Source: Terriglobia bacterium (lineage in GTDB: Bacteria; Acidobacteriota; Terriglobia; Bryobacterales; Bryobacteraceae). Taken from it: a stretch of 64,000 nt of DNA. The stretch spans positions 62,001 to 126,000 of the forward strand of contig JAIQFE010000009.1 in NCBI GenBank assembly GCA_020073445.1, in the 5' to 3' direction. Of this stretch, positions 1 to 64,000 are shown in pieces; position 1 is the first letter of the stretch; each line of letters opens with the position of its first letter. The translations under genes were made by a program, and so were the position numbers. The notes under the pieces are model-generated. The model worked only from the letters and a program-made list of their open reading frames with translations. It ran no database searches and was not told the origin of the DNA.

Positions 1-1
1 T

Positions 2-1477
2 TTCGTGACGCGAGCTCCCGAAGCGGGAGCAGATCTTACGCTGAGCATCGATCCGAACCTGCAATATGAGGCGGAGCGGCAACTGGACAAGGCGATCGCG
101 TCCAGTCACGCACGCACCGGCTCCATCGTCGCGATCAATCCTTACACCGGCGACATCCTGGCGATGGCGAACTACCCGCGCTACGATCCGAATCTTCCCC
201 CCAGCAGCGACTCGGATTCGGCCGCGCGCAGCAATCTCGCGATTTCGACCCCGTTTGAACCCGGCAGCGTCTTCAAGGTGGTCACGCTTTCGGCCGCCTT
301 TGAAACCACCAATCTGACCCCCGATACCCTGATCAACTGTGGCAATGGCAGCTTCAATCTGTACGGCCGCGTGATCCACGATACCCATAACTACTCGATC
401 TTGAGCGTGGCGGATGTGCTGGCGAAATCGAGCAACATCGGCGCCATTCAAATCGCTCTGAAGACCGGCGATCGGCCGCTCTACAAATACCAGAGGCTGT
501 TCGGATTCGGACAGAAGACCGGAATCGAGCTGGCCGGTGAATCCAGCGGCAACCTGCGGGATGTGAAGCAATGGATGGCGACCTCGATCGGGTCGCTGGC
601 CATGGGACACGAAGTCAGCGTGACATCGCTGCAGCTCGCTGTGGCGGGAGCGGCGGTCGCGAACGGCGGGCTGAAGGTGAAGCCCCGGCTGGTGATCGCC
701 CGTCAGAAGCCGGGCCAGCCGCTGCAGCATATTCCCGTTGAGCCGCCGGTTCGGATTCTGCGTCCGGAAACCGCCATCACGATGCGCCAATTGATGGAAG
801 GTGTGGTTCTGCGCGGCACCGGCCGCGGACTCGCGAATCTGAAGGGTTACACTTCCGGTGGAAAAACGGGCTCGGCGCAGATCTATGACGCCAAGATGCA
901 CGCCTACACCCACAATTACAACGCGAGCTTCTTGGGTTTCGCGCCGGTGGCGAATCCGCAGATCGTGGTCGCCGTGACACTGAACCACACCACTGGCGGG
1001 AGCCTTGGTTATGGCGGGCCGGTAGCCGCGCCAGTCTTCCGCGAAGTCGCCATGGATGCGCTGCGGATGCTGGATGTGCCCAAGGATCTTCCCGAGGGCG
1101 ATACCAAGGTCGCGCGAAAAGCCGATTCATCCAAAGATTCGTCGAACGATTTATCCACGAGGGCGGGACTATTCGTGCCGCCCGGACAACGACCTGTATC
1201 CTCCGTCACTCCGCCGCCGGTTCGAGAGGAAGCTTCAGCTTCGGCTGAGACCTCCTCCCCGGACCGGCGGCCTTTTTTGACCGCGAGTGCGGAGATGTCA
1301 GGCGGATCGCGCACTCCCGATTTCTCGGGAAAATCGCTGCGGTCCGTGCTCGAGGAATCGGCAGCAGCCGGTTTACCGGTGGAAGTTCACGGGAGCGGTC
1401 TGGCGCGCAGCCAGGACCCGCCACCCGGGGCTCCTATTCGTCCACACGCACTGGTACGGGTTCAACTCGGACGATGA
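2..1477 (+). CDS. ftsI: Peptidoglycan transpeptidase FtsI (penicillin-binding protein 2/3), 5' end outside window
   Basis: Septal peptidoglycan D,D-transpeptidase, a periplasmic enzyme anchored in the inner membrane that cross-links stem peptides at the division site. The frame is open to the window edge, so the N-terminal membrane anchor and much of the dimerisation domain are missing. The three penicillin-binding motifs are visible, counting from the first GTG at base 5: SVFK (about 88-91, nucleophilic Ser), SSN (about 142-144) and KTG (about 287-289). After the transpeptidase domain comes a low-complexity Ser/Pro linker and one C-terminal PASTA-like domain (about 438-490), a layout common in FtsI of acidobacteria and Gram-positives. 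The stop overlaps the murE start as ATGA, so translation is probably coupled. Position at the head of murE-ftsZ supports FtsI rather than PBP2 of the rod system. Confidence 0.93.
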   Translation, partial: FVTRAPEAGADLTLSIDPNLQYEAERQLDKAIASSHARTGSIVAINPYTGDILAMANYPRYDPNLPPSSDSDSAARSNLAISTPFEPGSVFKVVTLSAAFETTNLTPDTLINCGNGSFNLYGRVIHDTHNYSILSVADVLAKSSNIGAIQIALKTGDRPLYKYQRLFGFGQKTGIELAGESSGNLRDVKQWMATSIGSLAMGHEVSVTSLQLAVAGAAVANGGLKVKPRLVIARQKPGQPLQHIPVEPPVRILRPETAITMRQLMEGVVLRGTGRGLANLKGYTSGGKTGSAQIYDAKMHAYTHNYNASFLGFAPVANPQIVVAVTLNHTTGGSLGYGGPVAAPVFREVAMDALRMLDVPKDLPEGDTKVARKADSSKDSSNDLSTRAGLFVPPGQRPVSSVTPPPVREEASASAETSSPDRRPFLTASAEMSGGSRTPDFSGKSLRSVLEESAAAGLPVEVHGSGLARSQDPPPGAPIRPHALVRVQLGR

Positions 1478-2988
1478 AGCTCAGCGAGCTGCTGGCGGGA
1501 GTGACGCTCCGCGAAGCGCTCACGCCGGAGCTGGCTGGTCTGGAAGTGACAGGTCTCGAGTACGATTCGCGGCGGGTGGGGAAGGATTTTGTGTTTTTCG
1601 CGTTCGCCGGGTCTCGGGTCGACGGCCGCCAGTTTGCGCAAGACGCCCTGGCGAAAGGTGCGCTTGCCATTGTGAGTGAGTCTCCCCGTCCGGCGGACTT
1701 CACCGGTGCCGCGGGCACGTGGATCCAAGTGGAACATGGCCGGCACGCTTTGGCCACGGCTGCCCGAAACTTCTACCACCATCCCGATGAACGCGTGCTG
1801 TTCACCGGAATCACGGGAACCAACGGCAAAACTACCACCGCGTACCTGATCGAAACGCTTCTGCGGGCCGCGGGCAAAATCACCGGACTCATCGGAACCA
1901 TCGAATACCGGCTGGCGGAGGAGGTTCGGCCGTCCCCGAACACGACGCCTGAATCGCTCGACCTCCTTCGTTTCGCGGCGGAGCTTGAATCGCGCGGCGG
2001 CACCCACTTGATTACCGAGGTTTCCTCGCATGCGTTGGCGCTCGGCCGGGTACACGGCTTCCACTTTCATACCGCGGTCTTCACGAACCTGACTCGCGAC
2101 CACTTGGACTTTCACGGGACAATGGAAGAGTACGGCGCCGCCAAGCGGCAGTTGTTCGCGAGTCAGCCCGGTCCTCGATGGGCCGTGCTGAATGCGGACG
2201 ATCCGGTGTCTAAAACCATGCAGCCAGAGGATCCTGGCTCGCGCACGATCTGGTATGGGATCGCAGAGAAAGCGGATCTGCGGGCCGAAAACATAGTTTC
2301 TGCCTTCGCCGGTCTCGCTTTCGATGTGACCTGGAACGGGCGCCGTGCGAAAGTGGAATCACCGTTGTTGGGGCGTGTGAACGTTTCGAATATTCTGGCC
2401 GCGCTGGGCGCCGGGTTGAGCTATGGCCTGGATCTGGAAACCCTGGCAGGTTCGATTGCCGCCTGCCGCGCGGTACCGGGCCGGTTCCAACCAGTCGACG
2501 AAGGCCAGTCGTTCCTGGTAGCCGTGGACTACGCCCACACCGACGATGCGCTCCGCAACGCCATTCAGACCGCTCGAAGCTTGTCGAAGGGCAAAGTGAT
2601 CACGCTATTCGGCTGCGGTGGCGATCGCGACCGCACCAAGCGCCCGCTGATGGGCATGGCCGCGGCTGAGCTGAGCGATTTTGTGGTGCTGACGTCGGAC
2701 AATCCTCGTTCAGAGGATCCGCTGGCGATCATGAATGACGTGATGGTCGGCTTGCGGCGTTTCGACACCCGGCACGTCGCCGAGCCCGACCGCGGTAAGG
2801 CGATCCAACTGGCGATCCAGGAAGCCCAGCCCGGGGATGTGGTCCTGCTGGCGGGCAAAGGACACGAAACGTACCAGGTCCTGAAGGACCGTACTATTCA
2901 TTTTGATGATCGAGAAACGGCGCGAGAGGTTCTTCGATCATTTGGATACAAAGATCCGGGCGGTTACAGGAGTCCAAAGGCAGAATGA
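1474..2988 (+). CDS. murE: UDP-MurNAc-tripeptide synthetase MurE
   Basis: Cytoplasmic Mur ligase that adds the third residue of the peptidoglycan stem to UDP-MurNAc-L-Ala-D-Glu using ATP. The protein has 504 residues, the usual length. The ATP-binding loop GTNGKTTT lies near residues 115-122. The specificity motif DNPR (about 409-412, followed by SEDP) is the form that selects meso-diaminopimelate rather than lysine, so the wall is predicted to be DAP-type. The start is the ATG inside the ATGA overlap with ftsI, and the gene overlaps murF in the same way. Third in the ligase order but first encoded here, as in most dcw operons. Confidence 0.97.
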   Translation: MKLSELLAGVTLREALTPELAGLEVTGLEYDSRRVGKDFVFFAFAGSRVDGRQFAQDALAKGALAIVSESPRPADFTGAAGTWIQVEHGRHALATAARNFYHHPDERVLFTGITGTNGKTTTAYLIETLLRAAGKITGLIGTIEYRLAEEVRPSPNTTPESLDLLRFAAELESRGGTHLITEVSSHALALGRVHGFHFHTAVFTNLTRDHLDFHGTMEEYGAAKRQLFASQPGPRWAVLNADDPVSKTMQPEDPGSRTIWYGIAEKADLRAENIVSAFAGLAFDVTWNGRRAKVESPLLGRVNVSNILAALGAGLSYGLDLETLAGSIAACRAVPGRFQPVDEGQSFLVAVDYAHTDDALRNAIQTARSLSKGKVITLFGCGGDRDRTKRPLMGMAAAELSDFVVLTSDNPRSEDPLAIMNDVMVGLRRFDTRHVAEPDRGKAIQLAIQEAQPGDVVLLAGKGHETYQVLKDRTIHFDDRETAREVLRSFGYKDPGGYRSPKAE

Positions 2989-4343
2989 ACAAGCCGCTGA
3001 ACTGGGTGGCGGCGCAGCTTGGGCTGACGTTCGAGACGAATGCGCTGGTGACCGGCTGGAGCGTCGATTCACGCACGCTCCGTCCAGGCGACCTGTATTT
3101 CGCCTTGCGGGGGCCGAATCACGACGGGCATGCCTATATCGCGGAGGTGCTGGCGAAGGGCGCGGTGGCGGCGGTTGTGGATAGAGATGTAGAAGGTTCG
3201 GTTCCGATTCTGAAAGTCGAGGATTCGTTAATAGCGCTACAGGCGCTGGCGTCGTCGGCACGGCGGGAGTGGGGCGGAGACGTGGTCGGCGTCACGGGAA
3301 GCGCCGGGAAAACCACTACTAAGGACGTAATCGCGGAGATGTTGTCGGAGGGGTTCAAAACGGCCAAGACGGAAGGGAACCTGAACAACCATGTCGGGCT
3401 ACCGCTGTCCTTGCTGCGGATGGACGATCGGGCTCGCGTTGCGGTTCTCGAAATGGGAATGAACCACGCGGGCGAGATCCGGGCGCTGGCTGAAATCGCC
3501 AAGCCTAACGTCGGGGTGGTGACGAACGTCGGCTGGGCGCACATCGAAACCTTCGATTCGATTGATGGCATCGCCGCCGCCAAGCGCGAGCTGATCGAAT
3601 CGTTGCCCGTAAACGGGACAGCAGTATTAAATGCCGACGACCCGCGCGTCGCGGCTTTCTCGACCTCACATACCGGTCAAGTGGTCACCTACGGCGAATC
3701 CGAGAAGGCGACCGTTCGCGCCGAGGATGTAAAGTTTTCCGAAGACGGCCTGACGTTTCGCGTAGGCCCGACGCGCTTCGAGAGTCCGTTGACCGGTCGC
3801 CACAGCGTGTCGAATCTCCTGGCCGGAATCGCGGTAGCGGGCATCTACGGAATCACTCCCGACCGCCTCACGGATCGGGTCCGCAACATTCAACCCGGGA
3901 AAATGCGCGGGGAGCGGCTCCGGCACCGGGGAATTCTCGTGTTTAACGATTGCTACAACTCCAATCCAGACGCGGCGCGGGCCATGCTCGCGGTCCTGCG
4001 CGATACTCCGGCACGCCGCCGGATCGCGGTTCTGGGGGAGATGCTCGAACTCGGCCGCTGGGCTGAGCCGCTTCATCGCGACGTAGGAACCTACGCAGCG
4101 GAGTGCGGAATCGATGTGCTCGTCGGACTGCGCGGCGCCGCCTGTTACATGTTGGACGCGGCCAAGCGATCCGGCCTACAGGCCGGCGCCGCATTTTTTT
4201 TCGACGATCCGATCCCAGCCGGCCAATTGGTGCGCTCGCTCGCGCAGCCCGGAGATGCGGTCTTGTTCAAGGGCTCGCGCGGGGTTCACGTGGAGCGCGC
4301 CCTGGAGCAGTTTCTCGCTCCCCAGGAAGGGGGTCGAAGCTGA
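2985..4343 (+). CDS. murF: UDP-MurNAc-tripeptide D-Ala-D-Ala ligase MurF
   Basis: Cytoplasmic Mur ligase that joins D-Ala-D-Ala to the UDP-MurNAc tripeptide and so completes the pentapeptide precursor. It has 452 residues, with the N-terminal UDP-binding domain, the P-loop GSAGKTTT near residue 105 and the C-terminal Rossmann domain typical of the family. It starts at the ATG overlapping the murE stop (ATGA) and ends three bases before mraY. The tight spacing implies one transcript and coupled translation. Confidence 0.96.
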   Translation: MNKPLNWVAAQLGLTFETNALVTGWSVDSRTLRPGDLYFALRGPNHDGHAYIAEVLAKGAVAAVVDRDVEGSVPILKVEDSLIALQALASSARREWGGDVVGVTGSAGKTTTKDVIAEMLSEGFKTAKTEGNLNNHVGLPLSLLRMDDRARVAVLEMGMNHAGEIRALAEIAKPNVGVVTNVGWAHIETFDSIDGIAAAKRELIESLPVNGTAVLNADDPRVAAFSTSHTGQVVTYGESEKATVRAEDVKFSEDGLTFRVGPTRFESPLTGRHSVSNLLAGIAVAGIYGITPDRLTDRVRNIQPGKMRGERLRHRGILVFNDCYNSNPDAARAMLAVLRDTPARRRIAVLGEMLELGRWAEPLHRDVGTYAAECGIDVLVGLRGAACYMLDAAKRSGLQAGAAFFFDDPIPAGQLVRSLAQPGDAVLFKGSRGVHVERALEQFLAPQEGGRS

Positions 4344-4346
4344 CCC

Positions 4347-5480
4347 ATGTTTTACTGGCTCGGATACGAACACCTGTTCCACTATTTTTCGCCGTTTCGA
4401 ATTTTTCAGTACGCGACGTTTCGAACCGCCATGGCGAGCCTGACGGCCGTTACGATTTTCGCGCTGTTCGGCCCGTGGTTCATCGCGCGCTTACGGCAAT
4501 TCCAGATCGGCCAGCACATTCGCGAAGAAGGCCCTGCTTCGCACCAAAAGAAGGCCGGTACTCCGACCATGGGCGGCCTGCTGATCTGCGCCGCGATCGT
4601 GATTTCGACGCTGCTGTGGGCCAACCTGCGAGTGCCCGCCGTGTGGGTCGCCTTAGCCGGACTGGTGACCTACGGCGCCATCGGATTCTGGGACGATTAC
4701 GCCAAGGTCAAACGCAAGCGCAATCTGGGACTCACGGCGCGCCAGAAGTTCGCGCTGGAGGTTCTTGCGGCCGTGGTCATTGGCGTGCTGCTTCTGGGCA
4801 TGAACGCCAAGCGGCTTTACACCACGGAAATCAACGTGCCCTTCTTCAAGGATTTCAAGCCGGATCTGCTGATTCATCCCTTGCTGAACAATCCCTGGAC
4901 TTATCCGTTGGCGTTCAGTTTCTTCTTTGCGTTCGTTGCGCTGATTCTGGTGGGAGCGTCCAATGCGGTGAATCTGACCGATGGTCTGGACGGTCTTGCG
5001 ATTGGGCTGATGCTGATCGCCGCCGGAGCGATGACGGTGCTGGCGTATCTCGAGGGCAACGCCGATTTCGCCCGTTATCTGGAGTTATCGCGCCCGCGCG
5101 ACGCCGCCGAGTTGGCTATTTTTTGCGCTTCGATGACCGGCGCCTCTCTCGGTTTCCTTTGGTACAACGCGCATCCGGCGGAAGTTTTCATGGGAGACGT
5201 CGGGTCGCTGGCACTGGGCGGAGGATTGGGAACGGTCGCCGTGTTGTTGAAGCAGGAGTTGCTGCTCCCTTTCATCGCAGGTGTGTACGTACTGGAGGCT
5301 TTGTCGGTGATCCTTCAGGTCGGCAGCTTCAAGCTGCGCGGCAAGCGAATTTTCAAAATGGCCCCCTTGCACCACCACTTCGAACAATTGGGATGGGCCG
5401 AATCCAAGGTGATCATCCGCTTCTGGATCGCCGGGCTGCTGCTGGCGTTGTTCGCGCTGACGACCCTGAAGTTGCGATGA
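4347..5480 (+). CDS. mraY: Phospho-MurNAc-pentapeptide transferase MraY
   Basis: Inner-membrane enzyme that transfers phospho-MurNAc-pentapeptide from UDP to undecaprenyl phosphate, giving lipid I. The 377-residue product is strongly hydrophobic, with about ten predicted membrane segments. Family signatures are visible: KKAGTPTMGG near residue 68, the Mg2+-binding run NLTDGLDGLA near residue 210 and the HHHFEQLGW motif close to the C-terminus. It lies three bases after murF and overlaps murD as ATGA. Confidence 0.97.
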   Translation: MFYWLGYEHLFHYFSPFRIFQYATFRTAMASLTAVTIFALFGPWFIARLRQFQIGQHIREEGPASHQKKAGTPTMGGLLICAAIVISTLLWANLRVPAVWVALAGLVTYGAIGFWDDYAKVKRKRNLGLTARQKFALEVLAAVVIGVLLLGMNAKRLYTTEINVPFFKDFKPDLLIHPLLNNPWTYPLAFSFFFAFVALILVGASNAVNLTDGLDGLAIGLMLIAAGAMTVLAYLEGNADFARYLELSRPRDAAELAIFCASMTGASLGFLWYNAHPAEVFMGDVGSLALGGGLGTVAVLLKQELLLPFIAGVYVLEALSVILQVGSFKLRGKRIFKMAPLHHHFEQLGWAESKVIIRFWIAGLLLALFALTTLKLR

Positions 5481-6841
5481 AGAGCGCTGAGATGAAAGTG
5501 CAAGGTGCGCGAGCGGTGGTGGTCGGGATGGCACGCAGCGGCGTCGCGGCAGTGGAGCTATTGATGGAATACGGAGCGCGGGTGACGGCGGTCGATCAGT
5601 CCGCAGTGGCAAATCCGAAACTTGTCGAGTTGGGCGTTTCCGTCCGGCCGCAGGAAGCCGCTGCGTTCGAGGGAGCCGATCTGGTAGTGCTCTCGCCGGG
5701 GGTGCCTGCCGACTTGGAAGTGTTGCAATCGGTGCGCGGGCGGGGAGTCCCGGTGGTCGGCGATCTGGAACTGGCGAGCTGGTTCCTAAAGGGCGAAATC
5801 GTCGGCATCACGGGTTCGAACGGTAAGACGACGACTACCGCGATGACCGGACATATTCTCAAGGCCAGCGGCATTCCAGTGCAGGTGGGCGGCAATATCG
5901 GCACGCCGCCGGCGTCCATGGTGAAAACGTCGCGTCCGGGGCAGTGGAACGTGCTGGAACTGTCGAGCTTCCAGCTGGAAACGATCTCTACCTTTAGGGC
6001 GCACATCGGAGCAGCATTGAATGTCACGCCGGATCATCTGGACCGGCACTATACGTTCGAGAAGTACGCTGACGCGAAGGCTCGCCTGTTCGAGAACCAG
6101 CGCGCGGACGATTTCGCGGTGCTGAATGCGGACGATCCGGTGACCCGTGGCTACGGCGAGCGCACCGCCGCGAAAGCGATGTTCTTCAGCTCGACGGGCA
6201 AAGTCGATTCCGGAGCATGGCTCGACCGCGATCAAATCGTTCTGGACGGCCAGCAACTGATGCCGGCCGCGGAAGTCCCGCTGCGCGGCGTCCACAACCT
6301 GGAGAATACGATGGCCGCGGCAGTCATGGCGCGGCTCGCCGGCGCAACGCACGAGCAAATCCGCGCGGCCGTGATGAGTTTCCCGGGAGTCGAGCATCGG
6401 CTCGAATTTGTGCGCGACCTGAACGGCGTCGCCTGGTACAACGATTCCAAAGCCACCAATGTCGACGCGACGCTCAAGGCGCTGGCGGCGTTCCCGGGAG
6501 GCCTGTGGTTGATCCTCGGGGGCAAGGATAAGAACAGCGACTATCGTCCTCTCGCCGCGGCGATGAAAGAAAAAGTGCGCGGAGTCTTGTTAATTGGCGC
6601 GGCTGCCGATAAAATTGGAGATCATCTACGCGGAATACGACACGGAGAAGTCTCGATAGTGAAGTGCGGGACTCTGGAAGCTGCTGTCCTGCACGCCCAC
6701 GCGTCTGCGCGCTCCGGCGACACCGTATTGCTGGCTCCCGCCTGCGCTAGCTTCGATCAATTCGAAAACTTTGAGCACCGCGGCCGGGAATTCAAACGCC
6801 TGGTGAACGCACTATTGACGAAAGAGCCGGGAAAGAATTAA
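5477..6841 (+). CDS. murD: UDP-MurNAc-L-alanine:D-glutamate ligase MurD
   Basis: Cytoplasmic Mur ligase adding D-glutamate to UDP-MurNAc-L-Ala. It has 454 residues from the ATG that overlaps the mraY stop. The frame stays open for more than 1.3 kb upstream through mraY, but that extension encodes no recognisable protein, so the long open frame is not a fusion. The Rossmann start (VVVGMARSG) is followed by the ATP loop GSNGKTTTT near residues 113-121. A second in-frame ATG at 5492 is an alternative start. The stop TAA shares its last base with the ftsW ATG. Confidence 0.96.
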   Translation: MKSAEMKVQGARAVVVGMARSGVAAVELLMEYGARVTAVDQSAVANPKLVELGVSVRPQEAAAFEGADLVVLSPGVPADLEVLQSVRGRGVPVVGDLELASWFLKGEIVGITGSNGKTTTTAMTGHILKASGIPVQVGGNIGTPPASMVKTSRPGQWNVLELSSFQLETISTFRAHIGAALNVTPDHLDRHYTFEKYADAKARLFENQRADDFAVLNADDPVTRGYGERTAAKAMFFSSTGKVDSGAWLDRDQIVLDGQQLMPAAEVPLRGVHNLENTMAAAVMARLAGATHEQIRAAVMSFPGVEHRLEFVRDLNGVAWYNDSKATNVDATLKALAAFPGGLWLILGGKDKNSDYRPLAAAMKEKVRGVLLIGAAADKIGDHLRGIRHGEVSIVKCGTLEAAVLHAHASARSGDTVLLAPACASFDQFENFEHRGREFKRLVNALLTKEPGKN

Positions 6842-7980
6842 TGGCAAGACTCAAAACCGACTGGATCCTTTTCCTGACGATTCTGGCGATGGTCGCATTC
6901 GGCCTGGTGATGGTCTACAGCGCGTCCAGCGCGATCGCCGAGCTTCGGAACGGTGTCGCGCCCTATTATTTCGCGGTGCGCCAGCTGGGATGGGCTCTGG
7001 TATCGATCTTCGTGTTGATGTACTTCAAGCGCATGGATTACCGGCGGCTGAATACGCCCGCGTGGGCGTTTTCCGGCCTGGGGATCGTGCTGGGACTTCT
7101 GGTGATGGTGTACTTCTTCGGCTCGCACCACCGCTGGTTCCGGTTTGCTGGAATCGGCTCATTCCAGCCCTCCGAATTCGCCAAACCCGCACTGATCGTC
7201 TTTCTGGCGTACTTTCTCGACCGGCGCGCGCGGGTCATTAACGATCGCCGCACGCTCCAGCAGGCTTTCGTCGCGGTGGCGATGCTGGCCGGCGTAGTGG
7301 TGGTCGCCGACCTGGGTACCGCCATGGTGCCCGTGATCACGGCGGTGATCGTGTTTTGGGTGGCTGGTCTCGAAAAGAAATATATGCTGCGCGCCGGAGC
7401 AATCGCCATGGCGCTCGGCACGGTTGCCATCATTTGGAGTCCCTATCGCCTCCAGCGAGTGATTGGATACGTCGACCCGAACTACACCAAGATTGAGAAG
7501 ATCGACACGCAGGGACGCCTGCGCGCTTGGCTGCAGCAATCCACTACCGTGCACGACACCACCTATCAGCCGTTGCAATCCAAGATCGCCGTGGGGACCG
7601 GCGGCGTACTGGGCGTCGGCCTTACGCAGGGAAAACAGAAGTTGATGTTTCTGCCGGAAGCCGATAGCGATTTCATCTACGCTACGGTCGCCGAGGAGCT
7701 TGGTCTGTGGGGCAGTACGGCCGTGCTTGCGGGATTCATCGTGATCCTGTGGCGCGGAGCGCGCCTGTTCGTGCTGGCTCGCGACGATTTCGGGAAGTAT
7801 CTCGCGCTGGGTGTGACCGTGGCGATCGTGGTCCAGGCGTTTATCAATATCAGCGTGGTCCTGGACATGGGACCGACCAAGGGATTCCCGTTGCCGATGA
7901 TCAGCCTCGGCGGCAGCTCGCTGCTGAGCACGCTGACTTGTTTAGGCATGTTGCTCAGTGTCAGCGAACATGAGGGATGA
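6841..7980 (+). CDS. ftsW: Septal lipid II polymerase FtsW (SEDS family)
   Basis: SEDS-family membrane glycosyltransferase that polymerises lipid II at the septum together with FtsI. It has 379 residues and about ten membrane helices. Conserved segments include the VYSAS region near the first helix, the FQPSEFAK motif near residue 108 and PKTGFPLP-like TKGFPLPMISLGGSS near the C-terminus. It could be confused with the paralogue RodA, but the position between murD and murG in the dcw cluster supports FtsW. It overlaps murD by one base and murG by four (ATGA). Confidence 0.94.
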   Translation: MARLKTDWILFLTILAMVAFGLVMVYSASSAIAELRNGVAPYYFAVRQLGWALVSIFVLMYFKRMDYRRLNTPAWAFSGLGIVLGLLVMVYFFGSHHRWFRFAGIGSFQPSEFAKPALIVFLAYFLDRRARVINDRRTLQQAFVAVAMLAGVVVVADLGTAMVPVITAVIVFWVAGLEKKYMLRAGAIAMALGTVAIIWSPYRLQRVIGYVDPNYTKIEKIDTQGRLRAWLQQSTTVHDTTYQPLQSKIAVGTGGVLGVGLTQGKQKLMFLPEADSDFIYATVAEELGLWGSTAVLAGFIVILWRGARLFVLARDDFGKYLALGVTVAIVVQAFINISVVLDMGPTKGFPLPMISLGGSSLLSTLTCLGMLLSVSEHEG

Positions 7981-9053
7981 AGCAAGACTCCAAGCCGGCG
8001 TCCTTCGTCATGGCGGGCGGAGGTACGGGCGGCCACGTTATGCCGGCTCTGGCGGTGGCGCGCGAGCTCCGCGCGCGGGGTCATGCTGTGCGCTTCATCG
8101 GAACGCGGCGCGGCTTGGAGGCCAAGCTTGCGCCGGCCGAGGGATTTCCGATCGAGTGGATCGAAATTGGCGGCCTCAATCGCGTCGGGCTGCGGAAAGC
8201 GCTGATCACGCTGGCGGAGCTGCCCTTCAGCGTGTGGACGGCTTCGCGGATGCTCGATCGCGATCGTCCCGCGGCGGTCTTCTCCATGGGAGGCTTCGTA
8301 GCCGGTCCTGTGCTGCTGGCGGCTCTGTGGAAGCGTGTGCCGGTCGTGGTGATGGAGCCGAACGCCATCCCTGGATTCACGCATCGCAACCTGGCCCGTT
8401 TTGTGGCGCGCGCGCTGGTGAGTTTCCCGGAGACGGTGAAGTGGTTTCCGCCAGCGGTCACCGAAGTCACCGGGATGCCGGTGCGCGAGGAGTTCTTCGC
8501 GATCCACCCCAAACCTCCCGGCAGCAAACTGACGGTGCTGATCACCGGAGGCAGCCAGGGTTCGCGGACGCTGAACCGTGCTGCTCAGGAGAGCTGGCCG
8601 CTCTGGGGCAGCACCCTGGTGCGCATCATCCATCAGACCGGGCCGAGTGCTTACCAACAACTGGAACCGAGCTTCCGGGCATCGGGCATCGATGGCGAGA
8701 TCTCACCGTTTCTCGCCGATATGCCGGCGGCGTTCGCGGCGGCCGACGTAGTGATCAGCCGTGCGGGCATGAGCACGGTGAGCGAACTGGCTGCGGCGGG
8801 CAAGCCGTCGATTCTGGTTCCTCTGCCGACAGCCGCCGATCAGCATCAGTTGCGCAATGCCGAGGCGATGGAGCGGATCGGCGCGGCGCGGATGGTTCTG
8901 GACGCGGAGTTCAATGGACAGCGTTTGGTGGAAGAAGTTTCTCGCATGGCGCGGGATCCGGCGCTTCTGAAAATGATGGGACAGGCTGCGCGAAGTTTTG
9001 CCAAGCCGGACGCTGCTCGCCGGGCGGCAGACGTGTTGGAGTCGCTCCGGTAA
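7977..9053 (+). CDS. murG: UDP-GlcNAc:lipid I GlcNAc transferase MurG
   Basis: Peripheral inner-membrane GT28 glycosyltransferase that adds GlcNAc to lipid I to form lipid II. It has 358 residues. The N-terminal glycine-rich loop GGGTGGHVMPALA (about 13-25) and the C-terminal UDP-GlcNAc site (ITGGSQGSRTLN near 188 and SRAGMSTVSELAA near 260) are intact. It starts inside the ftsW stop. A 50-base gap, the longest so far in the operon, separates it from murC and carries a candidate promoter. Confidence 0.96.
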   Translation: MKQDSKPASFVMAGGGTGGHVMPALAVARELRARGHAVRFIGTRRGLEAKLAPAEGFPIEWIEIGGLNRVGLRKALITLAELPFSVWTASRMLDRDRPAAVFSMGGFVAGPVLLAALWKRVPVVVMEPNAIPGFTHRNLARFVARALVSFPETVKWFPPAVTEVTGMPVREEFFAIHPKPPGSKLTVLITGGSQGSRTLNRAAQESWPLWGSTLVRIIHQTGPSAYQQLEPSFRASGIDGEISPFLADMPAAFAAADVVISRAGMSTVSELAAAGKPSILVPLPTAADQHQLRNAEAMERIGAARMVLDAEFNGQRLVEEVSRMARDPALLKMMGQAARSFAKPDAARRAADVLESLR

Positions 9054-9063
9054 AAATGTCGTG

Positions 9064-9092
9064 TTGACACAGCCTTCAAAAGCCGAAACAAT
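9064..9092 (+). promoter_or_regulatory. Candidate internal sigma70-type promoter ahead of murC
   Basis: The murG-murC gap contains a perfect -35 hexamer TTGACA (9064-9069), a 17-base spacer and AACAAT (9087-9092, 4 of 6 matches to the -10 consensus). It is AT-rich compared with the flanking genes and is the only sizeable gap between murE and ftsZ. It could give murC-ftsQ-ftsA-ftsZ extra transcription. It is inferred from sequence only. Confidence 0.4.
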
Positions 9093-9103
9093 ACATTAAT
9101 AAA

Positions 9104-10483
9104 ATGTTTTTCAAGCCTCAGCCTGTCCACTTCGTCGGTATCGGTGGAATCGGCATGAGCGGATTGGCCGAAGTTCTCCTCGAACTCGGCTATCGCGTCA
9201 GCGGATCCGACGCGAAACTCTCTCCCATCACCGAGCGTCTGACCATACTCGGAGCCGTCATTCACGAAGGGCACGCCGCGGCGAACGTTGCTGGCGCGAA
9301 TGCCGTGGTCGTCAGCTCCGCGGTTCGTCCCGATAATCCGGAAGTAGTCGAAGCCCGCCGCCTGGGCCTGCCTGTGATTCCACGCGGCGAACTGCTGGCC
9401 GAGCTGATGCGCCTGAAATTCGGGATCGCCATCGCCGGGAGCCATGGAAAAACTACGACTACGTCGATGGTCGCGGCGGTCTTGATCCATGCGGGCCTCG
9501 ATCCGACCGTTATGGTCGGCGGACGCGCGGCCGTCCTGCGCGGCTCGAATGCGCGCGTGGGAGTCGGCGATTACCTGGTGGTCGAAAGCGACGAGAGCGA
9601 CGGGTCGTTCCTGAAGCTTGCTCCGATTCTGGCCGTCGTCACCAACATCGACCGCGAACATCTGGACCACTACAAGGATCTCGACGAGATCTGCGACGCG
9701 TTTGTGGAGTTCGTGAATCGCGTTCCGTTCTACGGCGCGGCTGTTCTGTGCCTGGACGACGAGAACGTCCAGAAGATCCTGCCTCGCGTGAACCGTCGAG
9801 TGGTCACCTACGGCGCCAGTGCCCAGGCCGATCTGCGAATCACCTCCTGCTCCACAGGCCACATGGCCAGCGAGTTCCACCTGGTTCACCGCGATCGGGA
9901 TGTGGGATGTTTCAAGCTGAACGTGCCTGGGGCGCACAACGTGAGCAACGCGACCGCCGCCGTCGCCATCGCGCTCGAACTCGAGATCCCGATTGAAACC
10001 ATCCGCGAGGCTTTGGCGGGGTTCAGTGGCGTCGATCGCCGGTTCCAGGTGCGCGGCGCCGAGCGCGGCGTTACCGTAATCGACGACTACGGGCATCACC
10101 CCACCGAGATTCGCGCGACGCTGGCTGCCGCGCGGGCGTGCCGCTATCGGCGCATCCATGTGCTCTTCCAGCCGCATCGATATACGCGAACCCAGGCGCT
10201 TATGGACGATTTCGCGCGCGCCTTTCATCAGGCCGATACGGTCCACATCATCGACATTTACGCAGCGTCCGAGCCGCCGATCGAGGGCGTGAGTTCGCAA
10301 GCATTGACGGAGCGGCTGCAGACCTTCGGCCACCGCGGCGCAGTGTACGCCGGCAGCATGGACGCGGGCATCGAGTCCGTCCTTAAAGCCGCGGAATCGG
10401 GCGACGCGATTGTGACCTTGGGCGCAGGCAGCGTGTCGCAAGCAGGCGATCGGATTGTAGAGAAGCTAAGGAGCGGGCGTTAG
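9104..10483 (+). CDS. murC: UDP-MurNAc:L-alanine ligase MurC
   Basis: Cytoplasmic Mur ligase performing the first amino-acid addition (L-Ala) to UDP-MurNAc. It has 459 residues, with the UDP-binding start [15 protein letters not shown] (about 8-22) and the ATP loop SHGKTTTT near residue 113, whose His is typical of MurC. The start is the ATG at 9104; the AT-rich bases before it show no clear Shine-Dalgarno motif. It is followed one base later by ftsQ with no murB or ddl in between, unlike the enterobacterial order. Confidence 0.96.
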
Positions 10484-10484
10484 G

Positions 10485-11345
10485 ATGGCTCGCAAATCTT
10501 ACGAAGGAACGGGTGTGTTGCCGGGCATCGACGATCCTGTCCGGGAAGCCGCGGCTCAAGCTGCGTCCAAGAAGGCCTCCGCGAAGTCGGCGCGCCCGCG
10601 ACGCATATCGACGCCTCGCCTGATCGCCGCAGTCCTGATCGTAGCCGTCATCCTGGGCGCGGCCCTGTTGGCGCTTCATTTTGTCGAGCAGTTCCTGATC
10701 ACCGACCCCCGCTTCGCCCTGGGCGGCCCCGGCGACAATTCGTCGCTCCAGATTGGCGGCGCGGCTCATATCTCCCGTCCGGCGATCGAAAAGATTTTCG
10801 CCGACGACGAGGGCGTCAGCGTCTATTTGATCCCGCTCGCCGAGCGCCGCGACGCGATCCGTGAAGTGGCCTGGGTCCGCGAGGCAACGGTTGCGCGCGT
10901 ATGGCCGAATCGCGTGATTGTCCGCGTCCAGGAACGTACTCCAGTCGCGTTCGTCCGCCTGAATGCATCGCGCTTCGGGCTGATCGATGCCGAAGGCGTG
11001 ATTCTTCCTCCGGCCACGGACCGGTTCAAGCTTCCGGTTCTGGCGGGCGTGCGCTCGTCGGATCCCGTTACGAAGCGTCGCGAAGGCGTGCAGCGCATGC
11101 TGCACCTGACCGCGGACCTGGGCGATGCCACCGCCAACATCTCGGAAATCGACGTATCCGATGGCGACAATCTCAAGGTGTCGCAGCCCTATGACGGGCG
11201 CTTCCTCACCTTGTTGCTGGGGGATCGCAACTTCAAAGCCCGCTACGGGAATTTCTTGAGTCACTATTCGCAGATCCAACAGCGGCTGCCTGGGGCGGCG
11301 GTTCTGGATTTGCGCCTGGAAGATCGCATTACGGTGGTGGAGTAG
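10485..11345 (+). CDS. ftsQ: Cell-division protein FtsQ/DivIB
   Basis: Bitopic divisome protein that links early and late division proteins. The 286-residue product has a basic, Ala/Lys-rich cytoplasmic N-terminus (1-45), one membrane helix (about 46-68) and a periplasmic POTRA domain followed by the beta domain, which includes VAWVREATVARVWPNR (about 126-141), typical of FtsQ. Sequence similarity in this family is low, so the call leans on topology and position between murC and ftsA. It starts one base after the murC stop. Confidence 0.9.
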   Translation: MARKSYEGTGVLPGIDDPVREAAAQAASKKASAKSARPRRISTPRLIAAVLIVAVILGAALLALHFVEQFLITDPRFALGGPGDNSSLQIGGAAHISRPAIEKIFADDEGVSVYLIPLAERRDAIREVAWVREATVARVWPNRVIVRVQERTPVAFVRLNASRFGLIDAEGVILPPATDRFKLPVLAGVRSSDPVTKRREGVQRMLHLTADLGDATANISEIDVSDGDNLKVSQPYDGRFLTLLLGDRNFKARYGNFLSHYSQIQQRLPGAAVLDLRLEDRITVVE

Positions 11346-11347
11346 TC

Positions 11348-12547
11348 ATGGCAGGTAAGCAACAACTCGCGGTCGGTCTGGATGTGGGAAGCTCGCGCAC
11401 GCGCTGCGTGATCTGCGCCCTTCAAGGCGATCACCTCCGGTGTCTGTCTTATGGGCTGGCGGTTTCGAGCGGCTGGACCAAAGGCCGCATCACCGATCAG
11501 GATGCGGTGGCGGAATCCATTCGCGCGGCCGTGGCCGACGCCGAACGGGGCGCGAAAGTCTCGGTGGAAGCGGCTACTCTCGGTATCGGTGGACGAGCGA
11601 TTCACAGTGCGCATGGCCGCGGGCTCTACGAGTTCGGCCGCCCGCGCGAGATCGATCCCGACGATCTGGCCTACGCCGTCGAGCTCGGCGCGGACGTGGC
11701 GCTCGAACGCGACCGCATGATTCTGCACGTGGCTCCGCAGGATTTCGTCCTCGATGGGCGAGCGGGGTTCCGCAAGCCGACCAGGGGAATTTGCTCGCGC
11801 CTGGAAGCCAACGTCCACCTGGTGACCGCCTCCGTGCAGGAGCATCAGGCGCTGATCGCGTCGGCGCACCTGGCGCATTTGCCGGTCGAAGAAACGGTAT
11901 TCGAGCCGATGGCCGCGGCTTACGCCTGCGTGGGTTCGGAGGAGCGCGCGCGCGGCGTCGCCGTTGTCGACATCGGCCTGGAGTCGAGCGGCCTGGTGGT
12001 GTACGACGGCGAAAAACTGGTCCTGGCGTCGAGCATTCCGGTCACCGCCGATCATTTTACGCGCGATATCGCCTGGATGCTGAAGGTCGACTATGAGGAC
12101 GCCGAGATCCTCAAGCAGCAGTACGGCTGCGCCATGCTGGGCCTGACTGCGGAGTCGACGCTGATCGAGATTCCCTCGGCGGAAGGCCGCCCGGCGCGCG
12201 AAGCGCATCGCAGCGAGCTGATCGAGGTGCTGGACGCCCGCGCCGACCAGTTGTTCGGTTTTGTGCGCGCAGAGATCCAGCGTGCGGGCATGGATCGAAA
12301 TCTGCTCGAGGGCGTGCTGCTGACTGGCGGCGGCGCCCTGCTGCCCGGCATGTGGGATATGGCGGAGAAGAAGCTCGACTGCACCGCCTGTCTGGGCTTC
12401 GCGAAGGGGATCGGAGATTGGCCGGAGGAGCTGCGCAGTCCCGTTTGGGCCACGGCCGCCGGCTTGGCGATGTATTCGGCGAAGTTGAAGCTGCACCGGC
12501 CGCCGCAAGGGCGCAGCCGGGGCCTCATGGGTTTGGTGATGCGATGA
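11348..12547 (+). CDS. ftsA: Cell-division ATPase FtsA
   Basis: Actin-like ATPase that tethers FtsZ to the membrane and recruits later divisome proteins. The 399-residue protein opens with the actin-fold phosphate loop [11 protein letters not shown] (about 9-19) and ends with a short amphipathic, basic segment (RGLMGLVMR) that fits the FtsA membrane-targeting helix. The conserved [11 protein letters not shown] element lies near residue 320. It starts two bases after ftsQ. Confidence 0.94.
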
Positions 12548-12615
12548 GCGAATCACCTGCAAAAAGCGGACCGCGCACGAAGCGCCGAGCAAAAGAGACA
12601 CAGGAAGGGGAATCC

Positions 12616-13902
12616 ATGGCACTCGATGCATTGAAATTTGTGATCCAGGAAGAAGTCGCGCCCCGGACGCGCATTCGGGTCTTCGGCGTGGGCGGAGGCG
12701 GCTCCAACGCCGTAGCGCGCATGCTGCAGGAAGGGCTCGCCGGAGTCGAGTTCTGCGTCCTGAATACCGATGTGCAGGCGCTGGCTTCCTCGCCCGCGCC
12801 AAGCAAGCTGGCGATCGGTTCCAAGATCACCAATGGCCTGGGTGCTGGCTCCGATCCGTCGGTCGGCCGGCAAGCTGCGCTCGAGGACACGGAAAAGATC
12901 ATCGATCTTCTGGAAGGCGCCGACATGGTGTTCGTGACCGCGGGCCTGGGCGGCGGAACCGGCACAGGTGCTGCGCCCGTCGTGGCATCGCTCGCGAAAG
13001 AATTGGGCGCTCTCACCGTGGCCGTGGTCACCAAGCCGTTCGCGTTCGAAGGATCCAAGCGCCGCAAGCAAGCCGAGCAGGGTTTGGCCGAACTCGGCGC
13101 TGTGGCCGATACGGTGATCGCGATTCCCAACGATCGTCTGCTCGACCAGGCGTCACCCGATACCAGCATCTTCGACGGATTCCGCCTGGCGGACGACGTT
13201 CTGCGGCAAGCGGTGCAGGGCATCAGCGATATCATCACGACGCCTGGGCTAGTCAATCGCGATTTCTCCGACATCCGCAGCATCATGGTCGGCATGGGCT
13301 ACGCGATGATGGGCACGGCGACGGCCAAGGGCCCGAACGCTGCTGCCGCAGCAGCCGAGAAAGCCATCGGCTGCCCGCTGCTCGATGAGGGCGGCGTGCG
13401 CGGGGCACGTGGAGTGCTGGTGAACATTACCGGCTCGCGCAGCCTGGGCCTGCACGAAGTGAACAAGGCCTGCACGCTCATCCGCGATGCCGCCTGTAAC
13501 GAAGACGTCGAGATTAACTTCGGTGTGGTGCTGAATGAGGCCATGGGCGACGAAGTGAAGGTCACGGTCATCGCGACCGGCTTCGAGCGCGCCGGATTGC
13601 CGACGATTACGCGGCGTCCGCGCACTTCCGTGACGATGGAATCCGTGACGGTTCCCGAACCCATCAGAAATGATCCGCCGCGCGCAGAGCCGCCTCGTAC
13701 TGAGGTCGTTTTAGAGGCTGCCGCGCTGGAGCCTGTTCATGCCGAGCCGGTTCCGGTGGAAATCGCGCCTGAACCGCAGCACCCGCAATACGATGAACCG
13801 CCGATGACGGCGGCCGCACACGCCAACGGACAAAGCGAGCCTTTGTTCGACGACCTGGATGTCCCAGCGATCCTGAGGCGCGACCGGCGCTTCGTACAGT
13901 AA
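12616..13902 (+). CDS. ftsZ: Tubulin-like division GTPase FtsZ
   Basis: GTPase that polymerises into the Z ring. The nucleotide-binding start [12 protein letters not shown] and the tubulin signature [10 protein letters not shown] (near 112-121) are intact. The C-terminal linker is Pro/Glu-rich and ends in the conserved peptide [13 protein letters not shown] that binds FtsA and other partners. I chose the ATG at 12616 because AGGAAGGGG (12602-12610) precedes it at good spacing. The frame is also open to an ATG at 12544 that overlaps the ftsA stop as ATGA, which would add 24 polar residues and continue the overlap pattern of this operon. Either start is possible. Last gene of the dcw cluster. 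Confidence 0.96.
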
Positions 13903-14023
13903 TCGAAAAGACGCAGCAAAAACGACGATCGCGATTGCCCTGAACGGCCACGGGCCAGCGGTCCGGCTGCTGCCGTCGCACGCCTATCATTTCGATTGAT
14001 ACCGTTTATCAACGGCCTCACGC

Positions 14024-14052
14024 TTGACTCCGATAATTCACCGGGATAGTGT
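14024..14052 (+). promoter_or_regulatory. Candidate promoter of the TonB-dependent receptor gene
   Basis: TTGACT (14024-14029), a 17-base spacer and TAGTGT (14047-14052) lie ahead of the receptor gene. The -35 matches 5 of 6 and the -10 only 3 of 6, so the site is tentative. A purine-rich ribosome site GAGGGG is located about 12 bases before the ATG. The rest of the 173-base gap after ftsZ shows no clear terminator. Confidence 0.35.
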
Positions 14053-14075
14053 CCTCTGAGGGGATGGGTGACTAA

Positions 14076-17000
14076 ATGACTATAGACCTTCGTTATCGTG
14101 TCCGCCTCGCCTGGGTGTTGGGCGTGGTGCTGGCTTTTGGATTCGTTGTGCCGGGCCGGCTAAATGCGCAGGGCGCTACCGGCGCGGTCTCAGGGACGGT
14201 GACGGATCCCTCCGGCGCTGCCATTCCGAAGGCTTCCGTTCAGGTGAAGAATATCGCGACCGGCCAGGTTCAACAGACGCCGGCCGACGCACAGGGCCGC
14301 TACAGCATTGTGGAGCTTCCCATCGGGAATTATGAAGCGCAGGCTTCCGCGCCGGGCTTTCAAACGGTAGTTCATACGGGCATCACGCTGACTGTCGGCG
14401 CGCAGAGCGTCGTTGATTTTTCGCTGATGGTTGGGCAAACTCAGCAGGCGGTGACCGTGGAATCTCAGGTGTCGCAGGTGGACACCCTCTCCTCTTCGGT
14501 GGCTTCCTACGTGGAGCAGACGCAAATCAACAACCTCCCGCTCAACGGCCGCAACTTCACGGATCTTGTGTCATTGGCGCCCGGAGTGTCGTCCGGTTCC
14601 CAGATCGGAAATGGCGGGCGAAATCTCCTGTATGGCGTCGAGAACAATTTTAGTGTTTCCGGCGCCCGAGCGGAAGGCCAGGCGTATCTTCTCGACAACA
14701 CCGATATTCAAGGCTTCTGGGCCCACGGCTCCGGATCGGGCGTGATGGGGACGACTCTCGGCATCGAAGCGATCGCGGAGTTTTCGCTCTTGACCAATAC
14801 CTATAGCGCGCAGTTCGGCGGCAACGGCGCGGTGGTAAACGCGGTCAGCCGATCCGGCACCAACAGCTACCATGGCTCCGGATATGAATTCGTGCGCAAC
14901 AGCGCCTTGGACGCCGCCAACTATATTGAAAATGCGAATAATAGTCCTAAGGCTCCGTTCAGTCAGAATCAGTTCGGAGGCAGCCTGGGCGGCCCGATCA
15001 AGAAGGACAAGCTGTTCTTCTTCGTCAATGACGAAGAGCTGCGCAACTCCTTGGGCCAGACCGTGATCGCGCTAGTCCCTGATGCCAACGCCCATAACGG
15101 AATCGTCAACGGTGTAAGTGTCGGCGTCAATCCCAAGATCGCCCCGATTCTAGCGCTGTACCCGCTCCCCACTACCACCCTGACGGGCGGAGTCGGCTCC
15201 ATCGCGGAAACGGACACGCAAACCGGCACGGAGAACTACCTTCTGGCACGGGTCGATTACAACCTGTCGAGCAAGGATTCCCTGTTCGTGCGCTACGTGC
15301 GGGACCGCGGTGACACTACGCTGCCTTTTCTTGGCTCGCCCTTGCCCCCCCGCTGGCCGGAAATCGGCGCGACCCGCAACCAGTTCGCGACCATCGAGTG
15401 GCGCCGCGTGATTTCACCGACGCTCGTGAACCTGTTGCGGTTCAGCTTCACCCGGACCCGTGAAACCGATACGCAAGCCAAGCCGGATCAGGCTTCCGCT
15501 CTGAATTTCTTTCCCGAGCGCGGGCAGAACGGCGGAGTGAACATCACCGGCCTGGCGTCGATCGGGACTAGCATCTTCGCCCCGCTTCTGGAAGTGCAAA
15601 ACAAATTCCCTGTGGGAGACGATGTCATTTGGACGCACGGGGCGCACAACCTCCGGTTTGGCGGATTCTTCAGCCGCGTCCAAAGCAACTTCCAGCAACA
15701 GGGATGGTGGGGCGGCTTCTATTCCTTCGGCAGCCTGACGTCCTTCTTGCAGGGCGTGCCGTTCCTGTTCCAGGGGCCGGAACCCGGGCTCACGGATTCC
15801 TATCGCGACTTCCGTGAAATTGAAGTGGATGGATACGTCCAGGATGAGTGGAAGGCACGACGCAACTTGACGGTCAACGTCGGCCTCCGCTATGAGTTCG
15901 TGACCAATCCCACCACCAACGTGCACACACTCAACACCTTGATCAACCCGCCTTTTGGAACTTTCCAGAAGGTACCCAACGTGTTCGCCTCCAATCCTTC
16001 GGTGAGAAACTTCGATCCCAGGATTGGTATCGCCTACGATCCCTTTGGTGATCACAAAACCGCGATCCGAGCGGGATTCGGAATCTTCTATAATCCGATT
16101 CGCGCACGCAGCTACGCGTCGGGCTATTACTTCAATCCACCGTACGCGCTCGCTTTCGTCTCCAATCCCCAGTTTCCCAATCCCTTCCCGGGCGCTTTGC
16201 CGCCGCCGGCACAACTCGTCGGGGTGGACTATAACACTGACGTTACCCCTCACATGTATCAGTGGAATTTCAATATTCAGCGGCAGTTGCTCGAGTCCAC
16301 GACTTTAACCGTGGGATACGTTGGCTCGCGCGGTTTGCATTTATATGGCGCCCGTGACATCAATCCGGTGCTGCCGACGGTCGTGAATGGTGTCCAGGTT
16401 TTCGGTGTTCCCCGCGGCGCAACCCCGGGCATCATCAGCAACCCCCGCCTCAATCCGTCGGGCGCGGCCTTGAGCAGCGAGGCTCCCGTGGCCGATTCCA
16501 GTTATCACTCCTTGCAGGTGGGGGTGAACCGGCGCTTCGCCCACGGTCTGCAATCCCAGCTTTCTTACACGTGGTCAAAGTGCATGGACAACGCCTCCGG
16601 CACCTACGGGTTGGAAGGCGGCATACCTTGGTCGAATCCTCTGAACGGTTCGTTTGATCGCGGGCGATGCCTGTTTGACCGGCCGCACGTTTTCAGGCTC
16701 AGCGGAGTCTACGCGTTCCCCTTCAAGCAGAATATTTTGACTAAAGGATGGCAGATGAGCGGCGGACTCGGCGTCCAGAGTGGCTCGCCGTGGAACGTGA
16801 CGGTTGGATTCGACCAGGCCGGAAACGCCATAGCCGGCAGCGAGCGGCCCAACCTGGTGTTGCCCGCGGATACAATCATGACCGGCGACATTAACCATTG
16901 GGTCAATCCAGCGGGGTTCAGTCTGCCGGCACCGGGCACGCTCGGCAATCTGCAACGCGACTTCTTAACCGGTCCCGGAATCGTAAACCTGGACTACGCA

Positions 17001-17216
17001 GTGATGAAGGAGACCACCATCAAGGAACAGGTTCGTCTGCAGATCCGCGCCGAGTTCTTCAACCTGCTCAACCACGCCAACTTTGCGCTGCCGATTGCGA
17101 CCGCGTTCGCGCAGGCTCCGAACGGTGGCGGCACTCCCAACCCGACGTTTGGCAAGGTCTTGGCGACCACCACGTCGTCCCGGCAGATTCAGTTTGCCGT
17201 GAAGCTTCTGTTTTAG
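14076..17216 (+). CDS. TonB-dependent receptor with N-terminal carboxypeptidase-regulatory-like domain (Oar-like)
   Basis: Large outer-membrane protein of 1046 residues. Order: signal peptide (about 1-32, cleavage after LNAQ), a transthyretin-like carboxypeptidase-regulatory domain (about 35-120, with the GAVSGTVTDPSGAAIPKA start and the GxYSIVELPIGNYEA core), a plug domain (about 130-260, with NNLPLNGRNFTDL) and a beta-barrel ending in an aromatic residue (VKLLF). This arrangement, called Oar-like, is greatly expanded in Acidobacteriota, where it is thought to import or secrete large substrates. The substrate cannot be told from sequence. It stands alone, with no SusD-like partner or TonB gene next to it. 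Confidence 0.9.
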   Translation: MTIDLRYRVRLAWVLGVVLAFGFVVPGRLNAQGATGAVSGTVTDPSGAAIPKASVQVKNIATGQVQQTPADAQGRYSIVELPIGNYEAQASAPGFQTVVHTGITLTVGAQSVVDFSLMVGQTQQAVTVESQVSQVDTLSSSVASYVEQTQINNLPLNGRNFTDLVSLAPGVSSGSQIGNGGRNLLYGVENNFSVSGARAEGQAYLLDNTDIQGFWAHGSGSGVMGTTLGIEAIAEFSLLTNTYSAQFGGNGAVVNAVSRSGTNSYHGSGYEFVRNSALDAANYIENANNSPKAPFSQNQFGGSLGGPIKKDKLFFFVNDEELRNSLGQTVIALVPDANAHNGIVNGVSVGVNPKIAPILALYPLPTTTLTGGVGSIAETDTQTGTENYLLARVDYNLSSKDSLFVRYVRDRGDTTLPFLGSPLPPRWPEIGATRNQFATIEWRRVISPTLVNLLRFSFTRTRETDTQAKPDQASALNFFPERGQNGGVNITGLASIGTSIFAPLLEVQNKFPVGDDVIWTHGAHNLRFGGFFSRVQSNFQQQGWWGGFYSFGSLTSFLQGVPFLFQGPEPGLTDSYRDFREIEVDGYVQDEWKARRNLTVNVGLRYEFVTNPTTNVHTLNTLINPPFGTFQKVPNVFASNPSVRNFDPRIGIAYDPFGDHKTAIRAGFGIFYNPIRARSYASGYYFNPPYALAFVSNPQFPNPFPGALPPPAQLVGVDYNTDVTPHMYQWNFNIQRQLLESTTLTVGYVGSRGLHLYGARDINPVLPTVVNGVQVFGVPRGATPGIISNPRLNPSGAALSSEAPVADSSYHSLQVGVNRRFAHGLQSQLSYTWSKCMDNASGTYGLEGGIPWSNPLNGSFDRGRCLFDRPHVFRLSGVYAFPFKQNILTKGWQMSGGLGVQSGSPWNVTVGFDQAGNAIAGSERPNLVLPADTIMTGDINHWVNPAGFSLPAPGTLGNLQRDFLTGPGIVNLDYAVMKETTIKEQVRLQIRAEFFNLLNHANFALPIATAFAQAPNGGGTPNPTFGKVLATTTSSRQIQFAVKLLF

Positions 17217-17244
17217 CGCCTGGGCGCGGGTTTAGTCAGCGGCG

Positions 17245-17763
17245 TCAGAATTGGTAGTCCGCCGGAGTGATCCCTTTGGCGCGCAGATACATCTCGGCCG
17301 AAGCCCGATGATGCGTGGTGTGGTCCATAAGGAACATGAGCAGTTCCAGGCCGGTCATGGTGCCCTCGCCGCTCGTGTAGGTCTTGGATATCTGCGCCGG
17401 AGTCAGTTTCGACACTTTGTCGATCGAACCGTCGAACGCCTGCCGCACGTATGCCAGGACGTCCTTCTTGCTCATCGACGCCGGCTTGCCAGGATTGGGC
17501 TTGCCGTTTGAAAACGGAGCCAGAAAGCCTGCCTGCTCCTCCGAAAGGTGCGTCATCTGCTCCGCGAAGCTCATCTGCGGAGGTGTCAGCTTAAAGCCGT
17601 AATCCGCCTCCGGCATCTGCTCCGCGACCTTCAGGGTGAAATCGCGCGAGGTCTTCAAATGCTTCACCACCACGGCCTTGATGTCGGTCTGCGCGAATGC
17701 TGGCAGGCCGGCCAGGACGATGCCGGCGATGATCGCTCTATGGATCAGGGATCTGGAAGACAT
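17245..17763 (-). CDS. Secreted DinB-family (YfiT-like) putative metal-dependent protein
   Basis: The 172-residue product has a signal peptide (about 1-25, ending AFAQ) followed by a DinB-like four-helix bundle. Histidines expected to bind a metal ion are seen in QMTHLSEE and in the C-terminal DHTTHHRASAEMYL. Members of this family include thiol-dependent transferases and many uncharacterised proteins; unlike the DinB polymerase they are not DNA polymerases. The start ATG at 17763 is preceded by GAGGAGCG. The frame extends upstream by 56 codons of low-quality sequence, which I excluded because the signal peptide would then be internal. Convergent with the receptor gene. Confidence 0.8.
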   Translation of the reverse strand: MSSRSLIHRAIIAGIVLAGLPAFAQTDIKAVVVKHLKTSRDFTLKVAEQMPEADYGFKLTPPQMSFAEQMTHLSEEQAGFLAPFSNGKPNPGKPASMSKKDVLAYVRQAFDGSIDKVSKLTPAQISKTYTSGEGTMTGLELLMFLMDHTTHHRASAEMYLRAKGITPADYQF

Positions 17764-17870
17764 GGATTCGCTCCTCGTACAAATTGTAGCGGTTGGAGCG
17801 CCGCGTTTTACCGAGCGTTTTCTCACCCTGGGTGGCGCGAGTGCTGCGAGGCGCAAACTCTGGCCGGGAT

Positions 17871-18647
17871 TCAGACCGGTCCAGCGGGATGGTCGCGGCG
17901 TCCGCTCGAAGGCCAGAGCGTAGCCATGCACGCCCGGAGTTGCAGGATGGCTCGCGATCGAATCTGCGATATTCGCGACTCATGCAGGCCGGTGATCTTG
18001 GATATTTCCCGCAGCTTCAGTTCGTCGCGGTAGTACAGGCTCAACACCGTCTGTTGGATCTCCGGCAATCCGGCGATCGCCGCGGCCAAGGCGCGTTGCA
18101 ACTCGCGGCGTTCGAACACGGCGGACGGAAGTTCGCTTGGATCCCCGCAAAGGAACTGGAGCAGGCCGTGTTCCCCGGAATCGGCCGGATCTTCCGCCTC
18201 CAGACTTCCCAGGTTCAGCCCGCGGATATGCACCTGCCACTGGCGATAGCGATCAACGGTAATGTTCAGTTCGCCGGCGATCTCTTGTTCTGTGGGCGCG
18301 CGGTGCAAGCGTTGCTCCGCCGCGGCGATCGCGGCCTGAATCTGCTTGGCGCGCTTGCGCTGCAGGCGTGGGGCCCAATCCAGGCGGCGCAGGCTGTCCA
18401 GCATCCCGCCTCTGATCTTGTGCTCGGCATAGGCGCCTAGTCCTACGTGCCGCGACGGGTCGAAGCGGTCGATCGCCGAAATGAGGCCCACGATGCCCGT
18501 GGACACCAGATCGTCCAGGCTCACACTCTCGGGCAGACGGCCATGAATCTTGCGAGCCAGCAGGCGAACCTGCGGCAGGTGCTTCAGAATCAGGGAGTGG
18601 CGCTCTTCATCGGACAGGGATCGAGTACATGAACGTGGATCGTACAA
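17871..18647 (-). CDS. RNA polymerase sigma factor of the FliA/WhiG group
   Basis: A 258-residue sigma-70 family protein with regions 2, 3 and 4. Region 2 is recognised by LVSTGIVGLISAIDRFDP and the AYAEHKIRGGMLDSLR segment typical of FliA/WhiG-like factors; region 4 holds the helix-turn-helix near LREISKITGLHESRISQIRS. No flagellar or chemotaxis gene is nearby, so it may control something other than motility. The start appears to be TTG at 18647: no in-frame ATG exists and an in-frame stop lies three codons upstream. A purine-rich GAAGTGAG lies about 8 to 15 bases ahead. Confidence 0.87.
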   Translation of the reverse strand: MYDPRSCTRSLSDEERHSLILKHLPQVRLLARKIHGRLPESVSLDDLVSTGIVGLISAIDRFDPSRHVGLGAYAEHKIRGGMLDSLRRLDWAPRLQRKRAKQIQAAIAAAEQRLHRAPTEQEIAGELNITVDRYRQWQVHIRGLNLGSLEAEDPADSGEHGLLQFLCGDPSELPSAVFERRELQRALAAAIAGLPEIQQTVLSLYYRDELKLREISKITGLHESRISQIRSRAILQLRACMATLWPSSGRRDHPAGPV

Positions 18648-18896
18648 TTTGTTTTACTCACTTCAATGGACGATTCAGGAACTACTCAGGGAACCCCCGA
18701 ATCTTGCAATTGGCTAGCCACAGTTCTCACAAAGTTTGCGTGAACCTAAGTTCTCTGAATCCGCCGGCTGGGCTGGGCAAGCGCGCTTCCGCGCGAGGAA
18801 AACTTTTTCCACAAGCTACTTTCTTCCGGATCGCGGCGGGAGAAATTTCCGGGCTCCGAAAAATATTCCTAACGTCTGTGCTATTCAAGTAGAGTC

Positions 18897-20141
18897 ATGA
18901 CCAAACTTACCCGGCGCCAGTTCGGAAGCTCAGCAGGAATATTCCTCCTCGGAACGCAGGCGCAACGCCTCTTCGGCGCATCCGCATCCACTAGTGCGAT
19001 CGACGCAATTCTGCGCGAAGGCATAGAGCGCAGGAGGATCCCCTGCGTCGCCGCGATGGTTGCCTCGCCAGATCGGATCCTCTACAGTGGCGCGTTTGGG
19101 AAGCGCGATTCCATTTCGGGACTCGCCATTCAGCCGGACTCCATTTTCCAGATCGCCTCCATGACTAAGGCGATCACCTCAGTCGCCGCGATGCAACTGG
19201 TCGAGCGCGGAAGACTGAAGCTCGATGAGCCGGTGGCGAGGCACCTTCCGGAACTGGCCAAGCTCGACGTGATCCAAGGTTTTGACGCGTCCGGAAAACC
19301 GGTACTTCGTCCGGCCACGAAGCCCATCACATTGCGCCATCTGCTCACGCACACCTCCGGTTTCGCCTACCCCACCTGGTCCGAGGAAATGTTCAAGTAC
19401 ACCCAGGCGACCGCGCCTCTTCCTCCGGGTGTCGTCGCTCCGCTGGTGCCGCTGGTATTCGAGCCAGGCACGCGCTGGCAGTACGGCTACAGCGCCGATT
19501 GGACCGGCCGTCTGGTGGAGGCCGTGAGCGGTCTGAACCTCGAACAATATTTCCAGCGCAACATTCTTGGTCCCTTGGGAATGACCGACACGACGTTTAT
19601 TTTCCCGGCGGACAAGTTCGATCGCCTGGTGAGCCGGTCGCAGCGGCAGAACGGAGGGCTGCTGCAGGAAGTGCCGCGTGCCATCCCACCGAAGCCCGCG
19701 GCATTTAACGGCGGCGGCGGCTTAGTGTCCACGGCGCCGGACTACATCAAGTTCATGCAGATGATCCTGCGTTACGGACGCTCGGGCGTGCGCGACGAAA
19801 TTCTCACCGCTAAATCAGTCGAGATGATGAGCATGAACCAGATCGGCGATCTGGGCGCGGGGAAGTTGAAAACATTTCAGCCCAACCTTTCCAGTGATGT
19901 GGATGTGCATCCAGGCGCTGTCGACAAGTGGGGTCTCGGCTTCCTGATAAATACTGCTGCGTATCCGGGCGGCCGGTCCGCCGGGAGCCTGGCGTGGGCG
20001 GGCGTGTACAACACGTTTTACTGGATCGATCCATCGCGCGGGATCTGCGCCGCGATTATGATGCAGTTCCTGCCGTTTGTCGATAAAGAAGCCGTCGGGC
20101 TGCTGGGAGACTTTGAGCGGTCTGTCTACGCCAATCTTTAG
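18897..20141 (+). CDS. Tat-exported serine hydrolase of the beta-lactamase/D-Ala-D-Ala carboxypeptidase fold
   Basis: A 414-residue class C beta-lactamase-like protein (COG1680 group). The N-terminus has a twin-arginine-type signal (TRRQFGSSAG, then a hydrophobic stretch to about residue 30). The nucleophile motif SMTK is near residue 88, the second motif YSAD (YxS/N type) near 200 and the HTSGF element near 150. Such enzymes include esterases, peptidases and beta-lactamases; substrate specificity is not visible, so antibiotic resistance should not be assumed. Its stop overlaps the stop of yjbQ on the other strand by four bases. Confidence 0.85.
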   Translation: MTKLTRRQFGSSAGIFLLGTQAQRLFGASASTSAIDAILREGIERRRIPCVAAMVASPDRILYSGAFGKRDSISGLAIQPDSIFQIASMTKAITSVAAMQLVERGRLKLDEPVARHLPELAKLDVIQGFDASGKPVLRPATKPITLRHLLTHTSGFAYPTWSEEMFKYTQATAPLPPGVVAPLVPLVFEPGTRWQYGYSADWTGRLVEAVSGLNLEQYFQRNILGPLGMTDTTFIFPADKFDRLVSRSQRQNGGLLQEVPRAIPPKPAAFNGGGGLVSTAPDYIKFMQMILRYGRSGVRDEILTAKSVEMMSMNQIGDLGAGKLKTFQPNLSSDVDVHPGAVDKWGLGFLINTAAYPGGRSAGSLAWAGVYNTFYWIDPSRGICAAIMMQFLPFVDKEAVGLLGDFERSVYANL

Positions 20142-20548
20142 TCAGACTGTAGATGCAGCACCACGCTTCGACGCTGCGGGCCTGAGCGATGCTCGAACAC
20201 GTAGATCCCCTGCCAGGTTCCCAGCGCCATCCGTCCGCCGATTACAGGAATCGACAGGCTGGTCTGGGTGAGGGCTGACCGGATGTGCGCGGGCATATCG
20301 TCGGGACCCTCGGTGTCATGGCGGTAGCGCGGGTCATTCTCTGGAGCGAGCCGCTCGAAAAAATCGGCAAGGTCGAGCACGACGTCGGGATCGGCGTTCT
20401 CCTGAATCACCAGCGACGCCGAAGTGTGCTGGATAAACAACGTCAGCAGGCCGGTATCCGCTTTGGTCGAGGCCACCCAGGTTGCCACTTCACGGGTGCA
20501 CGGATACAACCCCTTGCCGCGTGTGCGGATCTCCAGCGTGTGATGCAC
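20138..20548 (-). CDS. yjbQ: YjbQ/UPF0047 family protein
   Basis: A 136-residue protein of the UPF0047 (YjbQ, COG0432) family, small trimeric proteins with weak thiamin phosphate synthase activity reported in some members. Family features: the TGLLTLFIQHTSASLVIQEN segment and the C-terminal LGTWQGIYVFEHR. The start is GTG at 20548, whose G is the last base of the glmS stop (TAGTG), so it is probably translated from the glmS transcript. Function in this operon is unknown. Confidence 0.9.
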   Translation of the reverse strand: MHHTLEIRTRGKGLYPCTREVATWVASTKADTGLLTLFIQHTSASLVIQENADPDVVLDLADFFERLAPENDPRYRHDTEGPDDMPAHIRSALTQTSLSIPVIGGRMALGTWQGIYVFEHRSGPQRRSVVLHLQSD

Positions 20549-22401
20549 TACTCGACAGTAACGCTCTTGGCCAGGTTGCGTGGCTGGTCGACGTCACATC
20601 CGCGGCGGACCGCGATGTGATACGCCAGCAGCTGCAGCGGCACCACTTCGAGAATCGGCAGCAGCAGCTCGTGCGTCGTGGGGATGGGAATCACGTGGTC
20701 CGCGGTCTTGACCACTTCCTCGTCGCCTTCGCACGCCACCGCGATAACCTTGCCCTCGCGAGCCTTCACTTCCTGGATGTTCGAGAGTGTTTTCTCGTAC
20801 AGCAGGTGGCTGTTTTCATCGGCGAAGTCGCGCGTCGCGAGCACCACCGTGGGAAGATTTTCGTCGATCAGCGCGTTGGGCCCGTGTTTCATCTCGCCCG
20901 CCGGATAGCCTTCGGCGTGGATGTAGGAGATTTCTTTCAGCTTGAGCGCGCCCTCGAGCGCGATGGGAAAATGAATGCCGCGGCCCAGGTACAGGAAATC
21001 CGAGGAGCGGGACAACTCTTTGGCCAGATCGTCGTAGATATGGTCGTGCCGCAGGATATCTTCCATCTGGCTGGGCAGGTGCGTCAGCTGCTCCACCAGA
21101 TGCTTGGACGTGGCTTCGTCCAGAACTTCGCGTTGCTGGCCCAGGTACATGGCCAACAGGAACAGCGCCGTCAGCTGGCAGGTGAACGCCTTAGTCGACG
21201 CCACGCCGATCTCGGGACCCGCGTGCGTAATCAGCGTGCCGGCCGCTTCGCGCGTGATCATGGATCCCACCACGTTGCAGATGGCCAGCGTCTTCGATCC
21301 CTTGCTTTTCGCTTCGCGCTGCGCCGCCAGCGTATCGGCAGTCTCGCCCGACTGCGAAATGACGACGGTCAGGGTATCTTTGCCGACCAGGGGATCGCGA
21401 TAGCGGAATTCGCTGCCGTAGTCCACTTCCACCGGGACTCGCGCCAGCCGCTCGATCATGAACTTGCCCGCGAGCGCCGCATGCCAACTGGTTCCGCACG
21501 CCACGATGCGCACCTGCCGGAATTCCTTGAACTCCTTGGCGGAGATGTCCATCTCGTCCAGGAAAATGCGGCCGGATTCTTGCCCCACACGGCCCAGGGT
21601 CGTATCCCGCACCGCGCGCGGCTGCTCATAGATTTCCTTGAGCATGAAGTGCTTGTAGCCGCCCTTTTCCGCCATGATGGGATCCCACAGAATGTGAGAG
21701 ACCTGACGTTTCACCGGGCGTCCGTTGAAATCGGTGAGATGCACGCCGTCGCGGGTGAGGATGGCCATGTCGCCATCGGCCAGGAAGAACATGTCTCGTG
21801 TGTATCCGAGAATCGCCGGAACATCAGAAGCCACGAAATACTCGCCGTCGCCCAAGCCCACCACCACCGGGGGCCCGGAGCGCGCCGCGACGATCTTGTT
21901 GGGATCTTTTCGCGAGATCACGCTCAGCGCGAACACTCCGGTCAGCTGCTTCACGGTATCGCGTACGGCGCTTTCCAGATTCCCGTCGAAATATTTTTCG
22001 ACCAGATGGGCGATGATTTCCGTGTCGGTTTCAGTGACGAAACGGTGCCCTTCTTCCACCAGTTGCTGTTTCAGGGCGAGATAATTTTCGACGATGCCGT
22101 TGTGCACCACCACGATGTCGCCGTGGCAATCGCGATGCGGATGGGCATTCTCTTCGGTCGGCCGGCCGTGGGTCGCCCAGCGCGTGTGACCGATGCCGTA
22201 GGAACCTTCCACGGGATTCAGCCGCAAAACCTCTTCGAGGTTGCGCAGCTTGCCCTGCGCCCGCCGCACGCCCAGGCAGTTGCCCTTCTCCAGTACGGCT
22301 ATGCCGGCTGAATCATATCCACGATATTCCAGCCGCTTCAGCCCGTCCAGAATGATTGGAACGGCCGCTTGTTCTCCGATGTAGCCAACGATTCCACACA
22401 T
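20548..22401 (-). CDS. glmS: Glutamine--fructose-6-phosphate aminotransferase GlmS
   Basis: Makes glucosamine-6-phosphate from fructose-6-phosphate and glutamine, the entry point to UDP-GlcNAc for peptidoglycan and lipopolysaccharide. It has 617 residues: an N-terminal class II glutaminase domain starting with the catalytic Cys (MCGIVGYIG), then two SIS isomerase domains ([12 protein letters not shown] near 315 and the [24 protein letters not shown] segment near 495-520). The C-terminus [12 protein letters not shown] is characteristic. It follows purS by three bases. No glmS ribozyme can be placed, because purS directly precedes it. Confidence 0.97.
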
Positions 22402-22404
22402 AAG

Positions 22405-22650
22405 TTAATCCAGAATCTCCACCCGGTAGTCTTCCATGACGGGGTTGGCGAGTACATCGCGCGCCACCTGGTCCATTTCCTTCTGGGCCTGTTCCTTGGC
22501 CGTCCCCGCCTGGAGTTCGATATCGAAATACTTGCCTTGCCGCACCGCCGTAATGGTTTTGTGCCCTAACCCATTGAGCGCGCTCTGGATCGTTTGCCCT
22601 TGCGGATCGAGAACGGTGGTTTTATAGGAGACGTACACGCGAGCTTTCAT
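22405..22650 (-). CDS. purS: Phosphoribosylformylglycinamidine synthase subunit PurS
   Basis: Small subunit that bridges PurQ and PurL in the three-part FGAM synthase of purine synthesis. It has 81 residues, the standard length, with the MKARVYVSYKTTVLDPQG start and a GHKTITAVRQGKYFDI core. Its partners purQ and purL are not in the window; instead it leads an operon with glmS and yjbQ. Both GlmS and FGAM synthase consume glutamine, which may be why they are co-expressed, but that is inference. Confidence 0.92.
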   Translation of the reverse strand: MKARVYVSYKTTVLDPQGQTIQSALNGLGHKTITAVRQGKYFDIELQAGTAKEQAQKEMDQVARDVLANPVMEDYRVEILD

Positions 22651-22702
22651 AACTTAAAACCATTGTAGTGGGTTATCATGCATCTTAAGGGAGAGACCTC
22701 TT

Positions 22703-23482
22703 ATCGTAAAAGGTTGGGTACTTGCGTCGTCTAGTACTGGGAACGCCACGCTGCTGGCGACCGAGAAGACCCGTCTCCTGATTGATGCCGGCCTGAGCCG
22801 CAAGGACACGTTCGAGCGTCTGGAGCGGATCGGCATTTCACCCCAGTCCCTCACGGCCATTCTGATCACGCACGAGCACAGCGACCATGTGGCCGGCCTC
22901 CCGGTGCTGGCCAAGCCTCGCGACGGCGTTCAGATTCCCGTGTACGTATCGAGGCTGACCGCCCCCTGCATTCCCTGGGGCGATTGTGTCCCCAATCTCC
23001 AGTTGTTCCAGGCCGGGTCGGCCTTTACGATCGGCGATATCGAGGTCACCAGTTTCACCATCCCGCACGATGCCGTGGATCCCGTGGGATTCTCGTTTCG
23101 GGCCGAGGGCATCAAGATTTCGATCGCCACCGATCTGGGCTATCTGCCGGATTCGGTCCGCGTCCAATTGCGCGGCTCGGATGCACTGCTGCTCGAATCC
23201 AATCACGATCTGAACATGCTGAAGGTGGGCCCTTATCCCTGGTCTGTGAAACAGCGGGTCATGGGGCGCATGGGTCATTTGTCGAACGACGCGGCGTGCA
23301 CCTTCGTGCGCGAAGATCTGGATCACAGCACTTCGACTCTGATCCTGGGGCATCTTAGCGAGCACAATAATCATCCTGAACTGGTCCGGCAGGCTGCCTT
23401 GGGCGCTCTCGACGGCCGTAGCTTGTTCACCAAGTTGCTTATCGCGGAACCAGGCAAGTTATTAGAGGCCTTTTGTTACTGA
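22703..23482 (+). CDS. WalJ/YycJ-type metallo-beta-lactamase-fold hydrolase, apparent non-canonical ATC start
   Basis: The protein (about 259 residues) has the MBL-fold motif ITHEHSDHV near residue 56 and family-specific blocks LLESNHD, GPYPW and GHLSND further on, as in the WalJ/YycJ group (proposed single-strand nucleases). The family normally opens with a beta strand, then a SGSSGNAT-like block. Here VKGWVLASSSTGNATLL begins at 22706, but no ATG, GTG or TTG lies in frame between the upstream stop (22655-22657) and a GTG at 22889, which would delete the metal-binding motif. An ATC at 22703 sits seven bases after AAGGGAGAG, so ATC is the best start. A frameshift is the alternative: an ATG at 22678 opens an 18-codon frame out of phase. 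Confidence 0.85.
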   Translation: MVKGWVLASSSTGNATLLATEKTRLLIDAGLSRKDTFERLERIGISPQSLTAILITHEHSDHVAGLPVLAKPRDGVQIPVYVSRLTAPCIPWGDCVPNLQLFQAGSAFTIGDIEVTSFTIPHDAVDPVGFSFRAEGIKISIATDLGYLPDSVRVQLRGSDALLLESNHDLNMLKVGPYPWSVKQRVMGRMGHLSNDAACTFVREDLDHSTSTLILGHLSEHNNHPELVRQAALGALDGRSLFTKLLIAEPGKLLEAFCY

Positions 23483-23490
23483 TGTTTATT

Positions 23491-23620
23491 CGCGCACAAC
23501 GCAGCGGGGCGCAATCTCGGATTTTTCCCGGGGCTGTGTGCGCCCCGCGCTGTGCGCTCCTGCCGGGTCGGGCGTGCCCGACCCCTACGACCGACCTGTA
23601 GAGGCGAGGCATGCCTCGCC
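23491..23620. repeat. Cluster of three palindromes (REP-like) upstream of purB
   Basis: The 150-base gap before purB is almost wholly palindromic. An outer inverted repeat pairs a GCGCACA...GGGGCGCA arm (from about 23491) with a matching arm ending near 23557. Next is GGGTCGGGC-GT-GCCCGACCC (23565-23584). Last is the perfect 18-base palindrome GGCGAGGCATGCCTCGCC (23603-23620), 12 bases before the purB ATG. The first may serve as a terminator for the upstream hydrolase gene. The others look like mobile REP-type units. Confidence 0.7.
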
Positions 23621-23632
23621 CGTCGAATTCTT

Positions 23633-24955
23633 ATGATTAACCGATACACACGGCCCGAGATGGGCCGGATCTTCAGCGAACAGAACAAGTTCGATCAATG
23701 GCTGGCGGTTGAGATCGCGGCCGCCGAGGCTTTGGCCGAATCGGGGGAAGTCCCCCTGGAAGCCGCCCAAGCGTTGCGTGCCCATGCGGGATTCGATATC
23801 GAGCGCATTGATGCGATCGAGCGCGAAACCAGGCATGACGTGATCGCCTTTACCACCGCCGTAGCCGAGAAAATGGCCGCTGCGGGAGCCGCCGATGCTT
23901 CCCGCTGGCTGCATTATGGCCTCACCTCCAACGATGTCGTGGATACGGCTCAGGCGCTGATGCTGAAGCAGGCGTCCAAGATCCTGATCGAAGGCGCCCG
24001 CGAATTGGCGGAGATTCTAAAGCGCCGGGCCCACGAATTCAAGAACACGGTCCAGATCGGACGCACGCACGGCATCCATGCCGAGCCCATCACGTTTGGA
24101 CTGAAGATCGCTCTTTGGTATGACGAAGTGGTTCGCGGCACTAAACGTCTGGAAGCGGCTGCGGAAGACCTGCGCGTCGGGAAGATCTCGGGCGCGGTGG
24201 GGACTTTCGGGCACATCGGACCGGAGGCTGAAGAGCGGATCTGCGCGCGGCTGGGACTGAAGCCAGCGGCGATCTCCTCGCAGGTGATCGCGCGCGATCG
24301 CCACGCGGCTTGGGTGTCGTCTTTGGCCCTGATTACCGCAACCCTGGAGAAGATCGCTCTGGAAGTCCGGCATCTGCAGCGTACCGAGGTTCGGGAAGCC
24401 GAGGAGCCATTCGGTACCGGCCAGAAGGGGTCGTCGGCCATGCCCCACAAGCGCAATCCGGTGGTCTCGGAGCAGATCTGCGGGTTGGCGCGCGTGGTTC
24501 GTTCAAACGCCCAGGCGGCCTTCGAGAACATCGCGTTGTGGCATGAGCGGGACATCTCCCACTCCTCGGTGGAGCGCGTGATTCTTGCTGATTCCGCGAT
24601 ACTTACCGATTATCTGCTGGCCAAGACCCGGTGGCTGGTGGACGGCATGCAGGTGCATCCCGAACGTATGCTGGCGAATCTGGAATCGACGCAGGGGCTG
24701 ATCTTCTCGGGACAATTGCTTCTGGATCTGGCCGCGGCCGGGATGTTACGCGAACAGGCCTACAAACTAGTGCAAACACATGCCATGAAGTCCTGGGAAG
24801 CCGGAATAAGTTTCCGGTCGGCTGTGGAATCGGATAAGGAAATGCTTTCCTTTCTTACGCTTGAAAAGATTCGAGCGGCTTTTTCCGTGGACCGCCAGCT
24901 GAGCCACGTGGACCGTATCTTCCGCCAAGTTTTCCGCCAAGACACTCAAAATTAA
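23633..24955 (+). CDS. purB: Adenylosuccinate lyase PurB
   Basis: Fumarase-superfamily enzyme acting twice in purine synthesis (SAICAR to AICAR, and adenylosuccinate to AMP). It has 440 residues. The superfamily signature GSSAMPHKRNP near residue 265 carries the mobile catalytic Ser; RTHGIHAEP near 142 holds the other catalytic His. The ATG at 23633 is chosen because MINRYTRPEM is the conserved family start; the open frame extends 27 codons further back through palindromic repeat sequence that would add nothing recognisable. Confidence 0.95.
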   Translation: MINRYTRPEMGRIFSEQNKFDQWLAVEIAAAEALAESGEVPLEAAQALRAHAGFDIERIDAIERETRHDVIAFTTAVAEKMAAAGAADASRWLHYGLTSNDVVDTAQALMLKQASKILIEGARELAEILKRRAHEFKNTVQIGRTHGIHAEPITFGLKIALWYDEVVRGTKRLEAAAEDLRVGKISGAVGTFGHIGPEAEERICARLGLKPAAISSQVIARDRHAAWVSSLALITATLEKIALEVRHLQRTEVREAEEPFGTGQKGSSAMPHKRNPVVSEQICGLARVVRSNAQAAFENIALWHERDISHSSVERVILADSAILTDYLLAKTRWLVDGMQVHPERMLANLESTQGLIFSGQLLLDLAAAGMLREQAYKLVQTHAMKSWEAGISFRSAVESDKEMLSFLTLEKIRAAFSVDRQLSHVDRIFRQVFRQDTQN

Positions 24956-25038
24956 TAACTTACGTGGATCCAGCATAGTACTAAGAAAATCTGCGGATTC
25001 GAAATAGAACTTCTGGGGTAAACTATACATGGCAACGG

Positions 25039-25473
25039 ATGAATCCTGCTTTCCATATAACAGAGTACGAGTTAGCGCGGGTCCTGGTGGTGGACGACAA
25101 TCCAACCGCCCGGCTTACCCTGAAGACAGTGCTCGAAGCTGGCGGCTACAAGGTCAACGTAGCTGCGAGTGCAGCGGAAGCCGTCGGAAAGCTGGATGAG
25201 GGCGAATATGAGCTGGTCTTGAGCGATCTGCAAATGGAATCGCCCGAGGCAGGCTTGAAGGTGCTGGCGCATGCGCGGATGATGGATTACAAACCCGCTA
25301 CAGCGCTGATCACCGCCTATCAGGATTCCGGTCCCGCTCCGACCGCCCGCCAACAGAGATCGATGCTGATCAGCCCGGAGGACATTCCTGGGTTGTTGGG
25401 CAAGATCGCCGATCTGATCGCCGAACGAGCCACTCGCCGCCTGCGCCGTGAACTGCGGCTCGCCGGCGTCTAG
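25039..25473 (+). CDS. Single-domain response regulator
   Basis: A 144-residue receiver domain without an output domain. The acidic pocket is seen in VLVVDDN (near 15-21), the phospho-acceptor Asp in VLSDLQM (near 60), and a Thr in ALITAY. The conserved Lys of the last loop is not obvious: the KP pair expected near the end of the receiver is replaced by SPEDIPGL, so signalling may be altered. No kinase is adjacent. An ATG at 25029 opens a different frame and is not used. Confidence 0.8.
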   Translation: MNPAFHITEYELARVLVVDDNPTARLTLKTVLEAGGYKVNVAASAAEAVGKLDEGEYELVLSDLQMESPEAGLKVLAHARMMDYKPATALITAYQDSGPAPTARQQRSMLISPEDIPGLLGKIADLIAERATRRLRRELRLAGV

Positions 25474-25674
25474 CTGTTCCATTAGATAGAGTCGCTTCTC
25501 TCCTCTCCAGACGCGCTGAGCGTGAAAGTACCGTGACTTCGCCGGCAGGCTTTCCCATCGTCCGTACTACTAGAACTTTCCGGTCTCCCCGATAGACTTC
25601 AATCGTTGTAAGTCACTTAGCGTCCGGCTCCGGCTGAAACCGCGGCCCTTCCAAAATCAAAGAAAAGAGACTCG

Positions 25675-26418
25675 ATGCATAAGATTGTCTGGGCGGGATT
25701 GTTGTCGTTGGTCGCCTCCATGGCCGCCATTGCGGCTCCCGTCAGCTTCAATTTCACGAACACCAGCGGAAGCTTCGCAGGCTCGAATTCGGCTGGAACC
25801 TGCAGCACGGCCAATGGAGGCTATTGCGCTAACGGAGACGTATTCACGGCGACCATTGGGGGCGTCACCGTCACTGCCACTGCCTGGAACTCGACCGGCA
25901 ACAGTGCCGCGTTCACAACCGCCGAACTGTTCAAGTCCGGCTCGGCTCCCACCTATATCGGATTGGGCGTCTGTAACTCGGCAGAAGGCACGCACACCAC
26001 GGGACTGAGCAACTGCACCAATACGGAAGGCTATCTCGACAACTCCGGATCGCTGGATTTAATCCTGTTTAGCTTCAGCGCCCCCGTGGACCCGACGCAG
26101 ATCACCCTCAATACCACGATTCACGATGGCACCGATACCCAGTTCTGGTATTCCAATTTGACCAGCCTCACCGGTCAGAGCCTCAATTCGCTGGGCGCGC
26201 CCTCGGGAACTTCGAGCTCGACCACCATCAACCTTTCCGGTGTACAAAGCGTACAGTCGGTCATCTTCTCGGCCCGGCAAGGTCAATCGAACGACGGGGT
26301 CAAGGTCACAGGGCTCTCTCTCAATTATTCGGCTGTTCCCGAGCCCGCAACCTTCGGCATGGCCGGCATCGCGCTGGTTGGCCTGGGACTGATTCGCAAA
26401 CGCACACCTAAGAACTAG
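25675..26418 (+). CDS. PEP-CTERM secreted protein
   Basis: A 247-residue exported protein. It has a signal peptide (about 1-21, ending AIA-AP), a low-complexity Ser/Thr/Gly/Asn-rich body and a C-terminal sorting signal: VPEPATFGMAG, then a hydrophobic helix, then RKR. This tail is the target of exosortase, which is linked to exopolysaccharide export. No exosortase is in the window. The start ATG follows the purine-rich AAGAAAAGAG. The 200-base gap before it shows no firm regulatory site. The stop overlaps the stop of the convergent hydrolase gene. Confidence 0.85.
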   Translation: MHKIVWAGLLSLVASMAAIAAPVSFNFTNTSGSFAGSNSAGTCSTANGGYCANGDVFTATIGGVTVTATAWNSTGNSAAFTTAELFKSGSAPTYIGLGVCNSAEGTHTTGLSNCTNTEGYLDNSGSLDLILFSFSAPVDPTQITLNTTIHDGTDTQFWYSNLTSLTGQSLNSLGAPSGTSSSTTINLSGVQSVQSVIFSARQGQSNDGVKVTGLSLNYSAVPEPATFGMAGIALVGLGLIRKRTPKN

Positions 26419-27071
26419 TTCAGGGCAACGATTTCGCGCTCAAGTTCGGGCAGCGCGCCCGCGAAAAAATGGTCCTCGGCTTCCACCAGGATCAGCTTCC
26501 GCGGCTCAGGCAACGACGCGACCAGCGGCTCCAGTTCGGAAACGGGGCCGTACTGGTCGTGTGTGCTTTGTACGAACACTCTTGGTACGGTGCAGCCTTC
26601 CAGGAACGAGCGCTCTTTGTAAGTGGTCGGAAAACCCACCGCGATCACCCGTCTTGCGCCGATTCCCTCGCACCCCAGTTTCAGCACGATTCGCGATCCG
26701 AACGAAAACCCCGCGAGCGTGAACGGGAGATCGGGATAGCGCCCGCGCAGATAGTTGAGTGCGGTGCGGGCGTCTTCGAGTTCGCCCTCCCCGTGGGCAT
26801 AGTCGCCTTCACTGAGGTTCACGCCGCGATAGTTGAACCGCAGCACGACGGCTCCGGCTCCACGCAGGCCGCGCGCGATGCGGTACACCACTTTGTTGTG
26901 CATGGTCCCTCCATGCTGGGGGTGCGGATGGCACACCAGTGCCGCCTCCCGGGGCTCGCCGTTTTCCGGTTCCTCGAGTAGAGCTTCCAGGCGTCCGGCG
27001 GGGCCGTCCAGGAAGAGAGATTCGATCTTGCGCGGCACGTTAGCATGCACAGGGCCGGTGCAGCCCACCAA
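26415..27071 (-). CDS. Alpha/beta hydrolase of the COG2945 group
   Basis: Serine hydrolase fold of about 205-218 residues. The oxyanion region HPHPQHGGTMHNKVV near residue 48 and the nucleophile elbow GFSFGSR near 121 are typical of COG2945; an Asp (near STHDQYG) and His (near EAEDHFFAG) complete the likely triad. The substrate is unknown. The start is unclear: the frame opens at TTG (27071), with GTG codons at 27068 and 27038 as alternatives and no strong ribosome site before any. Confidence 0.8.
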   Translation of the reverse strand: MVGCTGPVHANVPRKIESLFLDGPAGRLEALLEEPENGEPREAALVCHPHPQHGGTMHNKVVYRIARGLRGAGAVVLRFNYRGVNLSEGDYAHGEGELEDARTALNYLRGRYPDLPFTLAGFSFGSRIVLKLGCEGIGARRVIAVGFPTTYKERSFLEGCTVPRVFVQSTHDQYGPVSELEPLVASLPEPRKLILVEAEDHFFAGALPELEREIVALN

Positions 27072-27128
27072 ACGGTGAGTACGCGTGCCCTGTCCCGCTG
27101 CGCCAGGCTCCGGTGTGCATGCTGGATA

Positions 27129-27629
27129 TTAGTTACTTCTGTAGTTGGTGAACTGCATGTCGATTCCGAAATCGCTCGAACGCAGTAGTGCCATGACTTC
27201 CTGCAAGATGTCGCGATCCTTGCCGGAAATACGCACCAAGTCCCCTTGAATCGAGGCCTGGACTTTCTTCTTGCTGTCCTTGATCACCTTCACGATGTCG
27301 CGGGCTTTCTCGATAGGAATGCCCTGCTGCAGGCTGATCTCCTGGCGAACCGTGGAGCCGCCGGCTTGGGTAATCGTCCCGTGCACCAACCCCTTCAAAG
27401 GAACGTTGCGCTTCACCAGCTTCTGCTCCAGAATCTGGGTCACGGCCTTGAGGCTGAATTCATCCTTGCTTTGCAGAAGGATCTTGTTCTCCTTTTCCTT
27501 TAACTCGATGTTCGAGTTCGAGGCCTTCAGGTCATAGCGCTGCTGGACTTCTTTCATCGCCTGCTGCACGGCATTGCTTACTTCCGGCAGCTCGATTTTC
27601 GATACGACGTCAAAACTGTTATCAGGCAT
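27129..27629 (-). CDS. yajQ: YajQ family nucleotide-binding protein
   Basis: A 166-residue member of the YajQ/UPF0234 family, with two RNA-recognition-like folds. Members bind nucleotides or RNA, and in Xanthomonas a homologue binds cyclic di-GMP. The family start SFDVVSKIELPEV, the KxxNSNIELKEKENKI segment and the C-terminal DFGIDMQFTNYR are all present, and the length is normal. A REP-like palindrome lies just upstream of its start. Confidence 0.94.
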   Translation of the reverse strand: MPDNSFDVVSKIELPEVSNAVQQAMKEVQQRYDLKASNSNIELKEKENKILLQSKDEFSLKAVTQILEQKLVKRNVPLKGLVHGTITQAGGSTVRQEISLQQGIPIEKARDIVKVIKDSKKKVQASIQGDLVRISGKDRDILQEVMALLRSSDFGIDMQFTNYRSN

Positions 27630-27637
27630 GTGAGTAG

Positions 27638-27657
27638 GGCGGGTCTCCAGGCCCGCC
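27638..27657. repeat. Short GC-rich palindrome between two minus-strand genes
   Basis: GGCGGG (27638-27643) and CCCGCC (27652-27657) form a hairpin in the 32-base gap between the response regulator stop and the yajQ start. With no T-run after it on either strand, it resembles a REP unit more than a rho-independent terminator. Confidence 0.5.
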
Positions 27658-27661
27658 GAAG

Positions 27662-28222
27662 CTAGTGACCTAAGGCTACCAAAACCTTTTCCGTAATTTC
27701 ACGCACCAGGTTGGGAAGCGCCGCGTCCAGCGCCAGGGTGATGGCCGCCTGGATCCGCTCCGGATCGGGCGCGGCTTGGGTTGCCGGAGCCGTGAGCGCA
27801 TCCGATACCGGCAGGGGCCGCGCGGAGGCGAGTGCTTCGGCAAACAGTCCCCGAGCGAGCTTGGCTTCCTGCACCAGGGAGCGGATGGTTCCGATGACCA
27901 TGGAGGCTTCGAAGGGCTTGCGCAGCACCGCGTCACAACCGGCCGCGCGAGCTTCCTGCTCATCCAATGTTTCGAGCTGTCCGGCGGTGAGGATCACCCG
28001 CACGTGGCGGTGAAACTTCTTGACGTAGCGGCAGAGGTCCAGGCCTCCGCTGCCGGGAAGAAACGCATCCACGATCACCAGATCGGGGTCGCCATCGGCC
28101 AGCCGTGCCAGGGCGGCAGCCTCATCCGCGACGCTCGAGACGTCGAAGCCTTCTTCGCGCAGGATACGCTCGCCCATCCGCTGAGCGTGCGGGCTGTCGT
28201 CCGCCAGCAGAATTGTGCTCAT
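27662..28222 (-). CDS. Response regulator with short helical C-terminus
   Basis: The 186-residue protein has a receiver domain with the acidic pair in LLADDSP (5-11), phospho-acceptor Asp in VIVDAFLPGSGG (near 52), a Thr in ILTAGQ and the conserved Lys in LRKPF (near 104). A C-terminal region of about 75 residues is Ala-rich and ends VREITEKVLVALGH, an amphipathic segment often seen at the end of acidobacterial and myxobacterial regulators; I see no DNA-binding domain. The ATG at 28222 is chosen because MSTILLADD is a normal receiver start. It is separated from bamD by 22 bases. Confidence 0.83.
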   Translation of the reverse strand: MSTILLADDSPHAQRMGERILREEGFDVSSVADEAAALARLADGDPDLVIVDAFLPGSGGLDLCRYVKKFHRHVRVILTAGQLETLDEQEARAAGCDAVLRKPFEASMVIGTIRSLVQEAKLARGLFAEALASARPLPVSDALTAPATQAAPDPERIQAAITLALDAALPNLVREITEKVLVALGH

Positions 28223-28244
28223 TCTTGTTCCGGCATCCCGCCGC

Positions 28245-29363
28245 CTAAGGCTTGGGTTTAGCGGGCTGCGGCTGCTGGCGCGCGTCGGGATTATTCTCAA
28301 GAGCCGAGGGATCCGTGACGGGTGCAACGGTCACATCTCCCTGGAATCCCGCTTGCGCGCCCGGGATGGGAACGGTTACCGGAATATTCTGCTTGGGCGG
28401 ATTCATTTGCGGGGCGCCGGATTTCGCGGCCATGCCGGTATCCGGATTCTGCCGGATAAACCCGGTGAGCCGGTGGAACATGCCCGGATGCGTCTGATTT
28501 TCTTTTTCGAACCGCATGCGCGCTTCGGCGGCGGGATCGGCGGCCGGAATCGGCATCTCCAGTGTCTTCAGCCGCGATTTGGCCTGGTCGGCGAAATCGC
28601 TGAGCGGATAATCCCGGACCAGCCGGGCGTAGGTATCGCCGGCCTGCTGGCGGAAACGGGGTCCCAGGCGGGTGTAGGAGTCGCCCTCGAGCCAGAGCGC
28701 TTCATCCGCGCGGCTATACAGCGGATACTGGTCGACCACGCCGCCCAGGCGGTTGGCGGCCGATGCAAAGCTGCCGCGGCGATGGTAGAAATCGCCCACG
28801 TTCATTTCGCTTTCCGCCAGGATTTCCTGGATGTTACGCAGCAGTTGCTCGGCCTCCGGAGCGAATTTGGAGTTGGGGAATTGGGTCAGAACCGCGCGGC
28901 ATTCCTGCTCGGCGCGCAGCGATTCATTGGGGTCGCGGTCGGGCTTATCCATCTGCTTGTAGTGGATCTGGCAGAGTTTGTCCTGCGATTCTGCCGCCTC
29001 CTGCATGGTGGGATAGAACAGGATGAAATCCTTGTAGTCGGCTTCCGCCTGGGCCCGGCCGCGCGCGCCGCCTTCGCGATACCATGCATCGGCGACGGCC
29101 AGCTTGGCCTTGGCCATATACTCGCTCGACTCATAGGTGTTCATCAGCGTGTTGAGCGTGATGCGGGCGATTTCGTAGCGGCCCTTTTCGAGGTCATGAA
29201 TCGCTTTGTCGTACAGGATCTTATCCGGCTGCTGGGTCTGCGCCGTAATCGGGTTTTCGTATTTCTTGTGCTTGAACGCGCAGGAACTCACGGCCAGGGA
29301 TGCCGCCATCGTCACGGCCAGCTTCAAGTTAAGGGACGCGAAGGACAATTTCGAAAAACGCAT
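28245..29363 (-). CDS. bamD: Outer-membrane assembly lipoprotein BamD
   Basis: Lipoprotein of the BAM complex, which inserts beta-barrel proteins (such as the receptor at 14 kb) in the outer membrane. The lipobox AVSSC lies near residues 24-28, giving a lipid-anchored mature protein. TPR-like repeats fill about 45-260 (for example AIHDLEKGRYEIARITLNTLM). At 372 residues it is longer than the roughly 245-residue enterobacterial protein because of a Pro/Gln-rich tail of about 100 residues. It may be co-transcribed with rpe and rsmB upstream. Confidence 0.88.
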   Translation of the reverse strand: MRFSKLSFASLNLKLAVTMAASLAVSSCAFKHKKYENPITAQTQQPDKILYDKAIHDLEKGRYEIARITLNTLMNTYESSEYMAKAKLAVADAWYREGGARGRAQAEADYKDFILFYPTMQEAAESQDKLCQIHYKQMDKPDRDPNESLRAEQECRAVLTQFPNSKFAPEAEQLLRNIQEILAESEMNVGDFYHRRGSFASAANRLGGVVDQYPLYSRADEALWLEGDSYTRLGPRFRQQAGDTYARLVRDYPLSDFADQAKSRLKTLEMPIPAADPAAEARMRFEKENQTHPGMFHRLTGFIRQNPDTGMAAKSGAPQMNPPKQNIPVTVPIPGAQAGFQGDVTVAPVTDPSALENNPDARQQPQPAKPKP

Positions 29364-29376
29364 GAGAACCTCTTGA

Positions 29377-30051
29377 CTATACTCGAACGGCAGTGGCGTC
29401 GTGGGCGATGCGCCGCATTTCCTCGAATGCGGCCGGCGGGTTCACAGTGTGAAAAATAGACGACCCCGCCACGACCCACTCCACCCCTGCATCTATAATC
29501 TTCCCAAGGTTTTCCTTGGTTGCGCCACCGTCGATCTCGATAGGGAACTGCAATCCCCGTTCCTTGCGCCGGGCGGCCAGCTGCCGCACCTTGCGCAGTG
29601 CGTTGGGAATGAACTGCTGCCCGCCGAAACCGGGATTCACGCTCATCACCAGGACGTAGTCGGCGACGTCCAGTACATCGTCCAGCATGGCCACCGGGGT
29701 TCCGGGATTGATCACGACCCCCGCCTTGGCCCCTTCGCTGCGGATCATCCGCAGGGTCCGGTCCAAATGCTTACAGGCTTCCTGGTGAACGGAAACCTGG
29801 TCGGCCCCGGCGGCGATGAAGACGGGCGCGTACTTGTCCGGATCCTCGATCATCAGGTGCACGTCCAGGATCGCGCGGGTGGCCTTGCGGAGCGATTCGA
29901 CCACCGGCGGTCCGATGGTGAGATTGGGCACGAAATGGCCGTCCATCACGTCCACATGGAGCATGCGGCAGCCGGCCGTCTCGAGCGCGGCAATCTGCTC
30001 GCCCAGGCGCGCAAAATTGGCCGAAAGGATGGATGGCAGGATCTCAACCAT
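29377..30051 (-). CDS. rpe: Ribulose-phosphate 3-epimerase Rpe
   Basis: Pentose-phosphate TIM-barrel enzyme that interconverts ribulose-5-phosphate and xylulose-5-phosphate. It has 224 residues. The start ILPSILSANFARL, the metal-site DVMDGHFVPNLTIG (near 34-47) and MSVNPGFGGQ (near 137) are all conserved. It overlaps the 3' end of rsmB by eight bases, so the two are co-translated. Xylulose-5-phosphate is also a substrate of the phosphoketolase at 49-52 kb. Confidence 0.96.
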   Translation of the reverse strand: MVEILPSILSANFARLGEQIAALETAGCRMLHVDVMDGHFVPNLTIGPPVVESLRKATRAILDVHLMIEDPDKYAPVFIAAGADQVSVHQEACKHLDRTLRMIRSEGAKAGVVINPGTPVAMLDDVLDVADYVLVMSVNPGFGGQQFIPNALRKVRQLAARRKERGLQFPIEIDGGATKENLGKIIDAGVEWVVAGSSIFHTVNPPAAFEEMRRIAHDATAVRV

Positions 30052-31117
30052 GAACGCTATCCTCGATTATAACCGCGGCAAAAAACCCGTCCCCGGGGTC
30101 ACGCCCGGGCAGCCGAAGATGGGTGGCGGTTACAGGAAGTCCCTTTACGATGTCTTCGTTTTCTTCCCGTTCGAGCGAGCATGTGGCGTAGACCAGGCGT
30201 CCGCCGGGCTTGAGGCTTGGGAGCGCGTTTTCCAGAATCTTGCGCTGCAAGGCGGCGAACCGCGAGAGATCGTCGGGGCGCAGCCGCCACTTGATCTCGG
30301 GATTGCGCGCCAGGGTTCCGGTTCCCGAGCACGGCGCGTCCACCAGGATGCGGTCGAATTTCACGCTGAACGGCAGGATCGTGGCTGCGTCCAGGACCAC
30401 GCGCTGGGCTTCCGCGGGGACATCGGTGAGGCGTTTGAAGTATTTGTCGGCCGCGATCACGCGTCCGCCCACCTTATTCACAAGCCCCAGGATCTGGGCG
30501 GTCTTGTTGCCAGGAGCCGCGCAAAGGTCGAGCACGGTCATCCCCGGATGGATTTCGAGCAGTGGCACAATCGATTGCGCTCCCGGATCCTGCTGGCGGC
30601 CCGTATCTGGATTGATGGCGGCTTCGGGCTGTTCGAGCGCGGCGTGAGCGATCGCGGCGGCGGCCTGCTCGCCATATAGTCGCTGCCAGCGTTCGAGCAT
30701 CCACGCGGGGAGACTAAGCTCGGTAGCTTTGTCCGGCCACGCGACCGGCTTGCGATTCACTTTGCGCAGCACCGCGTTGACGAACCCGGCGGCCGAGCGC
30801 TTGTGAGCTTGCTTGACCAGTTCGACGCTCTCGGTCACGGCGGCGTGCGGCGGAATGCGATCGAGATAGCGTAGCTGGAAGATGCCCATGCGGAGGGCGA
30901 TACGCACGACGTCGTCGAGCTTGGGCTGCTTGCGTCCGGAGAAGAATTCGATCAGGTAGTCCAGTTGCGACTGATGCCGTAGGCAGCCAAGTATGATGCT
31001 TTCGGCGAGGGCGAGATCGCGCGGTTCGCCCGATTCGCGGCGGAGCAGGTCGGTGGCGTATCCGCCGCCGTGGACACGCTGGAGGACTCGGAAGGCGATT
31101 TCGCGGGCAGGGGACAC
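30044..31117 (-). CDS. rsmB: Compact 16S rRNA (cytosine-C5)-methyltransferase RsmB
   Basis: SAM-dependent methyltransferase expected to modify C967 of 16S rRNA. It has an N-terminal NusB-like domain (about 1-135) and a Rossmann methyltransferase domain with LDLCAAPGNKT (near 195), the PCSGTGTLARNPEIKWR motif and the catalytic YATCSLEREENE near the end. At 357 residues it is roughly 70 shorter than usual. Little of the region between the NusB domain and the methyltransferase domain (normally containing RVN) is left, and the segment before the terminal DGFFAA is also short. The frame is intact, so this looks like a compact form rather than a broken gene. Confidence 0.88.
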   Translation of the reverse strand: MSPAREIAFRVLQRVHGGGYATDLLRRESGEPRDLALAESIILGCLRHQSQLDYLIEFFSGRKQPKLDDVVRIALRMGIFQLRYLDRIPPHAAVTESVELVKQAHKRSAAGFVNAVLRKVNRKPVAWPDKATELSLPAWMLERWQRLYGEQAAAAIAHAALEQPEAAINPDTGRQQDPGAQSIVPLLEIHPGMTVLDLCAAPGNKTAQILGLVNKVGGRVIAADKYFKRLTDVPAEAQRVVLDAATILPFSVKFDRILVDAPCSGTGTLARNPEIKWRLRPDDLSRFAALQRKILENALPSLKPGGRLVYATCSLEREENEDIVKGLPVTATHLRLPGRDPGDGFFAAVIIEDSVHG

Positions 31118-31178
31118 TCTCTTAAGTATGGCTGCAAATGTGTGCTGCTGAGGGGATTTGTTCTAACCTAGAAACAGC

Positions 31179-31406
31179 ATGAAAGCCGACCGTCTGGCCC
31201 GCATTACCGTGGATCCCAAGCAATGCGGTGGACGTCCATGCGTTCGCGGATACAGGATCAGGGTCACGGATATCCTCGAGTTGCTCGCATCCGGAGCGAC
31301 CCATGCGGAGATCCTGGCTGACTATCCTTTCCTGGAATCCGAGGATATCTACGCGGTGTTGGAATACGCGGCTTACCAGGCCGATCCTCAGCCGGCGAGC
31401 GTTTGA
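31179..31406 (+). CDS. DUF433 (VapB-like antitoxin) protein without a toxin partner
   Basis: The 75-residue product matches the DUF433 helix-turn-helix family: an ITVDPKQCGGRPCVRGYRI start, then TDILELLASGATHAEILADYPFLESEDI. DUF433 proteins usually precede a PIN-like DUF5615 toxin gene. Here the next gene is the oppositely oriented dnaE2, only ten bases away, and no PIN-like frame is present. It may be an orphan antitoxin or a free-standing regulator. Confidence 0.85.
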   Translation: MKADRLARITVDPKQCGGRPCVRGYRIRVTDILELLASGATHAEILADYPFLESEDIYAVLEYAAYQADPQPASV

Positions 31407-31416
31407 TCGAGATCCG

Positions 31417-34400
31417 CTAACGAAAATCGTGCGACGGCACCTCCGCAACCTCGAAGTTGAGAGGCTCGGCGCGATTCAGCTTCACGGAAATCGCTCCCTG
31501 CTGGTTTTGCAGGATGCCCTCCACCAGTAAATACGGTGCGGTGACCAGCGTCTCGCGGAAGGCGTCGAACAGATCCGGCTCGACGATGGCGTTGGCGATG
31601 CCCGTCTCGTCTTCGAGACTCAGGAACATGAAACCTTTGGCCGTTCCCGGGCGCTGGCGACAAATCACGCATCCTGCCACCCTCACCAGGCGGCCGTGCT
31701 TTTCGTACTGCAGATCCTCGGCGGCAACCACGTGGCGTGCACGTAGGCCTTCGCGATACAACTTCATGGGATGCGGACCGATGGTCACGCCGGTGCCGTA
31801 GAAGTCGGCTCGAATTCGCTCGGGGACGGTCATGGCATTCAGGGGTGAAGTAGGGCCGTCCTCGTTGTCTGACTCAACGACGGCCTCAAATAACGGCCCA
31901 GCCGGACGCAGCGCACGCTCCGCTTCCCACAACGCATCGCGCCGATGACCACCAAGCGAATTCAAGGCACCGACTTCGGCCAACATACGCAGCTCGGGCT
32001 TGCGCAAGCCGGGTACGCGACGCACCACGTCATTGATCGAAGAGAAAGGCCGGACACACCGGGCGGAGACGATCGCCTCGGCTGTTTCTTTGCGCACCCC
32101 ACGGACGTAGTTCAATCCCAGACGCACGGTATCGTTCTCAATCGTGCATTTCCAGGACGACTGCTGCACGTCCACCGGCCGGAAATGCAGACCATGCCGC
32201 TGCGCGTCTTTGACTAGCGTCGCCGGATGATAGAACCCCATGGGCTGGTTGTTCAGCATGGCCGCCATGAACGCCGCCAGATAGTGGCACTTCAAATACG
32301 CGCTGGCATAGGCGATCAGCGCAAAGCTAGCCGCGTGCGATTCGGGGAATCCGTACAGCGCGAACGAAGTGATCGATTGCACGATGCGATCCTGCGTCTC
32401 GCCCACGATGCCGTTGGCGGTCATGCCGCTGCGCAGCCTGGTCTCGATGTCGCGCATGCGAGCCTCGCTGCGCTTGAAACCCATCGCGCGGCGCAACTCC
32501 TCGGCCTCGCCTCCGGTGAAATTGGCCGCGATCATCGCGATCTTGAGCAACTGTTCCTGGAACAACGGAACACCCAGCGTCCGCTTCAACACTTGTTCCA
32601 GCGACGGATGCAGGCAGGCGGCCTCTTCATATCCCTGCCGCCGGTTCAGATACGGATGCAGCATCTTGCCCACGATCGGCCCGGGGCGGATGATGGCCAC
32701 CTGCACCACGATGTCGTAAAACTTTTTGGGTTTGAGGCGAGGCAGGCACGACATCTGCGCGCGGCTTTCCACCTGGAACAGGCCGATGGTGTCGGCCTTC
32801 TGCAGCGCGGCGTACACTTTGGGATCGTCTTGCGGGAGATGCGCCAGGTCGACGGGCTCCGGGTAGTGATCCCGAATCAACTCGAGCGATTCCTCCAGCA
32901 CCGCCATCATCCCCAGCCCCAGCAAGTCAACCTTGATCAGGCCGAGATCGGCGCAGTCTTCTTTATCCCACTCGATGACGACGCGTCCAGGCATGGTCGC
33001 GGGTTCCAAGGGGACGACGGCATCGAGCTGGCCCTGGCAGATCACCATGCCGCCGGAATGCTGGCCCAGATGCCTGGGCAGGTTCTGCGCAGCAACGTAC
33101 AGCGATAGATATTTCTGGATGCGCGGGTTTTGCAGATCGAAACCGGCCAGCGTGAATTGCTTCTGTGCCGTATCGTCAGGATCGCGCCAGCCCCACGTCG
33201 CGACCAGCGAAGAAAGTTTCTCCAGCGCCTCTGGGGGGAACCCCAGCGCCTTGCCGACGTCGCGCGCCGCGGACTTGCCGCGATACGTGATGACGTTCGC
33301 CGTCATGGCCGCGCCGCGAGCCCCATAGCGCTGGTACACGTACTGGATCACGCGCTCGCGCTGATCGCCCGAAGGCAGGTCGAGATCGATGTCCGGCCAC
33401 TCGCCGCGTTCCTCTGAGAGAAACCGCTCGAACAGCAGCTCCATCGCCACCGGATCCACAGCCGTGATCCCCAGCGAATAACACACGGCGCTGTTGGCAG
33501 CCGAGCCGCGCCCTTGCACCAGAATTCTCTCGCGGCGGCAGAAGTCGACCAGGTCCCAGACGATCAGGAAATAGCCGGCCAGGTCGAGTTTTTCGATCAA
33601 AGCCAGCTCGCGCTCGATCTGGCGGCGGGCTTTTTCGTGATACGGGCGGAAACGCTGGCGCGCGCCTTCATCGGTGCGCTGCCGCAGAAACGAGTTCATC
33701 GTTTCTCCCGGCCCCACGGGATATTTGGGGAATTCATAACCCAAATCTTTCAGCGTGAAATCGAGCCGCGCCGACAGCTCGGCAGTTTCGGCGATGGCCT
33801 CGGGGACATCGGAGAACAGTTTTTCCATCACCTTGGGCGACTTGAGATAGCGCTCCGCATTGCGCGCCAATAGCTGGCCCGCGGCCATGACCGTGGTCTT
33901 GTGGCGGACCGCCGTGAGCACGTCGGCCAGTTCGCGTTCCTGCGGAGTGGCGTGGCGCACGCCGTTGGTCGCAAGCAGCGGCAACTGCATGGATCGCGCG
34001 AGTTCGATCACGGCCTGATTGCGCGCTTCCTGATCGCGATGGAAGTGACGCTGAAGCTCGGCGTAGACGTTCTTGCGCCCGAATAGACTGATGAGTTTGT
34101 CGAAACGTTGCCGCGTGGGCGCGGCATTGCTTCCGTCTTGGCCGGTTAAGCACACCAGGCCGCTGGAGAATCGATGCAGCTCTTCCTGCGAAGCGGCGGC
34201 CTCGCCTTTGGGCGCGCGCAGCTTCATGGATGTAATCAGCCGGCACAGGTTCTGGTAGCCTGTGCGATTTTCGACCAGCAGCGGGTAGCTGTCGCCATCT
34301 TCGCCGGTGATCTCGGCGCCGATGTGCGCCTTGGCTCCGATCTTCTTGGCCGCCATGTAGAAGCGCGGGGCACCCGAGAGATTGTCGCGATCCATCAGGG

Positions 34401-34512
34401 CCATGGCGGAATGGCCGAGGTCGGCCGCGCGTTGGACTAAATCCTCGGGCAGGGAAGCGGCTTCTAGAAAGCTGAACGCCGAGCGGGTGTGGAAGTCGAC
34501 AAAGCTAGTCAT
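31417..34512 (-). CDS. dnaE2: Error-prone DNA polymerase III alpha subunit DnaE2 (ImuC)
   Basis: Replicative-type polymerase used for mutagenic translesion synthesis with ImuA and ImuB. It has 1031 residues: an N-terminal PHP domain (VDFHTRSAFSFLEA start), the C-family polymerase core with the catalytic acidic motif PDIDLDLPSGDQRE near residue 365, helix-hairpin-helix motifs and a C-terminal OB fold. The ATG at 34512 is chosen because it begins the PHP domain and overlaps the imuB stop by eight bases; the frame extends 102 codons further upstream inside imuB without recognisable sequence. Third gene of the imuA-imuB-dnaE2 cassette. Confidence 0.94.
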   Translation of the reverse strand: MTSFVDFHTRSAFSFLEAASLPEDLVQRAADLGHSAMALMDRDNLSGAPRFYMAAKKIGAKAHIGAEITGEDGDSYPLLVENRTGYQNLCRLITSMKLRAPKGEAAASQEELHRFSSGLVCLTGQDGSNAAPTRQRFDKLISLFGRKNVYAELQRHFHRDQEARNQAVIELARSMQLPLLATNGVRHATPQERELADVLTAVRHKTTVMAAGQLLARNAERYLKSPKVMEKLFSDVPEAIAETAELSARLDFTLKDLGYEFPKYPVGPGETMNSFLRQRTDEGARQRFRPYHEKARRQIERELALIEKLDLAGYFLIVWDLVDFCRRERILVQGRGSAANSAVCYSLGITAVDPVAMELLFERFLSEERGEWPDIDLDLPSGDQRERVIQYVYQRYGARGAAMTANVITYRGKSAARDVGKALGFPPEALEKLSSLVATWGWRDPDDTAQKQFTLAGFDLQNPRIQKYLSLYVAAQNLPRHLGQHSGGMVICQGQLDAVVPLEPATMPGRVVIEWDKEDCADLGLIKVDLLGLGMMAVLEESLELIRDHYPEPVDLAHLPQDDPKVYAALQKADTIGLFQVESRAQMSCLPRLKPKKFYDIVVQVAIIRPGPIVGKMLHPYLNRRQGYEEAACLHPSLEQVLKRTLGVPLFQEQLLKIAMIAANFTGGEAEELRRAMGFKRSEARMRDIETRLRSGMTANGIVGETQDRIVQSITSFALYGFPESHAASFALIAYASAYLKCHYLAAFMAAMLNNQPMGFYHPATLVKDAQRHGLHFRPVDVQQSSWKCTIENDTVRLGLNYVRGVRKETAEAIVSARCVRPFSSINDVVRRVPGLRKPELRMLAEVGALNSLGGHRRDALWEAERALRPAGPLFEAVVESDNEDGPTSPLNAMTVPERIRADFYGTGVTIGPHPMKLYREGLRARHVVAAEDLQYEKHGRLVRVAGCVICRQRPGTAKGFMFLSLEDETGIANAIVEPDLFDAFRETLVTAPYLLVEGILQNQQGAISVKLNRAEPLNFEVAEVPSHDFR

Positions 34513-35638
34513 ACACGCCCTCCACGAACCACTTCTTGGGCACACGATCCATATAGATGCGATACAGCGCGCCGTCGCTAAGCGCCAGGTCGTACTCGTC
34601 ACGATTCCAGTTGTCTGGTCTCCACCAGTCGCCGCTCGATCGCCACGGGCCTGCGATTTGCAGGATTTTGCCTTGAAACATTCGTGTCCACAGACGTTCT
34701 GCAGTGACGCGAGCTTCGAGCGGCGGCCGAAAGTATCGAAACGTGAGGTAGGACCGGCCTGGGGCCGGTCGAGCCAACCCCGGACGATGCGTATCGAACA
34801 ACTCCGGATAGCCGACATTCTTTTCGCCCACCAATCCGCGAATCTTGCCCAGCGTCAGCTCGAGTTTTTCCGGCTCCGGCGCGGCCGGCGTGAACAATCC
34901 GTGCTGGACGCGTCGAGGCTCGGTCGGAATCAACTCCAGACGCAATTTTGCGATCGGTCCGTCGGGCGGCTGGCGTTCCAGCGAATGCTCCACCAGCTTC
35001 AGCAGCAACTTCACATCACGCGTCGGAAACGGGACGCTATGCGTCCTTTGGTTGCCGTTGAGAGTGAGGTGCAAAGAAGCTGCCGCCAGCGACTGCGATT
35101 TCAGCCGCGCCGTCAGATCCTGCAGAAACCGAGCGATCTGGAACAACAGGGGCTCGCGCAGCTGGATGGGATGCTCCAGTTCGGCCGATTCTTCATAGAC
35201 CGTGGCCGGGAGCCGCGGGCGCAGAGGACGCTCGAACGCCCCGCGGGCCAGGCGTTGCAGCCACAATCCCCGGGCACCTAAACGCGACGCTAAAGCGTCG
35301 TCCGGAAGCCGTGACAAATCATTCAGTGAGCGGATTCCCCAGAGATGGAAGGTCTCGAAAAGTTCTGGATCGGGCGGGAGGGCGTCGATCGACAACGTGC
35401 CCAGCACGCGCGCTTCTTCACCCGGCGGGATGAAAGTATAGCCGGGCAGATTCCGCGCCGCCAGGATCGCGGCTTCGGCGGTTGCGGCCAAGGCCACCTG
35501 CGCCTGTACATGCTTGACGGCTCCAAACTGCCGAGCCGTGACTGTGAACACGGCAGTCTTCTCGTCCACCATCTCGACGAAAGGAGAAAAGGAATCCGCC
35601 AGCCGGTTGGCATCCGGCCCATGAATGCAGGCAAACAT
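34505..35638 (-). CDS. imuB: ImuB-like Y-family polymerase homologue, short N-terminus
   Basis: ImuB is a catalytically inactive Y-family relative that links DnaE2 to the beta clamp. The C-terminal two thirds match (SLNDLSRLPDDALASRLGARG thumb/HhH region near 105-125, then the little-finger domain). The 377-residue length is about 100 short, and the start MFACIHGPD runs directly into FSPFVEMVDEKTAVF, skipping most of the palm, so no polymerase carboxylates remain. It starts two bases after the imuA stop and overlaps dnaE2 by eight. Catalytic loss is expected for ImuB; the size of the N-terminal loss is not. Confidence 0.88.
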   Translation of the reverse strand: MFACIHGPDANRLADSFSPFVEMVDEKTAVFTVTARQFGAVKHVQAQVALAATAEAAILAARNLPGYTFIPPGEEARVLGTLSIDALPPDPELFETFHLWGIRSLNDLSRLPDDALASRLGARGLWLQRLARGAFERPLRPRLPATVYEESAELEHPIQLREPLLFQIARFLQDLTARLKSQSLAAASLHLTLNGNQRTHSVPFPTRDVKLLLKLVEHSLERQPPDGPIAKLRLELIPTEPRRVQHGLFTPAAPEPEKLELTLGKIRGLVGEKNVGYPELFDTHRPGLARPAPGRSYLTFRYFRPPLEARVTAERLWTRMFQGKILQIAGPWRSSGDWWRPDNWNRDEYDLALSDGALYRIYMDRVPKKWFVEGVYD

Positions 35639-35640
35639 GA

Positions 35641-36195
35641 CTAACCTGCATCACGTAAGAGAAGGAACGGCGCCTGTCCGGTGAATACGGCTCGACGAGG
35701 TGGCATTTTGATCGTCATGCACGAACACGATTTCGCCAGCGGATGATCGGCGAGCACCGTCAGGATGGTCGGCGTCGATTCCACCGCTCGCCGGAAACGG
35801 AACCAGGCCGTGGGGGGAATGCGGTTGAGTGCGGCCGGAGTGGCCTCGGCCAGATCCAGCGCGACCACGCCGAATCCGCCGGCTTGAATCAGCAGATCGG
35901 CCGCGTGCAGGGCGTGTTCGGCATTGCCGCCGCAGCGGACCCAGACCAGCCTGGATAGCTCCACTCCCACGGATTCGGCCGAGCAGGCATCGAAGGCGTC
36001 TTTCGAATCCACCAGCGCGGCGTGCTCGCCTCGTCCGGTGGAAGCAGCGATCAACGCGTGCAGCACCGAGGTGCGCCCGCTGGAGCGAGTGCCAACGATT
36101 TCAGAGATTCTGCCGCGCGGGAAATCGCGCCCCGCAGCAGAGAGTGTTTCCAGAGGTTCAACATGACGCCAGCCGAGAGGGAAAGCAGCAGCCAT
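35641..36195 (-). CDS. imuA: ImuA/RecA-like protein of the mutagenesis cassette
   Basis: A 184-residue RecA-fold protein at the head of the cassette, corresponding to ImuA (SulA/RecA-like), which works with ImuB and DnaE2. The Walker A region reads GTRSSGRTS (35-43), with Arg in place of the usual Lys, so ATP binding may be weak or absent. The Walker B-like strand GVVALDL is near 109. It is shorter than RecA and than many ImuA proteins. The ATG at 36195 lies five bases from a candidate LexA site that overlaps its ribosome-binding region. Confidence 0.82.
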   Translation of the reverse strand: MAAAFPLGWRHVEPLETLSAAGRDFPRGRISEIVGTRSSGRTSVLHALIAASTGRGEHAALVDSKDAFDACSAESVGVELSRLVWVRCGGNAEHALHAADLLIQAGGFGVVALDLAEATPAALNRIPPTAWFRFRRAVESTPTILTVLADHPLAKSCSCMTIKMPPRRAVFTGQAPFLLLRDAG

Positions 36196-36199
36196 ACAA

Positions 36200-36214
36200 A
36201 TTCGCCTTTTGTTC
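36200..36214 (-). promoter_or_regulatory. Candidate LexA-type operator upstream of imuA
   Basis: Read on the + strand the site is ATTC-N7-GTTC (36200-36203 and 36211-36214), a one-mismatch match to the GTTC-N7-GTTC direct repeat bound by LexA in Alphaproteobacteria and some other phyla. It ends five bases before the imuA start codon and covers the AAAGG that would be its ribosome site. DNA-damage control of this cassette is the rule in other bacteria. The match is short, so this is tentative. Confidence 0.4.
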
Positions 36215-36307
36215 GCCTATCCAGGGTATGCCTGTCGAGGGAGCGTGTCAAGAGAACTGTGGGGTTCTGGAGATGGGGGTGGGTGGAATCGGTGTAACAT
36301 CAACAAA

Positions 36308-36607
36308 GTGAAGCGCGTGGCGCTAATTATCCTGTGTTCCTTACTCGGTGCCTTCACTGCCTTAATGGCATTGGGCAATAGCAACGACCATGTTCCTGTA
36401 GGTTGGGTTGCAGCATCTCCGGGTTATATTCTTGTGGCTCCAGTGTTCAACCATTTTTCAGAGTGGAGCGATGAAGATCTCTGGATTTCTGCGATTGTGG
36501 TGGAACTCTACCTTGTACGGAATAGGCTCACATTACTTGTTCCGGATGGTCGCCAAACGTCCCCTCACCTAAAATGGAATCATGCGGACCACGGTCGATC
36601 TGGATGA
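36308..36607 (+). CDS. Small hypothetical membrane protein
   Basis: A 99-residue product if started at GTG 36308. It has a clear hydrophobic helix at the N-terminus (VALIILCSLLGAFTALMA) and a second hydrophobic stretch (WISAIVVELYLV). I do not recognise a family. Its last 26 bases overlap the VapB-like frame that starts at 36582, so its C-terminus may not be original. No good ribosome site is visible, and the protein is not supported by context. Confidence 0.4.
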   Translation: MKRVALIILCSLLGAFTALMALGNSNDHVPVGWVAASPGYILVAPVFNHFSEWSDEDLWISAIVVELYLVRNRLTLLVPDGRQTSPHLKWNHADHGRSG

Positions 36608-36728
36608 AGAGCCGCTGGACACGCGGAATGGCGTTCCTCTTCTGCCTCGCAAGCCGGGAGCCAACCCGGTCACTTCGGAGATGGTGAAGGACTTCCTGGA
36701 AGCAGAAGCCGCAAGTGGCCGCGAATGA
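36582..36728 (+). pseudogene. Decayed VapB-type antitoxin gene
   Basis: The 48-codon frame starts MRTTVDLDEEPLD, the usual N-terminal ribbon of VapB antitoxins, and continues directly with NGVPLLPRKPGANPVT and EMVKDFLEAE, the usual C-terminal toxin-binding part. The 25-30 residues of the ribbon-helix-helix domain that normally separate these are missing. No PIN toxin follows; the next 60 bases hold stops in this frame. It looks like an internally deleted remnant of a vapBC locus, although a short expressed peptide cannot be excluded. Confidence 0.55.
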
Positions 36729-36788
36729 ACCCGAAATGCATGCATTCGCCAGTGTTCTCATCCATGCCATGGCTGCTAAACTAGGAGC

Positions 36789-37880
36789 TTGACCGAACTC
36801 GAACAGCGGCGCCGCAACGTCCAGACGGCGCTGGCCGGGGGCACGTCGAATAAGCCCAAGGCCGATGCCCTGCTGGTCAGCTCCCTCGCCAACGTCCGGT
36901 ATCTGACGGGTTATGCCGGCTCGAACGGGCTGGCCCTGGTGACCCCGACCGAGACGCATTTCTTCACCGATCCCCGCTACGCGCTCGAAGCCTCCCAGAC
37001 CATCACCTGCAAGCTGCACATCGCCAAGGGCCCTTTGCAGGAAGCCGTCGCCGGCATCGTGAAGCGCAAGAAACTCAAGAAAATCGGATTCGAGCCCGCT
37101 TGGCTGAACCTGGATCAGCATCAGAAGCTGAAAGATCTGCTGCCGCTGGGCGCCTCGCTCCAGCCGATTCCTGGTGTGATCGAAACCCTCCGGATGACCA
37201 AGTCGCCGGCGGAGATCGATATGATCCGCAAGAGCGTTCGGGTCAATTCCGAGGCATACGCGCGGACGCTTAGAAGAATTCGTTTAGGGATGCGCGAGCG
37301 CGACATCGCCGCCGAGCTGGATTACCAGATGCGGCTCCACGGCGCCGAAAAGCCGGCCTTCGATACGATTGTCGCGGCGGGCGTGCGCACGGCTCTTCCC
37401 CATGCCCAGCCCACGGGCCACCGGTTGGAGGAAAACGATCTTCTGCTGATCGACATGGGAGCCTGTCTCGACGGCTACATGAGCGACATGACCCGGATGG
37501 CCTTCCTGGGTCAGCCCACCAAGCGCGTCCAGACGCTGCATGACGCGGTTTTAGAAGCGCAACTGGCTGGTATCGATGCCGTGCGGCCGGGAGTTACAGC
37601 GGCGCAAGTGGACGCGGCGGCTCGCGGAGTGCTAAAAAAGCATGGCCTGGACCGGCAGTTCGTCCATTCCACCGGTCACGGCCTGGGACTCGAAATCCAT
37701 GAGGGTCCCCGAATCGGGAAAAAGGACAAGACGGTACTTCGGGCCGGGATGGTGATTACCATCGAGCCGGGCGCCTATATCGACCGCTTCGGAGGTGTTC
37801 GCATTGAGGATACCGTGCTGGTCACCGCCAATGGCTGCGAAGTCCTGACACCCACGACCAAGGAGTTTGTTCACCTTTGA
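36789..37880 (+). CDS. M24-family Xaa-Pro aminopeptidase/dipeptidase
   Basis: Cytosolic metallopeptidase of 363 residues with the N-terminal creatinase-like domain (YLTGYAGSNG near 38) and the pita-bread catalytic domain. The five metal ligands can be traced: Asp in LIDMGACLDGYMSDMTR, His in STGHGLGLEIHE, Glu in ITIEPGAY and Glu in RIEDTVL. It likely cleaves X-Pro bonds, as PepQ/PepP do. The only possible start upstream of the conserved region is TTG at 36789 (in-frame stop at 36777); AGGAG ends just one base before it, an unusually tight spacing. It overlaps accB by one base, an arrangement common in many bacteria. Confidence 0.92.
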   Translation: MTELEQRRRNVQTALAGGTSNKPKADALLVSSLANVRYLTGYAGSNGLALVTPTETHFFTDPRYALEASQTITCKLHIAKGPLQEAVAGIVKRKKLKKIGFEPAWLNLDQHQKLKDLLPLGASLQPIPGVIETLRMTKSPAEIDMIRKSVRVNSEAYARTLRRIRLGMRERDIAAELDYQMRLHGAEKPAFDTIVAAGVRTALPHAQPTGHRLEENDLLLIDMGACLDGYMSDMTRMAFLGQPTKRVQTLHDAVLEAQLAGIDAVRPGVTAAQVDAAARGVLKKHGLDRQFVHSTGHGLGLEIHEGPRIGKKDKTVLRAGMVITIEPGAYIDRFGGVRIEDTVLVTANGCEVLTPTTKEFVHL

Positions 37881-38359
37881 TGACCATCGACGAGATCAAG
37901 GAGCTGCTGGTTCTCTTCAACGAAAGCGGAGTGGGCGAGCTGGAAATCGAGCGCGACGGCGAGCGGATCCGCATCCGCAAGGCCGGTCAGATGGCGGAAT
38001 ACCAGGTTTCACCTGCCTTAACGGCAGCGGCCCAAACGGCAGCGGCCCAGCCGCAGGAAACCACGGCTTCGATGGAATCGGCTGCCAGCGCGCCTGCTGC
38101 CGGAGAACCAGGATCCGGGCAGATTTTGGTGAAGTCGCCCATCGTGGGCACCTATTACGATGCTCCGTCGCCGGGATCGGCGCCGTTCGTCACTGTGGGC
38201 GATGCGGTGGAGCCCGGCCAGGTGCTCTGCATCATCGAGTCCATGAAGCTGATGAACGAAATCGAGGCGGAAACCGCTGGAGTGATCGCCGCCAAGCTGG
38301 TGGAGAACGGCCGTCCGGTGGAGTATGGAGAAGCGCTGTTCTCGATTAGGCCGCGCTAG
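37880..38359 (+). CDS. accB: Biotin carboxyl carrier protein AccB
   Basis: Carries biotin between the carboxylase and transferase halves of acetyl-CoA carboxylase, the first step of fatty acid synthesis. It has 159 residues with an N-terminal dimerisation region, an Ala/Pro/Gln linker (about 50-75) and the biotinyl domain. The biotin attachment motif ESMKLMNE puts the modified Lys at residue 123. I use the ATG at 37880, which shares its A with the TGA of the peptidase gene; a TTG one codon earlier is also possible. AccC follows 20 bases later. Confidence 0.95.
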   Translation: MTIDEIKELLVLFNESGVGELEIERDGERIRIRKAGQMAEYQVSPALTAAAQTAAAQPQETTASMESAASAPAAGEPGSGQILVKSPIVGTYYDAPSPGSAPFVTVGDAVEPGQVLCIIESMKLMNEIEAETAGVIAAKLVENGRPVEYGEALFSIRPR

Positions 38360-38379
38360 GCGTCCTTTTTAAGGTTGGT

Positions 38380-39735
38380 ATGTTCGAGAAAATTCTGATC
38401 GCGAACCGCGGAGAAATTGCAGTGCGGGTCCTGTGCGCCTGCAAGGACCTGGGCATTCGCACCGTGGCGATTTATTCCGAAGCCGACCGCCACAGCCTGC
38501 ACACCCGCTTCGCCGATGAAGCCATTTGCGTGGGTCCCGCCAAGAGCGCCCGCAGCTACCTGGATATTCACGCGGTGATGAGCGCAGCCGAAATCACCAA
38601 TTGCGACGCGGTGCATCCGGGCTACGGGTTTCTCTCCGAGAACGCCGACTTCGCGGAGGTTTGCGAGACCAGCGGGTTGAAGTTCATCGGCCCACCCGCG
38701 GACGTGATCCGCCGGATGGGCCTGAAGCAGATCGCCCGCGCCGCCATGGAAGAGAACGGCGTGCCGATTCTGCCTGGTTCCGCGGGGATCCTCAAGAGCC
38801 TGGAAGAAGCCGTCGAAATCGCGGAGCGCATCGGATATCCGGTGATGCTCAAAGCCTCGGCGGGAGGCGGCGGTAGAGGAATGCGGATTGTCCGCAAACA
38901 AGACGAGCTGGGGCCATTGATGGCACAGGCGCAGGCCGAAGCGTCCGCGGCGTTCTCCTGCGGCGACCTGTACATGGAGAAGCTGGTCGAAAATCCGCGC
39001 CACATCGAATTCCAGATTCTGGCGGACCAGCACGGCGAGGTCGAGATTCTGGGCGAGCGTGAATGCTCTATCCAGAGGCGGCATCAGAAGCTGATCGAAG
39101 AGTCGCCTTCGACGGCCATGACGCCGGAATTGCGCAAGTGCACGGGAGATCGTTTACGCGCCGCGCTCAAGGCCGTGGGATATGCCAACGCCGGCACGGT
39201 TGAATTCCTGATGGACGCGGCGGGCAAGCTGTACTTCATCGAGGTGAACGCCCGCATTCAGGTGGAGCATCCGGTCAGCGAGATGGTTACCGGAATCGAT
39301 CTCGTGAAGAGCCAGATCCTGGTGGCAGCGGGCAAGAAGCTGGACGAGATCCTGACGCGTCCGGTTCAACTGCGGGGGCACGCGATCGAGTGCCGCATCA
39401 ACGCCGAGCATCCGGAAACGTTCGTGCCGTCGCCGGGGACGATCACCGGCCTGAATCTTCCCGGCGGAGCGGGCATCCGCGTGGATACCGCGGCGTATCA
39501 GGATGGCGTGATCTCGCCGTACTACGACTCGCTGGTGGCCAAACTGATCGCCTATGGCTCCGACCGCACGGAAGCCATCGCACGGATGCAGCGGGCGCTG
39601 AGCATGTTCGTGGTGGAGGGGATCTACACGTCAATCCCGCTGCACCAGCGGATACTTAAGCACCCCGAATTCGTCGCCGGGCGGATCGACACCGCGTTCC
39701 TTCCCCGCAACGGATTCATCGCCGAGAAGAAGTAA
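38380..39735 (+). CDS. accC: Biotin carboxylase AccC
   Basis: ATP-grasp enzyme that carboxylates biotin on AccB using bicarbonate. It has 451 residues, the standard size. The start FEKILIANRGEIAVR, the glycine-rich loop KASAGGGGRGMR near 158-169 and the active-site FIEVNARIQVEHPVSE near 285-300 are all conserved. It closes the peptidase-accB-accC transcription unit. The accA and accD carboxyltransferase genes are not in the window. Confidence 0.97.
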   Translation: MFEKILIANRGEIAVRVLCACKDLGIRTVAIYSEADRHSLHTRFADEAICVGPAKSARSYLDIHAVMSAAEITNCDAVHPGYGFLSENADFAEVCETSGLKFIGPPADVIRRMGLKQIARAAMEENGVPILPGSAGILKSLEEAVEIAERIGYPVMLKASAGGGGRGMRIVRKQDELGPLMAQAQAEASAAFSCGDLYMEKLVENPRHIEFQILADQHGEVEILGERECSIQRRHQKLIEESPSTAMTPELRKCTGDRLRAALKAVGYANAGTVEFLMDAAGKLYFIEVNARIQVEHPVSEMVTGIDLVKSQILVAAGKKLDEILTRPVQLRGHAIECRINAEHPETFVPSPGTITGLNLPGGAGIRVDTAAYQDGVISPYYDSLVAKLIAYGSDRTEAIARMQRALSMFVVEGIYTSIPLHQRILKHPEFVAGRIDTAFLPRNGFIAEKK

Positions 39736-40075
39736 GTTCCAGTACTACAGCCCGATAAGTACCGGTTCCAAAAGTCCTGAGCGTGCTATACTTAGCCTTG
39801 TCGAGGTCTTTTCTTGGAGGAGAAATAGGCCCCTGACATTCGTAATAAGCGCCCTGCTTTTCGGAGGATCAGCGGCCGCTCCTGGAACTACTGGGACATT
39901 CCTATGCGGATGCCTTCCGTTCACTGTAGCGTTTTTCACGTGCCCGCTTCCTCTGGATGTAAGGTTACCTTACTACGGAATTAGGTAACATCTCTGCCCC
40001 AATCTTTATGGGCCCCTGAATTGTCAGGAGTACCAGTACCCCGTATTATCGGGACGGAGAGCAAGAGGAAGCTAT
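39736..40075. other. 340-base intergenic region between accC and a NarL-type regulator
   Basis: No confident gene. It contains TATACT (39787-39792) within a 12-base string GCTATACTTAGC that recurs at 47545-47556, and GGAGGAG (39816-39822) followed by a frame (39833-39985) coding a hydrophobic peptide but lacking an ATG/GTG/TTG start. An inverted repeat GTTACCT (39964-39970) / AGGTAAC (39983-39989) could be an operator for the downstream regulator gene, whose promoter follows. Confidence 0.5.
40021..40049 (+). promoter_or_regulatory. Sigma70-type promoter of the NarL-family regulator
   Basis: TTGTCA (40021-40026) and TATTAT (40044-40049) are separated by exactly 17 bases, with five of six matches to each consensus box. 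The predicted transcript begins near 40056, giving a leader of about 20 bases that includes the GAGGAAG ribosome site before the ATG at 40076. It is the clearest promoter in the window. Confidence 0.6.
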
Positions 40076-40819
40076 ATGGAAACTGTAAGCGAACCGATCA
40101 ACGACAGCCCACAAACCACGGAAAAGAAGAAATCCACCGTGCGGATTCTTCTGGCCGACGATCATCCGATCGTTCGCGACGGGCTGAAGAAGCTCCTCCA
40201 ACTGGAAGACGACTTCGAGGTGGTGGGCGAGGCCGGCGACGGCCGCGAGGTGCTGGAGAAGGTCCACGAACTGGATCCCGATGTCCTCCTGCTCGATCTC
40301 CGCATGCCCAACCTGGACGGCCTGTCGGCCCTGCAGGCGCTGCAGCAAACCAACAAGCGCACCCGCGTCATCATCCTCACGGCTTCGGAGGACAAGAACG
40401 AGTTCGTGCAGGCCATGAAGCTCGGCTGCAGCGGCATCGTGCTGAAGCAGACGGCTCCCGATTTGATCGTGAAGAGCATCCGCAAGGTGAACTCCGGCGA
40501 AATCTGGCTGGATTCGTTGACCACCGCGGCGGTGATGCGGCACTTCTCCACCGGTCAGGAACAGTCCAGCGGCGGCGGAGGCGGCAAAGGCCGCGAGCGC
40601 AGCCCTCTCTCGACGCGCGAACGGGAAATCGTGGTGCTGGTCGCCCAGGGTTACAAGAACAAGGAAATGGCCGAGAAGATGTTCATCAGCGAGCAGACGG
40701 TCAAAAACCACCTGCACAACATCTTCGACAAGCTGGGCGTGTCCGACCGCCTGGAACTGGCGCTCTACGCGATCCACAAGGGCTTGCATCTGGCGCCCGA
40801 CACGACGCCCGCGCCGTAA
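40076..40819 (+). CDS. NarL/FixJ-family response regulator
   Basis: Two-component DNA-binding regulator of 247 residues. A receiver domain (about 22-140) has the acidic pair in LLADDHP, the phospho-Asp in VLLLDLRMPNLDG, Thr in IILTASED and Lys in VLKQTAP. A Gly-rich linker (SGGGGGKGRE, near 165) leads to a LuxR-type HTH (about 180-240) with LSTREREIVVLVAQGYKNKEMA. The first 20 residues are an extra polar leader. No sensor kinase is adjacent, so its signal is unknown. Confidence 0.93.
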   Translation: METVSEPINDSPQTTEKKKSTVRILLADDHPIVRDGLKKLLQLEDDFEVVGEAGDGREVLEKVHELDPDVLLLDLRMPNLDGLSALQALQQTNKRTRVIILTASEDKNEFVQAMKLGCSGIVLKQTAPDLIVKSIRKVNSGEIWLDSLTTAAVMRHFSTGQEQSSGGGGGKGRERSPLSTREREIVVLVAQGYKNKEMAEKMFISEQTVKNHLHNIFDKLGVSDRLELALYAIHKGLHLAPDTTPAP

Positions 40820-40824
40820 GCCGC

Positions 40825-41589
40825 TTAGACGGTCTTATCTTTCGAGTAGCACAGCGGCTCCAGCTTGCACTCCGCGCAGCGCGGATTGCGGGCGATACAT
40901 AGAGCCCGTCCATGATGGATGATCTGGTGCGAGAAGAGAATCCACTTCTCTTTGGGAAGGATCTTCACCAGGTCCTTTTCGATCTTGCCCGGATCGGTTT
41001 CCTTAGTCAGGTCCAGCCGCCGCGAGATGCGCTGGACATGCGTGTCCACGACCACTCCGGACGCAATCCCAAAAGCCGTCCCCAGGACGACGTTGGCCGT
41101 TTTCCGCGCCGCCCCGGGCACTGTTAACAGCTGATCGATATCGCGCGGGACCTCACCCTTGAAGTCCGTAAGAATCTTGCGGGCGGCGCCTATCACCGAC
41201 TTGGCCTTGTTGTTGAAGAATCCGGTCGAGCGGATGTCCTGAGCGAGTTCTTCCTGCTTGGCTGCCGCGAAATCCTGAATGGTGGGATATTTCCGGAACA
41301 GGCCCGGCGTGACCATGTTGACGCGCTTGTCGGTGCACTGGGCCGAGAGGATGGTGGCCACCAGCAGCTCCCAGGCGTTCGTGTGATGCAGGGCGCAGGT
41401 GACGCCGGGATACATCTGGTCGAGGATCGCCAGGATCTTCTTGACGCGGGCGGCGCGCTCTGCCGCAGTCTTGGGTTTCGGAAAAAGGGGACAGACAGCT
41501 CTGTCCACTCCCACGCTGGTGCGCGAAGTCGGGGGCTTGCGAGAGGGGACAGAGTAGTCTGTCCCCTTTTTCCTGCCGGCGCTAGTCAA
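40825..41589 (-). CDS. nth: Endonuclease III, 5' end formed by an inverted repeat insertion
   Basis: Base-excision repair DNA glycosylase/AP lyase acting on oxidised pyrimidines. The core is intact: LLVATILSAQCTDKRVN, the helix-hairpin-helix LLTVPGAARKTANVVLG with catalytic Lys, VDTHVQRISRRL with catalytic Asp and a C-terminal 4Fe-4S cluster (C-x6-C-x2-C-x5-C pattern in CIARNPRCAECKLEPLC). The normal protein would begin near PKPKTAAERAARVKK. The preceding 36 codons lie inside a REP-type inverted repeat and no ATG is present. The start must be the TTG at 41589 or GTG at 41514 or 41508, all within or beyond the repeat. Confidence 0.9.
   Translation of the reverse strand: MTSAGRKKGTDYSVPSRKPPTSRTSVGVDRAVCPLFPKPKTAAERAARVKKILAILDQMYPGVTCALHHTNAWELLVATILSAQCTDKRVNMVTPGLFRKYPTIQDFAAAKQEELAQDIRSTGFFNNKAKSVIGAARKILTDFKGEVPRDIDQLLTVPGAARKTANVVLGTAFGIASGVVVDTHVQRISRRLDLTKETDPGKIEKDLVKILPKEKWILFSHQIIHHGRALCIARNPRCAECKLEPLCYSKDKTV
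41480..41573. repeat. Inverted pair of GGGGACAGA repeats (REPIN-like) inside the 5' part of nth
   Basis: The left unit (41480-41506) starts GGAAAAAGGGGACAGAC and the right unit (41545-41573), read on the opposite strand, starts with the same 17 bases. Each unit is itself palindromic (GGGGACAGA...TCTGTCC). They are separated by about 38 bases. Paired short palindromes of this type are the form mobilised by REP-associated tyrosine transposases, one of which lies 1 kb away, though its own termini differ. Confidence 0.8.
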
Positions 41590-41887
41590 AATCGATATCC
41601 CGCTTGGGTGGCGGCTCGTCCGGATTCTCCTTGGCGAGCTTCAGCATCTCGTCGAACTTCTTGCTGAGCACGTCGTGGTGCACCTTGTGATCCGCGAAGG
41701 ATTTCTTGAAGGCGTCCTCGCGCCGCTCGGCTTCGGTCTTGAAGCGGCTCACCGCGGCCTCCATGTCGGAGAACGTGGCGGGCTTCTCGTGCGCCTTGTG
41801 GCGGATCACGGCGGATGTGGCGGGATCGATGTGCAACTCCGCCTGGCAGCACGGACAGGTCACGGTAATGAGCGCCGGTTTCGCCAT
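41582..41887 (-). CDS. Conserved-looking small zinc-ribbon/coiled-coil protein
   Basis: A 101-residue soluble protein. A CPCC pair near residues 11-14 with a nearby His suggests half of a zinc-binding site. Residues 40-90 are charged and helical (FKTEAERREDAFKKSF), consistent with a coiled coil; the tail is acidic (DIDFD). I do not recognise a named family. It is upstream of nth and its stop overlaps the TTG candidate start of nth, so the two may be co-transcribed. Confidence 0.65.
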   Translation of the reverse strand: MAKPALITVTCPCCQAELHIDPATSAVIRHKAHEKPATFSDMEAAVSRFKTEAERREDAFKKSFADHKVHHDVLSKKFDEMLKLAKENPDEPPPKRDIDFD

Positions 41888-41948
41888 CCCAGACCCATGT
41901 TAGCGAATATGACGGCAAGGTACACTATTCGGAACAGGAGAGACGAAC

Positions 41949-42383
41949 ATGTTTGCCGAATTCAAGAAGTTCATCATGCGGGGCAACGTGCTGGACCTGG
42001 CGATTGGCGTGATCATCGGGGCCGCGTTCGGAAAGATCGTGACTTCGCTGGTGAACGATGTCCTGATGCCCGTCATCGGGCTGGCGGCAGTCAAGATGGA
42101 TTTTTCGAACCTATTCATCAGCCTGAACGGCAAGGCTTACGATACTATCGCGGCCGCGAAAGCCGACAAAGCGCCCACGCTGAACTACGGCCTTTTCATA
42201 AACACGGTGATCGAGTTCTTGATCATTGCGTTTGTGATTTTTCTGATCGTGAAGCAGGTGAATCGGTTCATGCCCGCCCCGCCGGCTCCAGCGCCCGCGC
42301 CCGCGACCAAGGATTGCCCGCAGTGCTGCACGGCGATTCCGGTGGCAGCCAAGCGCTGCCCGGCGTGCACGTCGACGCTATAG
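41949..42383 (+). CDS. mscL: Large-conductance mechanosensitive channel MscL with C-terminal zinc ribbon
   Basis: Inner-membrane emergency valve for hypo-osmotic shock. It has 144 residues: the conserved [20 protein letters not shown] first helix (about 5-24), a periplasmic loop and the second helix (about 85-102). After a Pro/Ala linker (about 109-119) comes a Cys4 module with Cys 123, 126, 137 and 140 (CPQC and CPAC), which should bind zinc in the cytoplasm. The ribosome site GGAGAG precedes the ATG. The region after the stop is full of repeats, and a second copy of the zinc-ribbon coding sequence lies 1.6 kb downstream. Confidence 0.95.
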
Positions 42384-42394
42384 ACATTCGCTCC

Positions 42395-42417
42395 GAGCCG
42401 CGACAGTGATGGAGCGG
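42395..42417. repeat. Dispersed repeat unit, copy 1
   Basis: The string GAGCCGCGACAGT followed by GATGGAGCGG starts 12 bases after the mscL stop. A copy differing by one base lies at 63546-63568, between prfA and prmC. Flanking CGCTCC/GGAGCG gives a small hairpin. Confidence 0.7.
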
Positions 42418-42473
42418 TGTAAGCAAAGGGGTCGTTGCTGGTTGCCCTACGTGAACGGGCCGCTCTTTGTGTA

Positions 42474-43312
42474 GTAAGGGGAATCCGGGGGGAATCCGGG
42501 ACAACGACCGCTTCCTCCATTTCTCGGGAGATATTCCCTTGACAGTCCACACTACATCCGCATATGCCGAGGGGCAGGCGGATTGTCGTACCGGGATTGC
42601 CGCACCACATTACCCAGCGGGGGAACGGGCGAGCGAAGGTCTTCGACTGCGATCAGGACCGGGCTGTGTTCCTGGATCTGTTGGCTGCCTACTCCCTGCA
42701 ATATGGTTTGTCCCTTTGGGGGTACTGCCTGATGTCGAATCACTTCCACCTGGTTGCGGTTCCCGCTCACGAGGGCGCAGCCGCCAAAGTACTAGGCAGG
42801 CTTGAAGCTGACTACGCCCGCTTCATCAATGTCCGCCGACGGGCCTCAGGCCATCTTTGGCAGGCTCGTTACCACTCTGTCGCCATGGAGCCGCCGCACT
42901 GCTGGCGGGCGCTGGCCTACGTCGAACGCAACCCCGTTCGCGCGGGTATGACCTTGGCGGCAGTGGACTACCCATGGTCGAGCGCGGCAGCTCGCGTGGG
43001 CGCCGCCGTCATCCCCGCATGGCTCGACCTGGATCCGTGGAGTCAACATTGGAGTGCGGCAGAATGGCTCGGCATGCTTGGGGATGGAAGCGAAGACGAG
43101 ATCACACGGGTTGAGCTTCAGGAGGCAACTCTCAGCGGTCGCCCATTGGGTCAGGCACTGGTCGAGCGCCTTGAAAAAGAGCTGAACAGAAGATTGCGGC
43201 GGGGCAAGGCTGGCAGGCCTCCCAAGCAACGCGCCAACTCCGCTCAAGGTTCATTCTTTGACAACATGGGGTAAGGGGTCGTTGTCCCGGATTGTCCCCC
43301 CCGGATTGTCCC
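42474..43312 (+). mobile_element. REP-associated tyrosine transposase element with inverted ends
   Basis: The transposase gene is bounded by inverted repeats: AATCCGGGACAACGACC (42493-42509) on the left and its exact 17-base complement (43277-43293) on the right. Outer, less exact GGGGAATCC/GGATTGTCCCC tracts extend the similarity to about 42474 and 43312. The right end touches the stop of the next gene. I saw no target-site duplication. A shortened version of the same element lies at 43762-43945. Confidence 0.75.
42564..43274 (+). CDS. REP-associated tyrosine transposase (RAYT, Y1/HUH family)
   Basis: A 236-residue single-strand transposase of the IS200/IS605-like TnpA-REP group that moves short palindromic repeats. 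The start RRIVVPGLPHHITQRGNG is typical. The metal-binding HUH motif is SNHFHLV (His 60 and 62), and the likely nucleophilic Tyr is in LAYVERNPVRAG (near 119). A basic C-terminus (NRRLRRGKAGRPPKQR) should help DNA binding. The gene is intact with no internal stop, so the enzyme may be active. Confidence 0.92.
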   Translation: MPRGRRIVVPGLPHHITQRGNGRAKVFDCDQDRAVFLDLLAAYSLQYGLSLWGYCLMSNHFHLVAVPAHEGAAAKVLGRLEADYARFINVRRRASGHLWQARYHSVAMEPPHCWRALAYVERNPVRAGMTLAAVDYPWSSAAARVGAAVIPAWLDLDPWSQHWSAAEWLGMLGDGSEDEITRVELQEATLSGRPLGQALVERLEKELNRRLRRGKAGRPPKQRANSAQGSFFDNMG

Positions 43313-43759
43313 CTATTTGGTTCCTTTTGCTTCGGAGATTTTCAGCACATTCATGTAGATAGGGGTCATTTGGATCATGGCGTCGCGACGTTGCAATACA
43401 CCTGTAACGACGACCTTCCGGCCAACAAGTTTTCTGGCCTGTGTATCGAGTTCGCCGTTCGGTGGAGAGTCTGGAAGAAATAGGCGCAGACGGTTCGTTT
43501 CTCCACAATCGATATCTTTGAATTTTTCATCTGATGGAGGGCACGCGATAGTGATCTTCATTGGTAGATAGAGAGCCCAGTAGCTGACAGGAATATCAAC
43601 CTTCTTATCTTCACCGTACCCTGGAGGCCCGTATCCACGGGCGATCTTCAGAATCCCCGTCAAGGAGACAGGTTGATCGCTCCGCTCGACAGTCGTTTGC
43701 CCTAGACTGGTGGCGCACACGCATATTGAGGCCAACAGAACCACGCGAATCCGCATCAT
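43313..43759 (-). CDS. Secreted DUF4431-like protein
   Basis: A 148-residue exported protein with a signal peptide (about 1-20, RIRVVLLASICVCATSLGQ). The rest (SLTGILKIARGYGPPGYGEDK, a beta-rich middle, and RKLVGRKVVVTGVLQRRDA) resembles DUF4431, a periplasmic domain of unknown function; this match is from memory and moderate. I use the ATG at 43759; the frame continues 11 codons into a transposon relic that begins three bases upstream. The gene is squeezed between the transposase element and that relic, and its native promoter may have been replaced. Confidence 0.7.
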   Translation of the reverse strand: MMRIRVVLLASICVCATSLGQTTVERSDQPVSLTGILKIARGYGPPGYGEDKKVDIPVSYWALYLPMKITIACPPSDEKFKDIDCGETNRLRLFLPDSPPNGELDTQARKLVGRKVVVTGVLQRRDAMIQMTPIYMNVLKISEAKGTK

Positions 43760-43761
43760 GG

Positions 43762-43945
43762 GAAAATCAGGGACAATGACTGCGTCCTCCACTTCTCGGA
43801 GATATTCCCCAGATTACCTCCGCATATGCCAAGCAGCAAGCGACTTGTTGTAATTGGATCGCCGCACGACGTTGCTTGGCGGGGGATGGTCCCAGCAGGA
43901 AAGTTCGTTACCAGTGCGGTTAAGCGGTCGTTGTCCCGGATTTTC
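43762..43945. mobile_element. Internally deleted relic of the transposase element (MITE-like)
   Basis: The left end GAAAATCAGGGACAATGACTGC-like sequence (43762-43783) matches the complement of the right end (43924-43945) at 19 of 22 bases. Between them is a degenerate copy of the transposase leader and first 20 codons: ATG at 43826 then PSSKRLVVIGSPHDVAWRG, against PRGRRIVVPGLPHHITQRG in the intact gene. The remaining 210 or so codons are missing. It has the structure expected of a non-autonomous element made by internal deletion. Confidence 0.75.
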
Positions 43946-43946
43946 T

Positions 43947-44021
43947 AAAGAGTGCCCGCAGTGCTGCACCGCGATTCCTTTGGCGGCCAAGCGCTGCCCC
44001 GCGTGTACGTCGACGCTGTAG
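43947..44021 (+). pseudogene. Second copy of the mscL zinc-ribbon tail (3' fragment)
   Basis: These 25 codons encode [24 protein letters not shown] and stop, nearly the same as the end of MscL (42309-42383). By my count 66 of 75 bases match, and most of the nine differences are silent. There is no start or membrane part: the sequence to its left is the transposon relic. It is best read as the remaining 3' end of a former mscL paralogue cut off by the element. Confidence 0.75.
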
Positions 44022-44073
44022 GCAACACTGGCAGGCGACAAGATCGCCTGCCCCACTGGTTCGCCTGCCCCAC

Positions 44074-44107
44074 CTAAAAAAGAAAAGCCCACCGTTGCCG
44101 GTGGGCT
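44074..44107 (-). terminator. Rho-independent terminator of the M48 peptidase gene
   Basis: A perfect 9-base stem AGCCCACCG / CGGTGGGCT (44086-44107) with a four-base loop. On the minus strand it is followed at once by TTTTCTTTTTT, a strong U-tract. It lies about 30 bases after the peptidase stop codon. Confidence 0.85.
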
Positions 44108-44136
44108 CTTGTCTTGCACTCCAGGGAAAAACTGAT

Positions 44137-45207
44137 TTAGCGGCGTTTGAGGGTTGGACGCTCGTCGTCGTCGCCCTTGCTGTCCTTGTCGTCGGAAGTT
44201 CCCGAGCCGGGCTTCTTGCGAAGCTGGGGCTTGTTGGGATCGCCACTCTTGTCGTCCACCTTGCGGCGGTTCTCGATCATGGCCAGCCGGTTCTTCACTT
44301 CGTTAAATTCCGAAGTGTTCACCACGTATTCCGGACGAGCTTCCAGGTTGTTCTGGATGTTCTTCTGCGCGGCCTGAATCCGATCGTCCGTCATCGGATG
44401 GCTGGAGAACAGCTCGGCCACGGCTCCGTGCTTCTTCTTTTCCAGCGCCTGGATCTTTTCGAAGAAGTCCACAAACGAGGCCGGATCATAGCCGGTCTTG
44501 TACATGTACTGGAGGCCCAGCATATCGGCATCGGATTCGTAGGCGCGTGAGAACTTGAGCAAGCTCATGGGAACCAGGAAACCGGCCGCCTGGCGGATAC
44601 CGTATCCGGCCCAGCCGCCCATGAAGATCAGGGGAATCGTCATGTAGTTCGCCAGCTCCGCCTTGGTGGCCTGGCGCGTTCCGTGGCGGGCCGCGACGTG
44701 CGCGATCTCATGCGCCATCACGCCTGCCAGCTCGGCTTCGTTGTCCGCCTTCAGGATCAAACCGGTGTTCACGAAGAAGAAGCCGCCCGGCAGCGCGAAG
44801 GCGTTGATCGATTCGTCCTCGACAACTTTGATGGTGAAAGGAACCTTGGCGTCGGAGTTGCGGACGATATTCTGTCCCACGCGATTGACATACTCGGCCA
44901 CGATGGGATCGTCGATGACTTTGGCCTGCCGTTCCACTTCCTGTGCCAGCTGCTTACCGAGCGCGATCTCCTTCTCGAGCGAATAGAAGTTCGGACCCCG
45001 GTCGACTTCGCGGTTGCCGATCTCGTCAGGATCTTTATTCTTGTTCTTCTTCTTTTTGTCTTTGTCCGGCTTTTGAGTGCTGTCCGGGGTTGCCTGATCC
45101 GTGGACTTGGTGTCCGCGGCAAAGCTTCGGAAGGAAGAGGTGAACAAGGAGAAACCGACGATGGTGGCGAGTCCTAGCAAACGACGCATGGAACGGACTC
45201 CTTTCAT
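44137..45207 (-). CDS. Secreted M48-family metalloprotease (BepA-like)
   Basis: A 356-residue exported zinc peptidase. It has a signal peptide (about 1-30, ending SFA-AD), then a Lys/Asp-rich linker (KPDKDKKKKNKNKD) and the catalytic domain with HEIAH (166-170); the third ligand Glu is expected in SRAYESDADMLG (near 228). The C-terminus is charged and disordered. Periplasmic M48 peptidases such as BepA take part in outer-membrane protein quality control, which would fit the presence of BamD and a large receptor in this genome, but the TPR half of BepA is absent. Confidence 0.9.
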   Translation of the reverse strand: MKGVRSMRRLLGLATIVGFSLFTSSFRSFAADTKSTDQATPDSTQKPDKDKKKKNKNKDPDEIGNREVDRGPNFYSLEKEIALGKQLAQEVERQAKVIDDPIVAEYVNRVGQNIVRNSDAKVPFTIKVVEDESINAFALPGGFFFVNTGLILKADNEAELAGVMAHEIAHVAARHGTRQATKAELANYMTIPLIFMGGWAGYGIRQAAGFLVPMSLLKFSRAYESDADMLGLQYMYKTGYDPASFVDFFEKIQALEKKKHGAVAELFSSHPMTDDRIQAAQKNIQNNLEARPEYVVNTSEFNEVKNRLAMIENRRKVDDKSGDPNKPQLRKKPGSGTSDDKDSKGDDDERPTLKRR

Positions 45208-45269
45208 GCTACGAGTATAACTCTCTTTTAATGTGACGCAGCCGGCCGCTGCCAGTTACAGGAAATCGA

Positions 45270-45455
45270 CTATCCGTGGCCTAAATACATCAGCCAGCTC
45301 AGGCCGAAAAGGGCTCCCAGGAAGCACACGAAGCAGTAGACCGCGTACCGGAACCGTTCCCGGTCGGTCCGCTTGGTCACAATGCCCAGAACCACCGAGG
45401 TCACCAGCGCAAACAGAACGGAAGCCTCGAAATGTGAAAGGTTTACCTTGGGCAA
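45270..45455 (-). CDS. Small membrane protein, two helices
   Basis: A 61-residue product with two hydrophobic helices (about 12-27 and 37-57) separated by a basic turn (TKRTDRERFR), which predicts both ends outside. I do not recognise a family. It is in the same orientation as, and 15 bases after, the next membrane protein gene, so they probably form an operon. Confidence 0.6.
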   Translation of the reverse strand: MPKVNLSHFEASVLFALVTSVVLGIVTKRTDRERFRYAVYCFVCFLGALFGLSWLMYLGHG

Positions 45456-45470
45456 CTTAGTCTTTTCTCC

Positions 45471-45920
45471 CTAGTCCTTCCGGCGTGTCGCTATTTCGAA
45501 CGCGTCCACCATTCCCAACAGGTTCAGCAGCCCGGCCCCGACCAGGAACTTAGTTCCGTAATCGTGGACATGCCCGGCCACGTCCGCCTGGGCGTACCCC
45601 AGCCACGTGCTCAAGAAATACAGAATCCCGGACAACAGGTTCCCCACAAAGCCGCCGTAGTAGATCACGGTGGTGAGCAGGTCTCCCCCTTGAGGCGAGA
45701 ACAGGGCGCCGCGCATCATCAGCCCCAGCACGTACATCGAGGTGACCGATGCCGCGATCAGAGCTCCCCGGCCCGGCCGCTTGAGCAGGACGTGTCCAGC
45801 TCCCGGGATGATCCAGGCCAATACGACTGCGGGAAGCCAAGGCGTAGAGGGGGCAGCGGGAGCGCTGGCGGGTGTTACGGGCGGTGTCGTTACGGGGAAT
45901 GCGCCAGGGCTATCGCTCAC
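45471..45920 (-). CDS. DUF6677-like integral membrane protein
   Basis: A 149-residue protein with a Pro/Ala-rich N-terminus (about 1-26) and four or five hydrophobic segments, the first containing LAWIIPGAGHVLLKRPGRGAL, a feature of small membrane proteins found in acidobacteria (DUF6677-like; assignment from memory). Function is unknown. Four bases separate it from the upstream heparinase-like gene, so they are probably transcribed together. Confidence 0.7.
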   Translation of the reverse strand: MSDSPGAFPVTTPPVTPASAPAAPSTPWLPAVVLAWIIPGAGHVLLKRPGRGALIAASVTSMYVLGLMMRGALFSPQGGDLLTTVIYYGGFVGNLLSGILYFLSTWLGYAQADVAGHVHDYGTKFLVGAGLLNLLGMVDAFEIATRRKD

Positions 45921-45924
45921 AGAT

Positions 45925-47367
45925 TCATTTTATCGCATCTGCCGGAGTCGCCTTGACGCCTTCGGCGCTGGGCCCTCGCAGTTTGACTCGAACGCCTACA
46001 TCCGAGCTCCCGGGTGTAGGCACCTGGAGCGTGCCGCCGGCGTCGGTATCCAGGAACTCCAGCTCCTGGTCGTCGATTTCCACGGCATACTCTGACTGGG
46101 GCGCCAATCCCAGGACGAACAGCGTATCATTCGTCACGCGGAACTTCGCGGCGTCCTGCGCGGGCGCGCTGACGACGGTCGCCGTGCCGACCTGGACAGG
46201 ACTGACGGCCGCGCCCTGCCGCAAGGTCTGAAGCTTGCCGTTCTGGAACAGTTGCAGGCGCCCCTCGAAGTAGCCGATCCAGGTAGCGTCTTCGTCCCAA
46301 CTGGTGCGGGCGAACACCTCGCCGGTGAAGGGTTCGTGAAACACGAGAGGAGCGTGGTCGTAGTTCAAACCCGGCTGATAGGGATTCGCCCACAGAAATT
46401 CGTAGACCGCGCCGAGGCTGCCCCGCATCATGAAGCGATCCCGCAACAGCCAGCCCTGCAGGAGCTGGCTATCCAGCGCATTTGAATCGTAAGCCACCAT
46501 GGCGAGGCCAGTGGCTCGGGACATTGCGGCATCCGCCGGGTTGGGATTTCCGTCGTGAAGATAGACGGGGATCAAGAATTCGTTTTCGGGCGCGGCAAAC
46601 GGAGCAGGATAGTGTCCGGTCAAGTGTTCCAGCGGAAGATCCTTGAAATAGCCGGCGGCGGATTCGCGTAAATCGATCTTCACGTTGTCGCGGAGCACGT
46701 GGAGCATCTCATAGAGGGCGTATCGTTGCTCGCGCGGAAGCGCGGGACGGCCTGCTGCCAGCTGGGGCACGATCTGGGCGCGCCACCATTTCTGGACGAT
46801 CTCGCTCAGGACGGCGTTGCCTTGATCCGGCAGGCGGTCGGCCAGAGCAATGGCCGCGAAGACACGGGCGTTTTGGCCGCGGACGTCTGTAGCCGGTTTT
46901 GCAAGGGCCGCCTGGATTTTGGTCGCCAGGCGGTCGGCTTGCGCCGGGGTCATGGCCGGCCCGCACCAGTCGAACACCAGGGCGAGTTGCCTCAAGACAC
47001 TTGCGTCGGGCGCCGCCACATCTTTAAGCGCCCAGTCGATCGCCTGCTTGGCGGCGGCGGGCTGGCGGGTGACCTGGTAGTACAACGCCCACGCGAAGCC
47101 GGGTTCTGGCATCGGTGCACTGCCGGAGATAAGACCGTCGTATTGCTCCCAGCGGGGCGACTGACGCTCGTGCTCGCGTTGTAGGAGCCGTAGCCGCTGC
47201 GGAGTAAGCAGAAGGCGGGGAGCGTCGCGATAGACGTGGAAATCCTCGGCATCCGGATTTGGGCCAACCGGGTTCTGCCCGGCGAGCAGGCCGGCCCACG
47301 GAGCGATCAGCGTCAGCGAGATGGCAGCGATGCCGCGCACGCAGACAATTGTGTCACAGCGTGTCAC
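45925..47367 (-). CDS. Secreted heparinase II/III- or alginate lyase-like protein
   Basis: A 480-residue exported protein. A signal-like hydrophobic N-terminus (to about 30) is followed by an all-helical region (about 60-230; DAPRLLLTPQRLRLLQREH start) like the alpha/alpha toroid of polysaccharide lyases, and a beta-rich C-terminal part (HEPFTGEVFARTSWDEDATWIGYFEG) like the heparinase II/III beta-sandwich. Catalytic residues cannot be assigned with certainty. The start is GTG at 47367 and is uncertain. It may degrade acidic polysaccharides; the sulfotransferase 1 kb away is transcribed away from it. Confidence 0.6.
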   Translation of the reverse strand: MTRCDTIVCVRGIAAISLTLIAPWAGLLAGQNPVGPNPDAEDFHVYRDAPRLLLTPQRLRLLQREHERQSPRWEQYDGLISGSAPMPEPGFAWALYYQVTRQPAAAKQAIDWALKDVAAPDASVLRQLALVFDWCGPAMTPAQADRLATKIQAALAKPATDVRGQNARVFAAIALADRLPDQGNAVLSEIVQKWWRAQIVPQLAAGRPALPREQRYALYEMLHVLRDNVKIDLRESAAGYFKDLPLEHLTGHYPAPFAAPENEFLIPVYLHDGNPNPADAAMSRATGLAMVAYDSNALDSQLLQGWLLRDRFMMRGSLGAVYEFLWANPYQPGLNYDHAPLVFHEPFTGEVFARTSWDEDATWIGYFEGRLQLFQNGKLQTLRQGAAVSPVQVGTATVVSAPAQDAAKFRVTNDTLFVLGLAPQSEYAVEIDDQELEFLDTDAGGTLQVPTPGSSDVGVRVKLRGPSAEGVKATPADAIK

Positions 47368-47558
47368 ACTGACACAGGGGGCGGGGCAGGAGCCCGCAGT
47401 CCAAGTTCCACAGAACCCCGTATCTTCTTGAAATCAGGGGTGTAATTCTTGGGGGCCAACGTGCTTCCTGTACTTCCGAATTGATGAAGTACTCTTGAAA
47501 ACCTGCCCTCTGTTTGCAACAGGCTCGAGCGGAAGAAGCGAGGGGCTATACTTAGCGT

Positions 47559-47637
47559 GCTTGCGGGAGACGGTGTTGAAGTTTCAAAACCGCTCCTTCT
47601 TTCGTTGGTGCAAGTTGCAATCAGAGGGGTTTTTTTA
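47559..47637 (+). ncRNA. Candidate small RNA
   Basis: Bounded by TATACT about seven bases upstream and a hairpin plus T-run at its end: AAAACCGCTC (47586-47595) pairs with GAGGGGTTTT (47624-47633) with one mismatch, followed by TTTTTTT. No -35 box is obvious. The interval has no open reading frame of note. A short transcript of about 75-80 bases is predicted, with low certainty. Confidence 0.3.
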
Positions 47638-47790
47638 GGAACGGAAAGCCTTCTTAAACGATCTTCTGTAAACGATCTTCCTGGATCCGAGGTCTCGGTC
47701 CGGACTGCTTAGTTGAGGAACTTGATTGGACGCGGGCCTCAGCGGAGTAGATTGGACGGACGCCGGGATCCGCCGCCCGAAATGGGCGAG

Positions 47791-47849
47791 CCGCATCGGA
47801 AACGGTAACAACACACACCTCGCAGCACCGCTTCCGATGCGGTCTTTCT
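47791..47849 (+). terminator. Long hairpin, possible terminator
   Basis: CCGCATCGGAAACGGT (47791-47806) pairs with ACCGCTTCCGATGCGG (47827-47842) with a single mismatch, and is followed by TCTTTCT. The stem of 15-16 pairs with a 20-base loop could end a transcript beginning near 47560, or could itself be a structured RNA element. Confidence 0.45.
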
Positions 47850-47955
47850 AACGTCTCCAGCATAACCCTTTTGTTCCCTGCTGTATAGGCCCATCTTTTT
47901 CCGCTAGTGCAGATTCTGCAGTACTACAACTTTTCGATGACACCCGACTGGCGAA

Positions 47956-48177
47956 ATGGCGCTGGAACTATTGGTCCCGGCGGCGGGCGGCGGTACATAC
48001 TGCGCCGTGCGCATCATTCTTGCCATGCGGCCGGTTGTCGCGACCCGCGACGCTCGCGCCATGAGCGACGCTGCCCTGGTGGCTCGGTTCACGCGGAACT
48101 GGATTCATTACGGCTTTCTGGGTCACACCGTGCTCTGCGTGCTGATTGCCGCGGTCGAAGGCCTGCTGGGCCGCTGA
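47956..48177 (+). CDS. Possible small hydrophobic protein
   Basis: A 73-codon frame whose second half, MSDAALVARFTRNWIHYGF then LGHTVLCVLIAAVEGLLGR, looks like a short soluble segment with one membrane helix. Internal ATG codons at 48025 and 48061 are alternative starts and none has a good ribosome site. I do not recognise a family. It is followed by 230 non-coding bases before the sulfotransferase gene. Confidence 0.35.
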   Translation: MALELLVPAAGGGTYCAVRIILAMRPVVATRDARAMSDAALVARFTRNWIHYGFLGHTVLCVLIAAVEGLLGR

Positions 48178-48408
48178 GCTCGGAAGCGGCCAGCGATAAC
48201 TCTTGCCTCCTCCGCGAGGTTGCCTTAAACTACAGTTAAGTTCACGTCCAGGCGATTCATACCTGTAGCTCCGGCGGTCATTCACCCCATGTCGGGTGGC
48301 GTCTCTAAGGCGCGTGGCTCGGATTTTTCCTAATCTTAATATTCGATAATTCGGGGAAAAGTTGAAACTATTTTCCGTCGGGAGCATTCATAGGGTTAAA
48401 GAGCACGC

Positions 48409-49269
48409 ATGGATTTCCGGCTAGCCGTACCTGCGACACGGTTCTTAATCGTTCACTACCATATCTTCAAGAATGGTGGCAGCACCATCACGTCCATTCT
48501 CGAGCGCGAGTTTCGTGATGATTTCGCGACGGTCCACGGACCCGACGATGTTTCAGTGGTGGATCCCATAAGTCTGGCGGATTTTGTCGCCAATCATGCA
48601 TCAATACAGGCGATTTCCAGCCATCATCTCCGTTATCCCAAACCGGTTCTGCCGAACACGATTGTTTTCGACTGTTGTTTTTTGAGGCAACCGCTCGATC
48701 GCCTTCAGTCGCTCTATTCGTATTTTCAGAAGATCATTGCCGATGACCCTCTGTGCCGTTTGGCCAAGCAGGAACATCCGCGGTCTTTCTTTAAAAAGCT
48801 GATGGACAGCGCGCCGCATTTGGTCAGCAACGTCCAGGTCACCATGCTGGCGCTGGGCGGGGCTTTCACGCGGCCGGTGAATGCTGCCGACGTGGAAGTG
48901 GCTGCGGACGTGGTCGGGAAGATGGCGATTCCCGGGCTGGTGGAAAAGTTTGACGAAAGCCTGGTCGCCGCGGAATATTTCCTAAAGCCGGCTTTCCCGC
49001 GTCTGCGAATGGATTACCTTCCTCAAAACGTAAGCCGTCCGCTGGGAGGAAACGCGATCGACCGGCAGGCGTGGCTCAGGCATTCCTGGGGCCCGGACTT
49101 GTACGCTACGCTCGAGAGCCTCAATCAGTGCGATCTGGAATTGTGGCGCCGGGCGGAGCGCGAAATCGCTCGCAGAATCAGGCTGGTTCCCGATGCAGAG
49201 CAACGATTGGCCGAATTCCGCTCGCGTTGTCCGAAGAAACCGGTCTACCCACGCGTGCACATCGCCTAA
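48409..49269 (+). CDS. Sulfotransferase-family protein
   Basis: A 286-residue cytoplasmic protein resembling the heparan-sulfate/carbohydrate sulfotransferase family. The PAPS 5'-phosphosulfate loop is HYHIFKNGGSTI (16-27, as in H-x-K-x-G-G-T/S), and the 3'-phosphate site is LRQPLDRLQSLYSY (near 91-104), with Arg and Ser in the expected places. The acceptor is unknown; surface polysaccharide is likely by family habit. The 230-base leader has no confident promoter. Convergent with the phosphoketolase gene. Confidence 0.8.
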   Translation: MDFRLAVPATRFLIVHYHIFKNGGSTITSILEREFRDDFATVHGPDDVSVVDPISLADFVANHASIQAISSHHLRYPKPVLPNTIVFDCCFLRQPLDRLQSLYSYFQKIIADDPLCRLAKQEHPRSFFKKLMDSAPHLVSNVQVTMLALGGAFTRPVNAADVEVAADVVGKMAIPGLVEKFDESLVAAEYFLKPAFPRLRMDYLPQNVSRPLGGNAIDRQAWLRHSWGPDLYATLESLNQCDLELWRRAEREIARRIRLVPDAEQRLAEFRSRCPKKPVYPRVHIA

Positions 49270-49274
49270 CTAAC

Positions 49275-49345
49275 GGCCGGCAAAACGGAGCGCAGCGGCG
49301 TTACTCCCTCGAAAACCGCCGGTGCCGCCGCGCCCTTTGCCGGCC
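49275..49345. repeat. Inverted repeat between convergent genes
   Basis: GGCCGGCAAA (49275-49284) and its exact complement TTTGCCGGCC (49336-49345) bracket about 50 GC-rich bases between the sulfotransferase stop and the phosphoketolase stop. It may act as a bidirectional terminator, or be another paired palindrome of the REPIN kind. Confidence 0.5.
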
Positions 49346-49352
49346 AACCTGG

Positions 49353-51758
49353 CTAACGTTCCCACCGCCAATCGCGAATTTCCGGCATATCGTCCCCGTA
49401 GCGCGCGATGTAGAGCTTGTGCTCGATCAGTCTGTCGTGCAGGAGGCGCTTCTGGGCCACGGCCCGTTCGGCCAGGCCGGGTACGCGGTCGATCACGTCG
49501 CCCGCCAGGTGAAACCGGTCCAGGTCATTGAGGACCGTCATATCGAAGGGCGTCGTAGTGGTCCCCTCTTCCTTGTACCCGCGAACGTGTAGATTGTCGT
49601 GATTCGTTCGCCGATACGTCAGGCGATGAATCAGCCAGGGATAGCCGTGAAAGGCGAATACGATGGGCCGGTTCGTGGTGAACAGGGCATCGAATTTTTC
49701 ATCGGTCATGCCGTGAGGATGTTCTCTTCGTGGCTGCAACGCCATCAGATCCACGACGTTCACGACGCGAATTTTCAGATCGGGAATGTGCTTGCGCAGC
49801 CAATCGACTGCCGCTAGTGTCTCGAGCGTGGGAACATCACCCGCGCAGGCCATCACTACATCTGGCTCCGCCTCGCCAGCGGTGCCGGCCCACTTCCATA
49901 TGCCGGCGCCAGCAGTACAATGTGCCACCGCCGCATCCATATCGAGCCACTGCAGCGCAGGCTGTTTCCCCGCGACGATCACATTGACATAGTGCTTGCT
50001 GCGCAGGCAGTGGTCGGCCACCGATAGCAGGGTGTTCGCGTCGGGGGGCAGATACACACGCACCACTTCCGCACTCTTGTTGACAACGTGGTCGAGGAAG
50101 CCCGGATCCTGATGGCTGAATCCATTGTGATCCTGCCGCCAGACATGCGACGTGAGCAAATAGTTCAAAGATGCGATCGGCGATCGCCAGGGGATATGGC
50201 GCGTGACCTTCAGCCATTTGGCGTGCTGGTTGAACATCGAATCGATAATGTGGATGAACGCCTCATAGCAGGAGAAGAATCCATGCCGTCCTGTGAGCAG
50301 ATAGCCTTCGAGCCACCCCTGGCACATGTGCTCGCTCAGCACTTCCATGACGCGGCCATCGGGAGCGACGTGATCGTCCGATGGCAGGATCAGCGCTTCG
50401 GAGGTTCGGCTCGTCGCCTCGAACACGGCATCTAAACGGTTCGAGGACGTTTCATCGGGACCAAAGATGCGGAAATTGTCCGCATTGAGTTCGAGGATGT
50501 CGCGCAGCATTTTGCCCAGGGCGCGCGTGGCTTCGGCGGTTTCGACGCCCGGCGCGGATACGGGCACGGCATACTTGCGGAAATCGGGCATGCGCAGCTC
50601 TCGCAAAAGAAGTCCGCCATTGGCGTGCGGATTGCAGCCCATGCGCCGGTTCCCCCGGGGCGGCAGAGCCCGGAGCTCCGGAATCGGGCGTCCTGTGTCG
50701 TCGAAAAGCTCCTCAGGCTTATAGCTGCGCATCCACGTTTCGAGCATCTGAAGATGCTCAGGCTTGGTGGCAAGCTCGGATAGAGGCACCTGATGGGCTC
50801 GGAACGTTCCTTCAATCTGCTTGCCGTCCACTTCCTTGGGACCGGTCCAGCCCTTTGGCGTGACCATCACGATCATGGGCCACACGGGTCTCTTGGAAAC
50901 ACCGTGCTCACGGGCTTCCTTCTGAATGCCGCGGATTTCTTCGATCACGGAATCGAGGGTCGCGGCCATCTCCTGATGCACCAGCGCCGGATCGGAGCCT
51001 TCGACGAAGCGCGGCGCATACCCGCAACCCTGGAGCATGCCGATGAGCTCGCTGCGATCGATCCGCGCGAGCACGGTGGGACCGGCGATCTTGTAGCCGT
51101 TCAAATGAAGAATCGGAATCACCGCGCCGTCGCGCACGGGGTTGAGGAATTTGTTCGAGTGCCAGCTGGCGGCGAGCGCTCCGGTCTCCGCTTCGCCATC
51201 GCCGATGACGCAGCAGACGATCAGATCGGGATTATCAAACGCCGCTCCATGAGCATGCAAAAGCGAGTAGCCTAGCTCACCTCCCTCATGAATCGAGCCG
51301 GGTGTTTCCGGAGCGACGTGGCTGGGGATGCCGCCGGGAAATGAAAACTGCTTGAACAGACCCTGCATCCCCTGGGCATCCTGCGTGATGTTGGGGAAAC
51401 GCTCGGTGTAGCTGCCCTCCAGCCAGGAGTTCGCGACGATCCCCGGACCGCCGTGACCAGGTCCGCAGACGTAGATCATGTTGAGGTCGTACTTCACGAT
51501 GGCCCGGTTGCAGTGGGCATAGATGAGATTGAGGCCGGGCGTGGTGCCCCAGTGCCCCAGCAGGCGCGGCTTGACGTGCTCGATCTTCAGGGGTTCGGTC
51601 AGCAGCGGATTATCGAAGAGATAGATCTGTCCGACCGACAGATAGTTCGCAGCGCGCCAGTATGCGTCGATGCGGCGGAGCTCATCGGACGAGAGCGGAC
51701 CCACTGGCTCCAGCGTAGCATCAGCCGCGCGAGTGATTTGCGCAGCCGGTGTACGCAT
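49353..51758 (-). CDS. xfp: Xylulose-5-phosphate/fructose-6-phosphate phosphoketolase
   Basis: Thiamine-diphosphate enzyme that splits xylulose-5-phosphate (and often fructose-6-phosphate) with phosphate, giving acetyl phosphate. It has 801 residues, the standard length. Conserved blocks include [17 protein letters not shown] (near 31), CGPGHGGPG (near 98), the TPP-binding [11 protein letters not shown] (near 181) and [11 protein letters not shown]. Its first 38 bases overlap the 3' end of the glucan phosphorylase gene, implying coupled translation. Together with Rpe and glucan phosphorylase it can connect stored glycogen to acetyl phosphate and ATP. Confidence 0.95.
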
Positions 51759-53448
51759 TGGAAAGATACTGGTCCATCATGCGCTCGGTGTTGAAAAACG
51801 AGCCGTTCAGGGCGATGGTGTAGCGCATCACCTCGGCGAAGCCATCCGGGCGCCTATAGAACAGAGGCAGGATCACCTTTTCGAGCTTGTCATACAGCGA
51901 TGCGGCTTCGACGCCGTGATCTTCGGGCAAATCCTCTTCCTTGCCGATGGCCCAGCCGGTGGATCCCTCTACGCAGCCCTCGATCCACCAGCCATCGAGA
52001 ATACTCAGGCTGGGAACTCCGTTCAGTGCGGCCTTCATGCCGCTGGTACCGGATGCTTCGAAGGGCCGGTGCGGAGTATTGAGCCACAGATCCGCTCCAC
52101 TGGTCATGAGTTGCGCCCAGCGCATGTCGTAGTCGGGAATGTAGACCACTTTGACGTTTCCCGCCAGAGACTGTGCGGCCCGGAATACCCCGCGGATCAT
52201 CTCCTTGCCTTCATTGTCGTGCGGATGGGCTTTCCCGCCAAAAATCACCTGGAACGGGCCAACGTGCCCGGCGATGGATTTCAGCCGTTCCAGGTCGGTA
52301 AACAAGAGATCGGCGCGTTTGTATGCCGCTGCGCGCCGGGCGAAGGCGATGGTCAAGATGGACGGATCGAACTCGGCACCGGTGGCTTGTTTCAGCTCGG
52401 CGAGCAGAGCCAACTTGGCGCCGGCATGAGCTTCCCGGATTTCTTCCAGCGGTACGCCGACTACGTAGCGCAGATAGAGATTGTCCTTGCGCCATTCGGG
52501 CACATGGCGATCATAAAGTTCCTGGAACTTGGGCGCCGCCCACGTGACCGCGTGTACGCCGTTGGTAATGGCGCGGACCGGATAGTTGGGGAACAGGCCT
52601 CGAGATACCTCGCCGTGATGCATGGCGACGCCATTGATATAGCGCGAAAAGCGCAGCGCCAGGTAGGTCATGTTCAGCGTGTTGTCCGGACAGCACGCAG
52701 TCACATCCAAGACAGCTGCCCGGTCGGCGCCGATCACCTGGTTGACGAGTTCGCGCGGGAACTTGTCGAAGGCCGCGGGCACGGGCGTATGAGTGGTGAA
52801 TACGCAACGTTGGCGGACCGACTCGATATCGGCTTCGCTTGCGGTTCCCAGACGCGAGCTTCCGATCCTCTGCTCCAGCAGCGCGAGCGTCAGAAGCGCG
52901 GAGTGGCCTTCGTTCAGATGGTAGTTTTCGATGCTGGTGTGGCCCAGGCTGTTGAGGATTTTGACGCCGCCCATCCCCAGCACGGCTTCTTGGCGCAGCC
53001 TGTAGGGCTGATCGCCGCCGTATAAGTAGTCGGTGAGCTCGCGGTCCGCAGGGTCGTTTTCAGGCAGATCCGTGTCGAGCAAATAAACCGGCACGGTCGC
53101 GCCGGCAATACCGGTGAGCGTGTATCGCCAGGCCCGGATCTGTACGCGCCGGCCCGCTAGTTCCAACCATATCACCGTAGTTAGCGGCTCCAACACTTCT
53201 TCCGGCTTCCAGATGGCCGGCTCCTCCTGCTGGTTCCCTTGGGCGTCGAGGCGCTGCCGGAAGTAGCCTTTCCGGTACACCAGGGTGACACCAACGATGG
53301 GGACGGCCAGATCGGCCGCCGAGCGGAGCATGTCGCCCGCCAGGACACCGAGGCCGCCCGAATAGGTGGGCAAATCGGGCCGCAGAGCGATCTCCATGGA
53401 GAAGTAGGCCACTCGCCGCTCGTTCGGCAGCGATGAGGAATCCGTCAT
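51721..53448 (-). CDS. glgP: Short-type alpha-glucan (glycogen) phosphorylase
   Basis: GT35 enzyme releasing glucose-1-phosphate from glycogen or maltodextrin. The start [27 protein letters not shown] and the pyridoxal-phosphate region [25 protein letters not shown] (near 465-490) are conserved; the Lys in SGMK anchors the cofactor. At 575 residues it is the short bacterial form lacking parts present in the 800-residue enzymes. It is followed by and overlaps xfp, and lies downstream of the universal stress protein gene with an 82-base gap. Confidence 0.92.
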
Positions 53449-53530
53449 TTCTCGATCCAGCCTCCAGGGCGTGCGCTAAATCCCACAGGGCCGTGGGCGT
53501 ACTCACCCATCGTCACTCTTATAACGATCC

Positions 53531-54421
53531 TCAGATGCTCAGGACCGGGCATGGAGAATCGCGCACAATCGAGTACAGCCTGGACCAGACGCGGCTGACG
53601 ATCCCCTGGTCATGCCCTCGGCCGACAACAAGCAGGTCACCTTTCCGGCGGACGATCTCCTCACGGATTCCGTCGGCAACCCCGGCGTCGATGACGACGT
53701 CCGGCACGTCCAGATTCAGGCGATCCTTCAGGCTCCGCATATGGGTGTGGCCCGCGTCGATCAGGTCCTGCCGGTAGGGCGTGAAGTCGATTTCCGGCGT
53801 CGCCGGGGGCATTTCGAGCACGTGTACCAGAGCCAGGCTCGCCTGGTAGGACTTGGCCATGGCCGCAGCTGCCCGGAGAACGGCCTCCGATTCCGGGGTC
53901 TCATCCAGCGCGCAGATGATGGATTTGTAGGGAACCGTGGGCGCATGCCCCTGAATGGCGGTGCCGGTGCCGGTCCAGACGGCGGCGCTGACATCATGCA
54001 GCACCTTAGCGGTGACCGAGCCGAGCAGGAATCGCCGGATGACCCCGTCGCCGCGCGTCGGCATCATCACCAGATCGGCGCCCTGATGTTGCAGGACTTT
54101 GTGAATGACGGCGCCAGCTTCACCTTCCTCGGTGAGTAAGTTGGGGCGCTGGCCGGGAAACTCTTCCGTGGCGAACGCGCTTAGCCGCTGTCCTTCGACC
54201 TGACGGGCTTCTTCCGCGATCTTGGGATCCGCGTACGCCACATCGCTATATACCAGGACACTTTCGATGTCGCGATTCACGAATACAGGGCGCAGGGCGT
54301 ACGCATGTACTAAGGTGAGGTCGGCCGAGAAGTGCCGGGTCATGTCCTTCACGTACGGAACCATGGCCGCGCACGAGGCGGAATAATCCACCGGAAACAA
54401 TACTTTTTTGAAGGGCAACAT
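53531..54421 (-). CDS. Tandem universal stress protein (two UspA domains)
   Basis: A 296-residue protein with two Usp folds (about 1-145 and 160-296). Each opens with a VLFPVDYS/IICALDET strand containing the conserved Asp. The C-terminal ATP-binding pattern G-2x-G-9x-G-S/T is partly seen in MMPTRGDGVIRRFLLGSVT (domain 1) and VVGRGHDQG...SIV (domain 2); the second is less regular and may not bind nucleotide. Tandem Usp proteins accompany starvation and hypoxia responses in other bacteria. It is nine bases after the phosphoribosyltransferase gene. Confidence 0.9.
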   Translation of the reverse strand: MLPFKKVLFPVDYSASCAAMVPYVKDMTRHFSADLTLVHAYALRPVFVNRDIESVLVYSDVAYADPKIAEEARQVEGQRLSAFATEEFPGQRPNLLTEEGEAGAVIHKVLQHQGADLVMMPTRGDGVIRRFLLGSVTAKVLHDVSAAVWTGTGTAIQGHAPTVPYKSIICALDETPESEAVLRAAAAMAKSYQASLALVHVLEMPPATPEIDFTPYRQDLIDAGHTHMRSLKDRLNLDVPDVVIDAGVADGIREEIVRRKGDLLVVGRGHDQGIVSRVWSRLYSIVRDSPCPVLSI

Positions 54422-54429
54422 AGCACCCT

Positions 54430-55107
54430 CTATTGTGCATTTTCGCGGCCAATCGTGGAAGGCACTGCGGAAAGAGCGTCTTGCACTTCGCGATCGGAGA
54501 CCTGAGTGAAGTCCTCATACCAGGCTCCGACTGCTTCGAAGGGCTCGGGAGAAGACAGGCATACGACCTCGTCGGCTTCCCGGCGCATCGCGTCGCAAGT
54601 CGACGGGCGACCCACGGGTACGGCGACTACAATTCGTTTTGCGCCCTGATGACGAAGGGCGCGTACCGCGGCCAGCATGGTACTGCCCGTGGCGAGCCCG
54701 TCGTCGACGATGATGACTTCCTTGCCGCGAACCTCGATCATGGAGCGTGTCCCGCGATAGAGACGGCTGCGCCGGTCGATCTCGCGCTCTTCGCGTGCGG
54801 CTATTTCTTCGATAACCCGCTGGGTGAGTTCGCACTCACGGACCAACCCTTGGTCGATTACGCGCACCGCTGGGTCTGTTCCCGCTGTTTCCGCGATTGC
54901 GCCAAATCCCAGCTCGGGCTGCCAGGGAACACCCAGCTTGCGGACTAGGAACACGTCCATGGGAGCGCCCAGGAAGTCGGCTACGATGCGTGCTACGGGC
55001 GCTCCGCCGCGCGGCAGGCCGAGAACCACCAAGTTAGGGTGTCCCACATACTCGGTCAGCGCCTGGGCCAGCAGGCGACCGGCTTCTTCGCGATTGCGAA
55101 ACATCAT
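54430..55107 (-). CDS. Type I phosphoribosyltransferase-domain protein
   Basis: A 225-residue protein with the PRPP-binding motif VIIVDDGLATGSTMLAA near 119-135 and the flexible-loop region LGLPRGGAPVARIVAD near 27. This group (COG1926-like) has no settled substrate and often adjoins universal stress protein or dienelactone hydrolase genes. The ATG at 55107 is chosen because the domain starts there (MMFRNREEAGR); the frame runs 28 codons further back through repeat-like sequence. Probably first gene of the usp-glgP-xfp group. Confidence 0.85.
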   Translation of the reverse strand: MMFRNREEAGRLLAQALTEYVGHPNLVVLGLPRGGAPVARIVADFLGAPMDVFLVRKLGVPWQPELGFGAIAETAGTDPAVRVIDQGLVRECELTQRVIEEIAAREEREIDRRSRLYRGTRSMIEVRGKEVIIVDDGLATGSTMLAAVRALRHQGAKRIVVAVPVGRPSTCDAMRREADEVVCLSSPEPFEAVGAWYEDFTQVSDREVQDALSAVPSTIGRENAQ

Positions 55108-55139
55108 CTCACGAATGTTAGTGCAGTTGTGGTGCCAGA

Positions 55140-55203
55140 TCGCCCCCGCCCTAACAGGCGGGGCTGGGCAGAAGCGCGCGTTTAGCCCCACCTGTCAGGG
55201 TGA
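55140..55203. repeat. Inverted pair of GCCCCRCCTGTYAGGG repeats
   Basis: CCCCGCC-CTAACA-GGCGGGG (55144-55163) and AGCCCCACCTGTCAGGGTGA (near 55184-55203) are inverted copies of one another. They fill the gap between the phosphoribosyltransferase start and the VWA gene stop, a typical site for a REPIN. Confidence 0.65.
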
Positions 55204-55207
55204 GGGA

Positions 55208-56425
55208 CTAGTGGATCGTGCGCGTTTTGCGGTTCATGTAGTCCATCAGCAGATATTGCCCCAGGTTGTGGGGAGTGGTGAAGTACGCCTTGCCGCGGCA
55301 CAGCTGCGTCACCTTCTGGATGAACTGGACCAATCCGTAATCGCTGGCCAGCATGAACGTGTTGATCAGGATGTTCTGGCGCTTGCAGCGATTGACTTCT
55401 TCGAGCGTGCGGCTGATCACCAGCGGATCCAGGCCGAAGGCATTGCGGTAGATGCGCCCGTCCTCGAGCGTCAACGCGCTGGGCTTGCCGTCGGTGATCA
55501 TGATGATCTGCTTCATGTCCTTGCGTTCCTGGTTGAGCAGGCGTTGCGCCAGGATCAGACCCTCGCGCGTATTGGTGTAGTACGGGCCGACTTGCACGCG
55601 CGCGAGTTCCTCGATCCGCAGCTCCTCGGCCGAATCGTGGAACAGCACGCAGCGCAGCGAGTCGCCGGGGTATTGCGTCCGGATCAGGTGCGAGAGCGCC
55701 ATGGCCACTTTCTTGGCCGGCGTGAAGCGGTCTTCGCCGTACAGGATCATGCTGTGGCTGCAATCGAGCATCAGGACCGTGGCGCAGGAACTTTGATACT
55801 CGGATTGGTGCACGTGCAGATCTTCGTATTCGAGGTTCAACGGCAGCTTGACGCCTTCGCGCTGCATCGCGCTGAACAGAGTCTGGCAGACGTCCAGATT
55901 CATGGTGTCGCCGAATTCGTACTGCTTGGCCGCGCCGGTAGTCTCGACGCCTGTGGCCAGATCGCGCGTGTCATGCGCACCGAAGCTCGAATGGCCCAGC
56001 GATCCTAGCAGATCCTTTAGGGTCTTGAAGCCGAGGAAATCGACGCTCTTATCGGTGATCTTGACGTCGACTTTGCTTTCCTGCTTACCGGCGCCGCCGG
56101 ACTGCTGATCGGTGTTGATGTAGCCTTCGTCGACCAGCTTCTGGACAAGTTTGCCGAGCAACTGGTCCATCTCCTCTTCGCTCATGCTTTCGAGCTTTTG
56201 CTGGATCTGTTCGGCGCGTTCGGGATCAAAGAATTCACCGCGCTGGAGGGCTTCTTCGATGGCGCGCTTGAGTTCGTCGAGCGAGTGCTCGTTGAACTCG
56301 CTGAACTGCATGTAGGGGTTGTTGAAGCCGCTTTCGAGGAAAAAGTCGGAGAGCGCCTTCATGAGGTCTTCAGCGCTCAGACCAAGATCCTCGCCGGTGT
56401 ACTTGGAATAGCGTACCGATTTCAT
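55208..56425 (-). CDS. VWA-domain protein partnered with a MoxR-type AAA+ ATPase
   Basis: A 405-residue protein. The N-terminal half (about 1-190) is helical and acidic; the C-terminal half is a von Willebrand A domain with the metal-ion adhesion motif DCSHS (221-225), a conserved Thr in NTREGL and Asp in IMITDGKPS. Such proteins pair with AAA+ ATPases (the gene at 57417-58910) as chelatase- or chaperone-like machines. Here a PEP-CTERM gene separates the two. The substrate is unknown. Confidence 0.85.
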
Positions 56426-56493
56426 GCGGGCGCGAGAACCTCCCTCTCCACGCTACCATGCCGCAGGGAGGGAGGTATGCGCCGCGAAACAAT

Positions 56494-57195
56494 TCACGCC
56501 CTGCGCGGCTTCAGGCCAAAGAGCAGAAGGCCGGCGCCAGCCACCAGCATCGAAATGGTGCTCGGCTCGGGAACGGACGGGGAGGATGTCACGTCGAATT
56601 GGCCCGAATAGGTGCTGCTGACGGTTCCGCCGGCCAGAAGAGTAGATTGAATCGCTGCCGTGGTTGCGAGCGCCTGCGTGGTGAACCCACCGGACCAAAG
56701 ACCAGTGACGCCGCCGTCGTCGATCGTGCCGTTCGCCGTAAAACTCACCAGCGTAATTGCTCCGAGGTTGGTTAAGACGAAGGGAGAGCCCGCGGATGCG
56801 GAACACGATTGCCCGATTGTAAGACCCGCGCAATTGGTATTCGCCGAGCCCGGGCCAAGTCCCGTCAACACGAAGTCCAGGGTTGTCCCCTGAAAAGTCA
56901 TGAACTGGTCGACCGACCCACCGCCCGCGGTTAGGTTCATGATGTCGCCCACGACGCCAGTCCCCAGCGTTCCTCCGGAATAGGTCAGGTTGGTTCCCGC
57001 ACCTGTGTCGATGCAGCCTGTTCCGGCTTGTGATCCCGTAGGCAGCCAGCTAATGGATAGCTCCGAAAACGAAACGCCCCCGCCCGCACAATTGGCCACG
57101 TCTAGGGATCCGATCACATTGGCCGAGGCCGGCTTCACGAACACAAAACACGTTACCGCGGCCAGCATCGCCAGCGGGATACGAAGATACGACAT
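56494..57195 (-). CDS. PEP-CTERM secreted protein, second in window
   Basis: A 233-residue exported protein with a signal peptide (about 1-25, ending ASA), a Gly/Ser/Thr-rich body with a few Cys, and the sorting tail VPEPSTISMLVAGAGLLLFGLKPRRA. It lies between the VWA and AAA+ genes in the same orientation, but 221 bases separate it from the AAA+ gene and 68 from the VWA gene, so it may have its own promoter. It shares only the sorting signal with the PEP-CTERM protein at 25.7 kb. Confidence 0.88.
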   Translation of the reverse strand: MSYLRIPLAMLAAVTCFVFVKPASANVIGSLDVANCAGGGVSFSELSISWLPTGSQAGTGCIDTGAGTNLTYSGGTLGTGVVGDIMNLTAGGGSVDQFMTFQGTTLDFVLTGLGPGSANTNCAGLTIGQSCSASAGSPFVLTNLGAITLVSFTANGTIDDGGVTGLWSGGFTTQALATTAAIQSTLLAGGTVSSTYSGQFDVTSSPSVPEPSTISMLVAGAGLLLFGLKPRRA

Positions 57196-57416
57196 GGGAC
57201 TGCTCCGTCGAGGCCAAGTCTTTCCTTGTGCCCGAACCCGATCAGCTTACCCGGAGGGGGCGGAATTGCTAACTGTACGTTGGTGCTACCGGGGTGCCCA
57301 ACCGTACTGGTACGCCGTGGGCGTGAGGTACTCAGGGTGAGGCGAGGCGGGATCAGGCGCGCACTGGGCTGCGGTCTTCTCCGCGATCATCACGTCTGGC
57401 AACCGAACCGATGATT

Positions 57417-58910
57417 TTACTGGTAGTTCCTGCGCGAGGCCTTGGCTTTGGGATCGTCCGGGGCAGGCTCCCGCCGCCGCACTTCGGCCGTGTATCCGAT
57501 CTCTTCATTCCGGCTGATCCGCCGGTGCGCGTAGAGACCTTCAAGGATGAATTCGGCCGCCGCGGCCCGAACTGCATCCGGTTCGCTCGCGCCTAATCCC
57601 AGAAGCTTCGTCTTTTCAAGCAATCCCTGAATGCCCGAGAGCTGCTTGATCATTTCCGATGACGGCTGCGTCTCGTCCAGCTTTAGCGACCCGCCCAGCT
57701 CGAACCACTGGATGATCGTCGACATATTCTCGCCGTCGAAAATCCGCGTATACACTTTGCCGACTGCCAGGCGAATCAGTTCGCGCGCGATCGCATCGCC
57801 GCCCTTGAGCTCGCCTTCGTACTCCAGTTCCAGTTTGCCGGTGATGGAGGGGAGGGCCGCATAGATATCCAGCACGCGCGGAACGGCAACCGCATCACCG
57901 ATCGAAAGCGCCCGCCGCTCGGCGTTCGAGATGACATTTTCCAGCACCGAGATCGGCAGCCGCTGGCTGACGCCGGAGCGCTTGTCGACACGCTTATCGT
58001 CGCGAGCCGAAAATGCGAGTTGCTCCACTGCCTCGCGAATGTAAGACGGCACGCGGATCTCGATGGGCGCATTCCGTTTGGCCCACGCTTCCTGCTCGGT
58101 GATCGCCATCCCGTGATCGAGCGCCACCGGATAGTGCGTGCGAATCTCGCTGCCGATGCGATCTTTGAGCGGCGTGATGATCTTGCCGCGCGCGGTGTAA
58201 TCCTCGGGGTTGGCGGTGAACACCAGCATCACGTCCAGAGGCAGCCGTACTGGATACCCTTTAATCTGTACGTCGCCTTCCTGCATGATGTTGAACAGGC
58301 CCACCTGAATCTTGCCCGCAAGGTCGGGCAGCTCGTTGATGGCGAAAATCCCCCGGTTTGCGCGCGGCAGCAGCCCATAGTGGACCGTCAGCTCGTCGGC
58401 GATGTTTTGCCCCGCGCGAGCCGCTTTGATGGGGTCGATATCGCCGATCATGTCGGCAATCGTGACGTCGGGCGTGGCCAGCTTCTCGACGTAACGCTCT
58501 TCCCGCGACAGCCAGGCGATCGGCGTGGCGTCGCCCATCTCGCGAATTTTGTCGCGGCAGGATTTGCAGATCGGCGTGAACGGATTGTCGCGAATTTCGC
58601 AGCCGCGGATGTAGGGGACGCGCTCATCGAGCAGCGTCGCCAGCATGCGGATCAGCCGGGTCTTGGCTTGGCCGCGCAGCCCCAGCAGAATGAAGTTGTG
58701 GCGTGAAAGTACCGCGTTGACCACCTGCGGCACGACGCTATCGTCGAAGCCCACGATGCCCGGGAACAACGGCTCGTGTTTCTGCAGCCGGCAGATCAGA
58801 TTCTCGCGCAACTCGTCTTTCACGGTGCGCTGTGGAAGCTTGGCAGCCAGATCTTTGTAGTTTCGAAGTGCTCCGAGGGTCTCGGGAAGGCCGGCGGCAG
58901 ATTTAGTCAA
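57417..58910 (-). CDS. MoxR/magnesium-chelatase-like AAA+ ATPase
   Basis: A 497-residue AAA+ protein. Walker A is GLRGQAKT (77-84), Walker B lies around GIFAINELPDL (near 188), and the sensor region is LVFTANPEDYTARGKIITPLKDRIGSEIRTHY. A Cys-rich insert RGCEIRDNPFTPICKSC (near 101-117) could bind a metal. It is longer than ordinary MoxR (about 330). The start is TTG at 58910, preceded by AAGGAG at eight bases. It likely works with the VWA protein downstream, as in MoxR-VWA systems that mature or assemble other proteins. Confidence 0.88.
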   Translation of the reverse strand: MTKSAAGLPETLGALRNYKDLAAKLPQRTVKDELRENLICRLQKHEPLFPGIVGFDDSVVPQVVNAVLSRHNFILLGLRGQAKTRLIRMLATLLDERVPYIRGCEIRDNPFTPICKSCRDKIREMGDATPIAWLSREERYVEKLATPDVTIADMIGDIDPIKAARAGQNIADELTVHYGLLPRANRGIFAINELPDLAGKIQVGLFNIMQEGDVQIKGYPVRLPLDVMLVFTANPEDYTARGKIITPLKDRIGSEIRTHYPVALDHGMAITEQEAWAKRNAPIEIRVPSYIREAVEQLAFSARDDKRVDKRSGVSQRLPISVLENVISNAERRALSIGDAVAVPRVLDIYAALPSITGKLELEYEGELKGGDAIARELIRLAVGKVYTRIFDGENMSTIIQWFELGGSLKLDETQPSSEMIKQLSGIQGLLEKTKLLGLGASEPDAVRAAAAEFILEGLYAHRRISRNEEIGYTAEVRRREPAPDDPKAKASRRNYQ

Positions 58911-59001
58911 GACCGTACTCCTTAGTAACGCGCACAGGCGTCTGTGCGTTCATACGGCGATTGTAGCAATTTGCTATGCTCTACCATTCCCGCACCTTAG
59001 C

Positions 59002-59835
59002 ATGGAGAGAGAGCAACCATCCGAGCTTGAATTCCGCCGCTTCTGGCAACGCCTGCAGGCCCTCGGCCTGAATGCGTATGAAGCGCGATCGTACCTGGTG
59101 CTGGTGGGGCATCCCCGGTTCAAAGCACTGGAACTGGCGGCTCGCGCGCACGTGCCGCGCCAGAAAATCTATGAAGTGCTCGATAGTCTGGTCGAAAAAG
59201 GTTTCGCCCGCGTAATCCAGGACCGCACCAAGCTGTTCTCGGCGGTTCCGCCCGATCAGGCTCTGCCGGCTTATCTATCGCGCCGAACGCACGCGCTCGA
59301 AGCCGAGCTCGCCGAACAGAGCAAAGCAGCTTCCGGACTGCTGAACGACCTGATGTCCGCTTATGCGGAAGGGCAGGGCGGTGGAGGCACGCTCGATTTT
59401 CTCCGCCTGGTGAACGATCCGGGCCAGACGGCCGGCCAGTTCCGCGCCATGCTGGCGGAAGCGCGCACCGAGTATCTCGAATTCTCGCGGCCGCCCTACG
59501 CAGTAGATCCGCTGGATGCCGAGCAGGTTCTGCAGGCGTGTTCACGCGGCGTTCAATGCCGCCTGATTGTCGAGAGCGGCACACTCGACGCCGCGCACCA
59601 GCGGTTCCTCACCGAATACGAAAACGCGGGCGTCCAGATCCGGCAGATCGACAAAGTCCCGATGAAAATGGCCGTGATGGACGGCCGCTGCGGATTGCTC
59701 GCGCTGGTGGACCCGGTGACTACCAAACCCGCCTGGACCGCGGTGGTGTTCGAACACGAAGGCATGGCCGAGGCGATGAAGAGCTTGTTCGAGGACTATT
59801 GGCGGCGGGCTTCCGCAGGTGCGGGCAGGTCGTAA
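59002..59835 (+). CDS. TrmB-family transcriptional regulator
   Basis: A 277-residue regulator. The N-terminal winged helix (about 10-80; LGLNAYEARSYLVLVGHP and VPRQKIYEVLDSLVEKGFA) is typical of TrmB, a family mostly known from archaea, where it senses sugars. The C-terminal half is an effector-binding domain resembling phospholipase D-like folds (RGVQCRLIVESGT). It is divergent from the AAA+ gene with a 91-base gap and could control it. Its last 40 bases overlap the convergent HAD gene. Confidence 0.85.
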   Translation: MEREQPSELEFRRFWQRLQALGLNAYEARSYLVLVGHPRFKALELAARAHVPRQKIYEVLDSLVEKGFARVIQDRTKLFSAVPPDQALPAYLSRRTHALEAELAEQSKAASGLLNDLMSAYAEGQGGGGTLDFLRLVNDPGQTAGQFRAMLAEARTEYLEFSRPPYAVDPLDAEQVLQACSRGVQCRLIVESGTLDAAHQRFLTEYENAGVQIRQIDKVPMKMAVMDGRCGLLALVDPVTTKPAWTAVVFEHEGMAEAMKSLFEDYWRRASAGAGRS

Positions 59836-60431
59836 TTCGTCGGGATATTGCGCGCAACGAAGTCCTCCCAGGTCGAGTACGGCTCAGCAAGCAAGCCGAC
59901 GGCGCGGGCCCCTTCTACGTTCTCCGCTTTATCGTCCAGAAACAGAGCCTGCGAAGGCTCGACCCCGAGTCCCCGAGTTGCATCGACATAGATTTCCGGT
60001 TGCGGCTTCACCTTGCGAAGCTCGTAGGAAAACGTCACGTGGTCAAAATGGTCCAGAAATCCCGGCGTGCGCCGCAGTTCTTCGCCCAGGACACGCGGCA
60101 GGTTCGACAGGATCGCTGTTCGAAAACCCGCACCGCGCAACTGCCCGATCCAGTCGAAAACTCGTTGGTCGTAACGATTCCAAAGCTCGATTTCGCTACG
60201 AACAAGTTCGGGCAACTGGGATGGCTGGAAAGAGGGGCCAACGACTCCCCGCCAATACTCGGCGGGCTCAAGTCGGCCGGCATCGTATTCAACGCGAGTC
60301 TGCCACAATCCCGTCAGAAACCGGTCCACAGGGAGTTCACTGGCTGCGGCAGCTCTCGCGATTCTGCCTTCATCAGGGTGAAAACACAGCACTCCGCCGA
60401 AATCGAAGATTACTGCACGAACAGGAGCCAT
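59796..60431 (-). CDS. HAD-superfamily hydrolase (epoxide hydrolase N-terminal-like phosphatase)
   Basis: A 211-residue haloacid dehalogenase-fold enzyme. Motif I is VIFDFGGVL (residues 7-15; one of the usual Asp pair is replaced by Gly, as in the soluble epoxide hydrolase-like subgroup), motif II ILSNLP, motif III Lys in RKVKPQPEIY, and motif IV FLDDKAENVEGA. It is probably a small-molecule phosphatase. The ATG at 60431 is used; the frame continues 110 codons into the glycosyltransferase gene, but that part encodes nothing recognisable. It begins 11 bases after the glycosyltransferase stop. Confidence 0.85.
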   Translation of the reverse strand: MAPVRAVIFDFGGVLCFHPDEGRIARAAAASELPVDRFLTGLWQTRVEYDAGRLEPAEYWRGVVGPSFQPSQLPELVRSEIELWNRYDQRVFDWIGQLRGAGFRTAILSNLPRVLGEELRRTPGFLDHFDHVTFSYELRKVKPQPEIYVDATRGLGVEPSQALFLDDKAENVEGARAVGLLAEPYSTWEDFVARNIPTNYDLPAPAEARRQ

Positions 60432-60442
60432 TCCCGGAGTAA

Positions 60443-61429
60443 CTAGCGAGCCCCGCCGGCGGCCTTCTCTTCGCGCCGGGTGCGGATTTCGCGCACGGCG
60501 TAAATGCGGCGGCCCTGGCTTTCGAAATACGTCCGTGTGAGCACTTCTCCCAGCAGTCCAGTGCAGAACAGGATCACGCCGGTGACCAGCGCAAGCGCGC
60601 CCGCCAGCATCAGCGGCCCGTGTGCCTGAACGATATCGATTCCGGTCCACATTTTCTGTACCGCGAGCCCGATCAGGACCAGAGTGCCGCTTCCGGCGCT
60701 GAGTAATCCCCACTTTCCGAAGAAATGCATGGGCCGCGTGAAGTATTTCAGCAGGAACCAAATCGTAAAAATATCGAACGCCACGCGGAAGGTTCGACCC
60801 AGGCCGTAATGCGACCCGCCGTTGACGCGGGGCAGATTGCGGATAGGCACTTCGGCGATGCGGGCGCCGTAGAACGATGCCAGCGCGGGAATGAAGCGGT
60901 GCAATTCGCCGTAAAGATTGACGTCTTTGAGAATCTCCGAACGGTAGGCCTTGAAGGTAGTGCCGAAATCCCGCAGGTCCACGTTGGACGCCTTGGCCAT
61001 GAGCCAGTTGGCGATCCGCGAGGGAATCTTGCGCGTGACCGCGTTATCCAGCCGCTCCTTGCGCCATCCGCTGGCGATATCGTAGCCTTCGTCGATTTTC
61101 TCGAGCAGCGCCGGAATATCTTCGGGCGCGTGCTGCAAGTCGCCGTCGAGCGAGATGACGATGTTGCCTTGGGATTCGTCGAATCCCGCTGCCAACGCCG
61201 CGGTCTGCCCGAAGTTGCGGCGCAGCCGGATCACTTTCAGGCGCGGATCGGTCTCGACCAGGTTCGCAAGAAGGTCAAAGCTGCGGTCGGTGGAAGCGTC
61301 GTCGACAAAAAGAATTTCGTAGGGACGGCGGATTTTCTCGAGCACAGCAGTCAGCCGGTCATAGAGCGGCAAAATGCACGGCTCCTCGTTGTGGATCGGA
61401 ACGACGATAGACAACGTTGGCACTGCCAC
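60443..61429 (-). CDS. GT2 glycosyltransferase of the polyprenyl-phosphate sugar type
   Basis: A 328-residue membrane-bound glycosyltransferase like dolichol/undecaprenyl-phosphate mannosyl or glucosyl transferases (ArnC/GtrB-like). The GT-A domain has SIVVPIHNEE, FVDDASTD and the metal motif ISLDGDLQHAPED (near 92). Two membrane helices follow (about 245-265 and 275-298). It would attach a sugar to a lipid carrier facing the cytoplasm. The A of its start codon is the last base of the dinB stop, so translation is probably coupled. Confidence 0.88.
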   Translation of the reverse strand: MAVPTLSIVVPIHNEEPCILPLYDRLTAVLEKIRRPYEILFVDDASTDRSFDLLANLVETDPRLKVIRLRRNFGQTAALAAGFDESQGNIVISLDGDLQHAPEDIPALLEKIDEGYDIASGWRKERLDNAVTRKIPSRIANWLMAKASNVDLRDFGTTFKAYRSEILKDVNLYGELHRFIPALASFYGARIAEVPIRNLPRVNGGSHYGLGRTFRVAFDIFTIWFLLKYFTRPMHFFGKWGLLSAGSGTLVLIGLAVQKMWTGIDIVQAHGPLMLAGALALVTGVILFCTGLLGEVLTRTYFESQGRRIYAVREIRTRREEKAAGGAR

Positions 61430-62676
61430 TAGGATAGCTTACCCTTTTTCGGATCCTTGCCGGGCAGGTTTTCGGGGTTTTCGTGTACCCGCTGCCGGAA
61501 CGCCGCTTTCATGCCGGAAGCCAGGGAAATGATGCCATCCTGGCCGTATTTCTCGCGGATTTTATCGACGGCTGCGAGGGTCCGGCGCCAATCTTCGGCG
61601 CGTCCTTCGTCGATGAGGCTGGTCTGTCCTTCGGTTGCTTCGAGCGACTGCGCGTAGACTCCCAGCAGGCGGATCGGTTTGCCGGTCCAGGCCTTGTGGA
61701 ACAGGTCGCGTGCCGCCGCCGCGAGTTCCGCGTCGACCTGCGAGGCATGGTCGAGCGTCCGGGACCGCGTGAACGTCGAGAAGTCGGAGTAACGCAGCTT
61801 GATCTGCAACGTGCGCGCCCACAAGTCATGATCGCGCAGCCGCCGCGCCACCATTTCCGAAAGTCTGACCAGGATGCCGTCGAGCGCCGCGGTCTCAGCG
61901 GTATCGACCATGAACGTATGTTCGTGGCTGATGGATTTCGGGCCGCCGCCTTCGCCGACCTCGGTGTCAAACCAGCCGCCTGCGTCCATGCCGTGCGACT
62001 TGCCAGCCAGCGCCAGCCCCCACTTGCCGAAATGCTGTTCGAGGAACGCTGCATCGAGTGCCGCCAGATCGCCGACTTTGCGGATACCGACCGCATGCAG
62101 ACGTCCCTCGGTGACTTTGCCGACTCCGGGGATCTTGCGCACGTCGAGCGGCGCCAGGAAACTCGCTTCCTGGCCGGGAAGGATCCACAGGATGCCATTA
62201 GGTTTCGCCTGATCGGAGGCGACCTTCGCCACCATCCGCGATGCGGAGATCCCGATGGAGCAGTTCAAGGCAGTGGTTTCTTTGACGGCCTGGTGCAGCT
62301 TGTGGGCGGCTTGCAGCGGCGTTCCGTGCAGCCGCTCGGTGCCCGTCAGATCCAGATACGCTTCATCGATCGACGCCATGTCGACTTTAGGCGAGAATCG
62401 CTGCAGAACTTCATAAACCTTGTGCGAGTATTCGACGTAGCGCTCGCGGTGGCCGTCGACGAAGATCGCTTGGGGACACAGCTTGTAGGCGGTCCGTAAC
62501 GGCATGGCCGAGTGGACGCCGAACTTGCGCGCTGCGTAGGAAGCGGCCGACACCACGCCGCGCTCATTGGGCCGCCCGCCCACCACCACCGGCTTGCCCT
62601 TGAGCGAGGGATCGAAGAGCTCTTCGACCGAGACGAAGAACGCGTCCATGTCGAGATGGAAATAGAGCCTGGTCAC
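61429..62676 (-). CDS. dinB: DNA polymerase IV (DinB, Y family)
   Basis: Translesion polymerase. Catalytic carboxylates are in FHLDMDAFF (Asp near 8) and MASIDEAYLD (Asp/Glu near 100); SYAARKFGVHSAMP, the HhH motif IPGVGKVTEGRL and the little-finger region follow. At 415 residues it is normal to slightly long, ending in a Lys-rich tail (GKDPKKGKLS). I start it at GTG 62676, five bases after the prmC stop, since TRLYFHLDMDAFF is the conserved start; the open frame extends 25 more codons into prmC. It is unrelated to the DinB-like protein at 17.2 kb. Confidence 0.93.
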   Translation of the reverse strand: MTRLYFHLDMDAFFVSVEELFDPSLKGKPVVVGGRPNERGVVSAASYAARKFGVHSAMPLRTAYKLCPQAIFVDGHRERYVEYSHKVYEVLQRFSPKVDMASIDEAYLDLTGTERLHGTPLQAAHKLHQAVKETTALNCSIGISASRMVAKVASDQAKPNGILWILPGQEASFLAPLDVRKIPGVGKVTEGRLHAVGIRKVGDLAALDAAFLEQHFGKWGLALAGKSHGMDAGGWFDTEVGEGGGPKSISHEHTFMVDTAETAALDGILVRLSEMVARRLRDHDLWARTLQIKLRYSDFSTFTRSRTLDHASQVDAELAAAARDLFHKAWTGKPIRLLGVYAQSLEATEGQTSLIDEGRAEDWRRTLAAVDKIREKYGQDGIISLASGMKAAFRQRVHENPENLPGKDPKKGKLS

Positions 62677-62681
62677 GGCAG

Positions 62682-63500
62682 TTAAGGATGTCGAGCGAGC
62701 ATCACTCGCGGCAGACCCGCTAAGTCGGTCCGGATCTCGACGTCCTTCCACGCGACCAGCATATCGCTCACGGCGTCACCCAAGGTGTAGCCGATTTCCA
62801 TAACCAGCCAACCGCCAGGTACGAGCAGCCGCTCGGCTTCCGGGATCAGACGGCGATACATCTCCAGGCCGTCGTCACCGCCGTAGAGCGCGACGTCGGG
62901 TTCGTACTCGCGGACCTCGCGCTGTAGCGTTGCCTTATCGCGCGCGGGGACATAGGGAGGATTCGAGACCATCAGGTCGAAGCTGCCGCCCTTGAGAGCG
63001 CTGCCGAGATCGCACGCCAGCCACGCTACAGCCGCACCGAGCTTCCGTCCGTTCTCCGCAGCGATGCGCAGCGCCGCGAGCGACACGTCTGTACCGATCA
63101 CATGAGCGCCGGTTTCGAGCGCCAACGTGACCGCGATCGCGCCCGATCCGGTGCCGATATCGACTATGCGGGTCGCGTTGAGTCGGAGCGCTGTTTCAAT
63201 AACATGCTCAGTCTCTGGCCGCGGGATCAGAACGTCCCGCGTCACCCGGAAGTTGCGGCCGTAGAACTCCTGAACTCCGGTGATCTGCTGCGTCGGCTGA
63301 CCTTGCAGGCGCTGATGCAGATATCGCCCGTAGTGAATCCACCAGACCTCGCGCAGTTCCTCGTCGGAATGGGCGACGAGCCAGGCCCGATCGTGACCGA
63401 CGGCGTGCGCCAGCAATACTTCAGCGGTGAGTCGTGGGACCCCGATCCCGGCTTCTTCGAGAAGCTGCTTACCCTGTAGCAGCGCGGTATGAATGGTCAT
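62682..63500 (-). CDS. prmC: Release-factor glutamine methyltransferase PrmC
   Basis: SAM-dependent enzyme that N5-methylates the Gln of the GGQ motif in release factors RF1 and RF2. It has 272 residues with an N-terminal helical domain and a Rossmann domain: VDIGTGSGAIAV (near 113) and the catalytic NPPYVP (near 180). It follows prfA, its substrate gene, on the same strand, the common bacterial order. A palindromic repeat lies in the 72-base gap between them. Confidence 0.95.
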   Translation of the reverse strand: MTIHTALLQGKQLLEEAGIGVPRLTAEVLLAHAVGHDRAWLVAHSDEELREVWWIHYGRYLHQRLQGQPTQQITGVQEFYGRNFRVTRDVLIPRPETEHVIETALRLNATRIVDIGTGSGAIAVTLALETGAHVIGTDVSLAALRIAAENGRKLGAAVAWLACDLGSALKGGSFDLMVSNPPYVPARDKATLQREVREYEPDVALYGGDDGLEMYRRLIPEAERLLVPGGWLVMEIGYTLGDAVSDMLVAWKDVEIRTDLAGLPRVMLARHP

Positions 63501-63507
63501 AAAAAAA

Positions 63508-63568
63508 CCGCTCGATGACTCTCGCGGCTCGGAAAGGACTCTACGGAGCCGCGACAGTAATGGAGCGG
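63508..63568. repeat. Nested palindrome containing dispersed repeat copy 2
   Basis: CCGCTC (63508-63513) pairs with GAGCGG (63563-63568), and inside it TCGCGGCTC (63522-63530) pairs exactly with GAGCCGCGA (63546-63554). The right arm carries the 23-base repeat also found at 42395-42417. It fills almost the whole prfA-prmC gap. Confidence 0.75.
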
Positions 63569-63572
63569 ACTG

Positions 63573-64000
63573 TTAAGCCGCTTCGCTCTGCTCTTTGAGC
63601 TTTTCGGTCTGATAGTACGTCGTCAGGGCGTCGACGATCGGTTCCAGCTTGCCTTCCATCACCAGGTTGAGCTGATGGAGCGTCAGGCCGATGCGGTGAT
63701 CCGTCACGCGGTTCTGCGGGAAGTTGTATGTGCGAATCTTCTCGCTGCGGTCGCCGCTGCCGACCATAGTGCGGCGTTCGGCGCCGATCTTTTCCTGCTG
63801 CTTCTCCAACTCGATCTCGTACAGCCGCGAGCGCAACACGCGCTCCGCTTTCGCACGATTCTTGATCTGCGATTTTTCATCCTGGCATGACACGACTACG
63901 CCAGTAGGGAGATGCGTCAGCCGGACCGCTGAATACGTGGTGTTGACGCTCTGCCCGCCGGGACCCGATGAGCAGAAGGTATCGATACGGACGTCTTTGG
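63573..64000 (-). CDS. prfA: Peptide chain release factor 1, partial (N-terminus outside window)
   Basis: Release factor recognising UAA and UAG. The window holds the C-terminal 141 codons. The catalytic tripeptide GGQ is seen in [18 protein letters not shown] close to the window edge, followed by [17 protein letters not shown] and the RF1-type ending [27 protein letters not shown]. The codon-recognition motif lies beyond the window, so RF1 rather than RF2 rests on these C-terminal blocks and the neighbouring prmC. Confidence 0.92.

Follow-up and report, generated by a model that had tools for sequence, protein, structure and literature searches.

A conserved near-cognate start codon, accompanied by a strong Shine-Dalgarno sequence, is proposed for walJ in a family of Acidobacteriota

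The window, the whole stretch of 64,000 nucleotides analysed here from a Terriglobia bacterium, carries a gene for a WalJ/YycJ-type hydrolase of the metallo-beta-lactamase (MBL) fold, flanked by the divergent purS and by the downstream purB, which we take to encode adenylosuccinate lyase (Table 1). The walJ frame is open on the forward strand from 22658 to 23479 and ends with a TGA at 23480-23482. As the original prediction had it, and as re-reading of the sequence upheld, no ATG, GTG or TTG occurs in this frame from the upstream TAA through the conserved N-terminus until the GTG at 22889, inside the metal-binding motif. That GTG is not a plausible start because initiation there would delete HEHSDH from the protein. 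The start proposed instead was an ATC, very rare as a start codon, seven bases past a Shine-Dalgarno-like AAGGGAGAG, and this spacing is correct. Read from the ATC, WalJ has 259 residues and the N-terminus IVKGWVLASSSTGN, with formylmethionine in place of the isoleucine if AUC initiates.

Table 1. Features of the walJ locus, by position in the window
Feature	Position	Strand	Remarks
walJ/yycJ-type MBL-fold hydrolase gene	22703..23482	+	259 aa plus stop; ATC start proposed; PF12706, motifs
AUC start codon (proposed)	22703..22705	+	codon -8 relative to the SSSTGN motif; onset of conservation
Shine-Dalgarno-like AAGGGAGAG	22687..22695	+	7 nt spacing to ATC 22703
In-frame TAA, upstream closure of walJ frame	22655..22657	+	
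Out-of-frame ATG, judged unused	22678..22680	+	frame not kept in close relatives
GTG, earliest standard codon in walJ frame	22889..22891	+	within metal-binding motif HEHSDHV
purS, divergent neighbour, in-locus control	22405..22650	-	PF02700, E 6.7e-29; ATG start
purB, downstream neighbour, in-locus control	23633..24955	+	ATG 23633

The product matches PF12706 (E 7.4e-23; 81.6 bits against a cut-off of 27), which places it in the metallo-beta-lactamase fold. Its HxHxDH motif reads THEHSDH, and H57, H59, D61 and H62 are invariant among 15 aligned relatives, in which THEHxDH as a whole and other motifs are also invariant. Among the 8 of 33 records listed, genes annotated 'MBL fold metallo-hydrolase' from Firmicutes and other bacteria share 36-41% identity over 86-97% of the length, and the solved structures matched are beta-lactamases, RNase J and other members of the MBL superfamily. 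No WalJ-specific model is found among the NCBIfam matches for the product, and those listed all fall below their cut-offs. The walJ/YycJ name comes from the original prediction and from a GHLSN...NN motif presumed to mark this group. Near the walJ start, no Rfam element is detected up to an E of 1, and no promoter that would shorten the leader is conserved above chance. A conserved -10 promoter in the walJ leaders, suspected by eye, was dropped, with a mean score of 6.20 compared with 6.04 for shuffled sequence.

Relatives of walJ were aligned on the S[SG]SxGN motif, so that the ATC of the window is codon -8. The window's family (f1) consists of Acidobacteriota relatives, most of whose records are titled Bryobacterales or Bryobacteraceae. 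An initial 110 loci represent 94 distinct ones, and 21 of 23 further family loci, those not judged to be repeats, were added to give 114 distinct loci; L193, L323 and L325 repeat L108, L049 and L079, respectively, and do not enter the counts. Across these 114 loci, which share descent and are not independent counts, codon -8 is ATC in 82, ATT in 7, ATA in 5, ACG in 3 and CTG in 1, making 98 near-cognate codons; ATG (4), TTG (3) and GTG (2) provide 9 standard starts, and 7 loci have another codon. Six of these last 7 have a standard start at codons -12 to -6 while the seventh, L055, has an ATC at -7. Standard starts within this interval of codons are found in 0/98 near-cognate loci as opposed to 6/7 of the others (Fisher p 4e-9).

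The N-terminal alignment suggested as a check on the original prediction, which takes in relatives sharing as little as about 58% protein identity, thus has mostly ATC at the aligned codon and ATG in only 4/114. It also bears out that the ATC gives a normal start for the family, as the proteins of relatives begin at the same aligned codon, which in four of them (L025, L030, L088 and L330) is ATG. With near-cognate codons at the aligned position in 98 of the 114 loci, the reading of AUC as the start is strongly supported. Because standard starts occur in 15/114 family loci overall, the weak walJ start is not indispensable. The pattern nonetheless suggests that weak translation of walJ is being preserved by relatives across the family. 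In five genomes, for example G002, G016 and G027, walJ was not found and the search returned only weak MBL matches.

Protein-like conservation starts at the walJ ATC codon. In an alignment of 93 loci, the codons from -22 to -13 retain about 0.0-0.2 bits per base and include in-frame stops, codons -12 and -11 hold a conserved purine-rich Shine-Dalgarno block, and from codon -8 on the third codon position varies more freely than the conserved first and second, as in coding sequence. At codon -8, 89/93 codons are ATG or one base away from it; across codons -22 to -9 the corresponding figure is between 6 and 27. The excess of ATG neighbours among non-isoleucine replacements at -8, relative to other isoleucine columns, is not significant (13/20 vs 123/286, p 0.065).

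This onset bears on whether WalJ might begin upstream at a standard codon, leaving the isoleucine internal. Such a start would be possible in 36 of the near-cognate loci, where either an in-frame standard codon is present at a greater distance, as with the ATG at -13 in L026 and L064 (strain KBS 96) and the ATG at -15 in L013, or the frame cannot be closed. In the other 62 of the 98, which include the window, the stretch from the in-frame stop to codon -6 contains no standard start, and for these loci the sequence rules out an upstream extension. In addition, codons -22 to -13 are unconserved, with in-frame stops at most positions, and the Shine-Dalgarno block would have to fall inside the supposed coding part. 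An upstream start is accordingly very improbable.

It was also proposed that a single-base error could separate walJ from the ATG at 22678, which lies out of frame, and a sequencing or assembly error or an indel hiding an ATG in the window's genome deserves thought as many of the relatives are metagenome assemblies. Close relatives contradict it. L006, at 98% identity, keeps the ATC, and its upstream ATG runs into a TAG three codons later; L007 (93%) has ATA, and L008 (94%), which lacks that ATG, has ATC at the same position. In none of the three does an upstream ATG lead into walJ, being out of frame, stopped or absent. The trait also appears in genomes assembled into one (G289, G310), two (G311) or three contigs (G290), whose loci (L317-L320) have an ATC preceded by GGGAGG or AGGAGG. 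The frameshift or error explanation is refuted by L006 and L008, and we give it next to no chance.

The proposed start is coupled to the sequence in front of it. An SD-like match, defined as at least 4 bases to AAGGAGGT located 3-16 nt 5' of the start, precedes 92/98 near-cognate walJ starts but only 2/9 standard starts at codon -8 (p 2e-6); the 7 loci whose codon -8 is neither near-cognate nor standard were kept out of this contrast as their matches are counted from codon -8 and not from the real start. Such a match is found in 20/67 outgroup walJ genes with a standard start, before 5/27 purS and 24/68 purB genes, and in 18% of shuffled upstream sequences. Among 84 loci that have a match, 71 place the last G of the Shine-Dalgarno sequence 4-8 nt from codon -8. 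These figures indicate that a weak start and a strong Shine-Dalgarno sequence evolve together at walJ.

The same spacing argues against programmed frameshifting, or re-initiation from a small upstream ORF, as the route to the walJ frame. The short frame opened by the ATG at 22678 does overlap the ATC, and in L112 an in-frame TAG stands immediately 5' of the ATC, arrangements that either process could exploit. However, even L006 and L008 have not retained the upstream ORF, there is no shared upstream coding signal, and the Shine-Dalgarno sequence sits at a distance suited to codon -8. Either process appears highly unlikely.

The near-cognate start is particular to walJ within the locus. purS, found in 27 of 94 loci, has an ATG start in all 27, and of the purB genes, found in 68, all but one have a standard codon aligned with the start (67/68). 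The sole exception among the purB genes, L107, has an ATT at the aligned start following GGAGG. In a scan of 464 kb of the genome (the window and a further 400 kb, together about 7% of the total) with 309 coding-like ORFs, walJ ranks first for coding signal 5' of the first standard start with a score of 23.3, followed by an ORF at C21:60930 (22.4) and a third at 11.5. The second of these (G000:C21:60930-62315; L271:930-2315), which presumably encodes an amidohydrolase, shows strong coding signal, including a segment resembling a signal peptide, ahead of any standard start. It has a CTG at the likely start, as does the relative L275, with no obvious Shine-Dalgarno sequence, and is a second candidate for a non-canonical start.

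Beyond the family, near-cognate walJ starts appear to extend to the sister families f2 and f3, in which a standard start at -12 to -6 is absent from 17/20 walJ loci; in 16 of those 17 an SD-like match precedes the putative start. A CTG at -7 (12 loci) or an ACG at -9 (5 loci) would serve as the start, assignments that are less certain than that of ATC in f1. In other families of the class, ATG, GTG or TTG is at the walJ start in 8/8 assessed loci, ten f8 loci (L202-L211) being excluded as their sequence stops short of the gene start. Elsewhere in the phylum a standard start is found in 27/29 loci in one set, four of them class-level, and in 34/40 in another, in which L237 is mis-anchored. L134 and L138, from one separate genus on a branch of its own, have an ATC at -9 after a purine-rich Shine-Dalgarno sequence and no standard start, and are a possible independent case of a weak start. 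Less clear exceptions are L239, L247, L248, L252 and L253; the frames of L239 and L247 have a CTG at codon -7 with no standard start nearby and are possibly further near-cognate starts.

In a FastTree phylogeny of 151 proteins, whose outgroup part comprises 26 phylum-level and 8 class-level loci, the window's family forms one side of a well-supported branch. Changes between near-cognate and standard starts number at least 9 within the family, 11 within f1-f3 and 15 overall, counts that are blind to gain versus loss on a tree with many weakly supported branches. The recurrence of standard starts within the family is what would be expected if the weak start were nearly neutral, a strong Shine-Dalgarno sequence sufficing for initiation and the codon drifting among near-cognates, with no regulation by IF3 and no benefit from low expression. 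The association of the Shine-Dalgarno sequence with the weak start also fits such drift, as compensation predicts it. Yet ATC is a single base change from ATG, which is rare at this position, and nothing comparable is seen at the neighbouring purS and purB. Near-neutral drift under a strong Shine-Dalgarno sequence is the main rival to a maintained weak start; the rarity of ATG counts against it, and on balance we find it unlikely, if far from negligible.

The gene for IF3, infC, presents the opposite picture. It is present in the window's genome, and in the window's family an ATG lies 15-17 codons upstream of the IF3_N domain in 16/16 loci examined (L154-L173). In f2 and f3 a standard start is found within 22 codons in 0/14 loci (L144-L158, L170), and ATT, ATC or ATA is at the aligned place in 12 of the 14. 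These 16 and 14 loci are the 30 read out of 38 infC matches. In other families of the class, 28/30 loci (L286-L315) show no standard start within 12 codons upstream of the domain. The classical weak start of infC seems to have been lost in the window's family, while walJ carries one. A doubtful though conceivable extension is that walJ has become a chief IF3-sensing gene in this family, the weak start of infC having been given up, with the dose of a DNA-processing enzyme tied to initiation fidelity. If so, walJ output would go up under IF3 shortage or lax initiation by ribosomes, and initiation fidelity would be linked to DNA repair or chromosome maintenance.

A maintained weak start remains our preferred reading. 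It is quite probable that walJ is translated from the AUC at 22703 and that this is an old, lineage-wide weak start, balanced by its Shine-Dalgarno sequence, with low output and sensitivity to IF3, although initiation at the AUC and the part of IF3 are what we infer from sequence. The weak start would be ancient and retained in most of the family, with AUU, AUA, ACG and CUG as likely substitutes in related lineages. The strong Shine-Dalgarno sequence would offset the poor codon-anticodon match, allowing for a basal amount of the enzyme. IF3 is described to destabilise initiation complexes at codons besides ATG, GTG and TTG, as shown in E. coli and Streptomyces (PMC5472188), and a cited study puts CUG output at 0.86% of that of AUG (PMC11497404). 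As IF3 rejects complexes on near-cognate codons, WalJ synthesis should stay low and dependent on the Shine-Dalgarno sequence and, judging from the codon class, would rise when IF3 activity or initiation fidelity drops. The benefit may be to restrain a WalJ/YycJ-type enzyme, in keeping with the original suggestion that AUC might limit expression. A Bacillus relative, the protein of B. anthracis, is reported to be a DNA exonuclease, and WalJ/YycJ affects division and replication in B. subtilis (PMC4801191).

The locus offers a natural experiment on the trade-off between start codon and Shine-Dalgarno sequence and on whether IF3 controls more than infC, with natural replacements among AUC, AUU, AUA, ACG, CUG and standard codons and the matching gain or loss of the Shine-Dalgarno sequence. 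It also has a practical side, as gene finders restricted to ATG, GTG and TTG must misplace or truncate such starts.

Conserved non-canonical starts have been characterised in very few bacterial genes (PMC5472188), and our search of the open-licence literature found no paper on a non-canonical start for walJ. A close parallel is Streptomyces sigR, whose start is GTC in 32/34 species and GTT in 2, with a conserved ribosome-binding site and repression by IF3 (PMC5472188). Like walJ, sigR is a chromosomal gene other than infC with normal neighbours, a non-canonical start kept in a lineage and a strong, conserved Shine-Dalgarno sequence. It differs in that GUC departs from AUG at the first and third bases, whereas the walJ codon does so by one base, and in that sigR encodes a sigma factor for which IF3 control was shown experimentally. 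The walJ codon also varies among AUC, AUU, AUA, ACG and CUG and spans a family and its sister families. infC, with its AUU or AUC start and autoregulation by IF3 (PMC5472188, PMC1805508), shares with walJ a weak codon of this class and a good Shine-Dalgarno sequence; unlike infC, walJ does not encode an initiation factor and so would have no self-feedback through IF3. E. coli pcnB, with an AUU start (PMC4245954), is likewise a gene for a nucleic-acid enzyme with a rare start, although the enzyme and the lineage are different. In Firmicutes, WalJ/YycJ is an MBL-fold protein with the same conserved metal motif, and its gene is a member of the walRK operon or, in S. aureus, is transcribed alone with a 181-nt leader (PMC4801191); here walJ is divergent from purS, lies upstream of purB and has the proposed AUC start. 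As far as the literature searched goes, walJ is new to the conserved non-canonical starts, of a kind already known from infC, sigR and pcnB. It stands out for how deeply its start is conserved, for how freely the one-base neighbours of AUG replace one another, for the tight coupling to the Shine-Dalgarno sequence and for the opposite state of infC.
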